A DNA stretch of 61,697 nucleotides. Origin: Pegethrix bostrychoides GSE-TBD4-15B (lineage in GTDB: Bacteria; Cyanobacteriota; Cyanobacteriia; Elainellales; Elainellaceae). Location of the stretch: the NCBI GenBank assembly GCA_019359155.1, contig JAHHHV010000011.1:1-61697 (forward strand). Reading direction: 5' to 3'. Position 1 is the first letter of the stretch. Each line of letters opens with the position of its first letter. The position numbers and the translations under genes are program-made. Of this stretch, positions 1 to 61,697 are shown one piece after another. Under the pieces are notes generated by a model. The model was not told where the DNA came from. It saw only the letters and a list, made by a program, of their open reading frames with translations, and made no database searches.

Positions 1-111
1 AATTTTGCCCTGAATTTGTATCGCCACAATGGTTTTGAGAATATGGCTCAAGCTCAACGGCTCGCTGGCTTTGGTCTGAGCACACTCAAGTTATTATTTA
101 GAATGAAATAA
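1..111 (+). CDS. C-terminal end of a probable transposase (cut by window edge)
   Basis: An open frame enters from the left edge and stops with TAA at 109-111, giving 36 residues that begin NFALNLYRHNGFENM and end in FRMK. The wording resembles C-terminal ends of cyanobacterial ISAs1-type transposases. That is a memory-based resemblance only, because the catalytic part lies outside the window. The start is not visible. Confidence 0.4.
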   Translation, partial: NFALNLYRHNGFENMAQAQRLAGFGLSTLKLLFRMK

Positions 112-154
112 CCCTGGGGAAAGTTGGTTTGCTGAACTTCTCGCGTGACTCGCT

Positions 155-1144
155 CTAGATCTCCGACTTTGCTAATCTCACTTTAGCAAAGTCGGAGATC
201 ATAATGTCAGAGACAATAGTTTGTATTTCGGCTACGTTTAATTTAAGTCCAAAAGGCTGAGTGCTACTAACCGCCTGCTTTGTAAACTGATCGATATCTA
301 GCTTTAGATCTGTTTCTAGTTCATCTATAAAGTCTTCCACAATTTCATGGATGCTTTTGTCATCTTCCGAATTAATCTTATGAGAAAGGTGTTGATAACA
401 AGTTGTTTGTAATATTGTATAAAGTTGATTTGATAACCCAATACTATCAAATTCTTGAACTGTAGATAAGGGAGAGGCTTGCTTAATAGTTTTAGAGGAG
501 AGAGATAAGTCTAAACCGAATGCCTGAGTTTCTTGTAAATCACTTTTACCTGTCAACAGTCTCACTTCTTCCTGCCAATCAGGGAAATCTTCTCCAGACA
601 ATTTACCGTACAGCTTTAACTTATTTATGCTCTGAAGTCCTAATTCCTGAATTACAGATTGCAGCAATAAGACAATTTTCTCTTGATTTGGAACTTCTGT
701 AGCTTCGATCATTATTTGTAGGCAATCATCCTTTAAGTTGACCTTTGCTACTGCACTACTTGACTGTAATCTCTGGTTAACCAGTGTTGAAATTGCTTTG
801 ACATCCCCTTGCTTCGCGAGAGCTGCAAGGTCTTGGTTAAGTCGTGGCTCAACCTTGAATTCCTCCGCCCAATCTGGAATCTCTTCACCTACTTGTCGTC
901 CATAAACTCTCACTGTGCACCAAGCGTCTACCATAAAACCTGCAAATGATTTCCGAAGAAAATCGACTAACGGCTTTTGAACTGGTGTTTTAGCTGCTTC
1001 TAGCATAATGTGTAAGCAGCTACCCTTGATGGATGTCTTTGCCGTAATGCCTTTAGGTTGAAGTTTGTAGTTTAGTAGAGTTGCAATTGCTTTTGCATCG
1101 CCCTGTTTTGCTTGAGCTGAAAGAGACGCTTGAGAACTTTCCAT
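155..1144 (-). CDS. Hypothetical protein with two tandem ~90-residue repeats
   Basis: 329 residues with no recognised enzyme motif. Residues ~10-100 and ~106-197 are two copies of one unit. Each begins with an 'AKQGD.KAI.TL.N..L' helix and ends with a 'VYG...GE..PDW.EE' strand/turn. This unit recurs in cyanobacterial proteins of unknown function. The C-terminal third is acidic and predicted helical. There is no signal peptide or membrane segment. The gene is visibly AT-richer than its neighbours and lies beside a transposase tail, so transfer is plausible (inference). The last codons form one arm of a long perfect hairpin. Confidence 0.75.
   Translation of the reverse strand: MESSQASLSAQAKQGDAKAIATLLNYKLQPKGITAKTSIKGSCLHIMLEAAKTPVQKPLVDFLRKSFAGFMVDAWCTVRVYGRQVGEEIPDWAEEFKVEPRLNQDLAALAKQGDVKAISTLVNQRLQSSSAVAKVNLKDDCLQIMIEATEVPNQEKIVLLLQSVIQELGLQSINKLKLYGKLSGEDFPDWQEEVRLLTGKSDLQETQAFGLDLSLSSKTIKQASPLSTVQEFDSIGLSNQLYTILQTTCYQHLSHKINSEDDKSIHEIVEDFIDELETDLKLDIDQFTKQAVSSTQPFGLKLNVAEIQTIVSDIMISDFAKVRLAKSEI
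158..200. repeat. 18-bp perfect inverted repeat over the end of the repeat-protein gene
   Basis: GATCTCCGACTTTGCTAA at 158-175 is exactly complementary to 183-200, with a 7-nt loop. It lies inside the last codons of the minus-strand gene and ends one base from its stop codon. No T-run follows on either strand, so it is not a standard intrinsic terminator. It could act as an RNA 3'-end stabiliser or be an insertion-sequence scar. Confidence 0.8.
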
Positions 1145-1227
1145 GCGGCACTGTTAGGATAATAAGGATAAGAGTCTTTTAAGTCAGAGAATGTCCTGAT
1201 TGACTCTCAAACTAACCGATTTTTTAG

Positions 1228-1416
1228 CTGCTTTGCTCTATAGTTCCTTCAGTTCAGACTAACTTCATATTTTTATTTTGCTTTGTCTCACAGCTCACTC
1301 AGCAGGTGCTAAAGAAACTCACCGAGAGCCAGATTTTTCCCGGCTCCAGGCAGCAGGCGCTAGAGATTCTCTACAAAGAGCTGTCCTGGAAGAATATGGT
1401 GAGCGCCATGCGGTAG
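1228..1416 (+). pseudogene. Possible gene fragment without a start codon
   Basis: A plus-strand frame runs open to TAG at 1414-1416. Its last ~38 residues look protein-like (QQVLKKLTESQIFPGSRQQ, then ALEILYKELSWKNMVSAMR). No ATG, GTG or TTG opens it and the upstream part is poly-T-rich. I do not recognise a family. It may be a remnant of a gene broken when mobile DNA arrived, or chance. Otherwise 1145-1443 holds nothing I can name. Confidence 0.2.
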
Positions 1417-1443
1417 GCTTGCACGAAACGCAGTCTATTAAAC

Positions 1444-2427
1444 CTACTGAACGCGGATGACCACTTTGCCCCGCACGTGCCTTTGTTCGAGGTGGCGAAT
1501 CGCTGCCGGGACTTGGCTTAGGTCATAGGATTGGTCGATGCAGGGAACGATTTTTCCAGCCTCCAGCAGCTGCTTCAGCGTTAGCAGATCAGCTTGGTTG
1601 GGCTTGGAGACCAGGCATTTCACCCGCCGACCCATGAACCACGAAATTCCGGCTCCCAGCAGCAGCACCTGGAAAAGCCGAGCCGTGGAGCCACCGACCA
1701 AGACATAGATCCCTTTGGGTGCTAAAACAGGCCGATAGTCTAAAACAGAGCGATAGGCCGCCGCATCCAAAATCAGGTCGTAGCGCTGGCCAGTTTGGGT
1801 GACATCCACCTCGCTGTAGTCCATCACCTGATCCGCGCCCAGCGAGCGCACCATGTCAATTTTTTGCGAACTGCATAGAGCCGTCACCTCCGCCCCAAAC
1901 GCTTTGGCAAGCTGTACCGCAAATGACCCCACGCCGCCGGAAGCCCCGTTGATTAATACCCGCTGACCGGACTGCACTTGCCCCAGTTGCAGAGCTTGCA
2001 AGGCCGTCAGCCCTGCTCCAGGCACGGCGGCAGCAGCCTCAAAGCTGAGTGAGGTAGGCTTCAGCGCTAGCGCCGTTTCGGGGGCGCAAACATATTCGGC
2101 AAATGCACCAAACCCCGACTCCGTGAGATCTCCAAACACCTCATCCCCAGGCTGAAACTGCTTGACATCTTTGCCAACCGCTGCAACTCGTCCGGCCATA
2201 TCAAAACCGAGGATCTTGATCTTGGGTTTGAAGAGACCTCCGTAGATCGGGCGGATCAAAAACGGCTCACCTCGCATCAGATGCCAGTCGCCTGCATTGA
2301 CCGAGGCGGCATGAACCCGCACCAGCACGCCGCTGTCTGTCAGGACGGGCTGATCGACTTCTGCCAGCGTTAAGCAGTCTGCTGAACCGTAGCTAGATCG
2401 CGTGACTGCCTGCATTTTAGGTTTCAT
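1444..2427 (-). CDS. Zinc-free MDR-family NADPH:quinone / alcohol oxidoreductase
   Basis: Medium-chain dehydrogenase/reductase of about 327 residues. It has a GroES-like N-terminal half (GFDMAGRVAAVGKDV, then PGDEVFGDL) and a Rossmann half with the nucleotide loop GASGGVGSFA. The cysteine/histidine ligands of the structural zinc lobe are not seen, which suits the quinone-oxidoreductase/zeta-crystallin branch. The likely reaction is NAD(P)H-dependent reduction of quinones or reactive carbonyls. The frame can extend to a TTG at 2457. ATG at 2427 or 2415 is more likely. It is divergent from a TetR-type regulator across a short gap with repeated motifs, so that regulator probably controls it. Confidence 0.85.
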   Translation of the reverse strand: MKPKMQAVTRSSYGSADCLTLAEVDQPVLTDSGVLVRVHAASVNAGDWHLMRGEPFLIRPIYGGLFKPKIKILGFDMAGRVAAVGKDVKQFQPGDEVFGDLTESGFGAFAEYVCAPETALALKPTSLSFEAAAAVPGAGLTALQALQLGQVQSGQRVLINGASGGVGSFAVQLAKAFGAEVTALCSSQKIDMVRSLGADQVMDYSEVDVTQTGQRYDLILDAAAYRSVLDYRPVLAPKGIYVLVGGSTARLFQVLLLGAGISWFMGRRVKCLVSKPNQADLLTLKQLLEAGKIVPCIDQSYDLSQVPAAIRHLEQRHVRGKVVIRVQ

Positions 2428-2480
2428 GGGGTTTGCGCTCAGATAATTTTTTCTCAAGCTGAATCAGATTCAAATCTCGA

Positions 2481-2529
2481 CTTACGGCGTAAGTTTAGCA
2501 TACACTGTAAGTCTATAACCCTGTAAGTC
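2481..2529. promoter_or_regulatory. Candidate TetR-type operator cluster
   Basis: The gap between the oxidoreductase and the TetR gene contains the palindrome CTTACGGCGTAAG (2481-2493). Two direct copies of TGTAAGTC follow at 2506-2513 and 2522-2529. The shared GTAAG core suggests one protein binding repeatedly, most likely the adjacent TetR-family product. This is inferred from position and symmetry only. Confidence 0.45.
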
Positions 2530-2607
2530 CATCAACGAGCGGTAAATCAAACCACTTGCGCTAAGCTGCTGCTCTGCGCTGTGGGTGACAATGGCGGGAA
2601 GCAATAG

Positions 2608-3279
2608 ATGGCGATACCTCAACCAGATGCAAAGTCCCGAGTTCCTTTGACGCGAGAGCGGCTGTTGCAGGCTGCGATGCGTCTGGCTGACCAGGGTGGA
2701 ATCGAGGCGCTCTCTATGCGGAAGCTGGCTCAGGAACTCGGCGTGGAGGCTATGTCGCTGTACAACCACGTCGCCAATAAAGACGACATCCTGGACAGTA
2801 TTGTCGATCTGGTGGTCAGTGAAATGGCACTGCCTGAGCTGGGATTAGACTGGAAAACGGCGATGCGGCAACGGGCGACCTCAGCCCATGCGGTTTTGCT
2901 GCGGCATCCCTGGGCCGCGCTCGCAATCATGTCGCGGCTGAACGTGGGGCCAGCGATGCTGCGCTATGTGGACGCGACGCTGGGCTGTCTGCGGCAGGCA
3001 GGCTTTTCGATTCAAATGACTGATCATGCTTGGAACGCCATCGATAGCCATATCTACGGCTTTACCCTCCAGGAGCTAAACTTTCCGCTCGATGCGCCAG
3101 ACTATTCAGCAGCGGCGGCGAATTACCTGTCGCGCATCCCAGCTGAGCAATATCCTTATCTCAATCAGCTTACGGTTCAGGTAATAGAGGGTGCCTATGA
3201 TGGCTTGCACGACTTTGAGTTTGGGCTGGAACTGCTTCTGGCTGGACTTGATCGGCTTCGCGATAATACCTCAATTTAA
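2608..3279 (+). CDS. TetR-family transcriptional regulator
   Basis: 223 residues. Residues ~14-62 form the TetR helix-turn-helix: 'RERLLQAAMRLADQGGIEA', then the recognition part 'SMRKLAQELGVEAMSLYNHV' and 'KDDILDSI'. The remainder is an all-helical ligand-binding domain of the TetR_C type. Such proteins are usually repressors released by a small hydrophobic ligand. The divergent oxidoreductase gene and the repeated operator-like motifs between them make that gene the likely target. The natural ligand cannot be told from sequence. Confidence 0.88.
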   Translation: MAIPQPDAKSRVPLTRERLLQAAMRLADQGGIEALSMRKLAQELGVEAMSLYNHVANKDDILDSIVDLVVSEMALPELGLDWKTAMRQRATSAHAVLLRHPWAALAIMSRLNVGPAMLRYVDATLGCLRQAGFSIQMTDHAWNAIDSHIYGFTLQELNFPLDAPDYSAAAANYLSRIPAEQYPYLNQLTVQVIEGAYDGLHDFEFGLELLLAGLDRLRDNTSI

Positions 3280-3354
3280 TGATAGGCAGGCCAGTAAAAT
3301 GAGTTTACGCTAATACTCAAGTACCTGAATTGCTGAATTTATCCTAAAGGCCAT

Positions 3355-4098
3355 ATGACTCTCAACCGTCGCCAATTTCTGATGTTACTGGGTGCGGCTA
3401 CCGGAGCCGCCTCGCTGGGACTAGCCGAATCAGCAGAGTCGCTAGAGCTACCCTTCCGCTCGGCTCAAACTCCCAGCGAAGTCTTTAAGCTGCCGCCGCT
3501 CCCCTACGCCTACGACGCGCTGGAGCCATTCATCGATGCTGAAACCATGCAGTTTCACCATGACAAGCATCATGCCGCCTATGTCAAAAATCTCAACGCG
3601 GCAGTCAACAAATATCCAGAGCTGAAGGTGATGACCGCCGAGGGGCTGCTGCGCCAAATTCAAACCCTGCCCGCTGACGTGCGAACCGCAGTTACCAACA
3701 ACGGTGGTGGCCATGTCAACCACAGTATGTTTTGGGAAATTATGAGTCCGACGGGCGGCGGTCGCCCCACTGACAGCCTTGCCGCCGCAATTCGCCAGAG
3801 CTTTGGCAGCTTCGAGGCATTTCAAACCGCCTTCAACGAGGCCGGAACCCAGCGGTTTGGCAGCGGCTGGGCTTGGCTGGTGATGCAGCCCAACGGCGAC
3901 CTGCAAGTCACCAGCACCGGCAACCAGGATAGCCCTCTGATGAGCGGTCTCTTCCCAATCATGGGCAACGATGTCTGGGAACATGCTTACTACCTGAAGT
4001 ATCGCAACAAGCGAGACGAGTATTTAAACAACTGGTGGAACGTCGTCAACTGGCCGGAAGTCGAGCGGCGCTACCAGCAGGCTATGACGGAGCCGTAG
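3355..4098 (+). CDS. sodA: Tat-exported Mn/Fe superoxide dismutase
   Basis: 247 residues. A twin-arginine leader ([12 protein letters not shown], residues 4-15) precedes a complete Fe/Mn-SOD. All four metal ligands are present: H68 in FHHDKHH, H123 in HVNHSMFW, and D206 and H210 in DVWEHAYY. The GGGH and HSMFW context resembles the Mn-preferring branch, though metal choice is not decidable here. It dismutates superoxide to peroxide and oxygen. The Tat signal places the folded, metal-loaded enzyme in the periplasm or thylakoid lumen. The start ATG follows an AAAGG ribosome site. Symbol sodA is by type only. Confidence 0.92.
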
Positions 4099-4186
4099 TG
4101 AATCAGAATTAGCGAAATCAAAAATTAAACTAAAATAGACCAACCCCCGAATTACTCGACTCACGCCCGACTCATCCTGCCAGAAG

Positions 4187-4219
4187 CCTCATGCTAGAAA
4201 CCTCATGCTAGAAACCTCA
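4187..4219. repeat. 14-bp tandem duplication carrying the prfB start codon
   Basis: CCTCATGCTAGAAA occurs at 4187-4200 and again at 4201-4214, followed by CCTCA. Each copy contains an ATG. The first opens a six-codon frame that stops at 4209-4211. The second (4205) is the true prfB start. Confidence 0.9.
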
Positions 4220-5327
4220 GATATCAAGCGCGAAGTAGAACTGCTCTCCAATCGCCTGGGTACAACCCAGGACTATCTTTGACCTGCCTGCTCTCAATGC
4301 CAAAATTCAAGACTTGGAACAAATTGCCGCTCAGCCTGAGTTCTGGGAAGACCAAACAACGGCTCAAAGAACGCTGCAACAGCTCAACGAACTCAAGTCA
4401 AGCCTAGAGCAGCTAGAGCGCTGGAATTCTAGCCTGGGCGATGCGAAGGCGGTGCTGGAGTTGCTGGAGCTAGAAGCCGACGAAGCACTGCTTCAAGAAG
4501 CTCAGGAGAACCTGACCATGCTGAGCCGCGAGCTAGATCAGTGGGAGCTGCAACAGCTGCTCTCAGACACCTACGACCAGCATGGGGCAGTGCTAAGCAT
4601 TAACGCTGGAGCAGGCGGCACAGACGCGCAGGACTGGGCAGAGATGCTGCTGAGAATGTATACGCGCTGGGCGGAAGATCATCGCTACAAGGTGCATCTT
4701 TCAGAGATTTCAGAGGGGGAAGAGGCGGGGATTAAATCGGCAACGCTGGAAATCGAAGGCAAATATGCTTACGGCTATCTGAAGGCCGAGAAAGGAACAC
4801 ATCGGCTGGTGCGAATCTCGCCGTTTAACGCCAACGACAAGCGCCAGACAAGCTTTGCTGGGGTGGAGATCATGCCAATTTTGGATGACTCGATTGATTT
4901 AGTAATTCCAGACAAAGACCTAGAAATCAGCACAACTCGGTCGGGCGGTAAAGGAGGGCAAAACGTCAACAAGGTAGAAACTGCCGTGTTGATCAAGCAT
5001 TTGCCGACGGGGCTGATGGTGCGTTGTACTGAGGAGCGCTCGCAGCTGCAAAATAAGGAGAAGGCGCTGGCTAGACTCAAGGCAAAGCTGCTGATTATTG
5101 CTCAAGAGCAGCGGGCGAAGGAAATTGCTGACATCCGAGGCGATATTGTCGAAGCGGCTTGGGGCAATCAGATCCGCAACTATGTCTTCCATCCCTATCA
5201 GCTCGTGAAAGACCTGCGAACGGGCGTTGAGACAACGGCAATTGCTGACGTAATGAATGGCGAACTCGATCTGTTTATTGAAAGCTGCCTGCGGCAAGAG
5301 AATCAGCTAACGGAAAGCGGGGCTTAG
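4205..5327 (+). CDS. prfB: Peptide chain release factor 2 (programmed +1 frameshift)
   Basis: RF2 reads UGA and UAA stops and triggers peptide release. Translation starts at ATG 4205 and reaches an in-frame TGA at 4280-4282 within the shift site CTT-TGA-C, preceded by a Shine-Dalgarno-like AGGAC. Shifting +1 (join 4205-4279 with 4281-5327) gives 373 residues, the usual RF2 length. The main frame carries the RF2 codon-recognition tripeptide SPF (residues 205-207) and the catalytic GGQ (250-252, in [10 protein letters not shown]). The frameshift is the known autoregulatory device: low RF2 favours shifting. The start region lies in a tandem duplication. Confidence 0.97.
4270..4283 (+). promoter_or_regulatory. 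prfB programmed +1 frameshift site
   Basis: The slippery element TATCTTTGAC ends at 4283, with the UGA stop at 4280-4282 and an AGGA-like anti-Shine-Dalgarno match just upstream. The layout matches the classical RF2 recoding site: the ribosome slips from CUU to UUU at the slow UGA. Confidence 0.92.
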
Positions 5328-5436
5328 TCAATCAAGAGTCGTTTCCGAACCGCGTTTGATCTACTCGAAGGCTGTGCTTTGCTGACTCTACGTCTTAAGC
5401 TTTCAAACCCATAACCAAAAATACGAGGAAAATATC

Positions 5437-5637
5437 ATATTTACAGAGTTCAACGAACGTCTGAGTGATTCGCTTGGCCATCAGGTGCAGATCTGGATTG
5501 TCGGGACGCGGGAGCAAGTCAACCACATCATCAGCGAGATGTACATGCGGCAGATGATTACCGACCGCAGTCAGTTCTCGCCAATGGTTCCTGCACCGTT
5601 CGCGCAGGGCAAATTCATGAGCGTGCTGATCCGCTAA
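5437..5637 (+). CDS. Small conserved-looking protein with an apparent ATA start
   Basis: 66 residues. The body reads FTEFNERLSDSLGHQVQIW, then IVGTREQVNHIISEMYMRQM, and ends in GKFMSVLIR. I recall similar small proteins of unknown function in cyanobacteria. The frame is open from 5386, yet holds no ATG, GTG or TTG before the conserved part. A GAGGAA ribosome site (5425-5430) sits at normal distance from ATA at 5437, which would give 'MFTEFNERL'. So either ATA (or ATC 5434) starts translation, or the original ATG has mutated. It lies between prfB and the convergent thioredoxin gene. Confidence 0.55.
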   Translation: MFTEFNERLSDSLGHQVQIWIVGTREQVNHIISEMYMRQMITDRSQFSPMVPAPFAQGKFMSVLIR

Positions 5638-5652
5638 AGCTAGGGAAGCGAC

Positions 5653-6282
5653 TCACTCAGAAGCAGGCATCACCTGCGCCCCGTGGCTGCGCGGATCTTC
5701 TCCAGCGCTGGGCATCAGGCTCGGCTCAACCTGCGAGATCCGTCCGCGCTGCTGGACATAGGGCAAAGGCTCAGCGACGGCTAGGGCTTGCAGGTTAGCC
5801 GTCATAATTGGGCGCGGCTGTTCGCCAATCGTGCTGGCAATCGGCTCGCCCTTAATATCCAAAAAGGTGAAGTGCGGGATAGCCTCAACCTGGTAGTGCA
5901 GCATTTCTGGTAGCCACTTGTTGTTGTCCACGTTCAGCATCACAAAATTCACCTGCTGACCATATTCCTGCTTCAGATCGCTCATGTCTTTAGCCATCGC
6001 CTGACAGGAGGTACACCAGTCGGCATAAAACTCCATCAGAGTAGGCTTACCGTTGGCCAGCGCCGTTTCCAGCGGCACCGCAGATTTGGCCATTGCCGCC
6101 AGCGAACCCGTGCTGCTGCCCGTTTGCAACCCCAAAAACAGCGCCACGCTCAGCGCCACCGCCGCCAGCACCAACACTAAGTTGCGAATCTGCCTGCCCA
6201 TCTGGCTAGTTTGTAGGTTAGGCTCAGCAGCAGGCGGAGCCTGAGGAGTTGGCGACTGAGGAGTTGGCGAGTTGGCAGTCAT
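5653..6282 (-). CDS. txlA: TxlA/HCF164-like membrane-anchored thioredoxin
   Basis: 209 residues. A proline-rich N-terminus is followed by one membrane segment (~34-51, VLVLAAVALSVALFLGL) and a thioredoxin fold with active site WCTSC (C90, C93) and the cis-proline loop EAIPHFTF. The family (TxlA in cyanobacteria, HCF164 in plastids) is tethered to the thylakoid, faces the lumen or periplasm, and passes reducing power to proteins such as cytochrome c or b6f maturation factors. A ~45-residue C-terminal tail after the fold is unassigned. Convergent with the small ORF at 5437. Confidence 0.85.
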   Translation of the reverse strand: MTANSPTPQSPTPQAPPAAEPNLQTSQMGRQIRNLVLVLAAVALSVALFLGLQTGSSTGSLAAMAKSAVPLETALANGKPTLMEFYADWCTSCQAMAKDMSDLKQEYGQQVNFVMLNVDNNKWLPEMLHYQVEAIPHFTFLDIKGEPIASTIGEQPRPIMTANLQALAVAEPLPYVQQRGRISQVEPSLMPSAGEDPRSHGAQVMPASE

Positions 6283-6321
6283 AATTGAAGAATGCAGGTT
6301 GCTACAGCTACTAGCTTACCG

Positions 6322-6349
6322 AACCTGGAGCTAAACCTGGAGCTAAACC
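6322..6349. repeat. 12-bp tandem duplication upstream of the NIL ferredoxin
   Basis: ACCTGGAGCTAA is repeated twice in tandem, followed by a partial ACCT, in the gap between txlA and the ferredoxin start. Confidence 0.75.
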
Positions 6350-6367
6350 TAAGCGCGAGGCAAAACC

Positions 6368-6772
6368 ATGAAAAAACGAGTAACGCTGGTTTTCCCCAGA
6401 CGCTCAGTGCAGATTCCGATCACCTATCGGCTAGCTAAAGACTTTAACGTAGCTGCCAATATTTTTCGGGCGCAGATCACGCCTAATCAGGTGGGGATGC
6501 TGGTCGTTGAGCTGTCGGGCGATATCGACCAGCTTGAGGCCGCGCTCGACTGGATGCGGTCGCAGGATATCAGCGTATCTTCCGCTAGCCGCGAAATTGT
6601 AATTGACGACGAGATCTGTGTCCACTGTGGCCTCTGCACAGGCGTCTGCCCCACCGAAGCCCTCAGCCTCGATCCGCAGAGCTTCCGGCTCAACTTCACC
6701 CGCTCGCGCTGCGTCGTCTGCGAGCAGTGCATCTCAACCTGTCCGGTTCAGGCCATTTCCACCAATTTGTGA
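6368..6772 (+). CDS. NIL-domain 2[4Fe-4S] ferredoxin-like protein
   Basis: 134 residues. Residues 1-75 form a NIL-type ACT-like domain, as found at the C-terminus of methionine ABC transporter ATPases. Residues 80-130 form a bacterial ferredoxin with two full cysteine sets (C84, C87, C90, C94 and C115, C118, C121, C125; CVHCGLCTGVCP and CVVCEQCISTCP). The pairing suggests small-ligand or sulfur-amino-acid sensing coupled to electron transfer; homologues are linked to methionine/homocysteine metabolism, but the role here is inferred. GAGG upstream supports the ATG. Confidence 0.88.
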   Translation: MKKRVTLVFPRRSVQIPITYRLAKDFNVAANIFRAQITPNQVGMLVVELSGDIDQLEAALDWMRSQDISVSSASREIVIDDEICVHCGLCTGVCPTEALSLDPQSFRLNFTRSRCVVCEQCISTCPVQAISTNL

Positions 6773-6788
6773 GCCTGCCTAGCAGGCT
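6772..6788 (+). terminator. Weak hairpin after the NIL-ferredoxin gene
   Basis: AGCCTGC (6772-6778) pairs with GCAGGCT (6782-6788) across a 3-nt loop immediately after the stop codon. There is no T-run, so termination would be inefficient. Confidence 0.35.
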
Positions 6789-6794
6789 ACCTGC

Positions 6795-6830
6795 GAGCCT
6801 CACTACGAGCCTTACTACGAGCCTCACCGC
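6795..6830. repeat. 12-bp tandem repeat, three copies
   Basis: GAGCCTCACTAC, GAGCCTTACTAC and GAGCCTCACCGC lie head to tail in the gap between the ferredoxin and glnB genes. The copies have diverged by one to three bases. Confidence 0.8.
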
Positions 6831-6940
6831 CATAAGCTTACGATTCGCGTAGATTCTGGTTTGCTCACCGCCGCTCTGGGTGATAATCTGAATCACTGCT
6901 GACTCAAAGCTGGCTGGAAACAGGGTTGTCGATAGCTAAA

Positions 6941-6983
6941 GTAGTTTATGGTACAAAACTGATTTTCCTGACGGTGGTAGAAA
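6941..6983 (+). promoter_or_regulatory. NtcA-activated promoter of glnB
   Basis: GTAGTTTATGGTAC (6941-6954) fits the NtcA palindrome GTA-N8-TAC exactly. A -10-like TAGAAA begins at 6978, 23 bases downstream, the spacing of class II NtcA promoters (GTAN8TACN22-24TAN3T). The last base of the -10 is not T. NtcA control of glnB is well established in cyanobacteria, so position and sequence agree. Confidence 0.8.
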
Positions 6984-7020
6984 CAGGCAGGTTATCTAAT
7001 TCACAAGACAATTTAAGTAG

Positions 7021-7374
<354 letters not shown>

Positions 7375-7378
7375 TTAA

Positions 7379-7468
7379 GAGATCCCCCTAACCCCCTTGC
7401 AAAAGGGGGGATCGGAGTCGGAAATGGTTTGAAGTCCCCCTTAAAAAAGGGGGATTTAGGGGGATCTC
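7379..7468. terminator. Bidirectional C-run/G-run hairpins between glnB and rdgB
   Basis: Two hairpins of the common cyanobacterial CCCCCTT...AAGGGGG type lie at 7392-7409 and 7436-7453. They are nested in an outer 13-bp inverted repeat (7379-7391 with 7456-7468). They separate two convergent genes and probably terminate both. The outer right arm supplies the final codons and TAA stop of rdgB. Confidence 0.75.
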
Positions 7469-8046
7469 TCCAGCAGCTCCACCAGATTTGGTACGAGCTG
7501 CTGAAAGGCGCGTCCGCGATGGCTGACTTGGTTTTTGAGTTCTACCGACATTTCGGCAAAGCTGCTCTGATAGTCGGGCAGATAAAAAATCGGGTCGTAG
7601 CCAAAGCCACCTGCGCCGCTGGGAGACTCCAGGATTTCGCCGGGGCAGATGCCTGCGGTTTGGAGGGCGATTGAGCCGTCGGGTCGGGCGACAGCCAGGG
7701 CGCAGGTAAAGTGAGCCTTGCGATTGGCGCTGCCCTTCAGCTCACTCAACACCCGGTCAATGCAGGCTTGAGGGGTGGCGGCATAGCGGGCTGAGTAGAT
7801 GCCGGGTGCACCGTCGAGTGCGTCAATGCAGAGTCCTGAGTCGTCGGCAATCGCCCATTCGCTGAGTGCTGCCGCCACCTGAGCCGCTTTGAGACAGGCG
7901 TTTTCTAAAAAAGTACTGCCCGTTTCTGCGATTTCTAGCTCCTGCGGCTTCAGCTGAAGCCGCCAGTCGGGCAGCCTCGAGGCCAGATAGGGCTGAATCT
8001 CCAGAATTTTGCCAGGGTTGCTGGTGGCGACAATCAAATTTGGCAT
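7456..8046 (-). CDS. rdgB: RdgB/HAM1 XTP/dITP pyrophosphatase
   Basis: 196 residues from ATG 8046. The frame opens further upstream to 8073, but that would overlap the preceding stop, while MPNLIVATSNPGK is the normal family beginning. Family motifs are the substrate loop TSNPGK, the metal-binding DDSGLCIDALDGAPGIYSAR, GFGYDPIF and the C-terminal SHRGRAF. It hydrolyses deaminated purine triphosphates (XTP, dITP, ITP) to keep them out of DNA and RNA. It starts 16 bp after the phosphohexomutase stop, so the two probably share a transcript. Its last residues (ERSP) come from the terminator repeat. Confidence 0.93.
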   Translation of the reverse strand: MPNLIVATSNPGKILEIQPYLASRLPDWRLQLKPQELEIAETGSTFLENACLKAAQVAAALSEWAIADDSGLCIDALDGAPGIYSARYAATPQACIDRVLSELKGSANRKAHFTCALAVARPDGSIALQTAGICPGEILESPSGAGGFGYDPIFYLPDYQSSFAEMSVELKNQVSHRGRAFQQLVPNLVELLERSP

Positions 8047-8062
8047 GTTTTCTAGATTAACC

Positions 8063-9523
8063 CTAAATCGCACTCGCCCAGTCTTTCGCCCAGAGCAGAT
8101 TTTGCTGCACCCGCTCGGCAGTTAGCGCCTCAGAGTAGAGCCGCAGCACAGGTTCGGTGCCGCTGAAGCGAATCAGCAGCCAGCTCTGGTCAGCTAATTG
8201 AAACTTGTAGCCGTCAATGGCGAGGCAGTCGGTGACGGGCTGTCCGGCAATTTCGGTCGGCGGCTGAGTCTGGAGCTGTTGCAGCAGGCGGCCTCGCACC
8301 TCCATGCTGGCCAGCGGCAGGTCGATACGGTCATAGGTGGAATGATAGTCGGCTTTGGCTTGCAGGTCGGCGTAGAGCTGGCTGAGGTCTTTGCCCGATG
8401 CAACCACGGCCTCCAGCACATAGAGCGCCGAGAGCAGCGCGTCGCGTTCGGGAATATGGTGGCCATAGCCAATGCCGCCCGACTCTTCGCCGCCCAAAAG
8501 CACCTGCGCCTCCAGCATCCGGTCGGCAATATATTTGTAGCCAATTGGGGTTTGATGAATCGGCAGATCGTAAAGCGCTGCCACTTTCGGAATTAAGTTA
8601 GAGCCGCTGATCGTTTTGATCACCTCGCCGCCATAGCCGCGATTCACGGCCAAATGCTGGATCAGAATCGGGATCAGCACCTGCGAGCTGAGAAAATTGC
8701 CCGCGCCGTCCGCCGCCGCTACCCGGTCGCTGTCGCCATCAAACACCAGCCCTGTCACCAATCGCTCAGCCCGCGGCTCAGCCTGAATTGCCGCAAATAA
8801 CTTGCCCAAGTAGCGCGGCAGCGGCTCCGGCGCACCCCCTTCAAACAGCGGGTCACGGTCGCTGCTCAGCTCAACTAGCCCTGTACCCAGCTCGCCCAGA
8901 ATCCGGGAGAATCCCGTCGCGGCGGCTCCATGCATCACATCGACAAACACCTTCAGCTTGCCGTCCCGGATGGCGCTTTGGATCGCGGCAATATCGACTT
9001 TGGTTCGCAGCACGTCGCAGTAGCTCTGCCAGGGATCGAAGCTTTGGATGGTTCCAGGCTGGCCCTGAACCCCCTCGCCCGCTTGCAACATCGCCTCAAT
9101 TTTTTGGGTGACTTCCGGCGGCACCGATCCGCCAAAGCCGCCCTTCACCTTCAAGCCCGAATAGATGCCCGGATTGTGGCTGGCCGTGATCACAATTGCG
9201 CCCAGCGCGTTCTGCTGCTTGGCTGCCCAGCTAAAGGCCGGAGTTGGCGCATAGCCCTCTGAGAGCAGCACCTCAAACCCAGCGGCGCTAATCGACTCGG
9301 CGGCAGCTTGGGCAAATTCTGCGGCCAAAAAGCGGCGGTCGTAGCCGACAATCACGGTTCGGTTCGATCCGCCGTAGGTCTGAGCCAACGCCTGCGCGGC
9401 TAAGGGCGCAACCTGCATCACCCGCTCAAACGTAAAGTCGGCGGCAATCACGCCCCGCCAACCGTCTGTACCAAACGCAATCGGCTTTGCGACCAGAGAG
9501 GCCGGAGAAATCTGAGCTGCCAT
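8063..9523 (-). CDS. Phosphoglucomutase/phosphomannomutase family enzyme
   Basis: 486 residues with all four alpha-D-phosphohexomutase signatures: the phospho-serine loop TASHNP (S115), the metal site DGDSDR, the sugar-binding GGEESGGIGYG and the phosphate-binding RFSGTEPVLRLY. It interconverts hexose 1- and 6-phosphates for glycogen, cell-wall or exopolysaccharide precursors. Length and a GTDGWRG N-terminus match the shorter cyanobacterial PGM/PMM group rather than the ~550-residue Pgm. Whether glucose or mannose is preferred is not decidable. It precedes rdgB. Confidence 0.9.
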   Translation of the reverse strand: MAAQISPASLVAKPIAFGTDGWRGVIAADFTFERVMQVAPLAAQALAQTYGGSNRTVIVGYDRRFLAAEFAQAAAESISAAGFEVLLSEGYAPTPAFSWAAKQQNALGAIVITASHNPGIYSGLKVKGGFGGSVPPEVTQKIEAMLQAGEGVQGQPGTIQSFDPWQSYCDVLRTKVDIAAIQSAIRDGKLKVFVDVMHGAAATGFSRILGELGTGLVELSSDRDPLFEGGAPEPLPRYLGKLFAAIQAEPRAERLVTGLVFDGDSDRVAAADGAGNFLSSQVLIPILIQHLAVNRGYGGEVIKTISGSNLIPKVAALYDLPIHQTPIGYKYIADRMLEAQVLLGGEESGGIGYGHHIPERDALLSALYVLEAVVASGKDLSQLYADLQAKADYHSTYDRIDLPLASMEVRGRLLQQLQTQPPTEIAGQPVTDCLAIDGYKFQLADQSWLLIRFSGTEPVLRLYSEALTAERVQQNLLWAKDWASAI

Positions 9524-9644
9524 AAGCTGACCTTCCAGGGGTAAATTTGAAAGCTTTGCTGAAAATAACCTGACGCTGGTTTGAGTTTAGCCTGGGTTTG
9601 ACCTCCAGCGTTCTAGGAATCTTTACAGCTGTGGCCAGCCCAGA

Positions 9645-11354
9645 TCAGAGGAATTGTGTAGCTGATTCTGTTTCTGTAGAAAACGCTGCTGAATTGGCTT
9701 CTCGTGACGGATCGATGGCATAAACCCGATCGCGCCCCAATCGCTTCGCTTCATAAAGCGCTCTGTCGGCATGTTGCAGCACGTCCCAGGCCGTGCGGTC
9801 GGTGGTCAGGTCGCGCTGTGCTAATCCAAAACTGGCTGTTACGTCCAGACTACCTGCTGGAGTCAAAACCGGCGTGGAGCGCACCGCCTGCCGCAGTCGT
9901 TCGGCCACGTCTAGCGCCAGCGCCAGCGGCGTATCGGTCAAAATTACCGCAAACTCCTCGCCGCCGTAGCGATAGGCCGAGGTGCCGCGCCGCAGCTGTC
10001 CTTGCAGCCGCTTGGCCACAGCTTGCAGCACCTGATCACCCACTGGATGGCCATGAGCATCGTTGATCGGCTTAAAGTAGTCAATATCGCAGACAATCAC
10101 GCAAAAAATCGGGCTAACTGTCCAGATGGCGCTGAGACTAAGCTGTTCTAGCTCCTGCTCTAGCGACCGGCGATTTAGAAGCTGAGTGAGCGGGTCGCGC
10201 AGGCTGGCGCGCTGGGTGCTACTCTGCACTCGCAGCTCCTCCTGCTTTTGCCAGAGCCGCTGGTAATGCTGGACGTTGGTCAACGCCAGCGCCGCTTGGT
10301 CGGCCACCTGCCGTACAGTTTGCAGCTCGTCAATTAGATAAGAGCGCGGGTATCGGTAGGAGAGCAGCGCGATGCCGCCAAAAAACTCGCCTTGGACAAA
10401 CAGCGGCAGCACCAAAACCGACTGGGCGCCCATATCTTGCAGCCAAACTTGCAGCGGATCGGGCGTTGGCTCCTGCAATCCCAGCTGCAAATAGCTCGCG
10501 CCGCCCTGCATAAACATCTCAATGACGTTTTGCCAGTAAGACTGCCGGATCTGGCGCGGTTCTAAGGCTGGCAGCTCACAGTCCGGCGCATCCCAAACCG
10601 CCAGCGCCACCGCCGGATTGAGCCGCAGGTCAATCAGCAGCGAGCGGTCGCAGTCAAGGCCATTTCCGAGTTCGGCCATAATCTGGCTGACGATTTCATC
10701 TGGGCTGAGGGTGGAGTTGAGTAGATGCGCCACCCGACCCAGCAGAGCCACCTGCTGCCGAGACTGCTCAAGCCGCTGCCGCCAGTAGAGCGCGCTATAG
10801 GCCAGCCCTAGCTGCGAACCTAGCACCTCCAGCGACTCAATGTCCGCCTCTGTCCAGCCCCGGAAGCTGCCTGCGCTGGCCTGTTCGGCGGTGCTGACGA
10901 GATCTGCCGGACGCACTAACTGCACCACAAATTGCAGCGAATTGGCCGCTCTGTCTCTGGGAAGCGCTGAGCCAAAATAGCTGCCTCGGCTGGTAACGGG
11001 CAGAATCAGATCGCCAGTTTTGAGCTGGAGCAGTCGCGGCGCATTTTGTTGATCAAACAGCCAGGTGGGCAGCGAGCGAGGCCGAAACTGCTGGATAGCC
11101 ACCGTTGTACTCTCGACCGGCGGCGGCGGGTAAGCAAAGCCCAGGCTCACCGCGTAGCGATTGGCGGTTTCGGGCGTGGTAAAGACCCGCAGCGCGTCGG
11201 CTACGCCCCATTCCAGCCCCGACCAGAGCAGGCATTCGGCCTGGTAGAGCTGCGTGATTTGCTCAACCACCTGCTGCAACAGCGCATCCAACGAGTCGAG
11301 ATTGAGAACCGCCGTCTTGATCAGCGGATATAGATGCTTCCAGCTGGGTGTCAT
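9645..11354 (-). CDS. GAF-domain diguanylate cyclase
   Basis: 569 residues from ATG 11354, which has an AGGA ribosome site. A TTG at 11432 would add 26 residues with a duplicated LEPN motif. Two GAF-like sensory regions (~35-190 and ~205-375) lead through a short helix to a GGDEF domain beginning DPLTQLLNRRSLEQEL. Its active site is GGEEF (in YRYGGEEFAVIL), a competent variant. It should make cyclic-di-GMP from GTP. No RxxD inhibitory site or EAL domain is evident. GAF ligand or chromophore is unknown; no bilin cysteine motif was obvious. Confidence 0.9.
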   Translation of the reverse strand: MTPSWKHLYPLIKTAVLNLDSLDALLQQVVEQITQLYQAECLLWSGLEWGVADALRVFTTPETANRYAVSLGFAYPPPPVESTTVAIQQFRPRSLPTWLFDQQNAPRLLQLKTGDLILPVTSRGSYFGSALPRDRAANSLQFVVQLVRPADLVSTAEQASAGSFRGWTEADIESLEVLGSQLGLAYSALYWRQRLEQSRQQVALLGRVAHLLNSTLSPDEIVSQIMAELGNGLDCDRSLLIDLRLNPAVALAVWDAPDCELPALEPRQIRQSYWQNVIEMFMQGGASYLQLGLQEPTPDPLQVWLQDMGAQSVLVLPLFVQGEFFGGIALLSYRYPRSYLIDELQTVRQVADQAALALTNVQHYQRLWQKQEELRVQSSTQRASLRDPLTQLLNRRSLEQELEQLSLSAIWTVSPIFCVIVCDIDYFKPINDAHGHPVGDQVLQAVAKRLQGQLRRGTSAYRYGGEEFAVILTDTPLALALDVAERLRQAVRSTPVLTPAGSLDVTASFGLAQRDLTTDRTAWDVLQHADRALYEAKRLGRDRVYAIDPSREANSAAFSTETESATQFL

Positions 11355-11435
11355 CAGAATTGTCCTGGGCTGTGAAGTTGTAGATGCAGGCTTAGAATGC
11401 CCCAAATTTGGCTCTAGATTTGGCTCAAGCAAAGC

Positions 11436-12206
11436 CTAAAGACCATGCTCAACCCAGGTAGGGATATAGATCCAGGCTTTGTTTAGCTCAGCGTCAAGCT
11501 GTCGGTAATCTGGCTCTTTTTGGCCGACTAGTCCCCAAAACCGCTGCGAATGGTTGAGGTGAATTGTATGGCACAGCTCGTGAATCAGCACATAGCGCAC
11601 CAGATGCGGTGGCAGGAACAGCAGCTTGTAGTTGAGGCTGATATTGTGGCGCGACGAGCAGCTCGCCCAGAGAGTTTTCTGGCCGCGAATCGAGGCTTCA
11701 GCAAAGGGCAGCGAGATTTCCTGGCTAGTTTGCCGCAGCCAGGGAATCAGATGGAGTTCGGCCTTGCGCTTCAGCCATTGCTCCAAAATGCGCTGGCAGA
11801 GCAGCGGCTGGTCGGTTGCGCCGCGCAGGATCAGCTGGTGAGCTGATTTGGCTGATTTCGCTAACTTGGTGCTGGTGGTGATGTAGCTGGCGGTGGTCGG
11901 CTCATAGCGCAGCTCCCACACTTCAGGCAGAGCTTGCAGGCTGAGGCTGGCAGGCAGTGGTTCAGTGGCGCTAACCGGAGCGGCCTGCCGTTCAGCCACA
12001 ATTCGCTGCGTGGTTTTAGCGATCCAGTCCTGACGTTTTTTGATGATTTCTGGAATCTGGCGGCGGTCAAAGCCTGTGGGGATCACGACTTCCACCTCGC
12101 CTAGATGCGAGACCCGGATGCTGACATGCTTGGCGCGAGCGCTTTCCCGAACGCGATAGGGCTTTGCCGCCGTAGAGGTCTTCGAGGTAACTTTTGCCCT
12201 AGCCAT
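11436..12206 (-). CDS. YgjP-type (DUF45) zinc metallopeptidase-like protein
   Basis: 256 residues. The C-terminal third has the gluzincin-like motif YVLIHELCHTIHLNHSQRFW, i.e. HELCH plus a third His downstream, as in the SprT/YgjP group. The basic N-terminus contains 'SARAKHVSIRVSHLGEVEVV', typical of this family. It often neighbours restriction systems in other bacteria, but none is here. It ends 81 bp before the preferred start of the downstream cyclase gene on the same strand, so they may be co-transcribed. Substrate unknown. Confidence 0.85.
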   Translation of the reverse strand: MARAKVTSKTSTAAKPYRVRESARAKHVSIRVSHLGEVEVVIPTGFDRRQIPEIIKKRQDWIAKTTQRIVAERQAAPVSATEPLPASLSLQALPEVWELRYEPTTASYITTSTKLAKSAKSAHQLILRGATDQPLLCQRILEQWLKRKAELHLIPWLRQTSQEISLPFAEASIRGQKTLWASCSSRHNISLNYKLLFLPPHLVRYVLIHELCHTIHLNHSQRFWGLVGQKEPDYRQLDAELNKAWIYIPTWVEHGL

Positions 12207-12232
12207 CGTAATTGCTGCTGTGGTGAAGCTGG

Positions 12233-12265
12233 TGAGTTGGAAATGAGTTGGAAGTGAGTTGGAGG
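12233..12265. repeat. 11-bp tandem repeat, three copies
   Basis: Three copies of a TGAGTTGGAAA-like unit lie between the YgjP and Nudix genes, close to the Nudix stop codon. Confidence 0.75.
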
Positions 12266-12269
12266 TGGT

Positions 12270-12737
12270 TTAAGGCCAGTTCGTGAGCTGATCTGGATGC
12301 TGTTGACAGAAATCGAGCAGCATTTGGCGGTGCGGTGTTGCCAGCAGCCGAGGCTCACCCAAGCGATCAGATCGCAGACTGCCCTGGCGCACTGCTTCTA
12401 TTGTACAGAGCTTTAGATCCTGACCCTCGTTGAGCTGGAGCGTTTCGATCCCGACTGTCAGCGGCGCATAAAACACATGCCGGATGATATTGCGGCTCTG
12501 GTAAGTGCCAAAGAGCTGAACTTGAGATGGGCTGTAGCCAATTTCTTCTTGCAGTTCGCGCTGCATCGCCTCAGCGGGCTGCTCTCCGGGTTCGAGATGT
12601 CCGCCGAAAAACGCCCAGCAGCCCGGATGATAGATCTGCGGGTTGTCGTCCCGGAGTTGCAGCAAGAACTGGCCATTTTGGTAGAGAATTGCGATGGCCA
12701 CGGCGCGTTGGGGAGTCTCAGTCATCAGCTCACTCAT
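12270..12737 (-). CDS. Nudix hydrolase
   Basis: 155 residues with an intact Nudix box (GX5EX7REUXEEXGU; here GGHLEPGEQPAEAMQREL then QEEIG, ~residues 44-66). It hydrolyses a nucleoside diphosphate linked to another moiety; the substrate cannot be inferred. Its start codon overlaps the stop of the upstream lipoprotein gene by four bases (ATGA), implying translational coupling. Confidence 0.88.
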   Translation of the reverse strand: MSELMTETPQRAVAIAILYQNGQFLLQLRDDNPQIYHPGCWAFFGGHLEPGEQPAEAMQRELQEEIGYSPSQVQLFGTYQSRNIIRHVFYAPLTVGIETLQLNEGQDLKLCTIEAVRQGSLRSDRLGEPRLLATPHRQMLLDFCQQHPDQLTNWP

Positions 12738-13135
12738 GGGGATGGCTCCAGCTTTAGCTCTTCAACCTGCTGCTCTTCAACCTGTTGCTCTTCAATATAA
12801 ACTTCGCCCAGATCCTGCCCGGAGACTTCGATGGCTTCATAGCGCACCCGTCCCCGAATTAAAACCTGCTGGCCTGTCGTGACCTGACGGCTAGAACTCA
12901 GCACCCAGATTTTGCCAGTGGCATCTTGCAGCTCGTAGACCTGCCCTTTGAGCAGCGGCGCGAGACTGCCAACCTGTCCGCGCAGCTTCACGGTTTCGGT
13001 CAGCCAGTTGCGCTGAGGCTGCTGCTGGACGCTTTTCACCGTCACGAGGGAGCTGCAAGCTGTCAGACCTGTGAGGCTCAGCAAACTCAGCCCGCCCAAC
13101 AGCGCCAAGCGGCAAATTAAGATCGGCGACCTCAT
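12734..13135 (-). CDS. Small OB-fold-like lipoprotein
   Basis: 133 residues. The signal peptide ends in the lipobox LTAC (Cys 26-27 region), giving a lipid-anchored exported protein. The mature part (TVKLRGQVGSLAPLL, QVYELQDATGKIWVLS, GQQVLIRGRVRYE) has the strand pattern of a small OB fold like bacterial YgiW/BOF or tOB proteins. The tail contains duplicated EEQQV units from a 15-bp tandem repeat. It overlaps the Nudix start. Function unknown. Confidence 0.7.
   Translation of the reverse strand: MRSPILICRLALLGGLSLLSLTGLTACSSLVTVKSVQQQPQRNWLTETVKLRGQVGSLAPLLKGQVYELQDATGKIWVLSSSRQVTTGQQVLIRGRVRYEAIEVSGQDLGEVYIEEQQVEEQQVEELKLEPSP
12758..12800. repeat. 15-bp tandem repeat in the lipoprotein C-terminus
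   Basis: CTCTTCAACCTGCTG and CTCTTCAACCTGTTG, then a partial third copy, encode repeated QQVEE on the minus strand, six to twelve residues before the stop codon. Confidence 0.85.
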
Positions 13136-13273
13136 GGTTAGCTCAATTATTTGTTACATTTCTCTCGCTTGCTGCATTCTCTCTCAATCTGGCACGTTAA
13201 AATCTGTCGGGTTAAATAGAGGCCTGAATCTGAGAAACTAGATCTAGAGTCACAGAGCGCATTAATTCCCCGG

Positions 13274-14149
13274 ATGAGCAATTTACTTGATGGCAAAGGA
13301 CTCGCCACCCGCATGCAAGCCGAACTGGCCCAGCAGGTGCAGACGCTTCAGGCCACTGGCCGTCCGCCCGGACTAGCCGTGCTGATGGTGGGCGATAACC
13401 CAGCCAGTGCCGCCTATGTCCGCAACAAAGAGCAGGCTTGCAGCAAGGTCGGCATTGCCTCATTGGGGCAGCACTTTCCGAGCGATGCCACCCAGACTCA
13501 GCTCGCTCAGGCTATCGACGCGCTCAACCAGGACGACCGCGTGGACGGAATTCTGGTGCAGCTGCCGCTGCCTGAGCATCTCGATGCGGTGACGCTGCTG
13601 AATCAAATCGATCCCGACAAAGATGCCGACGGCCTGCACCCGATGAATTTGGGGCGCTTAGTGCGGGGCGAAGCAGGGCTGCGAAGCTGTACGCCTGCCG
13701 GGGTCATGCGGCTGCTAGAAGAATACAAAATAGAGCTAAAGGGCAAACAGGCCGTCGTGTTAGGACGTAGCATTCTGGTGGGCAAGCCGATAGCGCTGAT
13801 GCTGCTGGAGCAAGACGCGACGGTGATCATGGCACATTCGCGCAGCCAGGATTTGCCCGCCCTCACCCGCAGCGCCGATATTTTGGTGGTGGCGGTCGGG
13901 CGACCCAACCTAATCACCGCCGAGATGGTGAAGCCGGGAGCAGTAGTGGTAGATGTGGGGATTAATCGCGTCGTTAACCCGGCTACGGGCAAAGGTAAGC
14001 TGGTGGGAGACGTGGAGTTTGAAACCGTGCAGCAGGTGGCCGACTGGATTACGCCCGTTCCGGGGGGAATTGGGCCCATGACTGTGACCATGCTGTTGCA
14101 CAATACAGTATGGAGTTACCGTCAACGGGTGGAGAGGATGAGACGATGA
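13274..14149 (+). CDS. folD: Methylenetetrahydrofolate dehydrogenase / cyclohydrolase
   Basis: 291 residues. Both activities interconvert 5,10-methylene- and 10-formyl-tetrahydrofolate with NADP. Visible motifs are the catalytic Y-x3-K ([14 protein letters not shown]), [13 protein letters not shown], the NADP loop [11 protein letters not shown] and the C-terminal PGGIGPMT. The stop codon overlaps the downstream crtE start by four bases (ATGA). The formyl-folate product feeds fmt elsewhere in this window, but that is a general pathway link. Confidence 0.96.
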
Positions 14150-15105
14150 CTAGCTCAGTGAGCCGCACAGCCAGCGTTCAGGACGCGACACAGACTGCAA
14201 CACAGACTGCCGAAACAAAAGCTTTTGACTTGAAAGACTACCTGAAGCAGCAGCAGGCGTTGGTTGAAGCGGCGTTGGATCGCTCAATCACGACGGTCTA
14301 CCCCGAAAAAATTTATGAGTCAATGCGCTACTCGCTGATGGCGGGCGGCAAGCGACTGCGGCCAATACTGTGCTTGGCAACCTGCGAGCTGTCGGGCGGC
14401 AGCTTAGAAATGGCCATGCCTACGGCCTGCGCCCTAGAAATGATCCACACCATGTCGCTGATCCACGATGACCTGCCCGCAATGGACAACGACGACTACC
14501 GACGCGGCAAGCTGACCAACCACAAGGTTTACGGCGATGACGTGGCAATTTTGGCAGGCGATGGGCTACTGGCCTACGCCTTTGAATATGTGGCGACCCA
14601 GACTCAGCAAGTGCCGCCAGAGCGACTGCTGCGGGTGGTCGCCAAGCTGGGGCGAGCGGTGGGCGCAGCGGGATTGGTGGGCGGGCAGGTGGTGGATTTG
14701 GCCTGCGAGGGACAGCCCGATGTCAGCTTGGAAACGCTCAACTTCATTCACCGTCACAAAACTGGGGCGCTGCTGGAGGCCTCGGTGCTCTGCGGGGCAA
14801 TCTTGGCTGGAGCCAATGAAGCCGATCAGCTGCGGCTAGCGCGCTACGCTCAGCTGATCGGGCTGGCTTTCCAAATCGTTGACGACGTGCTGGATATTAC
14901 TGCCACCCAGGAAGAGCTGGGCAAAACTGCGGGCAAAGACCTTCAGGCGCAAAAAGTTACCTATCCCAGCCTCTGGGGGGTCGAAGAATCGCGGCGGCAG
15001 GCCAATCAGCTGATCGCCGAAGCTAAAGCCGAACTCGCCCCCTTTGGCCAACTCGCGCAGCCGCTGATGGCAATTGCCGACTACATCACTGCCCGCAAGC
15101 ATTAG
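14146..15105 (+). CDS. crtE: Geranylgeranyl diphosphate synthase
   Basis: 319 residues from ATG 14146, which overlaps the folD stop (ATGA) behind a GGAGAGG ribosome site. The frame could open at 14110 inside folD. It is a trans-prenyltransferase with first aspartate motif DDLPAMDND and second DDVLD. It condenses IPP with allylic diphosphates to make C20-PP for carotenoids, the chlorophyll phytyl tail and quinones. A Q/T-rich N-terminal ~35 residues precedes the conserved [12 protein letters not shown] region. In cyanobacteria crtE commonly follows folD, which supports the call. Confidence 0.95.
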
Positions 15106-15219
15106 TGAGAACCCGTCGTTTGCAATTGCGGGTCAATCAAGGCACAATCAGTCTGCCGGAGCGCTTAGCGCTTGCTCATGTACTCACTCACTGTCGTCTC
15201 CCCAGCTTCCCTCCAAACT

Positions 15220-15675
15220 ATGCAGGACATCCCCGCCATCTTCGACAACCACGTTTTGATCATTTCCCTCGTGGCCTGTCTGGTCGCGCAGGTGCTGAAG
15301 CTGCTGATTGAATTGGTACGGCATGGCAAGGTAACATTTCGGACGCTGGTGGGCACAGGCGGGATGCCCAGCGCTCACTCGGCCTTTGTGACCGCGTTGG
15401 CGGCTGGAATTGGCCAAACCATCGGCTGGGAGAGCGGCGAGTTTGCGCTGGCCTTTGTGTTTGCAATTATCGTCATGTATGACGCGGCAGGAGTGCGGCA
15501 GGCGGCAGGCAAGCAGGCGCGGATTTTGAATCAAATTGTGGACGAGTTCTTCCACGAACATGCCACGCTCAACGAAGATCGGCTGAAGGAGCTATTGGGG
15601 CATACGCCCTTTCAGGTATTTGCGGGTTCGGCGCTGGGGGTGGCAGTTTCCTGGATTGCTGCGCCTGCTTACTGA
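15220..15675 (+). CDS. DUF212 / divergent PAP2-family membrane protein
   Basis: 151 residues from ATG 15220; the frame opens at 15172. Three or four membrane segments are separated by the family motif GTGGMPSAHSAFVTAL and DAAGVRQAAGKQA. It belongs to the divergent PAP2 group related to acid phosphatase/haloperoxidases. SAHS keeps a histidine but the full C1-C3 phosphatase triad is not evident. It follows crtE, a position often seen in cyanobacteria, so action on a prenyl or lipid phosphate is a fair guess, unproven. Its stop codon opens a tandem repeat. Confidence 0.82.
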   Translation: MQDIPAIFDNHVLIISLVACLVAQVLKLLIELVRHGKVTFRTLVGTGGMPSAHSAFVTALAAGIGQTIGWESGEFALAFVFAIIVMYDAAGVRQAAGKQARILNQIVDEFFHEHATLNEDRLKELLGHTPFQVFAGSALGVAVSWIAAPAY

Positions 15676-15710
15676 AGCTGACTGAAGCTGACTGAGGCTG
15701 ACTGAGGCTC
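15671..15710. repeat. 10-bp tandem repeat, four copies, starting at a stop codon
   Basis: ACTGAAGCTG twice, then ACTGAGGCTG and ACTGAGGCTC. The first copy contains the DUF212 stop codon and the array fills the whole gap to the helicase start at 15715. Confidence 0.92.
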
Positions 15711-15714
15711 TCGT

Positions 15715-17205
15715 ATGGGTCGAACACCTACGCTGAAATTTGATCGCGGCACGCTGATTCTGCATCCGCCGCCCAGGGGCAAAGCCTGGGTCGATTTTGC
15801 CACTTGGGATGACAGAATTGAGCGGTTTCGAGTCCCGGCGCTGCAATACCGGGCGCTGATTGCGGCACTGCGGCAGGAGAGCGGCCAATTTCAAGACGAT
15901 GCGGCAGCCTTCACAGCGGTTGATCTCAGCGGTGATTTGGCACATCAGCCCTATCCGCACCAGACAGAAGCTCTGCAAGCCTGGGAAGCTGCCGGAAAGC
16001 GCGGCGTGGTCGTGCTGCCGACTGCCGCAGGCAAGACCTATCTGGCACAGATGGCGATGCGGCTCGCGGCTTGCAGTACGCTCATCACTGTGCCAACGCT
16101 GGATCTAATGCACCAGTGGTATGCCAACCTGCTGGCTGCTTTCCCCAAGGCCGAAATCGGTCTACTGGGCGGCGGCTCGCGGGATCGCACGCCAATTCTG
16201 GTGGCCACCTACGACAGTGCCGCCATTCAGGCCGAGAGTCTGGGCAACCGCTACGAGCTGTTAATCTGCGATGAATGCCATCACTTGCCCAGCGACTTCA
16301 ACCGCGTCATTGCCGAATATGCGATTGCGCCCTGTCGGCTAGGGCTGACGGCTACGCCCGACCGCACCGATGGACGGCATGCAGATTTGGATAGCCTACT
16401 GGGGTCAATTATCTACCAGCGCAGTGCCGAGGATCTGGCGGGTGGGGCGCTGGCTGAGCATGAGATTATCCAGATTCGGGTCAAGCTCTCCGCCCCGGAA
16501 CGTCAGCGCTACGACCAGCTGATTGCCACCCGCGACAGCTTTTTGCGGCAGTCGAATCTCTGGCTGGGCACGCTGCAAGGCTGGCAGCGGTTCGTGCAGG
16601 CCAGCGCCCAGTCGAGTGCCGGACGCAGGGCAATGCTAGCGCACCGCGAAGCCCGCTCAATTGCGTTGGGCACAGAGGGCAAACTGACCATCCTGGCCGA
16701 GCTGCTGGCGCGACATCATCCCCAGCAAACGCTGATTTTTACCAATGACAACGCCACAGTCTACCGAATTTCGCAGGACTTTTTAATTCCGGCGATCACC
16801 CACCAAACACCCGTCAAAGAGCGCCATGCAATCCTGCAAAACTTCCGCGACGGCCAGTACAAGACGCTGGTAGCCTCGCATGTGCTCAACGAAGGCGTAG
16901 ACGTGCCTGAAGCTAGCATTGCCATCCTGCTCTCCGGCACAGGCTCGACTCGCGAATATATTCAGCGTCTGGGGCGGGTACTGCGAAAAGGCAGCTTCGG
17001 CAAGCGGGCGTTGCTCTACGAAGTCGTGGCTGAAGAAACCAGCGAAGAAGGCGTTTCGCGGCGGCGGCAGATGCGGAAACCGCTCGAAGTTTTGCCTTTG
17101 CCCTCCGCATCGCGCTATCGAGCGGCTGAGTCAGCAGCAGACTATTACGCGGATCACCCGACCGATCACCTGACCGATCAGCCGGCCGATCAGCCAGAAC
17201 CTTAG
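15715..17205 (+). CDS. XPB/Rad25-like superfamily 2 DNA helicase
   Basis: 496 residues. The helicase core has Walker A LPTAAGKTYLA, motif II DECHH, motif III LTATPDR, and motifs V/VI (LNEGVDVPEAS, QRLGRVLRKG). An N-terminal ~60-residue strand-rich domain (TLKFDRGTLILHPPP) resembles the damage-recognition domain of archaeal/bacterial XPB. A thumb-like helical insertion lies between the RecA domains. Expected role is ATP-driven DNA unwinding in repair; no nuclease partner (such as Bax1) adjoins. The C-terminal 17 residues are a 12-bp tandem repeat product. Confidence 0.88.
   Translation: MGRTPTLKFDRGTLILHPPPRGKAWVDFATWDDRIERFRVPALQYRALIAALRQESGQFQDDAAAFTAVDLSGDLAHQPYPHQTEALQAWEAAGKRGVVVLPTAAGKTYLAQMAMRLAACSTLITVPTLDLMHQWYANLLAAFPKAEIGLLGGGSRDRTPILVATYDSAAIQAESLGNRYELLICDECHHLPSDFNRVIAEYAIAPCRLGLTATPDRTDGRHADLDSLLGSIIYQRSAEDLAGGALAEHEIIQIRVKLSAPERQRYDQLIATRDSFLRQSNLWLGTLQGWQRFVQASAQSSAGRRAMLAHREARSIALGTEGKLTILAELLARHHPQQTLIFTNDNATVYRISQDFLIPAITHQTPVKERHAILQNFRDGQYKTLVASHVLNEGVDVPEASIAILLSGTGSTREYIQRLGRVLRKGSFGKRALLYEVVAEETSEEGVSRRRQMRKPLEVLPLPSASRYRAAESAADYYADHPTDHLTDQPADQPEP
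17152..17199. repeat. 12-bp tandem repeat in the helicase C-terminus, four copies
   Basis: GATCACCCGACC, GATCACCTGACC, GATCAGCCGGCC and GATCAGCCAGAA encode DHPT-DHLT-DQPA-DQPE immediately before the stop codon. Confidence 0.92.
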
Positions 17206-17331
17206 CAAACTCTCGTCAACTCTCACCAGAGTTTATTCAAACCTCACCCGTCGCGGCTAGGGAATTTTGTACACTACTAAGCGGAGGAACTGTCTCGTTC
17301 ACTTGAAGCGATCTGTATCTAGGAGAAACCA

Positions 17332-18939
17332 GTGCAATTATTTAAGACCGTTGCCGGATTGCGCTGCTATCTCAGCCAGTTGCGTGCAGGGCCGCAGGTT
17401 GTTGGAGCTGAATTAGAGCTGCCGCGCTCAGCCTACGCGATGGAGTCTATAGGGCTAGTGCCGACGATGGGGGCGCTCCATGCCGGACATTTGAGCCTGA
17501 TTCAGCAGGCGCGCCAAGACAACGATTGGGTCGTGGTCAGTATTTTCGTCAATCCGCTCCAGTTTGCCCCCCACGAAGATTTTCAAACCTATCCGCGCCG
17601 CCTAGAGCAAGACGCTGAGATTTGCGAGCAGGTGGGCGTAGATGTCGTCTTTGCGCCCAGCTCCGAAGAGCTGTACGGTAGCCACAGCCAGCCTGAGCAG
17701 CTGACGCAGGTTTTTCCGCCTGCCTCTCTGCTCCACGAACTCTGCGGTCGCTCCCGCCCCGGACATTTTCCAGGCGTTGCCACCGTCGTCACCAAACTGC
17801 TGAACATCGTGCAGCCCACTCGCGCCTACTTTGGCCAAAAAGACGCGCAGCAGCTCGCCATTTTGCAACAGCTGATTGCCGATCTCAACCTGCCCGTAGA
17901 GCTAGTCGCCTGCCCGATTATGCGCGAACCCGACGGTCTGGCGCTCAGCTCGCGCAACCAGTATCTCACGCCCGCCCAGCGCCAGCAGGCCAGCTTGCTC
18001 TACCAGGGCTTGCAGCAGGCCGAGCGGCAGTTTCGCGCCGGAGCTAGATCGGCGCAGGATCTGATGGGAGCAGTCCAGCAAACTCTCCAGGCCGAGCCAG
18101 CGGTTCAACCCGAATATATTGAGCTGGTGCATCCTGAGACGCTGCTACCACTTCAGCGCGTTGAGGAATCGGGACTGTTGGCGGTTGCGGCCAGAATTGG
18201 ATCGACGCGGCTCATCGACAATCTGCTCTTGCGAAACCGTCAGCCAATTCTGGCCGTAGATGGGCCTGCTGGAGCCGGAAAATCTACTGTAGTCCGGCAG
18301 GTGGCGCAGGCGTTGGAGCTGCTCTACCTTGATACGGGGGCCATGTACCGGGCTGTGACCTGGCTAGTGCTGGAGTCTGGGATTATGGTCGAAAATGAGG
18401 CGGCAATTGCGGAGCTAGTCAGCCAGTGCCAGATTCAGATCAGCGGCAATCCGGCGATGATGCGAGTCGTGATCAATCAGCAGGATGTTACTCAGCAGAT
18501 CCGGAATCCAGACGTTACAGCGCAGGTTTCGGCAGTTTCAGCTCTCTCCAGCGTTCGGCGAGAGATGGTGAAGCGCCAGCAGGCCTACGGTAGACGCGGT
18601 GGCATTGTCATGGACGGACGCGATATCGGCACCCATGTTTTTCCAGATGCCGAGCTCAAGATTTTTTTAACGGCTTCAGTCCAAGAGCGCGCTAGACGGC
18701 GATATCAGGAGCTGAAAAATCAGGGTCAGGCAGATGTGACGCTGGAGGCGCTAGAGCAAAGCATTTATGAACGCGACCTCAAAGACAGCACCCGCCGCAT
18801 CTCGCCGATGCGGCAAGCTGCCGACGCAATTGAAATTCAAACGGATAATTTGACCATTGATCAGGTGGTAGCTAAGATTGTGAGGCTCTATCAAGCGCGG
18901 GTGACGGATCTAGGCAAAGCGGCTCCGGTCTTGAGTTAG
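17332..18939 (+). CDS. panC/cmk: Bifunctional pantoate-beta-alanine ligase / cytidylate kinase
   Basis: 535 residues with a GTG start behind AGGAGA. Residues ~1-300 are PanC: PTMGALHAGHLSLI, FGQKDAQQLAIL and SSRNQYL. It joins pantoate and beta-alanine for CoA synthesis. Residues ~303-530 are cytidylate kinase: Walker A DGPAGAGKST, DTGAMYRAVTW, MDGRDIGTHVFP and the lid 'ERARRRYQELK'. The fusion is a known cyanobacterial trait. It stands alone on its strand, 126 bp after the helicase. Confidence 0.97.
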   Translation: MQLFKTVAGLRCYLSQLRAGPQVVGAELELPRSAYAMESIGLVPTMGALHAGHLSLIQQARQDNDWVVVSIFVNPLQFAPHEDFQTYPRRLEQDAEICEQVGVDVVFAPSSEELYGSHSQPEQLTQVFPPASLLHELCGRSRPGHFPGVATVVTKLLNIVQPTRAYFGQKDAQQLAILQQLIADLNLPVELVACPIMREPDGLALSSRNQYLTPAQRQQASLLYQGLQQAERQFRAGARSAQDLMGAVQQTLQAEPAVQPEYIELVHPETLLPLQRVEESGLLAVAARIGSTRLIDNLLLRNRQPILAVDGPAGAGKSTVVRQVAQALELLYLDTGAMYRAVTWLVLESGIMVENEAAIAELVSQCQIQISGNPAMMRVVINQQDVTQQIRNPDVTAQVSAVSALSSVRREMVKRQQAYGRRGGIVMDGRDIGTHVFPDAELKIFLTASVQERARRRYQELKNQGQADVTLEALEQSIYERDLKDSTRRISPMRQAADAIEIQTDNLTIDQVVAKIVRLYQARVTDLGKAAPVLS

Positions 18940-19072
18940 AGGATTGTGCAAAACTCAGGGAGTTTATCGACTCTTCTCAGAGAATTGAAGTTCTGCAAGA
19001 GAGCTGATTGGCATACGGAAAGGGGTTTCATGCGTATGTAGGGTTATATAGTGCGTTACCCCCTCAACCACC

Positions 19073-19669
19073 ATGCTGCCATTTGTTGCTCCCGTTGAAT
19101 ACCCGGCTGAGTATCCGGCTGATGTTTGTTTTGCCGAATCTGCCACAGTTGGCCTTAATACTGCGCTCAATACTGACCGTCCCGGCAAGCTGAGTCCCTG
19201 TTCCAAGAGCCAGCCTCCCAAGAGCCAGCCTCCCAAGAGTCAGCTTCAGCTTGACTTCAGCGAGCTGCCGTCCTTCACAACCATTCACGATCAGTACAGA
19301 GACTGGGGCGTGGCCATCACCGACGCAATTGCCATCCGCCCGTCCAATCCAGCTTTTGTGCGAACCAAGCTAGCTTCTGGCCTGATGCCGACTGCTCAGA
19401 ATCAAACCTTGAGCATCCAGTTTCAGCAGCTGCGTCAGTTTGTCAGCTTTAGCCTCGCAGGCGCACAGCAGATTACGCTCAGAGCCTACGACACTAGCCA
19501 CAGGCTCGTGGCTGAACAGCAGGTTGGGCAGTCAGACTATCGCCAGATGCGGCAAGCTTCAGCAGCCTGCATTCACCATCAGGTGCAGTTGATAGACCCC
19601 AGCATCTCCCAAATCGAGATCTATTCCGACGCGCCTTTCCTGCTGTTTGATTTAGCTTGTAGCGCATGA
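19073..19669 (+). CDS. Hypothetical protein, beta-rich C-terminal domain
   Basis: 198 residues, not recognised. The N-terminal ~60 residues are low-complexity, with EYPAEYPA and a PPKSQ repeat produced by a 15-bp tandem duplication. From LDFSELPSFTTI a strand-rich domain runs to the end (FVSFSLAGAQQITLRAYD, then QIEIYSDAPFLLFDLA). This is the pattern of small jelly-roll/galactose-binding-like domains. No convincing signal peptide; the start is uncertain and no ribosome site is obvious. Confidence 0.55.
   Translation: MLPFVAPVEYPAEYPADVCFAESATVGLNTALNTDRPGKLSPCSKSQPPKSQPPKSQLQLDFSELPSFTTIHDQYRDWGVAITDAIAIRPSNPAFVRTKLASGLMPTAQNQTLSIQFQQLRQFVSFSLAGAQQITLRAYDTSHRLVAEQQVGQSDYRQMRQASAACIHHQVQLIDPSISQIEIYSDAPFLLFDLACSA
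19205..19249. repeat. 15-bp tandem repeat in a hypothetical gene
   Basis: AAGAGCCAGCCTCCC occurs twice exactly, with a third diverged copy, encoding repeated KSQPP. Confidence 0.88.
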
Positions 19670-19709
19670 GCCAGCGGCTGAGCAAGTCGAGGTTAACTCA
19701 GCCTAGAAC

Positions 19710-20030
19710 TCAGGACTCAGCACTCACAGCCTGCAACGACTGCTCAAACTGCATCCGCTGCTCAGCGTTCCGCAAAAAATAGCCACTCATCATCGCTGAA
19801 GCCAGCAGCCGCGCTAGACTGTCGCGATTTGTGGTGACGGTGACGTTAAATTGCTCGCTGGGCAAGCCACCCAGTAGGCCAAACACGTTGCGCTCCATCA
19901 CCTTTAGCACTTCGGCTGAGCTAGGATTAGAGAGTTGAGCGACGGTTTCCGGACTCATCGACTGCATGTATTGCAAGAGTTCAGACTCGCCGCCAAAATA
20001 TGCCGAAACTTGGTTTTCTGCGTTGTTCAC
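19710..20030 (-). CDS. DUF760 protein
   Basis: 106 residues from GTG 20030, which has GAGG eight bases upstream and gives the family-like start V/M-NNAENQV. A TTG at 20051 would add seven residues. The body (LLQYMQSMSPETVAQL, EVLKVMERNVFGLLGGLPSE, ASAMMSGYFLRNAEQRM) is the cyanobacterial/plastid DUF760 domain of unknown function. It is soluble and helical. It lies 122 bp after murA on the same strand. Confidence 0.85.
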   Translation of the reverse strand: MNNAENQVSAYFGGESELLQYMQSMSPETVAQLSNPSSAEVLKVMERNVFGLLGGLPSEQFNVTVTTNRDSLARLLASAMMSGYFLRNAEQRMQFEQSLQAVSAES

Positions 20031-20172
20031 GTTGATAGCCTCGCGGTTCAATTTCTACGTCAATTGCTCATTCAATTGTTGCTGTATCAACAATCTAACA
20101 ATCCACGCAGCTCTAGCCGAGTGAGGAAACCGAACCGCTGCTTAGCAGAATACCGCGCAGGCCAGCAGACCT

Positions 20173-21573
20173 CTAGACCAGCGTTTGAACCGGGATTGGC
20201 TCTGCCTCAATCTCAACCCGGCTCAGTTTGGCACCGAGTCCTTGCAGCTTAGCTTCTAGATTCTCGTAACCCCGGTCAAGATGCTGTAGCTGCTGAATCG
20301 TGGTCACCCCATCGGCGGCTAGTCCGGCCAGCACCAGCGCCGCTGAGGCTCGCAGGTCGGTCGCCACGACAGGTGCGCCCGACAGCTTCGGTACACCCCG
20401 AACAATGGCTAGATTGCCTTTTACCGTGATGTCAGCTCCCATCCGGTTCAGCTCTGCGACATGCTGCATCCGATTTTCAAACACCGTTTCGGTAATCACG
20501 CTATTGCCGTCGCTGAGCGTCAGCAGCGTCATGAATGGAGCCTGCATGTCGGTAGGAAAACCGGGGAAGGGCAGCGTCTTCAGGTCGGTGGAGACCAGTC
20601 GCTTAGCCGGAATCAGCCGCACTCGATCCGGTGCATCCGTGACGACATCAGCCCCCATGACTCGCAGTTTGGCAATTACCGCTGCGAGGTGATCCGGCAC
20701 GACTGGCGCAAGGCTGATTTCGGACTGCGTAATCGCGCCCGCCAGCAGGAACGTGCCTGCCTCGATCCGGTCGGGAATGATGCTGTAGTCGGTGCTGTGC
20801 AGCTTCGGCACACCCGTAATCACAATTTTGTTCGTGCCTGCGCCCTGAATCTTGGCTCCCATCGCTCGACAGAAGTTGGCCAGATCCACCACTTCTGGCT
20901 CCTGCGCCGCATTCTCCAAAATCGTCTCGCCTTCGGCCAAAGTCGCCGCCATCATCAGCGTTTCGGTGGCTCCAACGCTGGGGCAATCCAGATAGATTCT
21001 GGCTCCCTGCAACCGTGACCTGCCGCCCTTGATATAGGCATGCACCGTGCCATGCTGAATCTGCACGTCTGCGCCCATTGCCTGCAAGCCGCGCACATGC
21101 AGATCAACGGGTCTTGCGCCAATCGCGCAGCCTCCCGGCAGCGGCACGCGCGCCGCGCCAAGTCGAGCCAGGAGGGGGCCAATTACGAAAAAACTCGCCC
21201 GCAGCTGGCTGACGAGTTCGTAGGGGGCTTTTGACTCACCAATATGGCTGGCATTGATCGACAGCGTATCGCCCTGCCGTTTCAGTTTGACCCCCAGCGC
21301 CGCCAAAATGTCGCCCATCCGCGCCACGTCCACCAACGAGGGGACGTTCCGCAGCAGGCAGTCATCTGCACAGAGCAGCGTACCTGCCATCACCACCAGC
21401 GCCGAGTTCTTGGCTCCGCTGATTCTGACCTGTCCTTGTAAAGCCTGTTGGCCCCAAATCCGGAGCACTGTCTTGTCTTCCTCGGCGGGCGCAAAGGAGC
21501 TGGGAATGCTGAGATGAGAAGTAATGGCTTTGTCCTCCGGATGCAAGCAGGAATTTTGGTACTGATTTGGCAT
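20173..21573 (-). CDS. murA: UDP-N-acetylglucosamine 1-carboxyvinyltransferase
   Basis: 466 residues, longer than the usual ~420 because of a ~35-residue N-terminal extension. It transfers enolpyruvate from PEP to UDP-GlcNAc, the first committed step of peptidoglycan synthesis. The nucleotide-site lysine (ISGAKNSAL) and the catalytic, fosfomycin-reactive cysteine (C149 in [14 protein letters not shown]) are present, as are the MGA repeats of the two-domain inside-out barrel. A real start further downstream near residue 36 is possible. Confidence 0.95.
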
Positions 21574-21809
21574 TGATTCTACCGGAACGCTTCAAAATCT
21601 CTATGAAGTCTCCTGGAAGTCTCCTCAGTGGAGTTTAGCGCCTTCCGATCACTTTGCCGCGAAAATCTCAAACCGCAACAAAAATTTTTCTCTATCCCCA
21701 ACCGGACAAAAAGTTGACGAAATGCTGAACTTTGTGGATGATGGGAAATCGCGGCGTTAAGTTGTGAGCTGACTCCAGAGATTGACAGCTTGCAGCCGAG
21801 TCGTACTAT

Positions 21810-21891
21810 GCGGAACTGGCGGAATTGGTAGACGCGCATGATTCAGGTTCATGTGCCGCAAGGCTTCCGGGTTCAAGTCCCGGGTTCCGCA
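21810..21891 (+). tRNA. trnL: tRNA-Leu (anticodon CAG)
   Basis: Acceptor stem GCGGAAC pairs with GTTCCGC at 21884-21890, discriminator A. The D-arm has AATTGGTAGACGCGC and the anticodon stem CATGA/TCATG encloses TTCAGGT (anticodon CAG). A long variable arm of class II type and the T-arm GGGTTCAAGTCCC follow. CCA is not encoded. No intron is present. Confidence 0.96.
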
Positions 21892-22072
21892 TTTGCCAGA
21901 TTGATGTAATCCAGTTTGCATCTAGTTGACTCTAGGCCAATTCAGAGGAGCTAGATGCAGGTTTTGTAATGGCTGGCGGCTGGCTAGAGCGGCTGTCAAA
22001 ATAACTTATCGGTCAACCATTTTTTGCAACGAAATATTAATCTATTGAGACTAGCTATCGAGGCTGAGCAGG

Positions 22073-22891
22073 ATGGCCGCTGAGAGCATGTTGACCAGTT
22101 TGCAAAATCCGCTGATTAAGCAGATGCGTAAGCTGCATCAAGCGAAGGCTCGCCGCGAGCAAGCGCTGTTTTTGCTGGAAGGCACGCACCTGCTGCAAGA
22201 AGCCTGTGCGCTCGGCTATCCGCTGCAAACAGTTTGCTATACCGCCGACTGGCAGCAGCAGCACCTGACGCTCTGGCAGCAGATTAAGCAGCAGGCCGCG
22301 CGCGTCGAGCTAGTGAGTCCAGCGGTGCTTCAGGCTGTGGCCACGACCGTCAACCCGGATGGTGTGGTGGCTGCAGCACCGCATCGTCTGAGCTGGCCGC
22401 AGCGCCCGATAGAGCAACCATTTCAGCTGGGACTGGCACTGGAAGCGATTCAAGATCCTGGCAATCTAGGAGCAATTTTCCGGACGGCGGCTGCCGTAGA
22501 AGTCGATCAGCTTTGGCTGGGGGCAGAGAGCGTCGATTTAGAGAATCCCAAGCTGTTGCGGGCTTCTGCCGGACAGTGGTTTCGGCTGCCAATTCAGCCC
22601 AGTCTCGATCTCGCCAGCGAGCTATCTGCTGTGCAGGCAGCAGGAGTTCAGGTGATTGCTACCTCGCCTACCGCAGCCTTAACTTACTGGCAGGTCGATT
22701 TTAGCTGCCCTAGCCTAGTGCTGCTGGGGAATGAAGGCGTGGGTCTTTCCGCAGAGCTCATGCAGCTGGCCGATCTGGCCGTGCAGATTCCGCTAGCCGC
22801 TGGCGTGGAGTCGCTGAACGTAGCAGTTGCCGCCGCCCTGATGTTGTATGAAGCTCGACGGCAAACCTGGGTAACCTCAGCTAAACCTTAG
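22073..22891 (+). CDS. SpoU/TrmH-family 2'-O-ribose RNA methyltransferase
   Basis: 272 residues. An N-terminal L30-like substrate-binding domain (NPLIKQMRKLHQAKARRE) precedes the SPOUT knot with motif 1 IQDPGNLGAIFRTA, motif 2 LVLLGNEGVGLS and motif 3 IPLAAGVESLNVAVAAA. It methylates a ribose in rRNA or tRNA using S-adenosylmethionine; which nucleotide is unknown. A second ATG at 22088 would give MLTSLQNP, also family-like. Confidence 0.9.
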   Translation: MAAESMLTSLQNPLIKQMRKLHQAKARREQALFLLEGTHLLQEACALGYPLQTVCYTADWQQQHLTLWQQIKQQAARVELVSPAVLQAVATTVNPDGVVAAAPHRLSWPQRPIEQPFQLGLALEAIQDPGNLGAIFRTAAAVEVDQLWLGAESVDLENPKLLRASAGQWFRLPIQPSLDLASELSAVQAAGVQVIATSPTAALTYWQVDFSCPSLVLLGNEGVGLSAELMQLADLAVQIPLAAGVESLNVAVAAALMLYEARRQTWVTSAKP

Positions 22892-22919
22892 TAAATCAGT
22901 AAATCGGCGTGAACCAGCT

Positions 22920-24182
22920 CTACCGAGCCGGTCGGCAGATGCCAAAGACCGAGGTGTAGCCATGCAGAAACGTGCTGTCGCCCACCGGCCCGATTTCGCC
23001 ATTGCAGAAAAATCCGCTCAGCGGCGTTAATCCCAGATATTCGGCAAACAGCATTGAGTCGAAGTTGGGCTGTTGATACAGTCCTTGGCCACGGCCCATG
23101 CAGGCAAACATCAGTGCCCCCACTGGAGCAGGCCGATCGGTTTGCGTTTGAACATAGCGCTCCAGCAGCATTCGCAAATCTTCCGCCGAAGCTGCCGCAT
23201 CCCGCAGGTGAAACTGAATCCGCTGTCCGGGGCGAATCCGGTCGCCCACCGCAATTGCGCCCGACTTCGGATCGACTCCCAGCAGGTTTCGGATCAAAAA
23301 ATCTCCCTGCTCTAGCTCCTGTTTGAAGGCACTCTGAGCCACGCCAACAAACAGCGACTGCTGCGCCATTGCCCGGTCTGCGTCGTTGAGATCTTGAAAC
23401 AGCGTCTGCAAGATTGCCAACGGCGTTTCGCCCGTCGCTGAGTCCGTAGCCTCCGCATCGACTGGCTCAAGCTGGGTCAAAATATTGCGCTCAGCTGCCG
23501 CCACCCGGTAGGCAGCTCCGATGGGCCGACAGCCTTGAGCCACAATTGCATCCATCACAATGTTGCCGCTCAGCGCCACGCCCACAATGCCGTCGAGATG
23601 ATAGTCACGATTGCAAAACAAGCCGCTGCTGCCGCCGTTAACGCTGGCTAGCCCGCCGACTTTCACGGAGCCGGGATAGGCAAAATCTAGTCCCTGAAGC
23701 AGCTCTGAAACGCCTGCTGAGAGCGGCGAGGCCAGCAGCACGAACTGCGGTTTGTCTTGGGGCGGTACGCCAATCAAATCAATCCAGGCATCGGGCGGGC
23801 TGTCGAGATCGGGCAAGGCAGCAGCTGAGAGGTGAAAGGGCTGTACGTTGACCTGCGGCAGATAGGCCAGCGTCAGGCTGAGGGCAGCATTCCCTTCGAC
23901 TTCCTGCACCTGAGCATCTGGGGTCACCCCCAGCACCCCGCCTCCACTACAGCCAATTAAAGCCGTCAGCGGCAGAGCGGCTTGCAGCAGCGGCAGCAGC
24001 CGAGAATATTCGCTGGCAAACGCAGCTGAAATGAACACAAAAGCCAGATCGGGAGCGGGCAGTCGCTGCGCCCGCGCCACGACCTCCTGTACTGCTGCCT
24101 CCAGCGAAGGCTGAGTCGAAAGAGCGCTGACCCACTGCATTTGTAGGGTAGGCTGGACGGATGGCGCAGTCGGTTCTGCCAT
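22920..24182 (-). CDS. FIST-domain sensory protein
   Basis: 420 residues covering FIST N and FIST C domains only. Signs are LIGCSGGGVLG, FAYPGSVKVGGLASVNG, GVALSGNIVMDAIVAQGCRP and the C-terminal CMGRGQGLYQQPNFDS and SGFFCNGEIGPVG. FIST proteins are proposed to bind small ligands such as amino acids and usually feed kinases or cyclases; here no output domain is fused and none adjoins. It is convergent with the SpoU gene. Confidence 0.88.
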   Translation of the reverse strand: MAEPTAPSVQPTLQMQWVSALSTQPSLEAAVQEVVARAQRLPAPDLAFVFISAAFASEYSRLLPLLQAALPLTALIGCSGGGVLGVTPDAQVQEVEGNAALSLTLAYLPQVNVQPFHLSAAALPDLDSPPDAWIDLIGVPPQDKPQFVLLASPLSAGVSELLQGLDFAYPGSVKVGGLASVNGGSSGLFCNRDYHLDGIVGVALSGNIVMDAIVAQGCRPIGAAYRVAAAERNILTQLEPVDAEATDSATGETPLAILQTLFQDLNDADRAMAQQSLFVGVAQSAFKQELEQGDFLIRNLLGVDPKSGAIAVGDRIRPGQRIQFHLRDAAASAEDLRMLLERYVQTQTDRPAPVGALMFACMGRGQGLYQQPNFDSMLFAEYLGLTPLSGFFCNGEIGPVGDSTFLHGYTSVFGICRPAR

Positions 24183-24563
24183 ATATTCTTCCTCTCTTCC
24201 TCAAAAGTGCTGAAGCGCGATCTTAAAGATCATTATGGCGGCTGAGATCCACTTGAGATCTACTTTTCCACTTTAGTCAACTGGAGCCGCAACTGAAGTC
24301 CTGGATAGGGCGGATGGTTTGGATCAGTTGGTTTGGATTCAGTTGGATGAGATTTATTTAGATGAGATTTAGATTGATGAGATGAGACTTATCGGCAACT
24401 GCTGGTCAACTAGCGGCGAAACTAGAGGCTTCAGGTATAATCACAAAAATCCCTGTGATTTGCACCAAGAAGCTGCTTTGAATCTAGAGATTTACAGACC
24501 TGTAGCCCCAAGACTTGTAGCCCAAAGACCTGTAGAGAAATATCCCCCCTCTAGGATTTTCCC
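24183..24563. other. 380-bp gap with repeated short motifs, no gene supported
   Basis: Between the FIST gene and coaD. It contains repeats of GATGAGATTTA-like and GGTTTGGAT-like units around 24310-24385. A clearer 15-bp array precedes coaD. An open frame at 24382-24567 has no protein-like composition and merely reads through this array. Confidence 0.6.
24496..24540. repeat. 15-bp tandem repeat upstream of coaD, three copies
   Basis: AGACCTGTAGCCCCA, AGACTTGTAGCCCAA and AGACCTGTAGAGAAA lie head to tail, ending 23 bases before the coaD start. Confidence 0.85.
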
Positions 24564-25139
24564 GTGATTGCGCTTTACCCCGGCAGCTTTGATCCGATTA
24601 CGCGCGGTCATCTCGACATCATTGAGCGAGGTTGCCGTCTGTTTGACCAGGTGGTTGTGGTAGTGTTTCAAAATTCCAGCAAAAAGCCCTTGTTTCCTGT
24701 CACGCAGCGGCTCGATCAAATCCGGCGTTCGACCACTCATCTGCCCAATCTAGAAGTTGATAGCTTTGATGGTTTGACCGTAACCTATGCCCAGATACGA
24801 CAGGCGACAGTGCTGCTGCGAGGGCTACGAGCCATCTCCGACTTTGAGTTTGAGCTGCAAATGGCTCACACCAACAAAACCCTGGCCACCGACCTTGAGA
24901 CTGTTTTTCTGGCCACCTCGACCGAATACAGTTTTCTCAGCAGTAGTGTCGTCAAGGAAATTGCCAGGTTCGGCGGCCCCATTGATCATCTTGTCCCTCC
25001 AGCTGTTGTTCTAGATATTCGCAAATGTTACGCCAAGAACCCGATCGGCTCAGCCCTGACCGCAGAAGACTCGGTTCGCCTCACACCGGAGGCTCCTCCA
25101 ACCGGGTGCCGCCCGATGCCACCCGGATCGGCGGGGTAG
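24564..25139 (+). CDS. coaD: Phosphopantetheine adenylyltransferase
   Basis: 191 residues, GTG start. It transfers AMP to 4'-phosphopantetheine in CoA synthesis. Nucleotidyltransferase motifs are [16 protein letters not shown] and [14 protein letters not shown]. The family normally ends near residue 155-160 (here IRKCYAKN). The extra ~30 residues ([20 protein letters not shown]) are read from DNA that also encodes the N-terminus of the next gene, a 115-bp overlap in another frame. The tail is probably not functional. Confidence 0.95.
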
Positions 25140-25738
25140 ATATTCAGCGAGAGCTGAACAAACTCGAAGAGATGATTCTCGACAGCCCCCGGATTCCGCT
25201 CAGCCGCCGGACGGTCGTGGATGAAGAAATCCTGCTGGATCAGCTTGATCTGGTGCGGCTAAATCTGCCTGCGGCCTTTCAGGAAGCCACCGAGATTTTG
25301 ATCCATAAAGAAGAGGTGATTGTCGAAGCCGAGCAGATTGCCCAGCAGATCATCGCCTCTGCCGAGCAGCGAGCCGCCCAAATCCTCGACGAGATGGATA
25401 TCGTCCGGATTGCCGAGCAGGAAGCCCAGCAGATTCGGCAGCAGGTGCAGCGCGATTGCGAAATGATGCAGCAGCAGGTGTTGGGCGATATTGACCAGAT
25501 GCGGCGGCAGGCACAGCAGGAGCTAGAAGAATTCCAGCGCCAGTCGATTATGGACTGCGAAGAAATCCAGCGCGGCGCAGACGAATATGCCGACCGCGTC
25601 CTCAGCGACCTAGAGGCGCAGTTTGGCGACATGACGCGGATCGTTCGCAATGGCCGTCAGCAGATCCAGTCTGATGCCGCCGCCAAAGCCGCCGAGCTGA
25701 CCAACTTTGCCCGTCGCTTTCAGGACAGGCTGCGCTAG
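25025..25738 (+). CDS. Coiled-coil protein (DivIVA/ATP synthase b-like)
   Basis: 237 residues. From [21 protein letters not shown] the sequence matches a protein commonly found after coaD in cyanobacteria. A proline/arginine-rich start is followed by a long helix (~75-237) dense in Q, E, A and I, read as coiled coil. No enzyme motif. ATG 25025 lies deep inside coaD. GTG 25106 (VPPDATRI) is an alternative that shortens the overlap to 34 bp. A cell-division or scaffold role is speculation from the DivIVA resemblance. Confidence 0.75.
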
Positions 25739-25765
25739 CTCTATCTAAACTCCACAGCCTCAGCT

Positions 25766-27097
25766 CTACAGCGTCAGCGACTGAGCGTTGGTTTCAATCA
25801 GTTTGGCCAAGCTTTTGAGGAACGAGGCTGCGTCTGCGCCATAGATGATGCGGTGATCGCAGGTGAGATTGACCTGCATCTGACTGCGGATACCGAACTG
25901 GCCATCGCCTGTGGCCACCATTTGCGGGCGCGACGCGCCAACTGCCAAAATTGCCCCTTGACCAGGCGGCAAAATTGCGTCAAAGCGATCGACCCCAAAC
26001 ATGCCCAGATTCGAGATCGTGAAGCCGCCGCTGCTGTATTCATCGGGCTGGAGCTGCTTACTGCGCGCCCGATTGACCAGATCTTTCCAGCTGCGCGACA
26101 GCGAGTAGATATCTAGCTGATCGGCGGCTTGCAGCACGGGCGTAATTAGCCCGCCGTCTTCCATCGCCACCGCTACCGCTACGTTGATGCTGGAGCGATA
26201 GTTGATGCCCTGCTCGCTATAGAAGGCGTTGAGGATGGGGTGCTTTTGCAGGGTGAGGGCTACAGCTTTGGCCAAGAGCGCTGTCATTGTCACCCCTTTG
26301 GGCTTGATCTGCTTATAGAGCCGATCGAGTTCATCGGTGGTGATGCTGTAGCCAACCCGGAAGACGGGCACTTGCAGGCTCTGGTTCATGTTGCGAACCA
26401 CCGCCTGCTGCAAGGTGTTCAGCGCCACGACCTGACCGGGCTGAGCTGTCGCATGGGGCATAACGGGTGCAGATGTCCGAGAGGCCGCCGCAACTGCCGC
26501 AACTGCCGGGGCTGCCGGAGCCGTTGAAGCTGCTGGAACTGCCAAGGGAGCTGGAGCCGTTGGAGAAACCGGTGCGCTGGTGCCCGCTGCCCGCTCCACA
26601 TCTTCGGCCACAATCCGTCCGTGCGGGCCGCTGCCCTTGAGTCCGCTCAGATCGACTTTCAGATCTTTGGCCAGCTTGCGGGCGCGGGGCGAGATAATCG
26701 TTCGACCACTGGCCCCGGAGCCATTCGCGACTCCATTCGCGACAGCTAGCTCTGATTCGGGAGCAGCAGTCTGGGCGGGAGCGGCGGCTACGGCTGGAGA
26801 AGAGGCCGCTTGGCTCGCTGGCTGATTGGCCTGCTGCTTAGCCTGCTCAATTTCGGCTTCGGTTTCGGCTACTAGGGCAATTGCGTTGCCCACTCCGGCA
26901 GACTCGCCTGCTGCCACCATGATCGTGGCCAGATAGCCCTCATAGAAAGACTCCACGTCCATGTCGGCTTTGTCAGACTCGACGATCACCACCGTTTCGC
27001 CTTTTTCTACCTTGTCACCTGGAGCTTTCACCCAAGAGACAATTTTACCCTCAGTCATGGTGGAGCTGAGCGCAGGCATAAAAATCTCGTTGATCAT
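25766..27097 (-). CDS. pdhC: Pyruvate dehydrogenase E2 (dihydrolipoamide acetyltransferase)
   Basis: 443 residues. Lipoyl domain (1-75) with the lipoylated lysine K43 in ESDKADMDVE. An Ala/Pro-rich linker leads to the E3-binding domain IISPRARKLAKDLKVDL...GRIVAEDV (~132-168), a second Ala/Pro linker, then the catalytic domain. The active-site histidine lies in LTCDHRIIYGADAASFL. The usual DHRxxDG appears as DHRIIYG, which is normal for the cyanobacterial/plastid branch. It makes acetyl-CoA for fatty-acid synthesis. E1 and E3 are not in this window. It follows the YlqD gene by two bases. Confidence 0.94.
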   Translation of the reverse strand: MINEIFMPALSSTMTEGKIVSWVKAPGDKVEKGETVVIVESDKADMDVESFYEGYLATIMVAAGESAGVGNAIALVAETEAEIEQAKQQANQPASQAASSPAVAAAPAQTAAPESELAVANGVANGSGASGRTIISPRARKLAKDLKVDLSGLKGSGPHGRIVAEDVERAAGTSAPVSPTAPAPLAVPAASTAPAAPAVAAVAAASRTSAPVMPHATAQPGQVVALNTLQQAVVRNMNQSLQVPVFRVGYSITTDELDRLYKQIKPKGVTMTALLAKAVALTLQKHPILNAFYSEQGINYRSSINVAVAVAMEDGGLITPVLQAADQLDIYSLSRSWKDLVNRARSKQLQPDEYSSGGFTISNLGMFGVDRFDAILPPGQGAILAVGASRPQMVATGDGQFGIRSQMQVNLTCDHRIIYGADAASFLKSLAKLIETNAQSLTL

Positions 27098-27099
27098 GG

Positions 27100-27531
27100 C
27101 TACACGTCTCCCCGAATCTCTTCAATAATTCCGTCTCTAAGCAGCACTTCAACCTGCATTTTGCGGATTAAGTTATCGCCCGTTTCAGCTCTAAAAAAGC
27201 CTTCGACCTGTCCCTGCCCCACTTCTTGTTCCATCTCCAGAATCTGCACCTGCTGAAGCTGCTGCAAGATCTGATTTTTCTTTTCTAGGATCTCGCTTTT
27301 CTTTTCGTTCACCTGCCCCTGAATGCTGGCAATCTGCTCGACAGCCTGCGGTTGCTTCTGCATCTCAGTAATTGCCCGCTGTCCCTGGGTTTCTAGCTGC
27401 TGAATCTGACCATCGAGCTGATTGATTTGACCTTGCAGCTGCTGCTGCACTTCCTCTTTCCAGCGAGGCGTGACCACAACTTTGATATTGATTGCTCGCT
27501 TGAGCAGCAAATGAGGCTTAGAAATTTCCAT
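27100..27531 (-). CDS. YlqD-family coiled-coil protein
   Basis: 143 residues. A short N-terminal strand region (LLLKRAINIKVVVTPRWKEE) leads to a Gln-rich coiled coil (~25-105), then a strand-rich end (VEVLLRDGIIEEIRGDV). This matches YlqD, a protein of unknown function. The stop is two bases from the start of the E2 gene, so the pair is probably one transcript. Confidence 0.78.
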   Translation of the reverse strand: MEISKPHLLLKRAINIKVVVTPRWKEEVQQQLQGQINQLDGQIQQLETQGQRAITEMQKQPQAVEQIASIQGQVNEKKSEILEKKNQILQQLQQVQILEMEQEVGQGQVEGFFRAETGDNLIRKMQVEVLLRDGIIEEIRGDV

Positions 27532-27627
27532 GAAGAGGCCGAGAAATTAAGGTTGGGCAAAGCGATGAATCTGAGCCTGAGCGTTCAAAAAGCCAGTCGA
27601 AAACTCTAGCTCTCGGCTGTGCCAAAC

Positions 27628-29562
27628 TCAGCTAAACATCTCGTCAATCATACCGCGATAGCGCTCGCTGACTACGGGTCGGCGGATCTTCAGCGTCTGG
27701 GTCAGCATGCCGTTCTCAATCGAAAATTGTTCGAAGAGCAGTCGAAATGGCCCAATCCGATCGTCGGCACGATAGCCTGGTCGGTTTTTCACCTCGCGGT
27801 TTAGCTCCTGCCGCAGCAAATCCTGCAAGGGCTTTGCGTCCAGCGTCACCTCTTGAAATCCAGCAGGAGCAGCTTGGCTGTCGTTGGGCAGACGCAGGTA
27901 GAGATTCTGGCTGGCCGCCCATTTTTGCAAAGTCTCGGCATTCGGCACAATCAGCGCCCCAATTACCTTCTGGTCTTGCCCCACCAGCATAATCTGATCG
28001 ACATAGGCGCTGCGGAGGCAGGCATCTTCGATAGGCTGCGGCTCAATGTTTTCGCCGTTACTCAGCACAATTGTGTCTTTGGCGCGTCCGGTAATAATTA
28101 GATCGTCTTGCGCCGACACCCAACCCAAATCGCCCGTGTCAAACCAGCCGTCTGGCGTGATCGCTTTTTTCGTAGCTTCCGGATTTTTGTAGTAGCCCTG
28201 CATCACCTGCGGCCCGCGCAGCATGACGAGCCCCTGCTGACCCGTCGGGACAGGCTGCTGGGTTTCGGGATTGACGATGCGGGTTTCGGTCTGCTGCAAC
28301 GGCTGCCCGTCACCGCCCCGGATATTGCGATTTGGACGGCGCACATGCGTAATCGGCGAGGTTTCGGTGAGACCATAGCCCCCCAAAATCGTGATGCCGA
28401 CTATTTCAAAAAAATCTTCGAGATGCTCGGCAATTGAGCCACCCCCGCTGACTAGAAACCGGATTTCGCCGCCCACGCCATCCCGGATTTTTTGGTAGAC
28501 CAGCCGATTGCCAAGCTGATGGATAGGAGCCAGTGCCGCTGCCTGCAAGCTGGCGCTCAGCCGCTCTGCGGCAGAGGGATGCAGGTTTTCTAGATCGAGT
28601 CCTTGGGCGATGCGCTTGGCTTTAATGTAGCGCTCGCTTTGAGCCAGAAAGAAACTAGCGATCTTTTGGCTATTGGCGGGCTGGTCGCGCAGCTGTTTCT
28701 GGATGCCCTCATAGATTGACTCCCAGAGACGCGGCACGCCCACCATGTAGTTAGGTTGAAATTCCTTGAGGTCTTTTTTGACGTAGCGAATGTTGGTGTA
28801 GATCTGGGTACAGCCACAGGCCAAAACAAAGTACTCAAACGTGCGCTCGTAGCAGTGCCAAATCGGCAGGATGCTGAGCACCCGTCCACCTGGCTCTAGC
28901 TGCACGACGTTGTAGGCTCCGCTGACCTGTGAGAGCAGGTTACCGTGGCTGAGCATCACGCCCTTGGGCTGGCCGGAGGTGCCAGAAGTGTACATCAGCG
29001 TGGCGGTATCGTCGCGGCGGGCTGAGTGCAGCTCTAGCTGATGCGTTGCGCCCAGATCGAGCACCTGCTGAAAGTTGAGCGTTTTGATGCCTTCTAGCTC
29101 TGGCGGTGGTTCATCGCTGAGCAGCACGACCAGCCGAATCGGTAAATCTGCCAAAAACGCCTTCACCAGCTCAACTGTTTCTAGATCTTGAGCAATCAGC
29201 CCAATGCTGTCGCTATTTTCAAGGATGAATCCCAGCTCTTTCGGGTCAGCCTGCGCTCCGCGTACCGCATTCACAGCCCCGACGCTCATCACGCCCTGAT
29301 CTGCCACCATCCAGCGCGGACTGTTGTCTGAGAACTGAGCAATCCGCTCCTGAGGCTGCACATCTAGCGCCTGCAAGCCTGCTCCAAACTGCTGAATCTG
29401 CTGACAGAGCTGGCCATAGGTAAGCGTGACTTCGGGATTGCTGTGCGGGTCATGCAGCGCCACCAGGCTGGCAATCTCAGGCCGCTGGGCAATTTGGCTC
29501 CAGATTCCGGGCAAAGACTGAAGCTGATCGCAGAGTTGGTCAGGACGCAGAGATGGGGGCAT
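27628..29562 (-). CDS. aas: Long-chain acyl-CoA/acyl-ACP synthetase (AMP-forming)
   Basis: 644 residues. ANL-superfamily motifs: P-loop TLMYTSGTSGQPKGVML, GYGLTETSP, GWFDTGDLGW and the late lysine region LTQTLKIRRPVV. It activates free fatty acids with ATP. In cyanobacteria the single enzyme of this type acts mainly as acyl-ACP synthetase for fatty-acid recycling; the assignment to ACP rather than CoA rests on that knowledge. It is upstream of YlqD-E2 on the same strand, a 96-bp gap. Confidence 0.92.
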   Translation of the reverse strand: MPPSLRPDQLCDQLQSLPGIWSQIAQRPEIASLVALHDPHSNPEVTLTYGQLCQQIQQFGAGLQALDVQPQERIAQFSDNSPRWMVADQGVMSVGAVNAVRGAQADPKELGFILENSDSIGLIAQDLETVELVKAFLADLPIRLVVLLSDEPPPELEGIKTLNFQQVLDLGATHQLELHSARRDDTATLMYTSGTSGQPKGVMLSHGNLLSQVSGAYNVVQLEPGGRVLSILPIWHCYERTFEYFVLACGCTQIYTNIRYVKKDLKEFQPNYMVGVPRLWESIYEGIQKQLRDQPANSQKIASFFLAQSERYIKAKRIAQGLDLENLHPSAAERLSASLQAAALAPIHQLGNRLVYQKIRDGVGGEIRFLVSGGGSIAEHLEDFFEIVGITILGGYGLTETSPITHVRRPNRNIRGGDGQPLQQTETRIVNPETQQPVPTGQQGLVMLRGPQVMQGYYKNPEATKKAITPDGWFDTGDLGWVSAQDDLIITGRAKDTIVLSNGENIEPQPIEDACLRSAYVDQIMLVGQDQKVIGALIVPNAETLQKWAASQNLYLRLPNDSQAAPAGFQEVTLDAKPLQDLLRQELNREVKNRPGYRADDRIGPFRLLFEQFSIENGMLTQTLKIRRPVVSERYRGMIDEMFS

Positions 29563-29730
29563 GGCAGGAGCCTCTCAGATGGACAATCAATCGTGATGCA
29601 GACTGGCATGATGCAGACTGGCAGAATCTTGGCCAGCTTGGCCTTAGTCTCTCCCGCCAGCCCTTAAAATAACAAGAGGGTATGACAAAATTTTAAGCTG
29701 CCCAGTCTGAACTGAGCCTTAAGTCACCGC

Positions 29731-29873
29731 TAAGAAGCTGTTTGTAAAAGAATGTGTATCCCTTAGTCATGCAAGGCTTTCCGGTGTTTTTAGAACAATT
29801 GAACTAAATATTCGAAGAGCCTGTCCTGCAAGGGTTGCAAGGTTCTTCATACTCTTTTACAAACAGCTTCTAA
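29731..29873. mobile_element. Miniature inverted-repeat element (MITE), ~137 bp
   Basis: AGAAGCTGTTTGTAAAAGA (29733-29751) is exactly repeated inverted at 29853-29871. Taking GAAGC...GCTTC as the ends (29734-29870), both flanks carry TAA, a 3-bp target duplication typical of IS5/IS1031-type elements. The interior is AT-rich with shorter inverted segments and no coding capacity. So it looks like a non-autonomous relative of an IS5-family element; the parent is not in the window. Confidence 0.8.
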
Positions 29874-29918
29874 ATCACCTCAATAAATCACCCAAAATTC
29901 AACGCTCAGGAGAACAGA

Positions 29919-30203
29919 ATGCCGAAAGCAATTTGGAATGGGGCTGTGCTAGCCGAAAGCGATCAGTGCGAAATCGTCGAAAATAACTACTACTTCCCGG
30001 CCAGTGCCATCAATCAGCAGTATTTTAAGCCGAGCAGTACCCACACAACCTGCCCTTGGAAAGGCGTGGCCAGCTACTACAGCCTGGAAGTGGATGGCCA
30101 GGGAAATCAAGATGCTGCCTGGTACTATCCTGAGCCCAAAGATGCCGCTAAAAATATTCGGGGCTATGTCGCCTTTTGGCGAGGTGTGAAGGTTGAGGCG
30201 TAG
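29919..30203 (+). CDS. DUF427 protein
   Basis: 94 residues. The whole protein is one DUF427 domain: MPKAIWNGAVLAES, ENNYYFP, the conserved STHTTCPWKGVASYY and AWYYPEPKDAA...IRGYVAFW. Function is unknown; the conserved Cys-Pro-Trp-Lys-Gly centre suggests a binding pocket. AGGAGA precedes the ATG. It begins 46 bp after the MITE. Confidence 0.9.
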   Translation: MPKAIWNGAVLAESDQCEIVENNYYFPASAINQQYFKPSSTHTTCPWKGVASYYSLEVDGQGNQDAAWYYPEPKDAAKNIRGYVAFWRGVKVEA

Positions 30204-30232
30204 CGATGGCCAACTGAATCCATACGCTCAAC

Positions 30233-30278
30233 TCATGCGCCCAATTCATGCGCCCAATTCATGCGCCCAATTCATGCG
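30233..30278. repeat. 13-bp tandem repeat, 3.5 copies
   Basis: TCATGCGCCCAAT occurs three times exactly (30233, 30246, 30259) plus a partial TCATGCG, between DUF427 and DUF3038 genes. Confidence 0.93.
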
Positions 30279-30354
30279 AAAGTGCTAGGATATGGAGCCG
30301 CCTCCGGCCAGCCATAACTCTGCTACAATTCTGCTGATTTTTCCTGTGAGGGAC

Positions 30355-30957
30355 ATGCAAGCAACCCAACCGCCCGCTCCCCAGTCGATGCTGCTAGAGA
30401 CGCTGCCCAACCCCAAAGTGCCGGACGGTATCTGTCCGCGTCGTGCTCGCCAGCAGATCGACTTTTTGCTGTTGGCCATCGAAGCGCTGGAGCTGGGCGG
30501 TTCGGAAGCATTCCTGAACGATGTCAAGGAGCTGGGTCTACAAGATATTATCCAAAACCGGGTGACGCTCTGGCGGCTGCGAGCCACGAATTCGCTGCGC
30601 CGTAACAGCCAGCGCCGTCCGCTCAGCCTGCTGGAAGCGAAAGCTCTGGTGATTATCATTTGTCACCGAGCGCGTCGTCTGACGGTGCTCACTCGCCAGC
30701 TGCTGATGGTTTACGATCAGCTGTTGGAAAAGCATCTGTCGCCCAGCCACCATCTGCGGCTCTCTAGCTATCTGGAGCGGTTTCGGGCACATTTTCGCTC
30801 GCGCATGAACCCAAAGCGGGCAGGCGTCATTGCCTATAGCACCAATGAATCCCTAGACGAACTGGCCTTAATGCTGCTCAGCCAGCTTTTGTTTTGCACC
30901 GGCACCGCCGGAACGCAGCGCCTCTGGAGCAGTTTGTTTGATGGAGACGTGGAATGA
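30355..30957 (+). CDS. DUF3038 protein
   Basis: 200 residues from ATG 30355. A frame extension to 30292 contains no family sequence. It is helical and cytoplasmic, with CPRRARQQIDFLLLAIEALE near the start and KALVIIICHRARRL in the middle. It matches DUF3038, a domain known from cyanobacteria without assigned function. Its stop overlaps the start of the DUF4335 gene (ATGA), so the two are translationally coupled and likely act together. Confidence 0.85.
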   Translation: MQATQPPAPQSMLLETLPNPKVPDGICPRRARQQIDFLLLAIEALELGGSEAFLNDVKELGLQDIIQNRVTLWRLRATNSLRRNSQRRPLSLLEAKALVIIICHRARRLTVLTRQLLMVYDQLLEKHLSPSHHLRLSSYLERFRAHFRSRMNPKRAGVIAYSTNESLDELALMLLSQLLFCTGTAGTQRLWSSLFDGDVE

Positions 30958-32168
30958 CAACGATTCAACGCCAGTACAGCCTGCCCAACTGTCGGCTGAT
31001 TCTGCAAGGTGTGAGTAGCGATACCGACAGCAGCAGCCGGCCTTTGATGTCGATGGTCACCGGTGTCGAATGCTATCTGGCGGGTCAGAAAACACCTGTG
31101 ACAGGTGGGCGCGCCCTTTTGGAAAGCCTCAGCGTCACGGTGAGCCAATATGCCCAGAGCTACCTGAGCGGGATTCAAATGCTGCTGCGGCGTGAGCGAC
31201 GCGAGCCGAGTCATCTGGTACAGCTAGAGCAGGTGGGAGAAAATCTGCATCGGCTCACCATACAGCCAGAAACCATACAGCCAGAGATCGTACAGCCAGA
31301 AGATGACGCAACCGATCAGGCTGAAACCGCTACCGAAATCGACCTAACCACCGTACAGCTCTTTGATCTGGTGGAAGCCGTCGATCAATTTTTTGCCGAT
31401 GCTCAAACTCTGCCCGAACTCGGCCTAAAGCTCGATCCGCTCTCCAAGCGCCACATCAAGGCCGTCGAGCCGTTGGCCAAGCGGGCTGTCCCGGCTGTAA
31501 TCGGTACCTCTGGCCTAGCTGCCGCCGCCGCGCTGCTGTTTATGCTGCCTGCGCCTCAGGTGAAGCGCCCGGAAGCTGAAGCTAGCTCGACTACTGAGCA
31601 AACCACCAGCCCCGATGCCGCCAATTCCAGCAGTGCTCCTAGCCCCCCAGCTAATCCAGCCGCCGCGCCAGACGCTACAGCAGATGGCTCCACGGCAACT
31701 GTCTCTCCAGAAACTGTCTCTCCAGAAACTGTCTCTCCAGAAACTGGCTCCCCATCAACTGGCGCTGCCGCCACAGCTGCCGCCGGACTCAACCTATCGA
31801 ACGCAGCGGAGATTACCGATCCTGACACGCTCGATCGGCTCACGACGCAGCTTTACAACAAGCTGGATGCAGAGTGGCAGAAAAAGCCGAGCTTCGATGG
31901 CGAGCTCGTTTACCAGGTTGGCGTTGATCCAGCTGGCGAAATTGTCGGCTACAAATACAGCAATGATGCAGCGCTCACCTATCTCAATGAGGTGCCGCTA
32001 GCTGACGTCCAGTTTACGACTCCAACTGGAGAAACCAACCAGCCAGAGAGCGCCCCAGCCAGCGACTCAGCCAGCCTGCTGGCTCAGTTTCGAGTCGTAT
32101 TCAAATCAGATGGCGTTTTGGAAATTAGCCCTTGGGCGGGTGATCCCGCGCCCGCGCCTTCTCCCTAA
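30954..32168 (+). CDS. DUF4335 membrane-anchored protein
   Basis: 404 residues. The N-terminal ~150 residues (QRQYSLPNCRLILQGV, CYLAGQ) are the DUF4335 domain. One membrane segment follows at ~180-200 (AVPAVIGTSGLAAAAALLFM), then a Ser/Thr/Pro/Ala linker with TVSPE repeats. A soluble C-terminal domain (TLDRLTTQLYNKLDAEW, GEIVGYKYSNDAALTYL) ends the protein. The layout suggests a cytoplasmic sensor or scaffold linked through the membrane to an outer domain. Co-translated with DUF3038. The stop codon overlaps that of the convergent gene. Confidence 0.85.
   Translation: MTTIQRQYSLPNCRLILQGVSSDTDSSSRPLMSMVTGVECYLAGQKTPVTGGRALLESLSVTVSQYAQSYLSGIQMLLRRERREPSHLVQLEQVGENLHRLTIQPETIQPEIVQPEDDATDQAETATEIDLTTVQLFDLVEAVDQFFADAQTLPELGLKLDPLSKRHIKAVEPLAKRAVPAVIGTSGLAAAAALLFMLPAPQVKRPEAEASSTTEQTTSPDAANSSSAPSPPANPAAAPDATADGSTATVSPETVSPETVSPETGSPSTGAAATAAAGLNLSNAAEITDPDTLDRLTTQLYNKLDAEWQKKPSFDGELVYQVGVDPAGEIVGYKYSNDAALTYLNEVPLADVQFTTPTGETNQPESAPASDSASLLAQFRVVFKSDGVLEISPWAGDPAPAPSP
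31257..31301. repeat. 15-bp tandem repeat in the DUF4335 gene (IQPE units)
   Basis: ACCATACAGCCAGAA occurs twice and a third copy is diverged (ATCGTACAGCCAGAA), encoding TIQPE, TIQPE and IVQPE. Confidence 0.85.
31698..31757. repeat. 15-bp tandem repeat in the DUF4335 linker (TVSPE units)
   Basis: ACTGTCTCTCCAGAA is repeated three times exactly (31698-31742) with a diverged fourth copy, encoding TVSPE. Confidence 0.93.
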
Positions 32169-32851
32169 GCACAGGAATAGCCTTGTGGCCCCCAGCTGCC
32201 GTTGGCGTATTCTCCAAAGGCGAGCGGCTGATCGCTGCCCACCTGAAGTGTCTGGCCGCTGGTATTGACCGCATAGAGCGGCCAGTTCTCTTCGCCCATT
32301 TGTCCCGCCCGAAACAGGACATGCTCTGGGCAAGTCTGACTCCAGCCCAGCAGTACAGCGTTGCTGTACTGAATCTGAGTCGGAGCCAGCGTATGGGTGC
32401 GGTTGAGGCGGCGTTCCCAAACCACTGCAAAATCTGAGGCCAGACTGCTACAGAACTTGGATTCAAACTCCCGCGCTAGCAGCCGCTCGCCGTCTTCTGA
32501 CCAAGCCACGGGGATCAGCATGGCAATGGTGCCGGGTTGCTCGACCAGCGCATCGGCAACAAATGGATTGTCGGCAAACGGTGCGGCAGGAGTCACGGTT
32601 TGCAGCTCGCCAGTTTCGAGCTGTTCGATAAATAAAATGCTGGCGATGCGGCTCTGGGGCAGATCTGGCGAGAGCTGCAGCTGAATTCGGCTGTAGGCAG
32701 CATAGCGACCGTCTGGCGAAATTAGCGACTGACTGCGGTAGTAGCGAAACGCAACGGTTCGCTCATGCAGTGCAGCCATGACCCAGTTCCAGGGGACGGG
32801 GTGGGGGCTATTGAGAGGATCACAGGATAGCGAGATAGAAGATGGAATCAT
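32165..32851 (-). CDS. Hypothetical protein, beta-propeller-like
   Basis: 228 residues. It contains blade-like stretches: SQSLISPDGRYAAYSRIQLQL, then AWSEDGERLLAREFESKF. 'SPDGRYAAY' and 'WSEDGERLL' recall TolB/WD40 repeats. It lacks a signal peptide. I recall similar cyanobacterial proteins of unknown function. It is too short for a full propeller, so it may be a half-propeller or dimerise. Convergent with DUF4335, sharing the stop region. Confidence 0.65.
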   Translation of the reverse strand: MIPSSISLSCDPLNSPHPVPWNWVMAALHERTVAFRYYRSQSLISPDGRYAAYSRIQLQLSPDLPQSRIASILFIEQLETGELQTVTPAAPFADNPFVADALVEQPGTIAMLIPVAWSEDGERLLAREFESKFCSSLASDFAVVWERRLNRTHTLAPTQIQYSNAVLLGWSQTCPEHVLFRAGQMGEENWPLYAVNTSGQTLQVGSDQPLAFGEYANGSWGPQGYSCA

Positions 32852-33615
32852 GGTTGAGCTACGGTTGAGGAAAGAAGCAGATGCGTCGAGACCAGCCAGC
32901 CGCTAGATTCATCTGGATTTCTGTATGAATTTCTAAATGCATCCAGGTCAGCCGCTGAATTGAAGCGCCGCTTGAATATTAGAAAAGACTAGAAACAGGG
33001 CGCGGGACACAGAATACTAAAAGCAGGACACAGAGGGCAGTGTCCATCAGCAATAAAACTTAGTGGTCAGTCAGCTCCCAATTTGAGAGCAAGCCCTAGT
33101 CAATTCAACTCAATATCGCAAAACTGGGCAGCGCCAACCCGGCAGCCACCCCACAAACCCTTCAGCACAGTACATTCAATCTGCTCAAATCCGGTCTGTG
33201 CTGAGGCTCAGCTCGCTACATCGCTGAGAGTCCAGGCTCATTTCAGATCCAGGAACAGTATTCTAAGCACTTTGCCCAAATACTGCTGTCTAGATGCTGT
33301 CCGAATACTGCTGCCCAAACACCAAACACGACTGCCCAAGCAGTCATTCAAACTTAGCGGTCAGTTCCTATCTAGTTCCTATCTCTTGTATAGCAAGCCA
33401 AATCATTTTCGGCACAGCTGACTCACGAAAATTTTTGTTGAGGCAAGTTTTGCAGCCGCGTCAGGTGAATCTAGTTCTGGAGTTTAGGTTTTGGGATTCA
33501 GGTTTTGGGGTTCAGTTTGCCAAGCCTGCGCTATTATCTAGCCTCAGTTTGGTTGATTGGTTGAACTGCATTAACGGTAACTGTACTCAAGATTAACTGT
33601 ACTCAAGGTTAAGTG
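32852..33615. other. 764-bp non-coding region before the OmpA-like gene
   Basis: No gene supported; the plus-strand frames here have no protein-like character. It contains a GGACAC/GTGTCC hairpin (33026-33045), direct repeats of AATACTGCTG near 33280-33320, and a duplicated 11-mer (GTTCCTATCTA, 33364-33385). It also holds a duplicated AGGTTTTGGGATTC-like 14-mer near 33486 and a 16-bp duplication just before the next start. It could hold a promoter or small RNA, but nothing specific is visible. Confidence 0.6.
33578..33609. repeat. 16-bp tandem duplication just upstream of the OmpA-like gene
   Basis: TAACTGTACTCAAGAT and TAACTGTACTCAAGGT lie head to tail, ending six bases before the start codon at 33616, so the duplication includes the expected ribosome-binding region. 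Confidence 0.9.
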
Positions 33616-34527
33616 ATGACTAAATCTGCACCTGCTCCCGCCAAGTTTTCGGCTAATTCGTCTCCAGCTCAGCCTAACCGTCCGAAGGGGTGGGGATCGG
33701 CGCTGGTAACTTTTAGCCTGCGGCTAGCGCTCTTAGGCATTGGCGGTGGCACAATGGCGGTCGTTGGCATTGCCGTTGCTCAGCTCTATCCCGCCCAGTC
33801 TCAGGAGCCACCGCTGGTAGAAGTTTGGCTTCAGCGGGCGCAGCTCATGCTGGATACAGGCTTAAATCGCATTGGCATCATGCGGCTGTCTGAAGCACAA
33901 ACTCAGGCACAAATTCAAGCCGAGACAACTGCCGCTCCCAACATCGCTCCTGCCTCAGCCTTGCCTGCCGCCGAACGACAGAACCTTCAGGTCGAGCTGA
34001 CCCAGCTGCAAGCCGAGCTGCAAGCCCTTACCAGCCAATCAAGTCAGCCGTTGACTGCTCGCGTTCAGCCCTTGCAAAAGCGGATTCAGACGATTCAGTC
34101 TCAGCTGAGCAGCTTCACCGCCGCTCGCGATCCCGGCCTCACAGCCAGCACTGGAGAAGTTGAGTCTGCCCCTCAGCCTGAGCTGCTAGTGACGTTTCCC
34201 AGCGACGCTCTGTTTGCAGATGGAGCGGCGACCCTCCGACCGGGCAGCGAAGCCATTTTGAGCAGCATTGTCAGCGATCTTCAGCAGTACCCGGCTGCCT
34301 CAATCCAGATCTCGGCCTATACCGATCGCCAGAAGTCACCCGAACTCGACCGCGAGCGTTCCCTGGAGCAGGCCAAAGCCGTGCGGCACTATCTGTCGCA
34401 GCAGCTGGGTGGCGATCTGCACTGGGTGTCCATCGGGCAAGGACAAAACCAGCCGCTCGCGCCCAACGACTCCGCCGAAAACCAGCAGCGCAATCGCCGA
34501 ATTGAAATTGCGATTCAGGCGAATTAA
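33616..34527 (+). CDS. OmpA-family peptidoglycan-associated protein
   Basis: 303 residues. One N-terminal membrane anchor (~28-56, VTFSLRLALLGIGGGTMAVVG) is followed by a Gln-rich coiled-coil linker (~85-175). The C-terminal OmpA domain (~195-300) shows FADGAATLRPGSEAIL, ISAYTDRQKSPELDRERS and the closing NQQRNRRIEIAI. OmpA domains bind peptidoglycan non-covalently. With no beta-barrel, it resembles MotB-like or cyanobacterial envelope tethers; motor-protein motifs are absent. Confidence 0.85.
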   Translation: MTKSAPAPAKFSANSSPAQPNRPKGWGSALVTFSLRLALLGIGGGTMAVVGIAVAQLYPAQSQEPPLVEVWLQRAQLMLDTGLNRIGIMRLSEAQTQAQIQAETTAAPNIAPASALPAAERQNLQVELTQLQAELQALTSQSSQPLTARVQPLQKRIQTIQSQLSSFTAARDPGLTASTGEVESAPQPELLVTFPSDALFADGAATLRPGSEAILSSIVSDLQQYPAASIQISAYTDRQKSPELDRERSLEQAKAVRHYLSQQLGGDLHWVSIGQGQNQPLAPNDSAENQQRNRRIEIAIQAN

Positions 34528-34609
34528 GCAGGCGCATAAAATTAGCGCCAAGGGATAGACGCATCGCAATTCAGGTGAAAATGAGATATTCCTCACGCCT
34601 GCGAATTCT

Positions 34610-35668
34610 ATGAAGCTGATTTTCTTTGGCACGCCGCAGTTTGCAGTCCCTAGCTTAGAGAGTCTGATGGCGCAGCCTGATTTTGAGCTGCTGGCCGTTG
34701 TGACGCAGCCTGACAAGCGCCGGGGACGAGGCAGCGAGCTTTCTGCTTCGCCCATTAAGTCTCAGGCACTGGCACAGCGGCTACCCGTTTTACAGCCGCG
34801 CCGGATTAAAAAAGAGCCGGAGATTTTGGAGCAGCTGCGGCAGATGCAGGCTGATGCCTTTGTGGTAGTGGCCTACGGGCAGATCTTGTCGCCCGAAATT
34901 TTAGCGATGCCGCGTCTGGGCTGCATCAATGGTCACGGCTCAATCTTGCCCAAATATCGCGGAGCAGCGCCGATTCAGTGGTGTCTCTACCACGGCGAAA
35001 CCATCACCGGCGTGACTACCATGCAGATGGATGCAGGAATGGATACCGGGGCCATGCTGCTCAAGGCAATCACACCGATTAGTCTGCTTGATAACGCGCC
35101 AGATCTAGCCGGACGGCTCTCGCAGATCACCGCCGACCTGCTGATTGAGACGTTGCTGGGATTGGAGGCAGGTCGTCTCACGCCCATCCCGCAGGCCGAA
35201 TCAGCTGCCACCTATGCACCGCTGATCCAGAAGGCTGACTATCAGCTCGACTGGGCGCGTCCGGCTCTGGCCTTGCATAACCAGATTCGCGGCTTTTATC
35301 CCAATTGCAGTACGAGTCTGCGTGGTCTGTTGCTCAAAGTCACCGCGACGCTGCCGCTGAATCCGGCGGCTCTGCTGGCGCTGCCGGACGGCGGAGCCGC
35401 ACTGCTTGAGCAGATGCCGCAGCTTCAAGAGCTTCAGGCCGAGCAGCCTGAGCTGGCTGAATCGGGTCAGTTTCAACCGGGTCAGGTCGTCAGCCTGCTC
35501 AAAAATCAGGGCGCAGTCATTCAAACTGGCGATGGGCTGCTGCTGCTGCGCGAGGTGCAGCTGGCGGGCAAGCGAACACAGTCGGGCTGGGATTTTGCCA
35601 ACGGGACGCGGCTCCAGTTAGGGGAGCGCTTGGGAGAATATGGAGAATATTTAGAGCCGAGCAGCTAG
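34610..35668 (+). CDS. fmt: Methionyl-tRNA formyltransferase
   Basis: 352 residues, longer than the ~315 usual. It uses 10-formyl-tetrahydrofolate to formylate initiator Met-tRNA. Motifs: [23 protein letters not shown], catalytic N-x-H in [20 protein letters not shown] and GAMLL. The extra length is a Leu/Glu/Gln-rich insert in the C-terminal tRNA-binding domain (~245-300), as often in cyanobacterial Fmt. Convergent with the GT39 gene, 22 bp apart. Confidence 0.96.
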
Positions 35669-35690
35669 TGCGATAAGCATCACCTAGAGA

Positions 35691-37544
35691 TCACCTGGGC
35701 ATCACCTGAATGCGCGCCAGTCGATAGACCCCTGCCTCAGCAATCGTTTGGTATTGGTCAGGCGTGATCCCAGCCTCTCTCAGCTTGGTGAGACGGCCAA
35801 TCAGCAGCAGAGAATGCGGCTGGTTGGGGCGAGAGAGCCGCCGCTTCAGCTTTTGTAACCGCTCTGGCACATCACTGGGAGCCGAAATATAGGTGATCGG
35901 TCGCTGGGTGTAAAATACCAGGCTAGGCTTGCGATAGCCGACCATGAGCACTGGCTCTTCGGGCTGCTGAACCTGCACAATAACCTGGGCGAGTTCTCGG
36001 AGCGGGAGCTGTCGCTGAGCGTCAATCAGCGTCATTACGGGCAGCAGGGTGACCAGCACAAACAGCAGCCAGCCCGCCAGATGCACGCTCCAGATCCAGC
36101 GACTCTGACGGCGCAGCAGCAGCAGTAGCTCGCCAGCCGCTACCAGCAGCCAAATCACGCCGCCCCCGACTGCGGCCCCCGACTGCTGAACTTGCTCAGC
36201 CAGCTGCGGCATCTCCGGCTCATTGCCCATCCAGTTGGGACTTAGCCAGACCGCAATAGCTAGCAGCAGCGACAGGCCAATATTTGCCCAGTGGCTAATC
36301 CTGACCCAGCGATTCGCAGGCTCTTGGCGATGTTGATACTGATCGCTCCAGAATAGGCCGACCAGAATCGCCGCTGCGGGCAGCAACGGCAGCATATAGC
36401 TAGGCAGCTTGGTAGCCGCCACGGTGAAAAAACCAAAAATTACCCCAAACCAAACCAGCGCAAATATCCCCAGATGGGTCGAGCGAGGCTGGGCGCGCCA
36501 GTCCCGCATTCGCCAAAACCGCAGCCGCGCCATCGCCACCGGCAGATAGGCCGACCAAGGCAGAAAAGCCAGCGGTACAACCGCTAGATAGAACCAGAGC
36601 GGCGCCCAATGGCTGTTCACCACCCGCGTGAATCGCTCCAGATTGTGATATCCAAAAAACGACTCAATGTAGTCCTCGCCGTTCGCCAAGATCACCAAAA
36701 CGTACCAGGGCAGTGTAATTAGCAAAAACAACAGGCTGCCGCCCAGCAGCTTCATTTCCCGCAGCAGGCTGAGGTGATTGGTATAGAGCAAAAACGCCAG
36801 AATGATCAGTCCGGGCAGCAGCGCTCCCACAGGGCCTTTAGCCAAAACTGCCAGTCCGCTCAGGCCATAAAACGCCCAGTACCAGCGACCCGCTTGGTCT
36901 CGATTCGGCAGAGCGTAACCCCAGAAAAACGCCAGTAGCGCCCCGCTCATGCAGCTGCTCAGCAGCATGTCAGACACGCCAATTCTGCCCCAAGCCATTG
37001 TTTGTAGATTTAGAATCATCAGGGCTGAGCCAATCCAAGCCGAGCGCCGCCGAGGGATTGCTGAGATCTCTGAGATTTCTGTGGTTTCTGCGGCTTCCGG
37101 TCGCGGCAGACCAAATTGGCGCAGCGTCCAGAAGCCCAGCAGCGTCAGCAGCGTGGCCGCAAGCGCCGAGGGAACTCGTACCGCCCAGGTATTCACGCCC
37201 ATCACCTGATAGCAAATCGCCATCAGCCAGTAAATCAAAGGCGGCTTGTCAAATCGGGTCGCCTCGTTGAAATAGGGCGTAATCCAGTCTCCGGTAACCT
37301 GCATCTGCCGAGCCGCCTCGGCAAACAGAGGTTCGGTCTCATCTAGCAGTCCCGTCGCGCCAAGCTGGAGCCAGACTGCAACGCCAATCACCAGCGCCAG
37401 CCACAGCATTGCCCAACCACCTGCCCTCGCCCAAAGATCTCCAGATCGCTGTTGATCGAGCAGCTGCTCTAACAGGGGAGAGGAAACCTGTTTTGCTGAA
37501 AATCGCTGCCAGGATTGAATCAGACGTTTGGGTTTGAAGCTCAT
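35691..37544 (-). CDS. GT39/ArnT-like membrane glycosyltransferase
   Basis: 617 residues with about eleven hydrophobic segments. The N-terminal lumenal loop has the acidic 'DETEPLFAEAARQM' and 'TRFDKPPLIYWL', the family's catalytic loop. It belongs to the PMT/ArnT (GT39/83) superfamily, which transfers a sugar from a polyprenyl-phosphate donor to lipid or protein in the periplasm. Acceptor unknown. A loop around residue 150 has a TTEISEISAI stretch of low complexity. Confidence 0.87.
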   Translation of the reverse strand: MSFKPKRLIQSWQRFSAKQVSSPLLEQLLDQQRSGDLWARAGGWAMLWLALVIGVAVWLQLGATGLLDETEPLFAEAARQMQVTGDWITPYFNEATRFDKPPLIYWLMAICYQVMGVNTWAVRVPSALAATLLTLLGFWTLRQFGLPRPEAAETTEISEISAIPRRRSAWIGSALMILNLQTMAWGRIGVSDMLLSSCMSGALLAFFWGYALPNRDQAGRWYWAFYGLSGLAVLAKGPVGALLPGLIILAFLLYTNHLSLLREMKLLGGSLLFLLITLPWYVLVILANGEDYIESFFGYHNLERFTRVVNSHWAPLWFYLAVVPLAFLPWSAYLPVAMARLRFWRMRDWRAQPRSTHLGIFALVWFGVIFGFFTVAATKLPSYMLPLLPAAAILVGLFWSDQYQHRQEPANRWVRISHWANIGLSLLLAIAVWLSPNWMGNEPEMPQLAEQVQQSGAAVGGGVIWLLVAAGELLLLLRRQSRWIWSVHLAGWLLFVLVTLLPVMTLIDAQRQLPLRELAQVIVQVQQPEEPVLMVGYRKPSLVFYTQRPITYISAPSDVPERLQKLKRRLSRPNQPHSLLLIGRLTKLREAGITPDQYQTIAEAGVYRLARIQVMPR

Positions 37545-37652
37545 GCAAAAAGGCCAGATCCAGGCCAGATGTTGGTGATCAAATCATCAGACCTTACTTT
37601 ACCTGGAAAAATGCCCTGAAGCAGTGGAGAGCTGGCTTCTAGGTTCAGTACG

Positions 37653-38270
37653 CTAGGGCAGCAGCGGTAGAACCCACTCGTCTTGAGCGCTGCTCCAGGT
37701 CGGCAGCTCAGTTCTGCCCACCACATAAGGCCCCCAATAACGCCGCGACCCATCCTGGGAGAAGGCAACTAGCACATCGCCATCGCTCAAGCGCAGTCCG
37801 CCGCTGGGCAGGGATAAAATCAAGCCCTTGGCTCCCCCTTCTTCTGGCGCGAAGTCCCAATGAACAGGCTGCTCAAAGCCCGACTTGGGGTCTGACTGCT
37901 GATAGAGCAAGGCGACCCGCACTGGGTAGGCAGTTTTGTTGCTGACTCGCAGGCCACCCTGCGCCCCAGCCGGCGCAGCTGACGAAGGCCCTGGAGCTGG
38001 TAGCACCGTCGCAGCCGGAGGCAAAGAGACTGAAGGCTGAGGGCTGGCCGAGGGGATAGGAGCGATCGAATCGCTGGGTGAGTCAATAGGTGAGTCGTTA
38101 GGCGGATCACTAGCTGGATCCGGAGGTTTGGCTCCGTCCTCCAGCGATCGGTCTAACGGCAATTGCCTCGCCACCTGAACTTCGACACGCGACAGTAAAA
38201 GCGCCACCAGTCCCAGCCCCAAAATGGCAATCACAGCCGGATAGATTTTTAGCTTCAGATCGTTGGTCAC
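37653..38270 (-). CDS. Hypothetical membrane-anchored protein
   Basis: 205 residues, GTG start. One N-terminal membrane segment (~10-27, YPAVIAILGLGLVALLLS), a Pro/Ser/Asp-rich linker (~45-100) with repeated SP-D-S units, and a strand-rich outer domain (LRVSNKTAYPVRVALLYQ to the end). The domain contains HWDFAPEEGG and VAFSQDGSRRYWGPYVVG. Not recognised. It lies 108 bp upstream of the GT39 gene on the same strand, so an envelope role is plausible. Confidence 0.65.
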   Translation of the reverse strand: MTNDLKLKIYPAVIAILGLGLVALLLSRVEVQVARQLPLDRSLEDGAKPPDPASDPPNDSPIDSPSDSIAPIPSASPQPSVSLPPAATVLPAPGPSSAAPAGAQGGLRVSNKTAYPVRVALLYQQSDPKSGFEQPVHWDFAPEEGGAKGLILSLPSGGLRLSDGDVLVAFSQDGSRRYWGPYVVGRTELPTWSSAQDEWVLPLLP

Positions 38271-38437
38271 CCTGGGTTCTGCATCAATGCTTTATCGCTA
38301 CGCTAGATATCACTAGATATCTCTATGCTTTATCACTACTCTAAACAGTGATCATCAGATTTGGGGTAGGATTCAAGTTGAGTTTTAGACGAGATGCGCC
38401 CTCTGTCAAGATTTAGCGAAATCCTGGAGCCTCCGCA

Positions 38438-38782
38438 ATGCAAAACACGCGCCTCAACAGCTTAATTAGCCAGCTTTCGGGTAGGTTTGTTGGCTTTTTG
38501 CAAAATCCCTGGCGCAGGCTCTCGCTGTTGATTATTGGCTTGCTGAGCGGCAACTTTCTGGCCACCATTGTGGCAACAGTAGCTGGACAGCGTTCCACCC
38601 TAGATGTGGAGATCGCGCTGCTGCTGCTGCTGCTCGTTGAGCTAACGAGCTGGATCGTCTATCGCGGCGACCCAAGAGGCAGTACGTCGCCCCAGCGTCC
38701 TCTGTTGCTGGAAACCTTGAACAACGTCAAGATCGGCCTGCTGTACGGGCTGTTTGTCGAAGCCTTCAAGCTGGGCAGTTAA
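38438..38782 (+). CDS. ycf20: DUF565 / Ycf20-like membrane protein
   Basis: 114 residues with two membrane segments (LSLLIIGLLSGNFLATIV; IALLLLLLVELTSWIVY). It matches DUF565, the Ycf20 family of cyanobacteria and plastids; plant and algal homologues affect thermal energy dissipation. The conserved end (LLETLNNVKIGLLYGLFVEAFKLGS) is intact. The glycerate kinase ATG follows three bases after the stop, so the two are one transcript. Confidence 0.88.
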   Translation: MQNTRLNSLISQLSGRFVGFLQNPWRRLSLLIIGLLSGNFLATIVATVAGQRSTLDVEIALLLLLLVELTSWIVYRGDPRGSTSPQRPLLLETLNNVKIGLLYGLFVEAFKLGS

Positions 38783-38785
38783 GCG

Positions 38786-39895
38786 ATGGCCTCTGATCCT
38801 GCTCCCGACGAGCTGAGCGCAGCCCAACTGAGGGCAATTTTGCAGCAGTTTCTCGCGGGTCAGCCGCTTTACCAACGCCAGCAGCTTCAGCTTCAGCGGT
38901 CATTGAGCAGTCTTTGGCCTACACTGCCCAGCAGCAGCTCGAGCGGCAGCAGCCTAGTTGACCGCCTCCAGCAGCTCCAAGAGCTTTATCCGCCGCTGAA
39001 TGCGTTTTGTCAGGATAGATTGGGCTGGCCTTGCCCCCTCGATCTGCTCTGGCGGCTCTGGCTGCCGCTGGCTCAGCAGATTCTCGACTGGCGACAGGTG
39101 CAGCAATCCTTCGTGCTAGAGCCTCTCATGCTGGGAATCGTGGGATTGCAGGGCACAGGCAAAACGACGCTGACGCTGATTCTGGCTAAGATCCTGCGAA
39201 GCTGGGGCTGGCGGGTGGCTCAGCTGTCAATCGACGATCTCTACAAAACCTACGCCGAACGCCAGCAGCTTCAGCAGCTTGATCCACGCTTTTGCTGGCG
39301 TGGGCCACCCGGAACGCATGATCTAGAGCTGGGGCTGTCGGTGCTGCAAAACCTGCGTCAGCTACAGCCAACCGCGCTGCCCCGGTTTGACAAGTCGGCT
39401 CAGCAGGGCGCGGGAGATCGCGGCCAGCCAGAATGGGTAGGAGAACTCGATTTGCTGCTGTTTGAAGGTTGGTTTGTGGGGCTACGTCCGATTGATCCAG
39501 CCTGCTTTGAGACTGCGCCACCGCCGATCCAAACCACTGCTGACCGCGACTTTGCCCGCGAGGTTAATCGTCGTCTAGCCAACTATCTGCCGCTCTGGGC
39601 ACAGCTCGATCGCCTCGTGCTGATCTATCCAACTGACTGCCAGCCTGACCGCCAGCTTGACTACCGCCTCAGCCAGCGCTGGCGACGGCAGGCTGAGCAG
39701 CAGCGAATCGCAACTGGTCAGCCCGGAATGCCCGCAGCCGAGGTGGATGCGTTTGTTAAATATTTCTGGCGAGCGCTGCATCCGGCGCTGTTTTTGCCGC
39801 CGCTGCTGGCATCAGGCCGCCTAGACTTGGCAATTCAGGTCAGTCCTGATCGCGTTCCCATCCAGATCAGCTATCCAGCTAGCAATCCTGATTAG
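38786..39895 (+). CDS. glyK: D-glycerate 3-kinase (photorespiration)
   Basis: 369 residues. Walker A GLQGTGKTTLTLIL, followed by LSIDDLYKTYAERQQL and WRGPPGTHDLELGLSVL, identify the plant/cyanobacterial GLYK family, a P-loop kinase unrelated to GckA/GarK. It phosphorylates D-glycerate to 3-phosphoglycerate, closing the photorespiratory cycle. The ~95-residue N-terminus is a variable helical extension with a poly-Ser stretch. Its 3' end overlaps convergent tsaE by 17 bp. Confidence 0.93.
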   Translation: MASDPAPDELSAAQLRAILQQFLAGQPLYQRQQLQLQRSLSSLWPTLPSSSSSGSSLVDRLQQLQELYPPLNAFCQDRLGWPCPLDLLWRLWLPLAQQILDWRQVQQSFVLEPLMLGIVGLQGTGKTTLTLILAKILRSWGWRVAQLSIDDLYKTYAERQQLQQLDPRFCWRGPPGTHDLELGLSVLQNLRQLQPTALPRFDKSAQQGAGDRGQPEWVGELDLLLFEGWFVGLRPIDPACFETAPPPIQTTADRDFAREVNRRLANYLPLWAQLDRLVLIYPTDCQPDRQLDYRLSQRWRRQAEQQRIATGQPGMPAAEVDAFVKYFWRALHPALFLPPLLASGRLDLAIQVSPDRVPIQISYPASNPD

Positions 39896-40406
39896 CCTCG
39901 AATTTAGCCTCGAATAGGGCCTGAAGCAACTGCTGCGGCTGGCGACCCACGGCTTCCAACTCAGCTATGCGACCCGACTCAGCCCCCGACTCAGCTTCTG
40001 AGCTAGATTTTAAGCCAGAGCCAGATGTAGAGAGCTGGATTAACAGATACTCTGACGGTAAATATTTCAGCCGCTCTGCCCACTCAATGGCCACAACCCC
40101 TGCCGGATAGTCGCCCTCCCAATAGTCTTCCAGGTTGAGCGCCGCAGTCTCGTCGGGCTGAAGCCGATAGAGATCGAAGTGATAGAGCGGAATTCGCGCT
40201 TCGGGATACTCATGAATCAGCGCAAAGGTGGGGCTGACGATCGGATCCTGGATGCACAGCGCTGCTCCTAGCCCCTGGACAAAGGTTGTCTTACCGCTGC
40301 CCAAATCACCCTTGAGCAGAAGTATCGTGCCCGCCGCAACGATCTGTCCCAGCTTGGCTCCCAGCAGCTTCGTGGCTGCCGCATTCGCTAACGTCAGGCA
40401 CTGCAT
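39879..40406 (-). CDS. tsaE: tRNA threonylcarbamoyladenosine synthesis ATPase TsaE
   Basis: 175 residues. P-loop LLLKGDLGSGKTTFVQGLGA, then SPTFALIHEYPE and the conserved YHFDLYRL and AIEWAERL. It is the ATPase partner of TsaB/TsaD in making t6A37 of ANN-decoding tRNAs. The C-terminal ~40 residues are an extension rich in Ser/Glu/Ala (SEAESGAESG). Confidence 0.94.
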   Translation of the reverse strand: MQCLTLANAAATKLLGAKLGQIVAAGTILLLKGDLGSGKTTFVQGLGAALCIQDPIVSPTFALIHEYPEARIPLYHFDLYRLQPDETAALNLEDYWEGDYPAGVVAIEWAERLKYLPSEYLLIQLSTSGSGLKSSSEAESGAESGRIAELEAVGRQPQQLLQALFEAKFEANQDC

Positions 40407-40496
40407 AGATCTTAGCTAATTTGATCCACCGTTGAGTTTAGAACTACGAGTCCAGAACTATCTAAGCTTGGTTCCGGGGGAAATCTGGCGCAATGC

Positions 40497-40523
40497 AAAA
40501 AGGCATCCTGTTGCGGATGCCTT
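40497..40523 (-). terminator. Intrinsic terminator of cp12
   Basis: On the minus strand GGCATCC and GGATGCC form a 7-bp stem with a 6-nt loop, followed by TTTTT. It lies 37 bases after the CP12 stop codon. Confidence 0.92.
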
Positions 40524-40559
40524 ACGACGCACTCTCGTCATCTCAAGCTGAGAGTCAGC

Positions 40560-40784
40560 CTAGTTGTCGTAGATCCGGCACTCATCTGCTTCAGGGTTCG
40601 CGTCGCAGTATTGCTCGAAAGAGTTTTTGGGTGGCTCTTTGGCGCGCTGGTGGGCCGCCTCAGCCTGAAGCTCCTCAACAACGTCCCAGGCGGTGGCACA
40701 TTCTGGAGATTGAGCGCCGTTTATGTCACAGGCAGCACGGGCTTCCTGACGCTCTTGATCGATTTTTTCTTGGATATCGCTCAT
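40560..40784 (-). CDS. cp12: Calvin-cycle regulator CP12
   Basis: 74 residues. CP12 is an intrinsically disordered linker that clamps GAPDH and phosphoribulokinase into an inactive complex when oxidised in the dark. Both disulfide loops are present: N-terminal CDINGAQSPEC and C-terminal CDANPEADEC, plus the AWD.VEELQAEA core. A strong terminator follows. The promoter lies in the AT-rich 40785-41027 gap; no specific site was recognised. Confidence 0.97.
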   Translation of the reverse strand: MSDIQEKIDQERQEARAACDINGAQSPECATAWDVVEELQAEAAHQRAKEPPKNSFEQYCDANPEADECRIYDN

Positions 40785-41027
40785 GGGTTTATTTATTAAA
40801 GTGAACTGGGCGGTATGACTCTAAGTTAGCTTAAATTTCTGGGAAACTAAATCACCCAGACGGATGTTCTGCCGCTTTACCTCTCTAGTGATGACTGAAA
40901 TTTTCGTGGATCTGGCAAAATTGAGCAGTTTTCTTAAGATTCTGATCTCAGCTTTATCCTGAGATTGACAAGATCGGCAGCAGGACAGCTGACAGGCAGC
41001 AATTTTACGATCTGCATCCAGCCCAGC

Positions 41028-41885
41028 TTAAATCTCCTGCCGCCGAAAGAAATCCAGCAGCGCCGCGCTAACTTTTTCGTGCCAGTCCTGCTGCGGATAA
41101 TGCCCAACTTCTTCAAGCGCCACGAGTTCGGCGTTAGCAGCGAGCTTGACGAAACTCTCAGCAACTGCCAGCGGCAGCCAGGGATCGCGAATGCCCCAGG
41201 CTAGCAAAATGGGTCGAGGCCACTTAGCAAACCCAGCCTCGATCTCAGCGGTGGCCTCAGCCAACTTCAGGTTTTGGATTAGCGCAAACAGCGAACGCCC
41301 CGCCTCGGAGCTTTTCAAAAACGGACGGCGGTAGATATCTAGATCGGCATCTTCCACCCGATAGCCACCGCCACCTTCTAGCAGCCGATCGACCAAGAGC
41401 GGGTCTTGGGTCAGCATCTCGCCGACTAAGGGAATGCCCATCTGCTTCATCTTCCAGGGCAGTCTAGCAGTGATGGTGACGGGCGCGTTCAGGACGGCTA
41501 GTCGCTCCACCCGCTCAGGATAGCGCAGTGCATATTGCAGCCCGACCGAACCCAGAAATCCTTGTACCACCAGCAGACAGCGCTGAATCTCAAGATGATC
41601 CAGCCATGTTGCCAGCGCCTCAACGTAGGCATCGGGCGTATAGGCAAAGCGGCGGCGCTCAGGCTTCTCAGAGCGGCCAAAGCCAATCCAGTCGGGAGCC
41701 ACTGCCCGGAAGCCCTGCTCGGCCAAGGCGGGCAGAACGTGCTGCCAGCTGTAGCTATGGGCAGGCAGGCCATGCAGGAGCACAACCGGCAGACGATTAG
41801 CAGGGACGGCGGACGGATTAACTGGCTCAGCTTCGCGGTAAAACCAGTCCAGCCCGTTCACCGCAATTAAATTTTCTTTGATCAC
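41028..41885 (-). CDS. Alpha/beta-hydrolase-fold protein lacking the nucleophile
   Basis: 285 residues with oxyanion region VVLLHGLPAHSYSW, GFGRSEKP and late WGIRDPWLP and GHYPQQDWHEK (acid and His of the usual triad). At the nucleophile elbow the sequence reads VVQGFLGS: aligned to G-x-S-x-G the nucleophile position is Gly109, not Ser, Asp or Cys. Plant and cyanobacterial relatives with VQGY/F are known to me. So hydrolase activity of the classical kind is doubtful; a binding or chaperone role is possible. Confidence 0.85.
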   Translation of the reverse strand: MIKENLIAVNGLDWFYREAEPVNPSAVPANRLPVVLLHGLPAHSYSWQHVLPALAEQGFRAVAPDWIGFGRSEKPERRRFAYTPDAYVEALATWLDHLEIQRCLLVVQGFLGSVGLQYALRYPERVERLAVLNAPVTITARLPWKMKQMGIPLVGEMLTQDPLLVDRLLEGGGGYRVEDADLDIYRRPFLKSSEAGRSLFALIQNLKLAEATAEIEAGFAKWPRPILLAWGIRDPWLPLAVAESFVKLAANAELVALEEVGHYPQQDWHEKVSAALLDFFRRQEI

Positions 41886-41891
41886 AGAGTT

Positions 41892-41916
41892 ATTTAGAGT
41901 GATTTAGAGTGATTTA
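41892..41916. repeat. 10-bp tandem repeat upstream of the alpha/beta-hydrolase gene
   Basis: ATTTAGAGTG is present two and a half times directly upstream of the hydrolase-like gene's start. Confidence 0.8.
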
Positions 41917-41953
41917 TCAAAGGGAGCCAGAAAAGAGCATCTTGAGCCTCAAT

Positions 41954-42595
41954 TCAAGCCTCAACTATCGTACCTTTGAGGCAGGCTCCCGCCAAATTAG
42001 CTCCTGCCAAATTGGCTCCCTCTAAATCAGCACAGAGCAGATTTGCGCCTGAGAGATTGGCACCTGAGAGGTTGGCACCGCGCAGATCTGCCTCTTCTAA
42101 ATTAGTATCTGTGAGCAGCGCGCCTTGCAGATCAGCCTGCGCTAGATTTGCGCCAGTCAAATTTGCGCCGTTCAGGTTGGCACCGCGCAAATCGGCAGCC
42201 CGCAAATCCACTGCTTGCAGATTCACCCCCATCAAATTAGCACCGCTCAAAAAAGCCCCTGCTAGCGCCGTTCGGGTCAGCTGCGCCTGCATTAAGTTGG
42301 CTCCGCGCAGATTGGCTCCGCGCAGGTCGGCGTCGCTCAGGTCAGCCTGCATCAAGTTTGCGCCCAGCAGATTGGCTCGTAGATCAGCCTGCCTCAGCTT
42401 GCAGCCCAGCAGCGTTGCGCCATCCAGACTGGCACCGTTCAGCTTGGCGGCACTTAAATCAGCGCCGTTGAGTCTGGCTCCGGCTAGATTCAGCCAACTC
42501 AGATCTGCGTGAGCCAAATCTTCGTCCTCTAGGTCAGCACCTGCCAGATGCTTGAGTTTACCTGCTCGAATTGCCGCGATATCCACGTTTAGCAC
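41954..42595 (-). CDS. Pentapeptide-repeat protein
   Basis: 213 residues, GTG start. From residue ~18 to the end almost every five residues fit A(N/D)LXX, about 37 repeats, forming a right-handed quadrilateral beta-helix roughly nine coils long. There is no signal peptide or partner domain. Such proteins are abundant in cyanobacteria; roles range from DNA-gyrase mimicry to unknown. The antisense strand is open throughout simply because of the repeats. Confidence 0.93.
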   Translation of the reverse strand: MLNVDIAAIRAGKLKHLAGADLEDEDLAHADLSWLNLAGARLNGADLSAAKLNGASLDGATLLGCKLRQADLRANLLGANLMQADLSDADLRGANLRGANLMQAQLTRTALAGAFLSGANLMGVNLQAVDLRAADLRGANLNGANLTGANLAQADLQGALLTDTNLEEADLRGANLSGANLSGANLLCADLEGANLAGANLAGACLKGTIVEA

Positions 42596-42629
42596 CGTCC
42601 GGTAGAACTATCAAAAAAACTTGGCCTCT

Positions 42630-42677
42630 GGTACTAGTTTGGGCACTAGCTTTGGCACTAGCTTTGGCACTAGCTTT
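42630..42677. repeat. 12-bp tandem repeat across the DICT-HD stop codon
   Basis: GGCACTAGCTTT is repeated three times exactly from 42642, with a diverged copy before it. On the minus strand every copy carries TAG in one frame, and the first provides the stop codon of the DICT-HD gene (42670-42672). Confidence 0.92.
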
Positions 42678-44139
42678 GGCGCTCAGCCAGCTCAACTGCT
42701 GCTGCCAAGTCACTCTGCTCATCCAGCAACCAGAGTCCCGCCGCAATTTTGGGCAGCGTCACGGGTAGATCAACGCCCTGCTGTAAGGCATTCACCAGCA
42801 GCTTTAGCACCTCAATCAGCTTCGGATCCCAGCGGTTGCCAGCCTGAGCGCTACAGTGCTCTAGGGCCGCTGAGAGCGCGGCTTCTGGCGTTAGAGCTGT
42901 ATGTCTGAGCTGGGCAAGCTGCTGCTGGAAGACTTCAACCAGCGCCAAAATCCGCGACTCGACCGGAATTTCGTCGCCGGTTAGACTCGCTGGCTGGCCG
43001 CTGCCGTCCCACCATTCGCTCTGATGCGCCAAAATTGTGGCAATTGCCCGCAGCCGCTGCATTCGCCGCAAGACCTGAATTCCAGGCATCAGCGGACAGG
43101 CTGGAGCCAGATTTGGCTGCTCAGCGTGAGTCTGCACCGATCTACCAGCGTTGAGTAGCGGCTCCTGGCTCCGCAAAAAGGCCATCCGGTGCAGCAGCCC
43201 CGCTAGCCGCAGCCGGTGCAGCTGCCAGGCAGGCAGATCGAGCAGTTGCCCCATCGCCTCTGAGAGACTGGCAACCTCAGCCGCTGCCATTGGATTGCTC
43301 AGGTCGGCTTGGTCGAGCAGCTGCGCCACCCGCAAAAACGCCTGTAGCTCATTCGAGAGCAGGTTGCCTTCTAGATGAGCGACGACCGGATAGGCAGCAG
43401 GTTCATCCTCGCGCTGCTGCAAATAGTCCACAATCAGCGAGACAATTTCGCCCAGATGGTCTGACGTAGGTGCGCCGCAGAGCCGCTCTCCCGACTGAAT
43501 TTGCTGCGTGATTTGCTGCACCTGAGCCTGTAAGCGCTGGGCCAGAGCTTTGTCGTAACGGCCAACATGCTCAACTGCCAGTTCCGCAGTTTCCAGCACC
43601 AGACCGGGTTCAAACGTCCAGAGTCCGTAAAACTTGCGCTCTAGGTCAGCTTTGGGAAATCCAGCGGCTCCATAGTCAGCCTCAGACAGCTCCTGACAGA
43701 GCACCATGGCCGTATAGTCTGGCGAGAGAATAATTAAGTGCCATTCTTGAGCGACTGAATCGGCGGCATCAAGCTGCACCAGCGCTACATTTGGCTTTTG
43801 GCTCGTTGGATGCTCGGCAAAGCCCGCATCAGGTGAGGCCATAATCACGACCTGTTGCGACCGCTCGGCCAGATCTGCGTAGCGCTCGGCCTCTTCGAGA
43901 TACCATTTGCCGCGCTGAAAAGCCGCAATCACCAGCGGCTGATAGTCGGCCTGCAAGATCGCATCTTCAAGGGCATGACAGAGCGCCACCAGCGTATTTT
44001 TGAAATAAACCCCAAAGTTGAGCGGGCGCTGCTGAGACTGGCTTAAGGCCGGGTCTGGAAGCTGGCTGTGAGACCCGCTTGGGGATGAGCTAGCGCGATG
44101 AGCAACGCTGAGCTGCTGAAGGATCGATCCTGGAAGCAT
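42670..44139 (-). CDS. DICT sensory domain plus degenerate HD-GYP-like domain
   Basis: 489 residues. Residues ~35-215 fit the DICT domain (LNFGVYFKNTLVALCHALED, YADLAERSQQVVIMA, WHLIILSPDYTAMVLCQEL), a sensor often paired with GGDEF or HD output. The C-terminal ~170 residues look HD-GYP-like (LAGLLHRMAF, LAHQSEWWDGSGQP, PVESRILALVEVF). The metal-binding HD pair reads H-R and the HHE motif is replaced by HQSE, so phosphodiesterase activity is unlikely. Possibly a c-di-GMP effector or inert regulator. Confidence 0.8.
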   Translation of the reverse strand: MLPGSILQQLSVAHRASSSPSGSHSQLPDPALSQSQQRPLNFGVYFKNTLVALCHALEDAILQADYQPLVIAAFQRGKWYLEEAERYADLAERSQQVVIMASPDAGFAEHPTSQKPNVALVQLDAADSVAQEWHLIILSPDYTAMVLCQELSEADYGAAGFPKADLERKFYGLWTFEPGLVLETAELAVEHVGRYDKALAQRLQAQVQQITQQIQSGERLCGAPTSDHLGEIVSLIVDYLQQREDEPAAYPVVAHLEGNLLSNELQAFLRVAQLLDQADLSNPMAAAEVASLSEAMGQLLDLPAWQLHRLRLAGLLHRMAFLRSQEPLLNAGRSVQTHAEQPNLAPACPLMPGIQVLRRMQRLRAIATILAHQSEWWDGSGQPASLTGDEIPVESRILALVEVFQQQLAQLRHTALTPEAALSAALEHCSAQAGNRWDPKLIEVLKLLVNALQQGVDLPVTLPKIAAGLWLLDEQSDLAAAVELAERQS

Positions 44140-44302
44140 GTGAAGTCGGCGCGGCAGGTTGGCAGATTATCTTAAATAGGAGTGTAACAGTTGTGAAGAG
44201 AAGTTTCGACTTATTTCAATCATTCTCATAATTCTGGCTTGATGTAATTCTGGCTTGATGTCGGGCATCTATGAAAATCAAAGAGCCTAGAAAACAAAGA
44301 AC

Positions 44303-44330
44303 CTAAAAAGGGCACGGTTGCCCATGCCCT
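44303..44330 (-). terminator. Intrinsic terminator of the ADO gene
   Basis: On the minus strand AGGGCA...TGCCCT, with a nested GGGCA-ACCG-TGCCC alternative, is followed by TTTTTAGG. It lies about 56 bases after the ADO stop codon. Confidence 0.85.
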
Positions 44331-44385
44331 ACTCATCTAGCTGTTATTTGAGCTGTTATTTGCCCAGGTAGGCTTCGAGCCGCAG

Positions 44386-45078
44386 CTAAGCCGCTAGGCC
44401 ATGCGCCGACATTCGCATGATGTCACGCGGGCTGAAGCCGATATTGCTCAGCGCCTCGCCGTAGCTAATCATAAAATCTTCGACTAGCGCCTCTTTCTCC
44501 ATACCTAGCTCCTGGGCATCTGCTGCCACTTGGTTCAGCATTTGCCAGACCAGCGGCAGATTCTGGCGATTGGCGGCTTCGAGTTCGGCTTTGGAGGCCT
44601 CAAAATTTGCCTTGAGCCACTCTTCGCCAAAGTTGAGATGCAGGTACTCATCTTTGACCACGCCTTCGGTGATCTTGCGGGCAAAATCATCCGCCACCGG
44701 AATGTAGATGTTGTAGGCGGCGATAGCAAAGCACTCAATGATCAAAGCCTGAATCAGCAGGCAGGTGACAATTTGACCTGCGGCTGCGGCTGCCTGGAAG
44801 TTTTGGTGCAGCCCTGTAAAAAACTCGCGGGCAAACTCCATGTCGGGCGTGACGTCCAGATTGCGTCCGCAAGCCTGAAAGCCCTTCATATGGCGGCCTT
44901 CCATCTTAGCCAAGCTCAAAAGCTGCTCGGCAGTATCGGGAATCAAGTCGGCCAGCCTTTGGTAGTTAGCGTGAGCTTCTAGCTCACCTTCAATCACAAT
45001 CGCATTGATGCGGCTGTATGCGTCTTTGTAAACTTCACTCTGAAAGTCAAGCGTGGGGTTAGTTTCAACCTGCTGCAT
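44386..45078 (-). CDS. ado: Aldehyde-deformylating oxygenase (alkane synthesis)
   Basis: 230 residues. This ferritin-like di-iron enzyme converts fatty aldehydes to alkanes/alkenes plus formate. All six metal ligands are at the family positions: E32, E60, H63, E115, E144 and H147 ([31 protein letters not shown]). The cysteine after GFQAC (C70) is retained. Its usual partner, acyl-ACP reductase, normally lies immediately beside it but is absent here. The downstream neighbour is the DICT-HD gene behind a terminator, so the gene is monocistronic. Confidence 0.97.
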
Positions 45079-45561
45079 AAAGTCACTTAGCTCCTCTGGA
45101 GAAACGCGCCGATGTTCAGTTACTAGCTGAATCTACTGGCTAAATCAATAAATGTAAATGTCGAGACCGGTCGAGATTAATGCTTCGCGCACAGGTCGAC
45201 TCTCTCAACCTTACACCCTGAGCGCGGGAAACGACTGTTCCTGACCTGAAGCTATCGCTCAGAAATTAAGAAATATTTCCATCTGACCGCTTCTAGTGCA
45301 AACGGCGGCAGACATGACAAGATCTAGTTACTTTAAGGTAGGGTGCCAGGTAAGTTTTACAGAGCAGGTAAGTATTGCAAAGATTGCAGAGACAGACTTT
45401 ACAGAGATAGGCACAGAAATAATCGCAAACCATATAGCTGATTCTTAGCTCAGAATTAGCCGCGATTCCAGGTATGCACAGGTCTGCAACAGCTTAGCTA
45501 CTCTCCATGTTTCCTCGCCGAACGTTTTTTCACTTTTTTCACTGAATAGCAACCCGCGAAT
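45079..45561. other. 483-bp intergenic region upstream of ADO
   Basis: Divergent gap between ADO and the 69-residue ORF. It is AT-rich, with repeated short motifs AGGTAAGT (45351-45375) and TTTACAGAGATAG-like copies (45355-45410). It presumably holds the ADO promoter; no known operator or RNA was recognised. Confidence 0.55.
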
Positions 45562-45771
45562 ATGACCACCCCAAGTGAATCCACGCAATGTCTAAATCTG
45601 GCCAGAGCGCTTGATTTGATCACCTCTAGCCGTACAGTTGGCGGCATTTTCTATGTCTACAATGCCGCAGGCCATGCCAAAGCCTGGGATAGCTTCATGG
45701 TTGAGTATCCGCTAGAGCGCTTGCAGGCAATGGTCAAAAATCAGCGGTTGCCCCGCTTTAGATCAACTTGA
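45562..45771 (+). CDS. Small hypothetical protein (69 residues)
   Basis: Sequence MTTPSESTQCLNLARALDL followed by ITSSRTVGGIFYVYNAAGHA and WDSFMVEYPLERLQ. The composition looks protein-like with a compact core, but I recognise no family and see no clear ribosome site. A possible second small ORF overlaps its stop (TTGA). Confidence 0.45.
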   Translation: MTTPSESTQCLNLARALDLITSSRTVGGIFYVYNAAGHAKAWDSFMVEYPLERLQAMVKNQRLPRFRST

Positions 45772-45917
45772 ATCCCAGCTTGAATCTTAGGCAGCCAGTC
45801 CTGGCTGCCGTCCAGCTATTTAATCCGCTGAGTTGGAGTCTCTGGGTGCCGCTGGCGCTGCTAGGACTGATTGTGCTAGCGGCAGTCTACTTCGTCCGCG
45901 TCCGCGCCTCGCGCTAG
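45768..45917 (+). CDS. Possible 49-residue single-span membrane protein, TTG start
   Basis: A TTG overlapping the previous stop codon (TTGA) or TTG 45780 would open a frame ending LFNPLSWSLWVPLALLG, then LIVLAAVYFVRVRASR: one clean membrane span with a positive C-terminus. Its early codons run through a perfect hairpin. The small photosystem-like size is notable but no known subunit matches. No ATG start, so the call is weak. Confidence 0.28.
   Translation: MNPSLNLRQPVLAAVQLFNPLSWSLWVPLALLGLIVLAAVYFVRVRASR
45790..45809 (+). repeat. Perfect 9-bp hairpin between small ORFs
   Basis: GGCAGCCAG and CTGGCTGCC are separated by two bases. No T-run follows, so it may be an RNA-stability or translation-control element rather than a terminator. 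Confidence 0.75.
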
Positions 45918-45966
45918 GATTTCGCGCTACTATCTTTGGCAATAGCCTTTACATCACCCGCAGTCC

Positions 45967-46821
45967 ATGACGCTTTCTCTGGCTCAAAACGCCATTGCCC
46001 TGCTGATCGATTTGGCAGAGCGAGGAGAGATCAATCCCTGGGACGTGCAGGTGATTGAGGTGATTGATCGCTTTTTGAGCAAGCTGCAGCCAGTGGTGAC
46101 GCGGCAGGCTGGTCGGGCACCCTACGAAGCTGACCTCTCTGAGTCTGGACAGGCGTTTCTCTACGCCTCAATGCTGCTGCTGTTGAAGGCTGATAGCTTA
46201 GCGCGTCTAGAGATTGATCAAGACCCGTCAGAGCCGCCGGAAGAATTTCTAGAAGATGCGATTGGCATTGAGCGACCACTACTGCTGAATCTGGAGCGCC
46301 AGATCCGGCGACGCGCAACGGCTCCTCCGGTTCAGCGGCGGCAAGTGACGCTGCAAGAGCTGATTGCCCAGCTCAACCTAATTGCGACTGCGATGGCCGA
46401 TCCAAAGCCTCGACGAGTCGCGACGCGACGGGCACGTCCCCAAACGCCCTCGCAAGCCATGCGCGCCATTGCGCAGCTAGCGCATGAAGAGGATCTGTCT
46501 GAGATTGCGGCGGTGCTAGAGCAGTTTTTGGCGGCGCACTGGCAGCAAGGTGGGCAAGGCGAGCAGCAAGACTGGCTAGAGTTTGAAAAGCTGCTGGATT
46601 TTTGGGCAATGGCGCAGGTGCAGCCCGACACCGGCGCTGAAGCCACAATTCACGATCGGGTTGGAGTGTTCTGGGCGCTGCTATTTTTGTCAGCTCAGTC
46701 AAAGGTCGAGCTATCGCAGGATCAGTTTTACCAAGATCTGCAAGTTCGCAGCTTTACGCCTGCTGACCAGCCTGTTGACCAGCCCGTTGACCAGCCTGCT
46801 GTAGCCCCACCGCTGGACTGA
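45967..46821 (+). CDS. scpA: Segregation and condensation protein A
   Basis: 284 residues. This kleisin bridges the SMC heads with ScpB. N-terminal signature: SLAQNAIALLIDLAERGEI then NPWDVQVIEVIDRFL, followed by the SGQAFLYASMLLLLKADSL helix. The C-terminal winged-helix part (ATIHDRVGVFWALLFLSAQ, KVELSQDQFYQDL) is present. The last ~12 residues (DQPVDQPVDQPA) come from a 12-bp tandem duplication. ScpB is not in the window. Confidence 0.93.
   Translation: MTLSLAQNAIALLIDLAERGEINPWDVQVIEVIDRFLSKLQPVVTRQAGRAPYEADLSESGQAFLYASMLLLLKADSLARLEIDQDPSEPPEEFLEDAIGIERPLLLNLERQIRRRATAPPVQRRQVTLQELIAQLNLIATAMADPKPRRVATRRARPQTPSQAMRAIAQLAHEEDLSEIAAVLEQFLAAHWQQGGQGEQQDWLEFEKLLDFWAMAQVQPDTGAEATIHDRVGVFWALLFLSAQSKVELSQDQFYQDLQVRSFTPADQPVDQPVDQPAVAPPLD
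46765..46800. repeat. 12-bp tandem repeat in the scpA C-terminus, three copies
   Basis: GACCAGCCTGTT, GACCAGCCCGTT and GACCAGCCTGCT encode DQPV-DQPV-DQPA a few residues before the stop. Confidence 0.92.
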
Positions 46822-47040
46822 GCCAGTCGCAAAAGAGCCTGCTACAGCTAGATACAGCTCACGCTTTCCCTACAAATCCGGCAGAATATGTGAATTTTGC
46901 AAAAAAGCTGCAATCTACCTGATCTTTTTGAAGGATTGTGAAAAACTGGAGGGAGCCAGTCGCGCATGGCAGACCGCAATCGGGAATTCTGGACAGGCGC
47001 AATGTTCGATAGATTCAGGTTGATAGAGGATTAGACGTTT

Positions 47041-48207
47041 ATGAAAGCCATGATTCTAGCAGCTGGTAAGGGGACAAGGGTGCGTCCCATTACCTACACG
47101 ATTCCCAAGCCAATGATTCCGATCCTGCAAAAGCCGGTGATGGAATTTCTGCTGGAGCTGCTGCGGCAGCATGGGTTTGACGAGATCATGGTCAACGTTA
47201 GCCATCTGGCCTATGAAATTGAGAGCTATTTCCGAGACGGACAGCGGTTTGGCGTGCAGATTGCCTATTCGTTTGAAGGCCGAATTGTGGACGGCGAGCT
47301 AGTCGGAGAAGCGCTCGGCTCAGCTGGCGGCATGCGGCGAATTCAAGATTTTCGACCGTTCTTCGACGATACATTTGTCGTGCTCTGCGGCGATGCTCTA
47401 ATTGACCTTGACCTGACCGAAGCCGTCCGCCAGCACCGAGCCAAAGGCGCAATTGCCACCATCGTCACCAAAACCGTGCCGCGCGAAGAAGTCTCTAGCT
47501 ATGGCGTGGTGGTCACAGACGACAGCGGCCGGATTCAGGCGTTCCAAGAGAAGCCTGCCGTGGAAGAGGCGCTCAGCACCAATATCAACACTGGCATCTA
47601 TATTTTTGAGCCCGAGATTTTCAAATATATTCCCTCAGAAGCCGAATTTGACATTGGCGGTCAGCTCTTTCCCAGGCTGGTCGAAGAAGGCGCGCCGTTC
47701 TACGGTATTGCCATGGACTTTGAATGGGTGGATATCGGCAAAGTGCCCGACTACTGGCAGGCGATCCGAGACGTGCTGCTGGGCAAAGTCAAAAACGTCC
47801 AGATCCCCGGACATGAAGTCGCTCCTGGCATTTACACAGGGCTAAATGTCGCTGTCAACTGGGACAAGGTGCATGTGGAAGGCCCTGTCTACATTGGCGG
47901 CATGACCCGGATTGAAGATGGAGCCAAAATTATCGGCCCCGCCATGATTGGTCCAAGCTGCCATATTTGCAGCAACGCTACCGTGGACAATAGCGTCATT
48001 TTTGAATATTCGCGCTTGGGTGCAGGCGTGAGGCTAGTCGACAAGCTGGTGTTTGGCCGTTACTGCGTTGATAAAACTGGAGCCGCCATCGATGTGCAGG
48101 CCGCTGCCCTCGACTGGCTGATCACCGACACCCGCCACAAAATGCCCGCGACCCCGCCTGCCGAGCATCGCGCTATCGTCGAGCTGCTGAGCGTTGACGG
48201 CAAGTAG
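47041..48207 (+). CDS. NDP-sugar pyrophosphorylase (mannose-1-P guanylyltransferase-like)
   Basis: 388 residues. Nucleotidyltransferase domain: MKAMILAAGKGTRVRPITYT, CGDALIDLDL, FQEKP and NTGIYIFEPE. It is followed by a left-handed beta-helix part (GPVYIGGMTRIEDGAKIIGP). It joins a sugar 1-phosphate to an NTP, supplying activated sugar for polysaccharide or glycogen-type pathways. The cyanobacterial group is often annotated mannose-1-phosphate guanylyltransferase, but substrate is not decidable. Confidence 0.88.
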   Translation: MKAMILAAGKGTRVRPITYTIPKPMIPILQKPVMEFLLELLRQHGFDEIMVNVSHLAYEIESYFRDGQRFGVQIAYSFEGRIVDGELVGEALGSAGGMRRIQDFRPFFDDTFVVLCGDALIDLDLTEAVRQHRAKGAIATIVTKTVPREEVSSYGVVVTDDSGRIQAFQEKPAVEEALSTNINTGIYIFEPEIFKYIPSEAEFDIGGQLFPRLVEEGAPFYGIAMDFEWVDIGKVPDYWQAIRDVLLGKVKNVQIPGHEVAPGIYTGLNVAVNWDKVHVEGPVYIGGMTRIEDGAKIIGPAMIGPSCHICSNATVDNSVIFEYSRLGAGVRLVDKLVFGRYCVDKTGAAIDVQAAALDWLITDTRHKMPATPPAEHRAIVELLSVDGK

Positions 48208-48234
48208 GTCAACAAGTCGCGAATTTACTAATCT

Positions 48235-50256
48235 CTACGAGATCGCCTGTTCGACCTGCGCCTCGGCAAACTGGATGATGTCTTGGCGTGGATCGACAAA
48301 TACAGCTTTCACGTCCAGTCGGTCGCCCGGTTCGATGTCGCGGTTAAAGCGCATCGCCATTTCCAGACCCAGATCTTCGAGCAGCACCAGCCCCAGATTC
48401 TCATGTTCGCGCAGCCAGCGCAGCATCAGGGCGTGCCAGACTTCAGTGGGATGGCGACGCAGATACTCCAGGCTCCAGTAGCGGTTGGTTTGACGCTCCA
48501 CGATGGTAGCTTCGTAAGAGGTGTTGCCGACCGTCTGGATCAGCTCTTTGGTTTCGTCCAGCGAGAAGGGCAGTGGCTCACCGCGCAGATGTGCCTTGAT
48601 CTGGAAATGCGCCAGCAGATCGGCGTAGCGGCGGATCGGGGAGGTGACTTGGGTGTAAGTATCTAGCCCCAAACTGGCGTGCCGCACGGGAGTTGTGCCG
48701 ACTTCACTACGCGGCATGCACCGGCGAATTGCGCAGTAGCGGACTGGGCCGGGCTGTAGCTTCAGCAGCTCTTCTTCAGAAGGTAGCTCTGGCTGGGGCT
48801 GTCCCCGAAACGGCAGCGGCAGGCTGTGGGCTTCGCCGTAGCGTCCAGCTACTTCGCCCGCCAGGATCATCATTTCGGCCACTAGCGTCCGCGCCCCGGA
48901 GTCTTCCAACAGCAGGATCGTAATCTCGTCTTCCTGCACCTTAATCGAAGATTCTGGCATATGAATGCTGATCGCTCCCTGAGCGCGCCGCCAGCTTGCC
49001 CGCTGCTTCGCCCAACGGCTGAGCACCTCTAGCTCCGGCTCAGCCTGGATACCCAGCTCCAGCATTTCATCTACGTCTTCATAGGTGAGGCGGTAGGTCG
49101 GTTTGATGAGGCTGGCACGAATCTGATAGTCCTGGATGCCGCCAGCTTCGTCTAGAATCACGCCAAAGCTGAGAGCGGTGCAGATCTGGCCTTGGTTGAG
49201 GCTCATCGGCCCAGTTGCCAGCTCTGACGGAAACATCGGAATCATGCCGGTAGGCAGATAGATCGTCGTACAGCGGCGGCGGGCTTCGAGATCTAGTTCG
49301 TCACTCGGGGTAATCCAGCGCGTCGGGTCAGCAATATGGATCCAGATCCGCTGGCCTTCCGGCAGAAACTCGACGCTGAGGCCGTCGTCAATTTCGCGGG
49401 TGCTTTCATCATCAATCGTGTAGACCTTAAGCTGTGTCAGGTCGAGGCGAGACTGGTCGGGGTCGGGCGGCGGATCTGAGAGCCAGACATGAGCCATATC
49501 AACAACCCTACTAGAGAACTGAGTCGGAATCTGAGCGCGTCGCAGAGCCAGGTTTTCATGCGGACTCCAGAGTCCCAGATCCACCAACAGCCCAAAGGCA
49601 TCCAGCGGCGTTCCGGGACGATCGAGGGCAGTGAGGATCTCAATTGCGGCGAGCCGATGGCTAGATTCTTCTCGATACAGCGCGTATTTTTCTAGCGTCT
49701 CCAGCCGCAGCCGATCGCTCTGCTGCCATTCTACCGATTCGCCCACCCGCTGCTGCTGAACGCGGTCTAAAAAGCCCTGCCATTCCTGCTGGCGGATGGC
49801 CTCCTGCTGGCTCTGGTGTTTCAGCTCGGCCACCTGGGTTGCCGGACGCGGCTCATAGCGGTCGCCCTTCTGCTTAAAGTAGAGCCGATCTTCAGAGAGC
49901 AAATAGTAGGCCGCATAGCAAAGCGCCGGATCTTGCTTTGAAAACAGCAGCAGCGCCATGCTTGCCGGGTCAACTGATTCGCTGTCTTCGACGAGCAGTT
50001 CCCAGGCAACTTCTAAGCTGTCTAGATCCAGGTAGGGCTGAATCTCCTGCCAAAAGGTGGCAATCTGGCTCGGCTTGTAGTCACCAGCGATCTCGTAGCT
50101 AATCTGGCGCGGATGCAGCGTCTGCGGATGGCTGCGCTCATCGAGCACAATCCAGTTTTTCTTGCCCTCTGGACGGTCAACCACGCCTAAGCGACGCGGA
50201 CGGTCTGTGCCCGCATCGCCCTGTAAGCGAAATTCGACTAAAGTTCCCTTCTCCAT
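48235..50256 (-). CDS. rnr: RNase R/RNase II-family 3'-5' exoribonuclease
   Basis: 673 residues. A cyanobacterial N-terminal region (GTLVEFRLQGDAGTDRPRR) precedes the RNB catalytic domain. The catalytic aspartates lie in YTIDDESTREIDDGLSVEF with DPTRWITPSDELD, and the substrate channel has CTTIYLPTGMIPMFP. A C-terminal S1-like strand domain ends the protein. It degrades RNA processively. It follows rpsR on the same strand, an order (rpmG-rpsR-rnr) commonly seen in cyanobacteria. Confidence 0.93.
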   Translation of the reverse strand: MEKGTLVEFRLQGDAGTDRPRRLGVVDRPEGKKNWIVLDERSHPQTLHPRQISYEIAGDYKPSQIATFWQEIQPYLDLDSLEVAWELLVEDSESVDPASMALLLFSKQDPALCYAAYYLLSEDRLYFKQKGDRYEPRPATQVAELKHQSQQEAIRQQEWQGFLDRVQQQRVGESVEWQQSDRLRLETLEKYALYREESSHRLAAIEILTALDRPGTPLDAFGLLVDLGLWSPHENLALRRAQIPTQFSSRVVDMAHVWLSDPPPDPDQSRLDLTQLKVYTIDDESTREIDDGLSVEFLPEGQRIWIHIADPTRWITPSDELDLEARRRCTTIYLPTGMIPMFPSELATGPMSLNQGQICTALSFGVILDEAGGIQDYQIRASLIKPTYRLTYEDVDEMLELGIQAEPELEVLSRWAKQRASWRRAQGAISIHMPESSIKVQEDEITILLLEDSGARTLVAEMMILAGEVAGRYGEAHSLPLPFRGQPQPELPSEEELLKLQPGPVRYCAIRRCMPRSEVGTTPVRHASLGLDTYTQVTSPIRRYADLLAHFQIKAHLRGEPLPFSLDETKELIQTVGNTSYEATIVERQTNRYWSLEYLRRHPTEVWHALMLRWLREHENLGLVLLEDLGLEMAMRFNRDIEPGDRLDVKAVFVDPRQDIIQFAEAQVEQAIS

Positions 50257-50366
50257 GCAGCAGTGCCACTCGGCGACAGGTGGGCGATGGGGCGGCTGTT
50301 GCGCTCAATAAATTTGCAGCGTCTGAATCAAGCGCGTCCGCCCCAGACTCGACTAGAGGCACAAGC

Positions 50367-50582
50367 TTAGCCTTCGCGGTTGATGAAAGGCAACAAAGCC
50401 AGAATCCGCGCCCGCTTGATGGCTTGGGTCAGGTCGCGCTGCTGTTTGGCGGTAAGGCCGCTGATCCGCCGGGGCAGAATTTTGCCGCGCTCAGTGATGA
50501 ATTTGCGGAGCAGATCGACATCTTTGTAGTCGATGGGGTCACCGGGCTTGATCGGGGAGACGCGCTGGCGAAAGTAAGACAT
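50367..50582 (-). CDS. rpsR: 30S ribosomal protein S18
   Basis: 71 residues, complete. Signature: '[20 protein letters not shown]' and '[20 protein letters not shown]'. It binds S6 and 16S rRNA in the platform. Preceded by rpmG and followed by the exoribonuclease on the same strand. Confidence 0.97.
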
Positions 50583-50765
50583 AGAACAAATCCTGGCTTG
50601 GTTTACAACTTCAAACGGTCATGGACAAAACGCAGCTCGCAAAAGCTGAACCATTCAGGCCGCGCCACTCTAGAAAACCAGAGGAGCCGCCCATAGTAAA
50701 CGCTTCGGGGGAGACTAAAGTGCGTAATTCTCGCGGGCTAAATCAAGCAATTTTGCTTGACTGCT

Positions 50766-50957
50766 CTATTTGATCTCTTTATGAGCGGTGTGCTTGTTGC
50801 AGTGGGTGCAAAACTTGCTCAGCTCTAGACGGTTGGTGGTGGTGCGGCGATTTTTACTGGTGGTGTAGCGCGAGACACCTGCCGAACGCTTGTCAGGGTT
50901 CGTGCGACATTCGGTACATTCCAGCGTGATCGTAATACGATTTCCTTTCTTGGCCAT
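50766..50957 (-). CDS. rpmG: 50S ribosomal protein L33
   Basis: 63 residues, with the two zinc-binding cysteine pairs retained (CTEC and CTHC), so the C+ form. Text: [26 protein letters not shown]. First gene of the rpmG-rpsR-rnr group; the 182-bp gap to rpsR holds no other gene. Confidence 0.97.
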
Positions 50958-51108
50958 TTTTAAAAAACTCGGCTATTCAAACACAGTCTCCAATTATTTC
51001 ACAGCTGCGCCCAGTTGTGCAAACTTATTTCGCGAAGTCTTGTCAAGTGACAGCTTGAACTCAGCTAGGGAAAATAGAAGAGTTCTCAGTTCAGTTAAGA
51101 CATCCTCT

Positions 51109-51423
51109 GTGCCCATCGCCTTCGAGAAACTAGGTCGCTCATCAAAGCACAAGCTGAAGGGCTCGGTGAAGCAGCGGTTTGGCGGAACCTGTGCCTACTG
51201 TGGCTGTCAGCCTCGGTTCCTGACGTTAGATCATGTGGTGCCCCGCACGCAGGGCGGCTTAGATATGAAGTCAAATCTGGTTGCTGTCTGTCAACGCTGT
51301 AACCGCAGCAAAGGCAGCCGTCCGCTCTGGGACTGGTGGCAAGGCTCAGCCTGTTGGAATGAGGAACGCGCAATGCGGTTGGCGGCAACTGTTTTAGTCT
51401 GCAAAATCAGGTTTGTGAAGTAG
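51109..51423 (+). CDS. HNH endonuclease-like protein
   Basis: 104 residues from GTG 51109. The frame opens at 50890, but that part is antisense to rpmG and not protein-like. A McrA-type HNH core is present: CAYCGCQP, the metal/catalytic LTLDHVVPRTQGG, and NLVAVCQRCNRSKGSR (two CxxC zinc pairs, H, N, and a final N..K). Cyanobacterial genomes carry many such stand-alone HNH proteins with unknown targets. No methylase, intron or phage gene adjoins. Confidence 0.8.
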   Translation: MPIAFEKLGRSSKHKLKGSVKQRFGGTCAYCGCQPRFLTLDHVVPRTQGGLDMKSNLVAVCQRCNRSKGSRPLWDWWQGSACWNEERAMRLAATVLVCKIRFVK

Positions 51424-51605
51424 TTTATGTCAAGCGCGAATGCTTACAAAGCACTCTTCCAGTCTCGAATTGGCATTGCCCATTTTGGTATTGTCCATTT
51501 TGTCGAGATGTTGTGGATTGCCAGCTAAATTACCATCGCAGACTCGTCAGTGGGAAAAGAGCGATGGTTCCGCAAAACCTTCACGACAGCTTTAAGCAAA
51601 TATTA

Positions 51606-51971
51606 CTAAATTTTCTGATAGTGGCGACAGCGGGCACAGGGGCCAGATGGATTGATCGCACAGCGCAGAATTTCCGAGCGGGCGTTATAGAAGCAGCTGA
51701 CATCGCCAATTACCCAAGCCCCGTCTAGGAGACTGCGTTCGGCGGGCATCTGCGACTTTTGGACATGCATAACGATTTGGTGCAGCTCGTAGCGTCCGGC
51801 TTTCAGCATGTAGCGATGCTTACGCTCCAGCACTAGGTAGGTCTGCCCTTCAATTTCTAGATAGCCCCCGGGCTGCGGATTCCAGTCGAGATACTGATCG
51901 CTGTACTGGTGGCTCAGCACTGCCCGCGACTGGCTGAGGATAATTTCGGTGCGGGGTGACTTTCGATCCAT
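51606..51971 (-). CDS. DUF6464-like protein with C-terminal cysteines
   Basis: 121 residues. A strand-rich body (YLEIEGQTYLVLERKHRYML) is followed by GAWVIGDVSCFYNARSEIL and RCAINPSGPCARCRHY. The cysteines of GDVSC, RC, PC and RC could bind a metal. It resembles the cyanobacterial DUF6464 family of unknown function. It lies downstream of the EF-G gene after a strong terminator. Confidence 0.7.
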   Translation of the reverse strand: MDRKSPRTEIILSQSRAVLSHQYSDQYLDWNPQPGGYLEIEGQTYLVLERKHRYMLKAGRYELHQIVMHVQKSQMPAERSLLDGAWVIGDVSCFYNARSEILRCAINPSGPCARCRHYQKI

Positions 51972-51984
51972 AGATTCGTGAATA

Positions 51985-52021
51985 AAAAATAGCCGAGGCT
52001 AGAGTAATTTACTCTAGCCTC
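51985..52021 (-). terminator. Intrinsic terminator after the EF-G gene
   Basis: GAGGCTAGAGT and ACTCTAGCCTC form an 11-bp stem with a 5-nt loop (51995-52021), followed on the minus strand by GGCTATTTTTTATT. It starts about 40 bases past the EF-G stop. Confidence 0.92.
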
Positions 52022-52059
52022 AGTTAACGGCGCTTCGCTGGCCATAGGCTAGCTAGCGG

Positions 52060-54144
52060 CTAGCCTGCTGCCTGACGCTCTTTAGCCTCTTTGATCACCT
52101 CTTCTGCTACGTTAGTTGGGCAGGGAGCGTAGTGCGAGAACGACATTGAGAACTGACCGCGCCCGGAAGTCATGGTTCGCAGGTCGCCGATGTAGCCAAA
52201 CATCTCGCTCAGCGGCACGTCCGCCTTAATCCGCGCCCCGACTGCACCCGTTTCCTGGGACTTCATCATCCCCCGGCGGCGGTTGAGGTCGCCAATCACG
52301 TCGCCCATATAGTCATCAGGCGTGAACACATCCACGTTCATAATTGGCTCTAGCAGCTGCGGCCCCGCTTTAGGGATCGACTGGCGATAGGCAGATTTGG
52401 CGGCAATCTCGAAGGCCAGAGCCGAGGAGTCAACCGGGTGGAACGCGCCGCCGGTGAGCGTGAAGCGCAAGTCCACGCAAGGGAATCCGGCCAGCACGCC
52501 TTTCTCAATGCTGCTCTTGAAGCCTTTTTCAACTGCCGGCCAGTATTCGCGCGGCACTGCGCCCCCAACCACTTTCGACTCAAACTCGAAGCCCGAACCT
52601 GTCTCGCCCGGTTCGACAATATACTCAATCTTGCCGAACTGACCGGAGCCACCCGACTGCTTCTTGTGAACGTAGGTATCTTCCAGCCGTCGCGTGATCG
52701 ACTCGCGGTAGGCCACCTGCGGCTTACCCACTTCGACTTCGACGCCGTGGGTGCGCTTCAGGATGTCCACCTTGATGTCGAGGTGCAGTTCGCCCATGCC
52801 CTTGAGAATGGTTTCGCCGCTCTCTTCGTCGGTCATGACGTGGAACGAAGGATCTTCCTGCACCATTTTGTTGAGTGCCAGACCCATCTTCTCGTCGCCG
52901 CCTTTGGTCTTGGGCTTGACGGCAATCGAGATCACCGGATCGGGGAAGACCATAGGTTCCAACGTGGCCGGGTTTTTGGGATCGCAGAGCGTGTGGCCAG
53001 TCTGGACGTTTTTCATGCCGACAATGGCAATGATGTCGCCTGCTTGCGCCGAGTCAATCTCTTCGCGCGAGTTGGCGTGCATTTCCACTAGGCGGCTGAT
53101 CCGCTCTGTCTTGCCCGTGAAGGTGTTGAGGATCGTGTCGCCTTTGGAGAGCGTGCCGGAATAGATGCGGGTAAAGGTGAGCGCCCCGTAGCGGTCGTCC
53201 ATAATTTTGAAGGCGAGTGCCCGCAGCGGCTTGGCTGGATCAACCTCCGCAAAGCTGCCAGTCTCGTTGCCTTCGAGATCGACTTCCGGCTGCGGCTTCA
53301 CTTCCATCGGGTTGGGCAGATAGTCAACCACCGCATCCAGAACTAGCTGCACGCCCTTGTTTTTGAACGAGGAGCCGCAGTAGGTGGGGAAGAAGGCCAG
53401 ATCGCGAGTGCCCTTACGGATGCACATTTTGATCTCGTCGAGGGTTGGCTCTTCGCCTTCAAGGTATTTCTCCATTACCGTGTCGTCTTGCTCCACGGCG
53501 GTTTCAATCAGCTGTTCGCGGTAGGTTTCAATCTGCTCGGCCATCTCGGCAGGCGGCTCTTGCACCTCAAAGTTCATCGGATCGCCGGAGTTGTCCCAGA
53601 CCCAAGCTTTACGGGTGAGCAGGTCAACCACGCCGATAAACTGCTCCTCGACGCCGATTGGCAGCACCATCACCAGCGGCTTAGCGGCCAGCACGGTTTC
53701 TACCTGCTTGACGACGCGGAAGAAGTCTGCGCCCGTGCGATCCAGCTTGTTGATGTAGATGATGCGGGCAACTTTTGAGTCGTTAGCATAGCGCCAGTTA
53801 GTTTCCGACTGAGGTTCCACCCCGCCCGAACCGCAGAATACGCCAATGCCGCCGTCTAGCACCTTCAGCGAGCGGTAGACCTCGATCGTGAAGTCAACGT
53901 GGCCGGGGGTGTCGATAATGTTGAGCTGGTGGTCATTCCAAAAGCAGCTGGTGGCAGCAGACTGAATCGTAATGCCGCGCTCCTGCTCCTGCTCCATAAA
54001 GTCTGTCGTCGCCGCGCCTTCATGCACCTCACCGATCTTATGGATCTTGCCGGTCAGCTTCAAGATTCGTTCGGTTGTGGTCGTTTTGCCAGCATCGACA
54101 TGCGCGAAGATACCAATATTGCGATAGCGGGTGAGGTCTTTCAT
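52060..54144 (-). CDS. fusA: Translation elongation factor G (stand-alone paralogue)
   Basis: 694 residues, complete EF-G: G1 [16 protein letters not shown]2 [10 protein letters not shown]3 DTPGHVDF, G4 NKLDRTG, domains II-V to the end. It drives ribosomal translocation with GTP. Canonical fusA lies in the rpsL-rpsG-fusA-tuf operon. This copy is isolated and, by wording ([29 protein letters not shown]), resembles the second EF-G type that cyanobacteria carry. Whether it replaces, backs up or recycles is unknown. Confidence 0.93.
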
Positions 54145-54309
54145 ATTTGCTCTCTAGATTAAACGCGACGAGCGGGGGATGACCTCCAGCTAGGGAAATC
54201 ACTGTTGCTTTCGTCGCCAGAACAGGCCGAATTTGAGCAGCCAGTCCCCAGCAACATTTCCAATTGTAAAGGTTGATGCTGACGTTATGCTCGAAAGTTT
54301 TGGCGAGCT

Positions 54310-54345
54310 TGCCGAACTGCCTGCCGAACTATCTGCCGAACTATG
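54310..54345. repeat. 12-bp tandem repeat after a frameshifted gene, three copies
   Basis: TGCCGAACTGCC, TGCCGAACTATC and TGCCGAACTATG lie just beyond the stop codon of the NAD(P)-binding gene (minus strand). Confidence 0.88.
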
Positions 54346-54352
54346 TAAGCGC

Positions 54353-55190
54353 TTAAGCCAGACGGCTAACCGTCGGCAGTTCGGCAAACAGCGATCCCCA
54401 ATCGATCACTTCCGGTCGAGCGCCCTGATTCACCAGCTCAACGGTCTGATTGATCGTGCCTGGATGGCGCAATGACTCGACGCAGGCCGCCGCCACATCA
54501 ATGCGGCTACTCTGACCGTTGAGCTGATCACCCGTGCCGATCTTTACGCCCAGCTTACCGGCAGTCTTGGCTTGCAGCAGCGTATTCAGATCCGAGGAGG
54601 TAAATGGCCCATCGATTAGCCGTCCCGGTCGGATAATCGTGTAGGGTAGTCCAGACTGGATGATTGCCTGCTCGCCCTGCTGCTTGGCCTCCAGTACTCC
54701 AAAGGCATTGAGCAAACTGTAGGGCGGCTGATCTTGACGCTCCACCCCACAGGAAGAGACGAACACAAAGCGCTGAAGGTCGGGAGCCGCCGCCGTCAGG
54801 AGCGCTTGCACGCCTGCGGCATCCACCTGCTGCGGGCTATTGCGGGCTTTGGCGTTGCGGTAGTCCGCATTCAGCAAAATCTGGCTCCAGTCGAACGCCT
54901 GCTGGAGCGGGTTGGGGCTGGGATCGAGATCAAAGTCCCACTTAATTAGACGGAAAAGCCGTTGTGCCCGTGCAGCAAATCACGAAGGCGACTTCTTGCA
55001 GCGCAGTGCTGAGAGTTGATGAATCGCGCGTATCGCCCACGGCAAGCTCCACGCGCCCTGCAAACATCTGTTCGGCTTTCTGGGCGCTGCGCGTCAGCAC
55101 TCGCACGGGGTAATCTTGCGCCAACAGCCGCGCCACCGCTAGTTGCCCCACTCCGCCTGTGGCTCCGGCCACCAGCACCCGCTGCGTCAT
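54353..55190 (-). pseudogene. NAD(P)-binding SDR/NmrA-like protein, split by a frameshift
   Basis: Two frames together encode one ~280-residue atypical SDR. The first (from 55190) has the dinucleotide loop VLVAGATGGVGQLAVARLL and ends TGTTAFPSN-stop at 54942-54944. The +1 frame continues KWDFDLDPSPNPLQQAFDW straight into LLNADYRNAKARNSPQQVDA and later VFVSSCGVERQD, YTIIRPGRLIDG. One extra T in the AATTAAG run explains it. Its start overlaps the sufR stop by four bases. Either a recent mutation, a sequencing error or, less likely, recoding. Confidence 0.8.
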
Positions 55191-55882
55191 CGTTTGCCCT
55201 CAGACCCTTCCTGCACCAACACTTCTTGCACTAACACTTCTTGCACCAACACTTCCTGCACCAAGTAGCCGCACTGATGTTCGCCGTTCGCCATCCAGTG
55301 CGTCCGTTCCACCTTGCAGTCCTTTAGCGCCATCGCAAACATCTCTAACTCATGACCGCAGACAGTGGGAAACGACTCGGCAATATGGGAAATGGCGCAG
55401 TTGTATTCTGTGATCACATACTGCGGCTTCTCGGCTTCTAGGGCGTGGTATTCGGCCATGTAGCCTTCGGCCTGCCGGATCGCCACCAGCCGCGCCACCC
55501 GCTGTTGCAGATCGCCTGTACCGACGCGCTCGCGGTATTCTAGCGCCTTGCGCTGCCACTGCTTTCGCAAGATATCGTTGAACTGCGCCTTGTCAATACT
55601 GTCGGCGAGCGTGTCTAGCAGCGAGACAGCAAACGCATCGTAGCGCTCTGGAAACTGGTCGCGACCTGCCTGACTCAGCCGATAAAAATAGTTGGGGCGC
55701 CCCATGCCTGCCTGCACTGCCTCATGCTGAATCAGGCCATCGTCTTGCAAATCCTTGAGATGACGGCGAATTGCTTGGGGGCTGATGCTGAGCGTTTCGG
55801 CAAGCGCCTGAGCAGTGGCGGTTCCCTGTTTCAGCAGCAGATTCAGAATATCTTGCTTGGTTGAAGGGTGCGTAGTGGCCAT
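55187..55882 (-). CDS. sufR: SufR, Fe-S cluster biosynthesis repressor
   Basis: 231 residues from ATG 55882 (MATTHPSTKQDIL); the longer frame to 56029 is promoter DNA. DeoR-type winged helix: TAQALAETLSISPQAIRRHL. The Fe-S ligating cysteines are present in NCAISH, TVCGHE, KDCKVE and HQCGYL. SufR carries a [4Fe-4S] cluster, represses sufBCDS and itself, and lets go under iron or oxidative stress. The C-terminus has four LVQEV units from a 15-bp tandem repeat. Confidence 0.95.
   Translation of the reverse strand: MATTHPSTKQDILNLLLKQGTATAQALAETLSISPQAIRRHLKDLQDDGLIQHEAVQAGMGRPNYFYRLSQAGRDQFPERYDAFAVSLLDTLADSIDKAQFNDILRKQWQRKALEYRERVGTGDLQQRVARLVAIRQAEGYMAEYHALEAEKPQYVITEYNCAISHIAESFPTVCGHELEMFAMALKDCKVERTHWMANGEHQCGYLVQEVLVQEVLVQEVLVQEGSEGKR
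55207..55266. repeat. 15-bp tandem repeat in the sufR C-terminus, four copies
   Basis: CTTCCTGCACCAACA and three near-identical copies (55222, 55237, 55252) encode LVQEV four times directly after the last cluster-ligand cysteine region. Confidence 0.94.
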
Positions 55883-55986
55883 CGAGGTTCTAGCGAGAGC
55901 TTCCAGAGTAATAAAACCAGAGTTACAAAACTTTAGATAGAAAGACGGTGAAAAAACAGACAAAAGACCTCTAAAATTGACTTTGA

Positions 55987-56000
55987 CAACTCTTTTGTTT
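55987..56000. promoter_or_regulatory. Imperfect SufR operator
   Basis: CAACTCTTTTGTTT fits CAAC-N6-GTTG except for the last base. It lies 27 bp from the perfect site, in the sufR-ftrC divergent gap. Two sites of unequal affinity are known for Synechocystis SufR. Confidence 0.7.
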
Positions 56001-56026
56001 CTAAAGTGCTTTACAATGTACTTAAG

Positions 56027-56040
56027 CAACAGGTAAGTTG
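56027..56040. promoter_or_regulatory. Perfect SufR operator CAAC-N6-GTTG
   Basis: CAACAGGTAAGTTG matches the SufR palindrome described in Synechocystis exactly, between divergent sufR and ftrC-suf genes. It predicts joint repression of ftrC and sufBCDS plus autoregulation. Confidence 0.9.
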
Positions 56041-56082
56041 TTTTAATTATACGAGTAATTGATCCTTCTGTCGCCGACTCCC

Positions 56083-56445
56083 ATGAACCAATCCACTCAA
56101 GCTACGCAAGCCACTGACAAGCACCTAGAAGCAATGCGGCATTTCTCGGAGCAGTATGCCAAGCGCACAGGCACTTATTTCTGCGTTGATCCAGGAGTCA
56201 CGGCAGTCGTGATTGAGGGCTTGGCCAAGCATAAAGATGACCTGGGTGCACCGCTCTGCCCCTGCCGTCACTACGAAGACAAAGCGGCTGAAGCGGCGGC
56301 GGCATTCTGGAACTGCCCCTGTGTGCCGATGCGCGAGCGCAAAGAATGCCACTGTATGCTGTTTCTCACGCCCGACAACGACTTTGCTGGCGAGAGTCAG
56401 GAAATCTCGGCTGAGCAAATCCGGGCTGTCACGAACCAGTATTAA
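56083..56445 (+). CDS. ftrC: Ferredoxin-thioredoxin reductase, catalytic chain
   Basis: 120 residues from ATG 56083 ([10 protein letters not shown]). It holds a [4Fe-4S] cluster next to a redox disulfide and passes electrons from ferredoxin to thioredoxin. All six key cysteines are present: [30 protein letters not shown]. It sits directly behind the SufR operators and before sufB, so it is probably the first gene of the suf transcript. The variable chain FtrV is not in the window. Confidence 0.95.
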
Positions 56446-56471
56446 CGCTGCAAACATTAACGCTACAAACT
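56442..56471. repeat. 15-bp tandem duplication across the ftrC stop
   Basis: ATTAACGCTGCAAAC and ATTAACGCTACAAAC lie head to tail. The first copy contains the ftrC stop codon TAA. Confidence 0.9.
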
Positions 56472-56513
56472 CTCCTGAATTCTCCATCCCTTGCCAACCA
56501 GAACAGGCCAACT

Positions 56514-57950
56514 ATGTCTACTTCGGTTCAAACTCTCGTCAACCAACCTTACAAGTACGGCTTCATTACCGACATTGAGTCGGACAGTATCCCAGCAGGG
56601 CTGAGTGAAGACGTGATTCGCGTAATTTCGGCTAAGAAAAACGAGCCGGAGTTTATGCTGGAGTTTCGGCTCAAAGCCTATCGTCAGTGGCTAAAGCTCG
56701 TTGAGCCAAACTGGGCGGAAGTGGGCTATCCAGCCATTGATTATCAAAAGATTGTCTATTACTCAGCGCCCAAAGTCTCTGAGAAGAAAAAGAGCCTGGA
56801 TGAAGTCGATCCAACGTTGCTAGAGACCTTTGAGAAGCTAGGCATCTCGCTCTCGGAGCAAAAGCGGTTGTCCAACGTGGCAGTAGACGCGATTTTTGAC
56901 AGCGTTTCGGTGGCGACCACTTTTAAAGAGAAGCTGGCCAAAGACGGCGTGATTTTCTGCTCGTTTTCGGAAGCGCTGCAAGAGCATCCGGAGCTGATTA
57001 AAAAGTATTTAGGGACAGTGGTGCCAGTTGCCGACAACTATTTCGCAGCGCTCAACTCGGCGGTGTTCAGCGACGGTTCGTTTGTGTTTATCCCCAAAGG
57101 CGTGAAATGCCCGATGGAGCTATCCACCTACTTCCGGATCAACAACGGCGAGTCGGGGCAGTTTGAGCGGACGCTGATTGTGGCCGAGGAGGGCGCGTCG
57201 GTCAGCTATCTTGAAGGCTGCACCGCGCCAATGTACGACAGCAATCAGCTCCATGCGGCGGTGGTCGAATTGGTGGCGTTAGACAACGCTGAGATCAAAT
57301 ACTCGACCGTGCAGAATTGGTATGCCGGAGACGCAGAAGGCAAAGGCGGCATCTACAACTTTGTGACCAAGCGCGGACTCTGTCAGGGCGTGAACTCGAA
57401 GATCTCCTGGACGCAGGTGGAAACGGGTTCGGCGATTACCTGGAAATATCCGAGCTGTGTGCTGGTCGGCGATAACTCTGTCGGTGAGTTCTACTCCGTG
57501 GCGCTGACCAACAACCGCCAGCAGGCCGATACGGGCACCAAAATGGTACATGTGGGACGCAATACTCGCAGTACGATTATCTCAAAAGGGATCTCAGCAG
57601 GCCATTCCGAGAACAGCTACCGAGGCTTGGTGAAGATTGGCCCGAAGGCGGCAGGTGCCCGCAACTACTCGCAGTGTGACTCGATGCTGATTGGCAATCA
57701 GGCGGGCGCGAATACGTTCCCGTATATCCAGGTACAAAACAGTTCGGCTAAAGTGGAGCACGAAGCTTCGACTTCTAAAATTGGTGAAGATCAGCTCTTC
57801 TACTTCACACAGCGCGGTATTTCGATGGAAGATGCCATTGCCATGATGATCAGCGGCTTCTGTCGAGATGTATTTAATCAGCTGCCGATGGAGTTTGCTG
57901 TCGAGGCCGATAAGCTGCTGGCGCTGAAGCTGGAAGGCTCGGTGGGATAG
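56514..57950 (+). CDS. sufB: Fe-S cluster assembly scaffold SufB
   Basis: 478 residues, full length. Conserved beta-helix parts: [49 protein letters not shown]-like text (here [20 protein letters not shown]), the late [17 protein letters not shown] and [17 protein letters not shown]. With SufC and SufD it forms the SufBC2D scaffold on which clusters are built. 68 bp after ftrC. Confidence 0.98.
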
Positions 57951-58166
57951 ATGGGGGAATGATGCAGATCAATCTCGCTAACAAAGCTGTTTTTCGCAAT
58001 CTATCTGCTGTCCTTCTGCATCAGGGCGGGGCAGTCTGCGTTAAACCAGAATAAGCCTCTGTGCTGGCCGAGCCGAATTGAGTAGGTAGCTGGGGGACAG
58101 AACGTCAGTTTTGTTTATGAATCAAGACGTATTAAGCCATAGTTGAGGATGTGAGAGAATACAGCC

Positions 58167-58943
58167 GTGATTACTGAAAATAGTGACGTAATTTTGTCGG
58201 TCAATAATTTGACTGCGACTGTGGAGAATACGCCGATTCTCAAGGGGATGAACCTCGAAATTAAAGCAGGCGAAATTCACGCGATCATGGGGCCAAACGG
58301 CTCTGGTAAGAGCACTTTTTCTAAGGTGCTGGCCGGACATCCTGACTACGCGGTAACGGGCGGCGCGGTCAGCTACTTGGGGCAGGATTTGCTGGCGCTA
58401 GAGCCGCAGGATCGGGCACGTTCAGGCTTGTTCTTGGCCTTTCAGTATCCGCTAGAAATTCCGGGAGTCAGCAATCTCGATTTTCTGCGCGTCTCCTATA
58501 ATTCAAAGCGCAAGCATGAAGCCTTGGAAGAACTCGATGCGTTTGACTTTGATGATCTCGTGCATGAGAAACTAGGAGTCGTCCAAATGGATGCCGCCTT
58601 TTTGAGCCGCAGCGTCAACGAAGGCTTTTCCGGCGGTGAGAAGAAGCGCAACGAAATTTTGCAGATGGCGATTTTGGAGCCAAAGCTAGCGATTTTGGAT
58701 GAAACCGACTCTGGCTTGGATATTGACGCGCTCAAGATTGTGGCAGGCGGCGTGAATCAGCTCTCGAATGCCCAGAATGCGACGCTGCTGATTACTCACT
58801 ATCAGCGGCTGTTGGACTACATCATTCCAGACTACGTTCATGTGATGGCCAACGGGCGGATCATTCGCACGGGCGGCAAAGATCTGGCGCTGGAGCTAGA
58901 AGCGCGCGGCTATGATTGGGTGCTAGAAGCGGAGGCGGTTTGA
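58167..58943 (+). CDS. sufC: Suf system ATPase SufC
   Basis: 258 residues, GTG start ([17 protein letters not shown]). ABC ATPase: Walker [12 protein letters not shown], signature [10 protein letters not shown], Walker [17 protein letters not shown]. It drives conformational change of the SufB-SufD dimer. The 216-bp gap after sufB is long for this operon and contains no convincing gene, so an internal promoter or processing site is possible. Confidence 0.97.
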
Positions 58944-58944
58944 G

Positions 58945-60216
58945 ATGATTAGTTCTCCACAGATGCGGTTGACAGAAGGCGGCGCCTATTTAACCCAGCT
59001 GCTAGAAATGGCTGGCGCTACGGCATCAGGTGATTCAGCGCTGCAAGTTTTGCGAAGTGCGGCGGCAGGGCGAGTACAGAGCCAGCAGTTTCCAACTACC
59101 CGTGACGAGGAGTGGCGATTCACGGATCTGGCAGACTTGCTGAAGCTGGAGCTCATCACGCAGCCCGCAACGGTGGCCGATATCTCGCCCTATCAGCTTG
59201 CTGAAGCACCTTATCGCCTGACGTTTGTGAATGGTCGCTATCTGCCCGAACTCTCGCAAGCAGAAAATCTGCCGGATGGCTTAAACATTGGCAATCTGGC
59301 GGGTCTGCCAGATCTTCAGCAATATCTGGCGCAGCAGGGTGCAGAAGAACTATTTACAGCGCTGAACACCGCAGGTTTGAATGATGCCGCAGTGGTTCAC
59401 GTTCGTAAATATGCGGTAGTGCCTTCACCCATTCACCTCCTGTTCATTTCAACCGCCGATCAGTTCACTCAGCCGCGGGCGCTAATTGTCGCTGAAGCGA
59501 ATAGCTCGGTAACGCTCATCGAAGAGCATCTGAGCTTGAGTGATACGCCCTACTTCACCAATTCCGTCACTGAAGTATTTCTGGCCGACAGTGCCGAAGT
59601 TAATCATAGCCGCATTCAGCGCGATGCCGATTCAGCGTTTCATATTGGTAAAACTGCCGTTTCGCAGATGCGTGGCTCTCGCTATACCTGCAATGCGGTG
59701 AGCTTGGGCGCAAAGCTCTCCCGCCATCATCTCGAAATCTATCAGACGGGCGAACAAACCGAAACTACACTCAACGGATTGACGGTGCTGCGCGGCGAAC
59801 AGGTGGGCGATACCCACAGCACGATTGCTCTGACTCATCCCCATGGCACCACCCGTCAGCTGCATAAAACAATTATTGACGACCGGGCGCACGGCGTATT
59901 TAACGGCAAAGTATACGTACCGCAAGCCGCCCAACTCACCAATGCCGGACAGCTCAACCGTAACCTGCTGCTCTCCCCCAAAGCTAGAATCGACACCAAG
60001 CCGCAGCTTGAAATTGTAGCTGACAACGTTAAATGTACTCATGGCGCAACGGTTGGGCAACTCGAAACTGACGAGGTTTTCTACCTGCAAAGTCGCGGCA
60101 TTGATGCCGACAGCGCCCGCAAGCTGCTGGTGAATGCTTTTGCTTACGAGGTAATCAGCCAGATTCCAGTTGATTCGCTCCAGCAAACGCTCTCTCGTTC
60201 CGTTACTACTCGTTAA
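58945..60216 (+). CDS. sufD: Fe-S cluster assembly protein SufD
   Basis: 423 residues. Helical N-terminus (RDEEWRFTDLADLLKL) and a beta-helix with the family end: QLNRNLLLSPKARIDTKPQL, EIVADNVKCTHGATVGQL, then YLQSRGIDADSARKLLVNAF. It pairs with SufB; the His in CTHG is the conserved SufD residue needed for cluster build-up. It starts 1 bp after sufC. Confidence 0.97.
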   Translation: MISSPQMRLTEGGAYLTQLLEMAGATASGDSALQVLRSAAAGRVQSQQFPTTRDEEWRFTDLADLLKLELITQPATVADISPYQLAEAPYRLTFVNGRYLPELSQAENLPDGLNIGNLAGLPDLQQYLAQQGAEELFTALNTAGLNDAAVVHVRKYAVVPSPIHLLFISTADQFTQPRALIVAEANSSVTLIEEHLSLSDTPYFTNSVTEVFLADSAEVNHSRIQRDADSAFHIGKTAVSQMRGSRYTCNAVSLGAKLSRHHLEIYQTGEQTETTLNGLTVLRGEQVGDTHSTIALTHPHGTTRQLHKTIIDDRAHGVFNGKVYVPQAAQLTNAGQLNRNLLLSPKARIDTKPQLEIVADNVKCTHGATVGQLETDEVFYLQSRGIDADSARKLLVNAFAYEVISQIPVDSLQQTLSRSVTTR

Positions 60217-60228
60217 CACCTGCCAGCC

Positions 60229-61491
60229 ATGACCTTCACGCAAGAACGCACCCTAGCCGCTACAATCCGTGCCGATTTTCCAATTCTGGCGCAGCAAGTG
60301 AACGGACATCCGCTCATCTATCTTGACAATGCGGCCACCTCACAAAAGCCAACTGCTGTCTTGCAGAGCTTGCAGGATTATTATCAGGGCTTTAACGCCA
60401 ACGTTCATCGGGGCGTTCATGCGTTGAGTGCCAAAGCGACTGAGGCCTATGAAGCTGCGCGGGATAAAGTGGCGGCATTTGTGAATGCGGCGAGTCGGGA
60501 TGAGATTGTCTACACCCGCAACGCCAGCGAGGCGATTAATCTGGTGGCCTATGCCTGGGCCATGACGACGCTCCAGGCGGGAGACGAGATTATTCTGACG
60601 GTGATGGAGCATCACAGCAATCTAGTACCCTGGCAGCTCGCGGCGCAGCGAACTGGCGCAGTGCTGAAGTTTGTTGAGCTGAACGAGACACAGGAATTTG
60701 ATCTAGAGCATTACAGATCGCTAGTTTCCAATAAAACAAAGCTGGTTTCGGTGGTGCATGTCTCCAATACTTTGGGCGTAATTAACCCAGTAGACGAGAT
60801 TATTGCCATGGCTCATCACTATGGTGCAAAAGTGCTGCTGGATGCCTGCCAGAGCGTCCCCCACATGCCAATTGACGTACAGGCACTTGACTGTGACTGG
60901 CTGGTGGCTTCGGGGCATAAAATGTGTGCGCCAACCGGGATTGGTTTCCTGTATGGCAAGCTAGATTTACTCAAGTCGATGCCGCCGTTTCTAGGCGGTG
61001 GCGAAATGATCGCTGATGTCTTCCTCGATCATTCCACTTACGCCGATCTGCCGCATAAATTTGAGGCTGGAACGCCTGCTATCGCTGAGTCAATTGCGCT
61101 GGGTGCGGCAGTAGACTATCTCTTGAATATTGGCATGGACAAAATTCACGCCTATGAGCAAGAGCTAACGCTGTACCTGTTTGAGCAGCTTGCCACCGTG
61201 CCAGAGCTGCAAATCTATGGCTCTAAGCCCAACGCGACTGCCAGTAACCGTGCTGCTCTTGCCGCCTTCACCGCAGGCGTAGTCCATCCCAACGATCTGT
61301 CGGCTTTGCTGGATCAGTCGGGGATTGCGATTCGGACTGGGCATCACTGCACTCAGCCGCTGCATCGCTATCTCGGCATTTCGTCTACGGCTAGAGCCAG
61401 CCTGTATTTTTACAATACCAAAGCTGAAATTGATGCGTTGATTGTGGCGCTCAAAGAGGCGATTGATTTCTTTGGTGAATTTGCAGATTAA
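60229..61491 (+). CDS. sufS: Cysteine desulfurase SufS
   Basis: 420 residues, class V aminotransferase fold, group II desulfurase. PLP lysine in [18 protein letters not shown], catalytic cysteine in [15 protein letters not shown] with the short loop of SufS, and the N-terminal [14 protein letters not shown]. It removes sulfur from cysteine as a persulfide. SufE is not in the window. Starts 12 bp after sufD. Confidence 0.97.
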
Positions 61492-61638
61492 CGCTCCCTG
61501 CCTCCAGAGGCGATAGAAAGGTTGAATTGGGGGCGCTGCTGATTTGAGATCAGCCTGCCCACCCTCTAATCTCGACTTTATCCATTTTGAGAGTAGGAAA
61601 GGTAGCAAAATCAGGAAAGCGTTATTTGGTTTCTCCTG

Positions 61639-61697
61639 ATGAACTTGCTACCGAAAGAATTTCTGCCCATTATCCTAGCGTTTGCCACTCTCTTCTC
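61639..61697 (+). CDS. Start of a transposase (cut by window edge)
   Basis: ATG 61639 opens MNLLPKEFLPIILAFATLF, running off the right edge. This opening resembles a large group of cyanobacterial DDE transposases that begin M-N-x-L-P-x-x-F-L-P. The 61492-61638 stretch would contain the element's left end. I cannot place the terminal inverted repeat. Confidence 0.6.
   Translation, partial: MNLLPKEFLPIILAFATLF

Follow-up and report, generated by a model that had tools for sequence, protein, structure and literature searches.

A small open frame without a start codon

Why should a small open frame that looks conserved lack a start codon? The question is raised by a locus in the window, the whole stretch of 61,697 nucleotides analysed here, which is contig 11 of the 5.72-Mb, 92-contig draft genome of Pegethrix bostrychoides GSE-TBD4-15B. 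The sequence-only reading had placed a start-less open frame at 5386-5637 on the forward strand, with GAGGAA at 5425-5430 ahead of an ATA at 5437, and all of these coordinates were borne out. Read directly, the frame follows an in-frame TGA at 5383-5385, is open over 5386-5634 and closes with TAA at 5635-5637. From the ATA at 5437-5439 to the stop there are 66 codons. The earliest in-frame ATG, GTG or TTG is a GTG at 5485; a start at this position would yield 50 amino acids and cut into the conserved part. The following features of the window are referred to below:

5437..5637, forward strand: copy of the small-protein family, best read as a pseudogene; 66 codons and stop, with ATA for the ATG of the family
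5437..5439, forward strand: ATA at the start-codon position; base 5439 is A, as opposed to G in each of the 40 other aligned copies that have a letter there
5425..5430, forward strand: GAGGAA, Shine-Dalgarno-like site retained from intact copies
5337..5436 (left edge approximate), forward strand: degenerate 3′ remnant of the leader RNA; the 3′ strand of its helix P1, ACGTCTTAAGC, is kept at 5390-5400
4205..5327, forward strand: prfB-like upstream neighbour, with CTT TGA C at 4277-4283 and the stop at 5325-5327
5653..6282, reverse strand: thioredoxin-like convergent neighbour; its relative in genome G004 is likewise adjoined at the 3′ end by a family copy, which begins with ATG

The impression of a conserved small gene proved right, and the similarity goes beyond chance. 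Counting the frame itself, the own genome contains 41 matches to the 66 residues, at 52–100% identity and with the shortest over 23 residues; 38 of them have E < 1e-16. Protein matches were also found in 22 of 60 close genomes (own genome included, 1–60 each), and 135 stretches of the named collection encode a relative. The 80 of these 135 that were listed include Elainella saxicola E1, filamentous cyanobacterium CCP2, Leptolyngbyaceae and related records. Among them 79 of 80 copies start with ATG, a share to be read with the search pattern in mind, which partly favours ATG-starting copies. Intact ORFs comprise about 65–106 codons. Eight loci with relatives on the minus strand (L012, L017, L020, L022, L023, L024, L029 and L033) enter none of the counts given here.

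The small protein could not be assigned to a known family, as Pfam, NCBIfam and PHROGs gave no significant match (best E 0.016). Sequence relatives in the PDB were not found either (best E 0.095). A structure model of modest quality (mean pLDDT 68) shows one helix, a strand, a helix and two strands, and its fold has no significant match in the PDB (best E 0.45). For the window subfamily, plasmid, phage and viral records and contigs contained no match. Relatives of the protein, annotated as hypothetical, do occur on 12 Nostocales plasmids. In the six that we looked at (L198-L203), a ParG or replication gene adjoins one relative and tyrosine recombinase genes lie near two.

A structured leader RNA precedes intact copies

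Intact copies have in common at least about 300 bp of sequence 5′ of the ORF. This part consists of a promoter-like pair, in most intact copies TTGYRC and TATGAT, and a leader of about 200 nt, which is followed by the ORF. In the leader fold, a long helix P1 encloses two hairpins, P2 and P3, and a pseudoknot is present in addition. For the A2 alignment, 54 of 60 cluster representatives from 121 leaders were used; four truncated or rearranged leaders were left out together with L085 and L088, whose P1 5′ strand lies outside the stretch used, and L089, L091, L100 and L129 were restored by hand. From these 54 leaders RNAalifold derived 22 pairs, 14 of them with compensatory changes.

The structure tested on A2, pseudoknot included, was defined by ourselves. 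It pairs 82.9% of cells, compared with 26–43% with slid partners, and double changes occur in 32 of its 50 pairs (217 such cells). The covariation score was 0.251 versus 0.159 in shuffled alignments, with 0 of 500 shuffles as high. Further pair types, one of five measures, numbered 67 and did not exceed the 68.4 of shuffled alignments, of which 385 out of 500 were as high. P1 is paired in 98% of cells. Its pairs include 75 G-U cells and one A-C cell, which means that the strand is constrained as RNA. Helix P5 is paired in just 64% of cells. In the pseudoknot, CCTCGCTAATG inside P1 pairs with CATTAGCGAGG, which contains the Shine-Dalgarno sequence. The pseudoknot helices are paired in 62–84% of cells and show double exchanges between C-G (30) and U-A (8) and between A-U (14) and G-C (13). 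When both groups of leaders were aligned (A6, 45 sequences), double changes were seen in 18 of 20 pairs, and the covariation score rose to 0.437 versus 0.157 in shuffled alignments (0 of 500 as high). Of the traits by which riboswitches are recognized, these leaders hence have a conserved, covarying structure and, not in every member, a platform able to cover the ribosome site.

The own-genome leaders are almost invariant except for the apical loops of P2 and P3, which are hypervariable. Among 33 own copies (L037-L075) there are 23 different P2 loops, and a loop profile was drawn up over 20 copies. The set comprises 40 different 7-nt loops, and for eight of these the reverse complement also occurs in it. 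Kissing between the P2 and P3 loops was considered and rejected, because complementarity gave no signal (5.73 versus 5.98 in shuffles, 1745 of 2000 as high). Between the P2 loop and other leader regions no complementarity signal was found either. In the leader of L021 (the same locus as L112), the P1 3′ strand is split by an insert that, as judged by eye, has short inverted ends and lies between TTAA-like bases; this insert resembles a small non-autonomous element.

The window copy has lost its start codon and the 5′ half of the unit

In the window, similarity to intact copies starts only about 100 bases 5′ of the ATA and is degenerate. The remnant lacks the P1 5′ partner strand, both hairpins (P2 and P3) and the promoter. 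With R1, a covariance model of the leader that covers P2 and P3 only, no match at E up to 1 was found in the window contig among the 150 candidates scored out of 2258. Neither promoter-like nor terminator-like sites were found in 5200-5720; read-through from prfB could thus transcribe the copy. We take the gene at 4205-5327 to be prfB-like from its sequence and CTT TGA C at 4277-4283 to be the programmed +1 frameshift site typical of release factor 2 genes. The gene runs for 25 codons from ATG 4205 and then reaches CTT TGA C, and the listed ORF begins only at TTG 4314.

For the start-codon comparison, 46 other copies were aligned to the window ORF, of which 40 cover the third base of the codon. 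The other copies begin exactly at the codon corresponding to 5437, with ATG. A5439 is the sole base of the window ORF that is absent from all 46 other copies; the second base of codon 2 and the first base of codon 37 are each common to one other copy. Where the window has ATA TTT ACA GAG, a GAGG-type site is followed by ATG TCT ACA GAG in the majority of intact copies, so that a second transition lies in the codon directly after the ATA. The nearly invariant V37 is altered as well. Since the window ORF contains neither an internal stop nor a frameshift, the loss of its start looks recent.

The convergent gene at 5653-6282, presumably of TxlA/HCF164 type, provides a reference point in a sister species. 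In G004 (PMM_0073), a family copy with ATG stands beside a relative of this gene, 86% identical; the contig ends 21 bases upstream of the family copy, with the leader outside it. Conserved prfB-txlA synteny was dismissed, as no prfB lies beside txlA in the G001-G003 stretches examined. In the own genome, all 34 leader-bearing copies start with ATG. The seven leader-less ORF matches are the window copy, C72 (with ATG), C75:118608, C64 and C55:3295 (without ATG) and two at contig ends. Loss of the start hence goes with loss of the leader, as leader-bearing copies all have ATG and leader-less ones often have none.

Two explanations had been offered for the ATA, a fresh start-codon mutation or a genuine AUA start that keeps expression low. 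The first agrees with the G in all 40 comparable copies and with the ATG of the G004 copy at the same thioredoxin-like gene, and it stands. According to the second, the window copy would be a working gene kept low on purpose. Its Shine-Dalgarno-like site, the spacing and the whole frame are intact, and no terminator-like site separates it from prfB. However, the ATA is private to the window (0 of 40 other copies), the copy has lost its promoter together with most of its leader and V37 is changed, and we consider a deliberate AUA start highly improbable. An error of sequencing or assembly in a repeated gene is also quite improbable. What speaks for it is that just one base is private, in a repeat family from a 92-contig draft, but the copy lies inside a 61.7-kb contig, 5′-truncated next to prfB, and has the second transition in the next codon. 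Because of this truncation, the copy is degenerate whatever base 5439 is.

The window copy is hence best read as a recently silenced pseudogene, and its ATA start is ordinary decay. AUA is a weak start codon. Some residual translation from the ATA might still take place at a low level, since the reading frame is unbroken; the copy would otherwise be silent.

The RNA is widespread and mostly followed by the small protein

With R1, the RNA was found in 32 of 60 close genomes, compared with the 22 of 60 that have the protein. Behind the additional matches lie divergent small ORFs of the same kind. A survey of the class with a second model, R2, covered 388 genomes, of which 105 (own genome included) gave a match to the RNA; at the level of genera these were 50 of 160. 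The survey used E up to 0.001, strict filters and 12 candidates scored per genome. In 12 chosen genomes, fuller scoring at E up to 0.0001 gave 72, 49, 32, 24, 21, 17, 14, 11 and 10 matches in nine and none in three, including G002 of the window genus; the 49 matches belong to G055. The E-values of both models are rough because their calibration was shortened.

A member of the small-protein family lies at most 900 nt behind the RNA in 63 of 76 inspected loci (49 of 56 and 14 of 20), which are listed, mostly high-scoring matches and no random sample. The HMM used was built from the A5 alignment, in which 10 of 11 rows come from the 56 loci, so ten of the 49 positives match by construction; L168 and L169, already known as protein copies, were left out of the 56. 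In the 47 loci with a picked start, the ORF begins 152–328 nt after the start of the RNA. The 13 misses are L175 and L184 at contig ends, L181 and all ten G055 loci.

In G055, other ORFs follow in 10 of 10 inspected leaders. An ORF containing ...LFVHRKDRGGQFISYR... stands behind L172, L185, L195, L277 and L281 and one containing ...GGINTPG(R/K)F... behind L246, L279 and L280; yet other ORFs follow L278 and L282. At several G055 loci, a further ORF of the type LWDYISR...LLLV.ANYTD comes after these.

In leaders of the wider group, the strand that comes after P3 can often pair with the ribosome-site region, as CACTCCACTA can with TAGTGGAGTG. The mean complementarity was 16.6 versus 14.1 in shuffles (0 of 300 as high) over 47 loci, i.e., the 49 positives minus two without a usable start. 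With one locus per genome, it was 16.0 versus 14.0 over 31 genomes (0 of 1000). In several genomes of the wider group it is weak or missing, for example at the G302 and G352 loci.

The frequent company of RNA and small ORF (63 of 76 loci) brings up autoregulation, in which the small protein itself, rather than a metabolite, would bind the leader. The top fold matches of the structure model, themselves non-significant, include the RNA-binding NusE/S10 and KH folds. Against this, all ten inspected G055 leaders precede other ORFs, six Nostocales plasmid relatives of the protein (L198-L203) have no R1 match at E up to 10, and even the best fold match reaches only E 0.45. We regard autoregulation as a possibility on the unlikely side.

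Copies are dispersed, and their flanks vary

In the own genome, 15 copies have the common 5′ boundary (C/T)AACTA, and in most copies similarity ends near the stop codon. A consistent target-site duplication was not found: one copy has a 9-base repeat, and repeats are otherwise of 7 bases or less. In congeners, the element is absent from 10 of 10 orthologous downstream flanks examined, which belong to five own copies. These are the ten clearest orthologous flanks, and weaker or paralogous matches such as L260 were left out. Upstream of the ten flanks, no nucleotide similarity was found either, so the copies lie at synteny breaks and no clean empty site was seen.

Two copies have truncated neighbours. 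The copy L042 (G000:C75:99251) directly abuts a truncated ORF that, in our estimation, resembles an integron integrase. L055 (G000:C40:3128) is followed downstream by a gene similar to a permease; within the stretch, this gene matches the G002 relative over residues 222-350 only. At the other end of the unit, a stem of at least 9 bp occurs within 75 nt of the stop in 22 of 41 own copies, the window copy included, compared with 12% of 345 background windows. These post-stop hairpins have no T run; they are common to some groups and differ among copies with near-identical leaders and ORFs.

The unit might hence be a non-autonomous mobile element or cassette, with an RNA that serves mobility and not gene control. 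The 41 copies in one genome are in line with this, as are the common 5′ boundary, the end of similarity near the stop codon and an absence from all ten congener flanks, which means that the position differs between close relatives. So are the truncated integrase-like gene that abuts one copy and the 5′-shortened permease gene at another. On the other hand, the small protein is the only conserved ORF of the unit, which encodes no transposase or recombinase, and neither a consistent target duplication nor a clean empty site was seen. Pairing that is rich in G-U and that reaches the ribosome site points to work as RNA instead. That the RNA serves mobility alone is in our view rather doubtful; mobility and control of translation can be true together.

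A model for translation control in cis

An intact member may be viewed as a small transcription unit that comprises a promoter-like site, the leader RNA of about 200 nt, the ORF and often a long hairpin after the stop. One strand of the leader would pair with the Shine-Dalgarno region: in the own-genome subfamily as a pseudoknot, and in some members of the wider group through a different strand. The folded leader would then cover the ribosome site, until a signal shifts the fold and uncovers it. Translation would thus be controlled in cis, in a riboswitch-like or autoregulatory manner.

With a probability of roughly three in four, we propose that the window holds a recently silenced pseudogene of a high-copy cyanobacterial family, whose intact leader most likely controls translation in cis. 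Judged from sequence comparison, the leader RNA can be read as a candidate for a new riboswitch-like class, and it would act as the switch.

We may further speculate that the leader is a portable translation switch and a hitherto undescribed, widespread cyanobacterial RNA class. It stands ahead of tiny proteins in up to some 70 copies per genome and is re-used before unrelated small ORFs in one lineage, and its two hypervariable apical loops could give each copy its own recognition, be it of a partner RNA, an invader RNA or a protein. If loops were specific for each copy, one genome would hold a repertoire of separately addressable small-protein switches. This broader proposal we consider unlikely at present.

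Under the reading of translation control in cis, an RNA without a match in Rfam 15 would be one of the cis-regulatory RNA candidates with the highest copy numbers per genome. The testable questions that it raises are what the RNA senses, which role the tiny protein plays and why some lineages amplify the pair while G002 has none.

Comparison with known RNA families and systems

Rfam scans at gathering scores of 19 loci and the window returned just two elements, a group II intron in L014 and a tRNA at 21810-21891 of the window. A permissive scan of L056 gave nothing. In eight diverse loci, permissive scans gave four weak matches far below gathering scores, namely symR on the strand opposite the RNA (E 0.051) and three microRNA-family matches. 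In the open-licence literature, as far as titles and abstract openings go, we found no description of the present RNA or protein.

Among described RNAs, the nearest to the present one is the Downstream-peptide motif, now called the Glutamine-II riboswitch, RF01704. Membership of the present RNA in this family was rejected, since a search of the own genome, with 150 of 484 candidates scored, gave no RF01704 match at E up to 1; none of the 14 control genomes passed the cut-off of this search either. The motif is described as a structured cyanobacterial leader before ORFs of 17–100 amino acids that belong to no known family (PMC2864571). Like RF01704, the present RNA is a structured cyanobacterial 5′ leader ahead of short ORFs of no known family. 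It differs in size and architecture and in its far higher copy number.

In the pseudoknotted translational riboswitches SAM-II and preQ1-II, a strand within the fold pairs with the Shine-Dalgarno region. The internal strand of the present leader does the same; in contrast to both, this RNA is larger and is followed by tiny unclassified ORFs. Most described riboswitches precede metabolic genes, whereas the genes behind the present RNA are not metabolic.

The dispersal of the unit also invites comparison with integron gene cassettes. The 5′ boundaries of the present copies loosely fit RYYYAAC by eye; no partner for an attC core box was made out. Numerous dispersed small ORFs, each with a 3′ hairpin of individual sequence, are a feature of both systems. 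Unlike cassettes, the present copies are solitary, and their conserved part is the leader together with the ORF rather than the 3′ hairpin.
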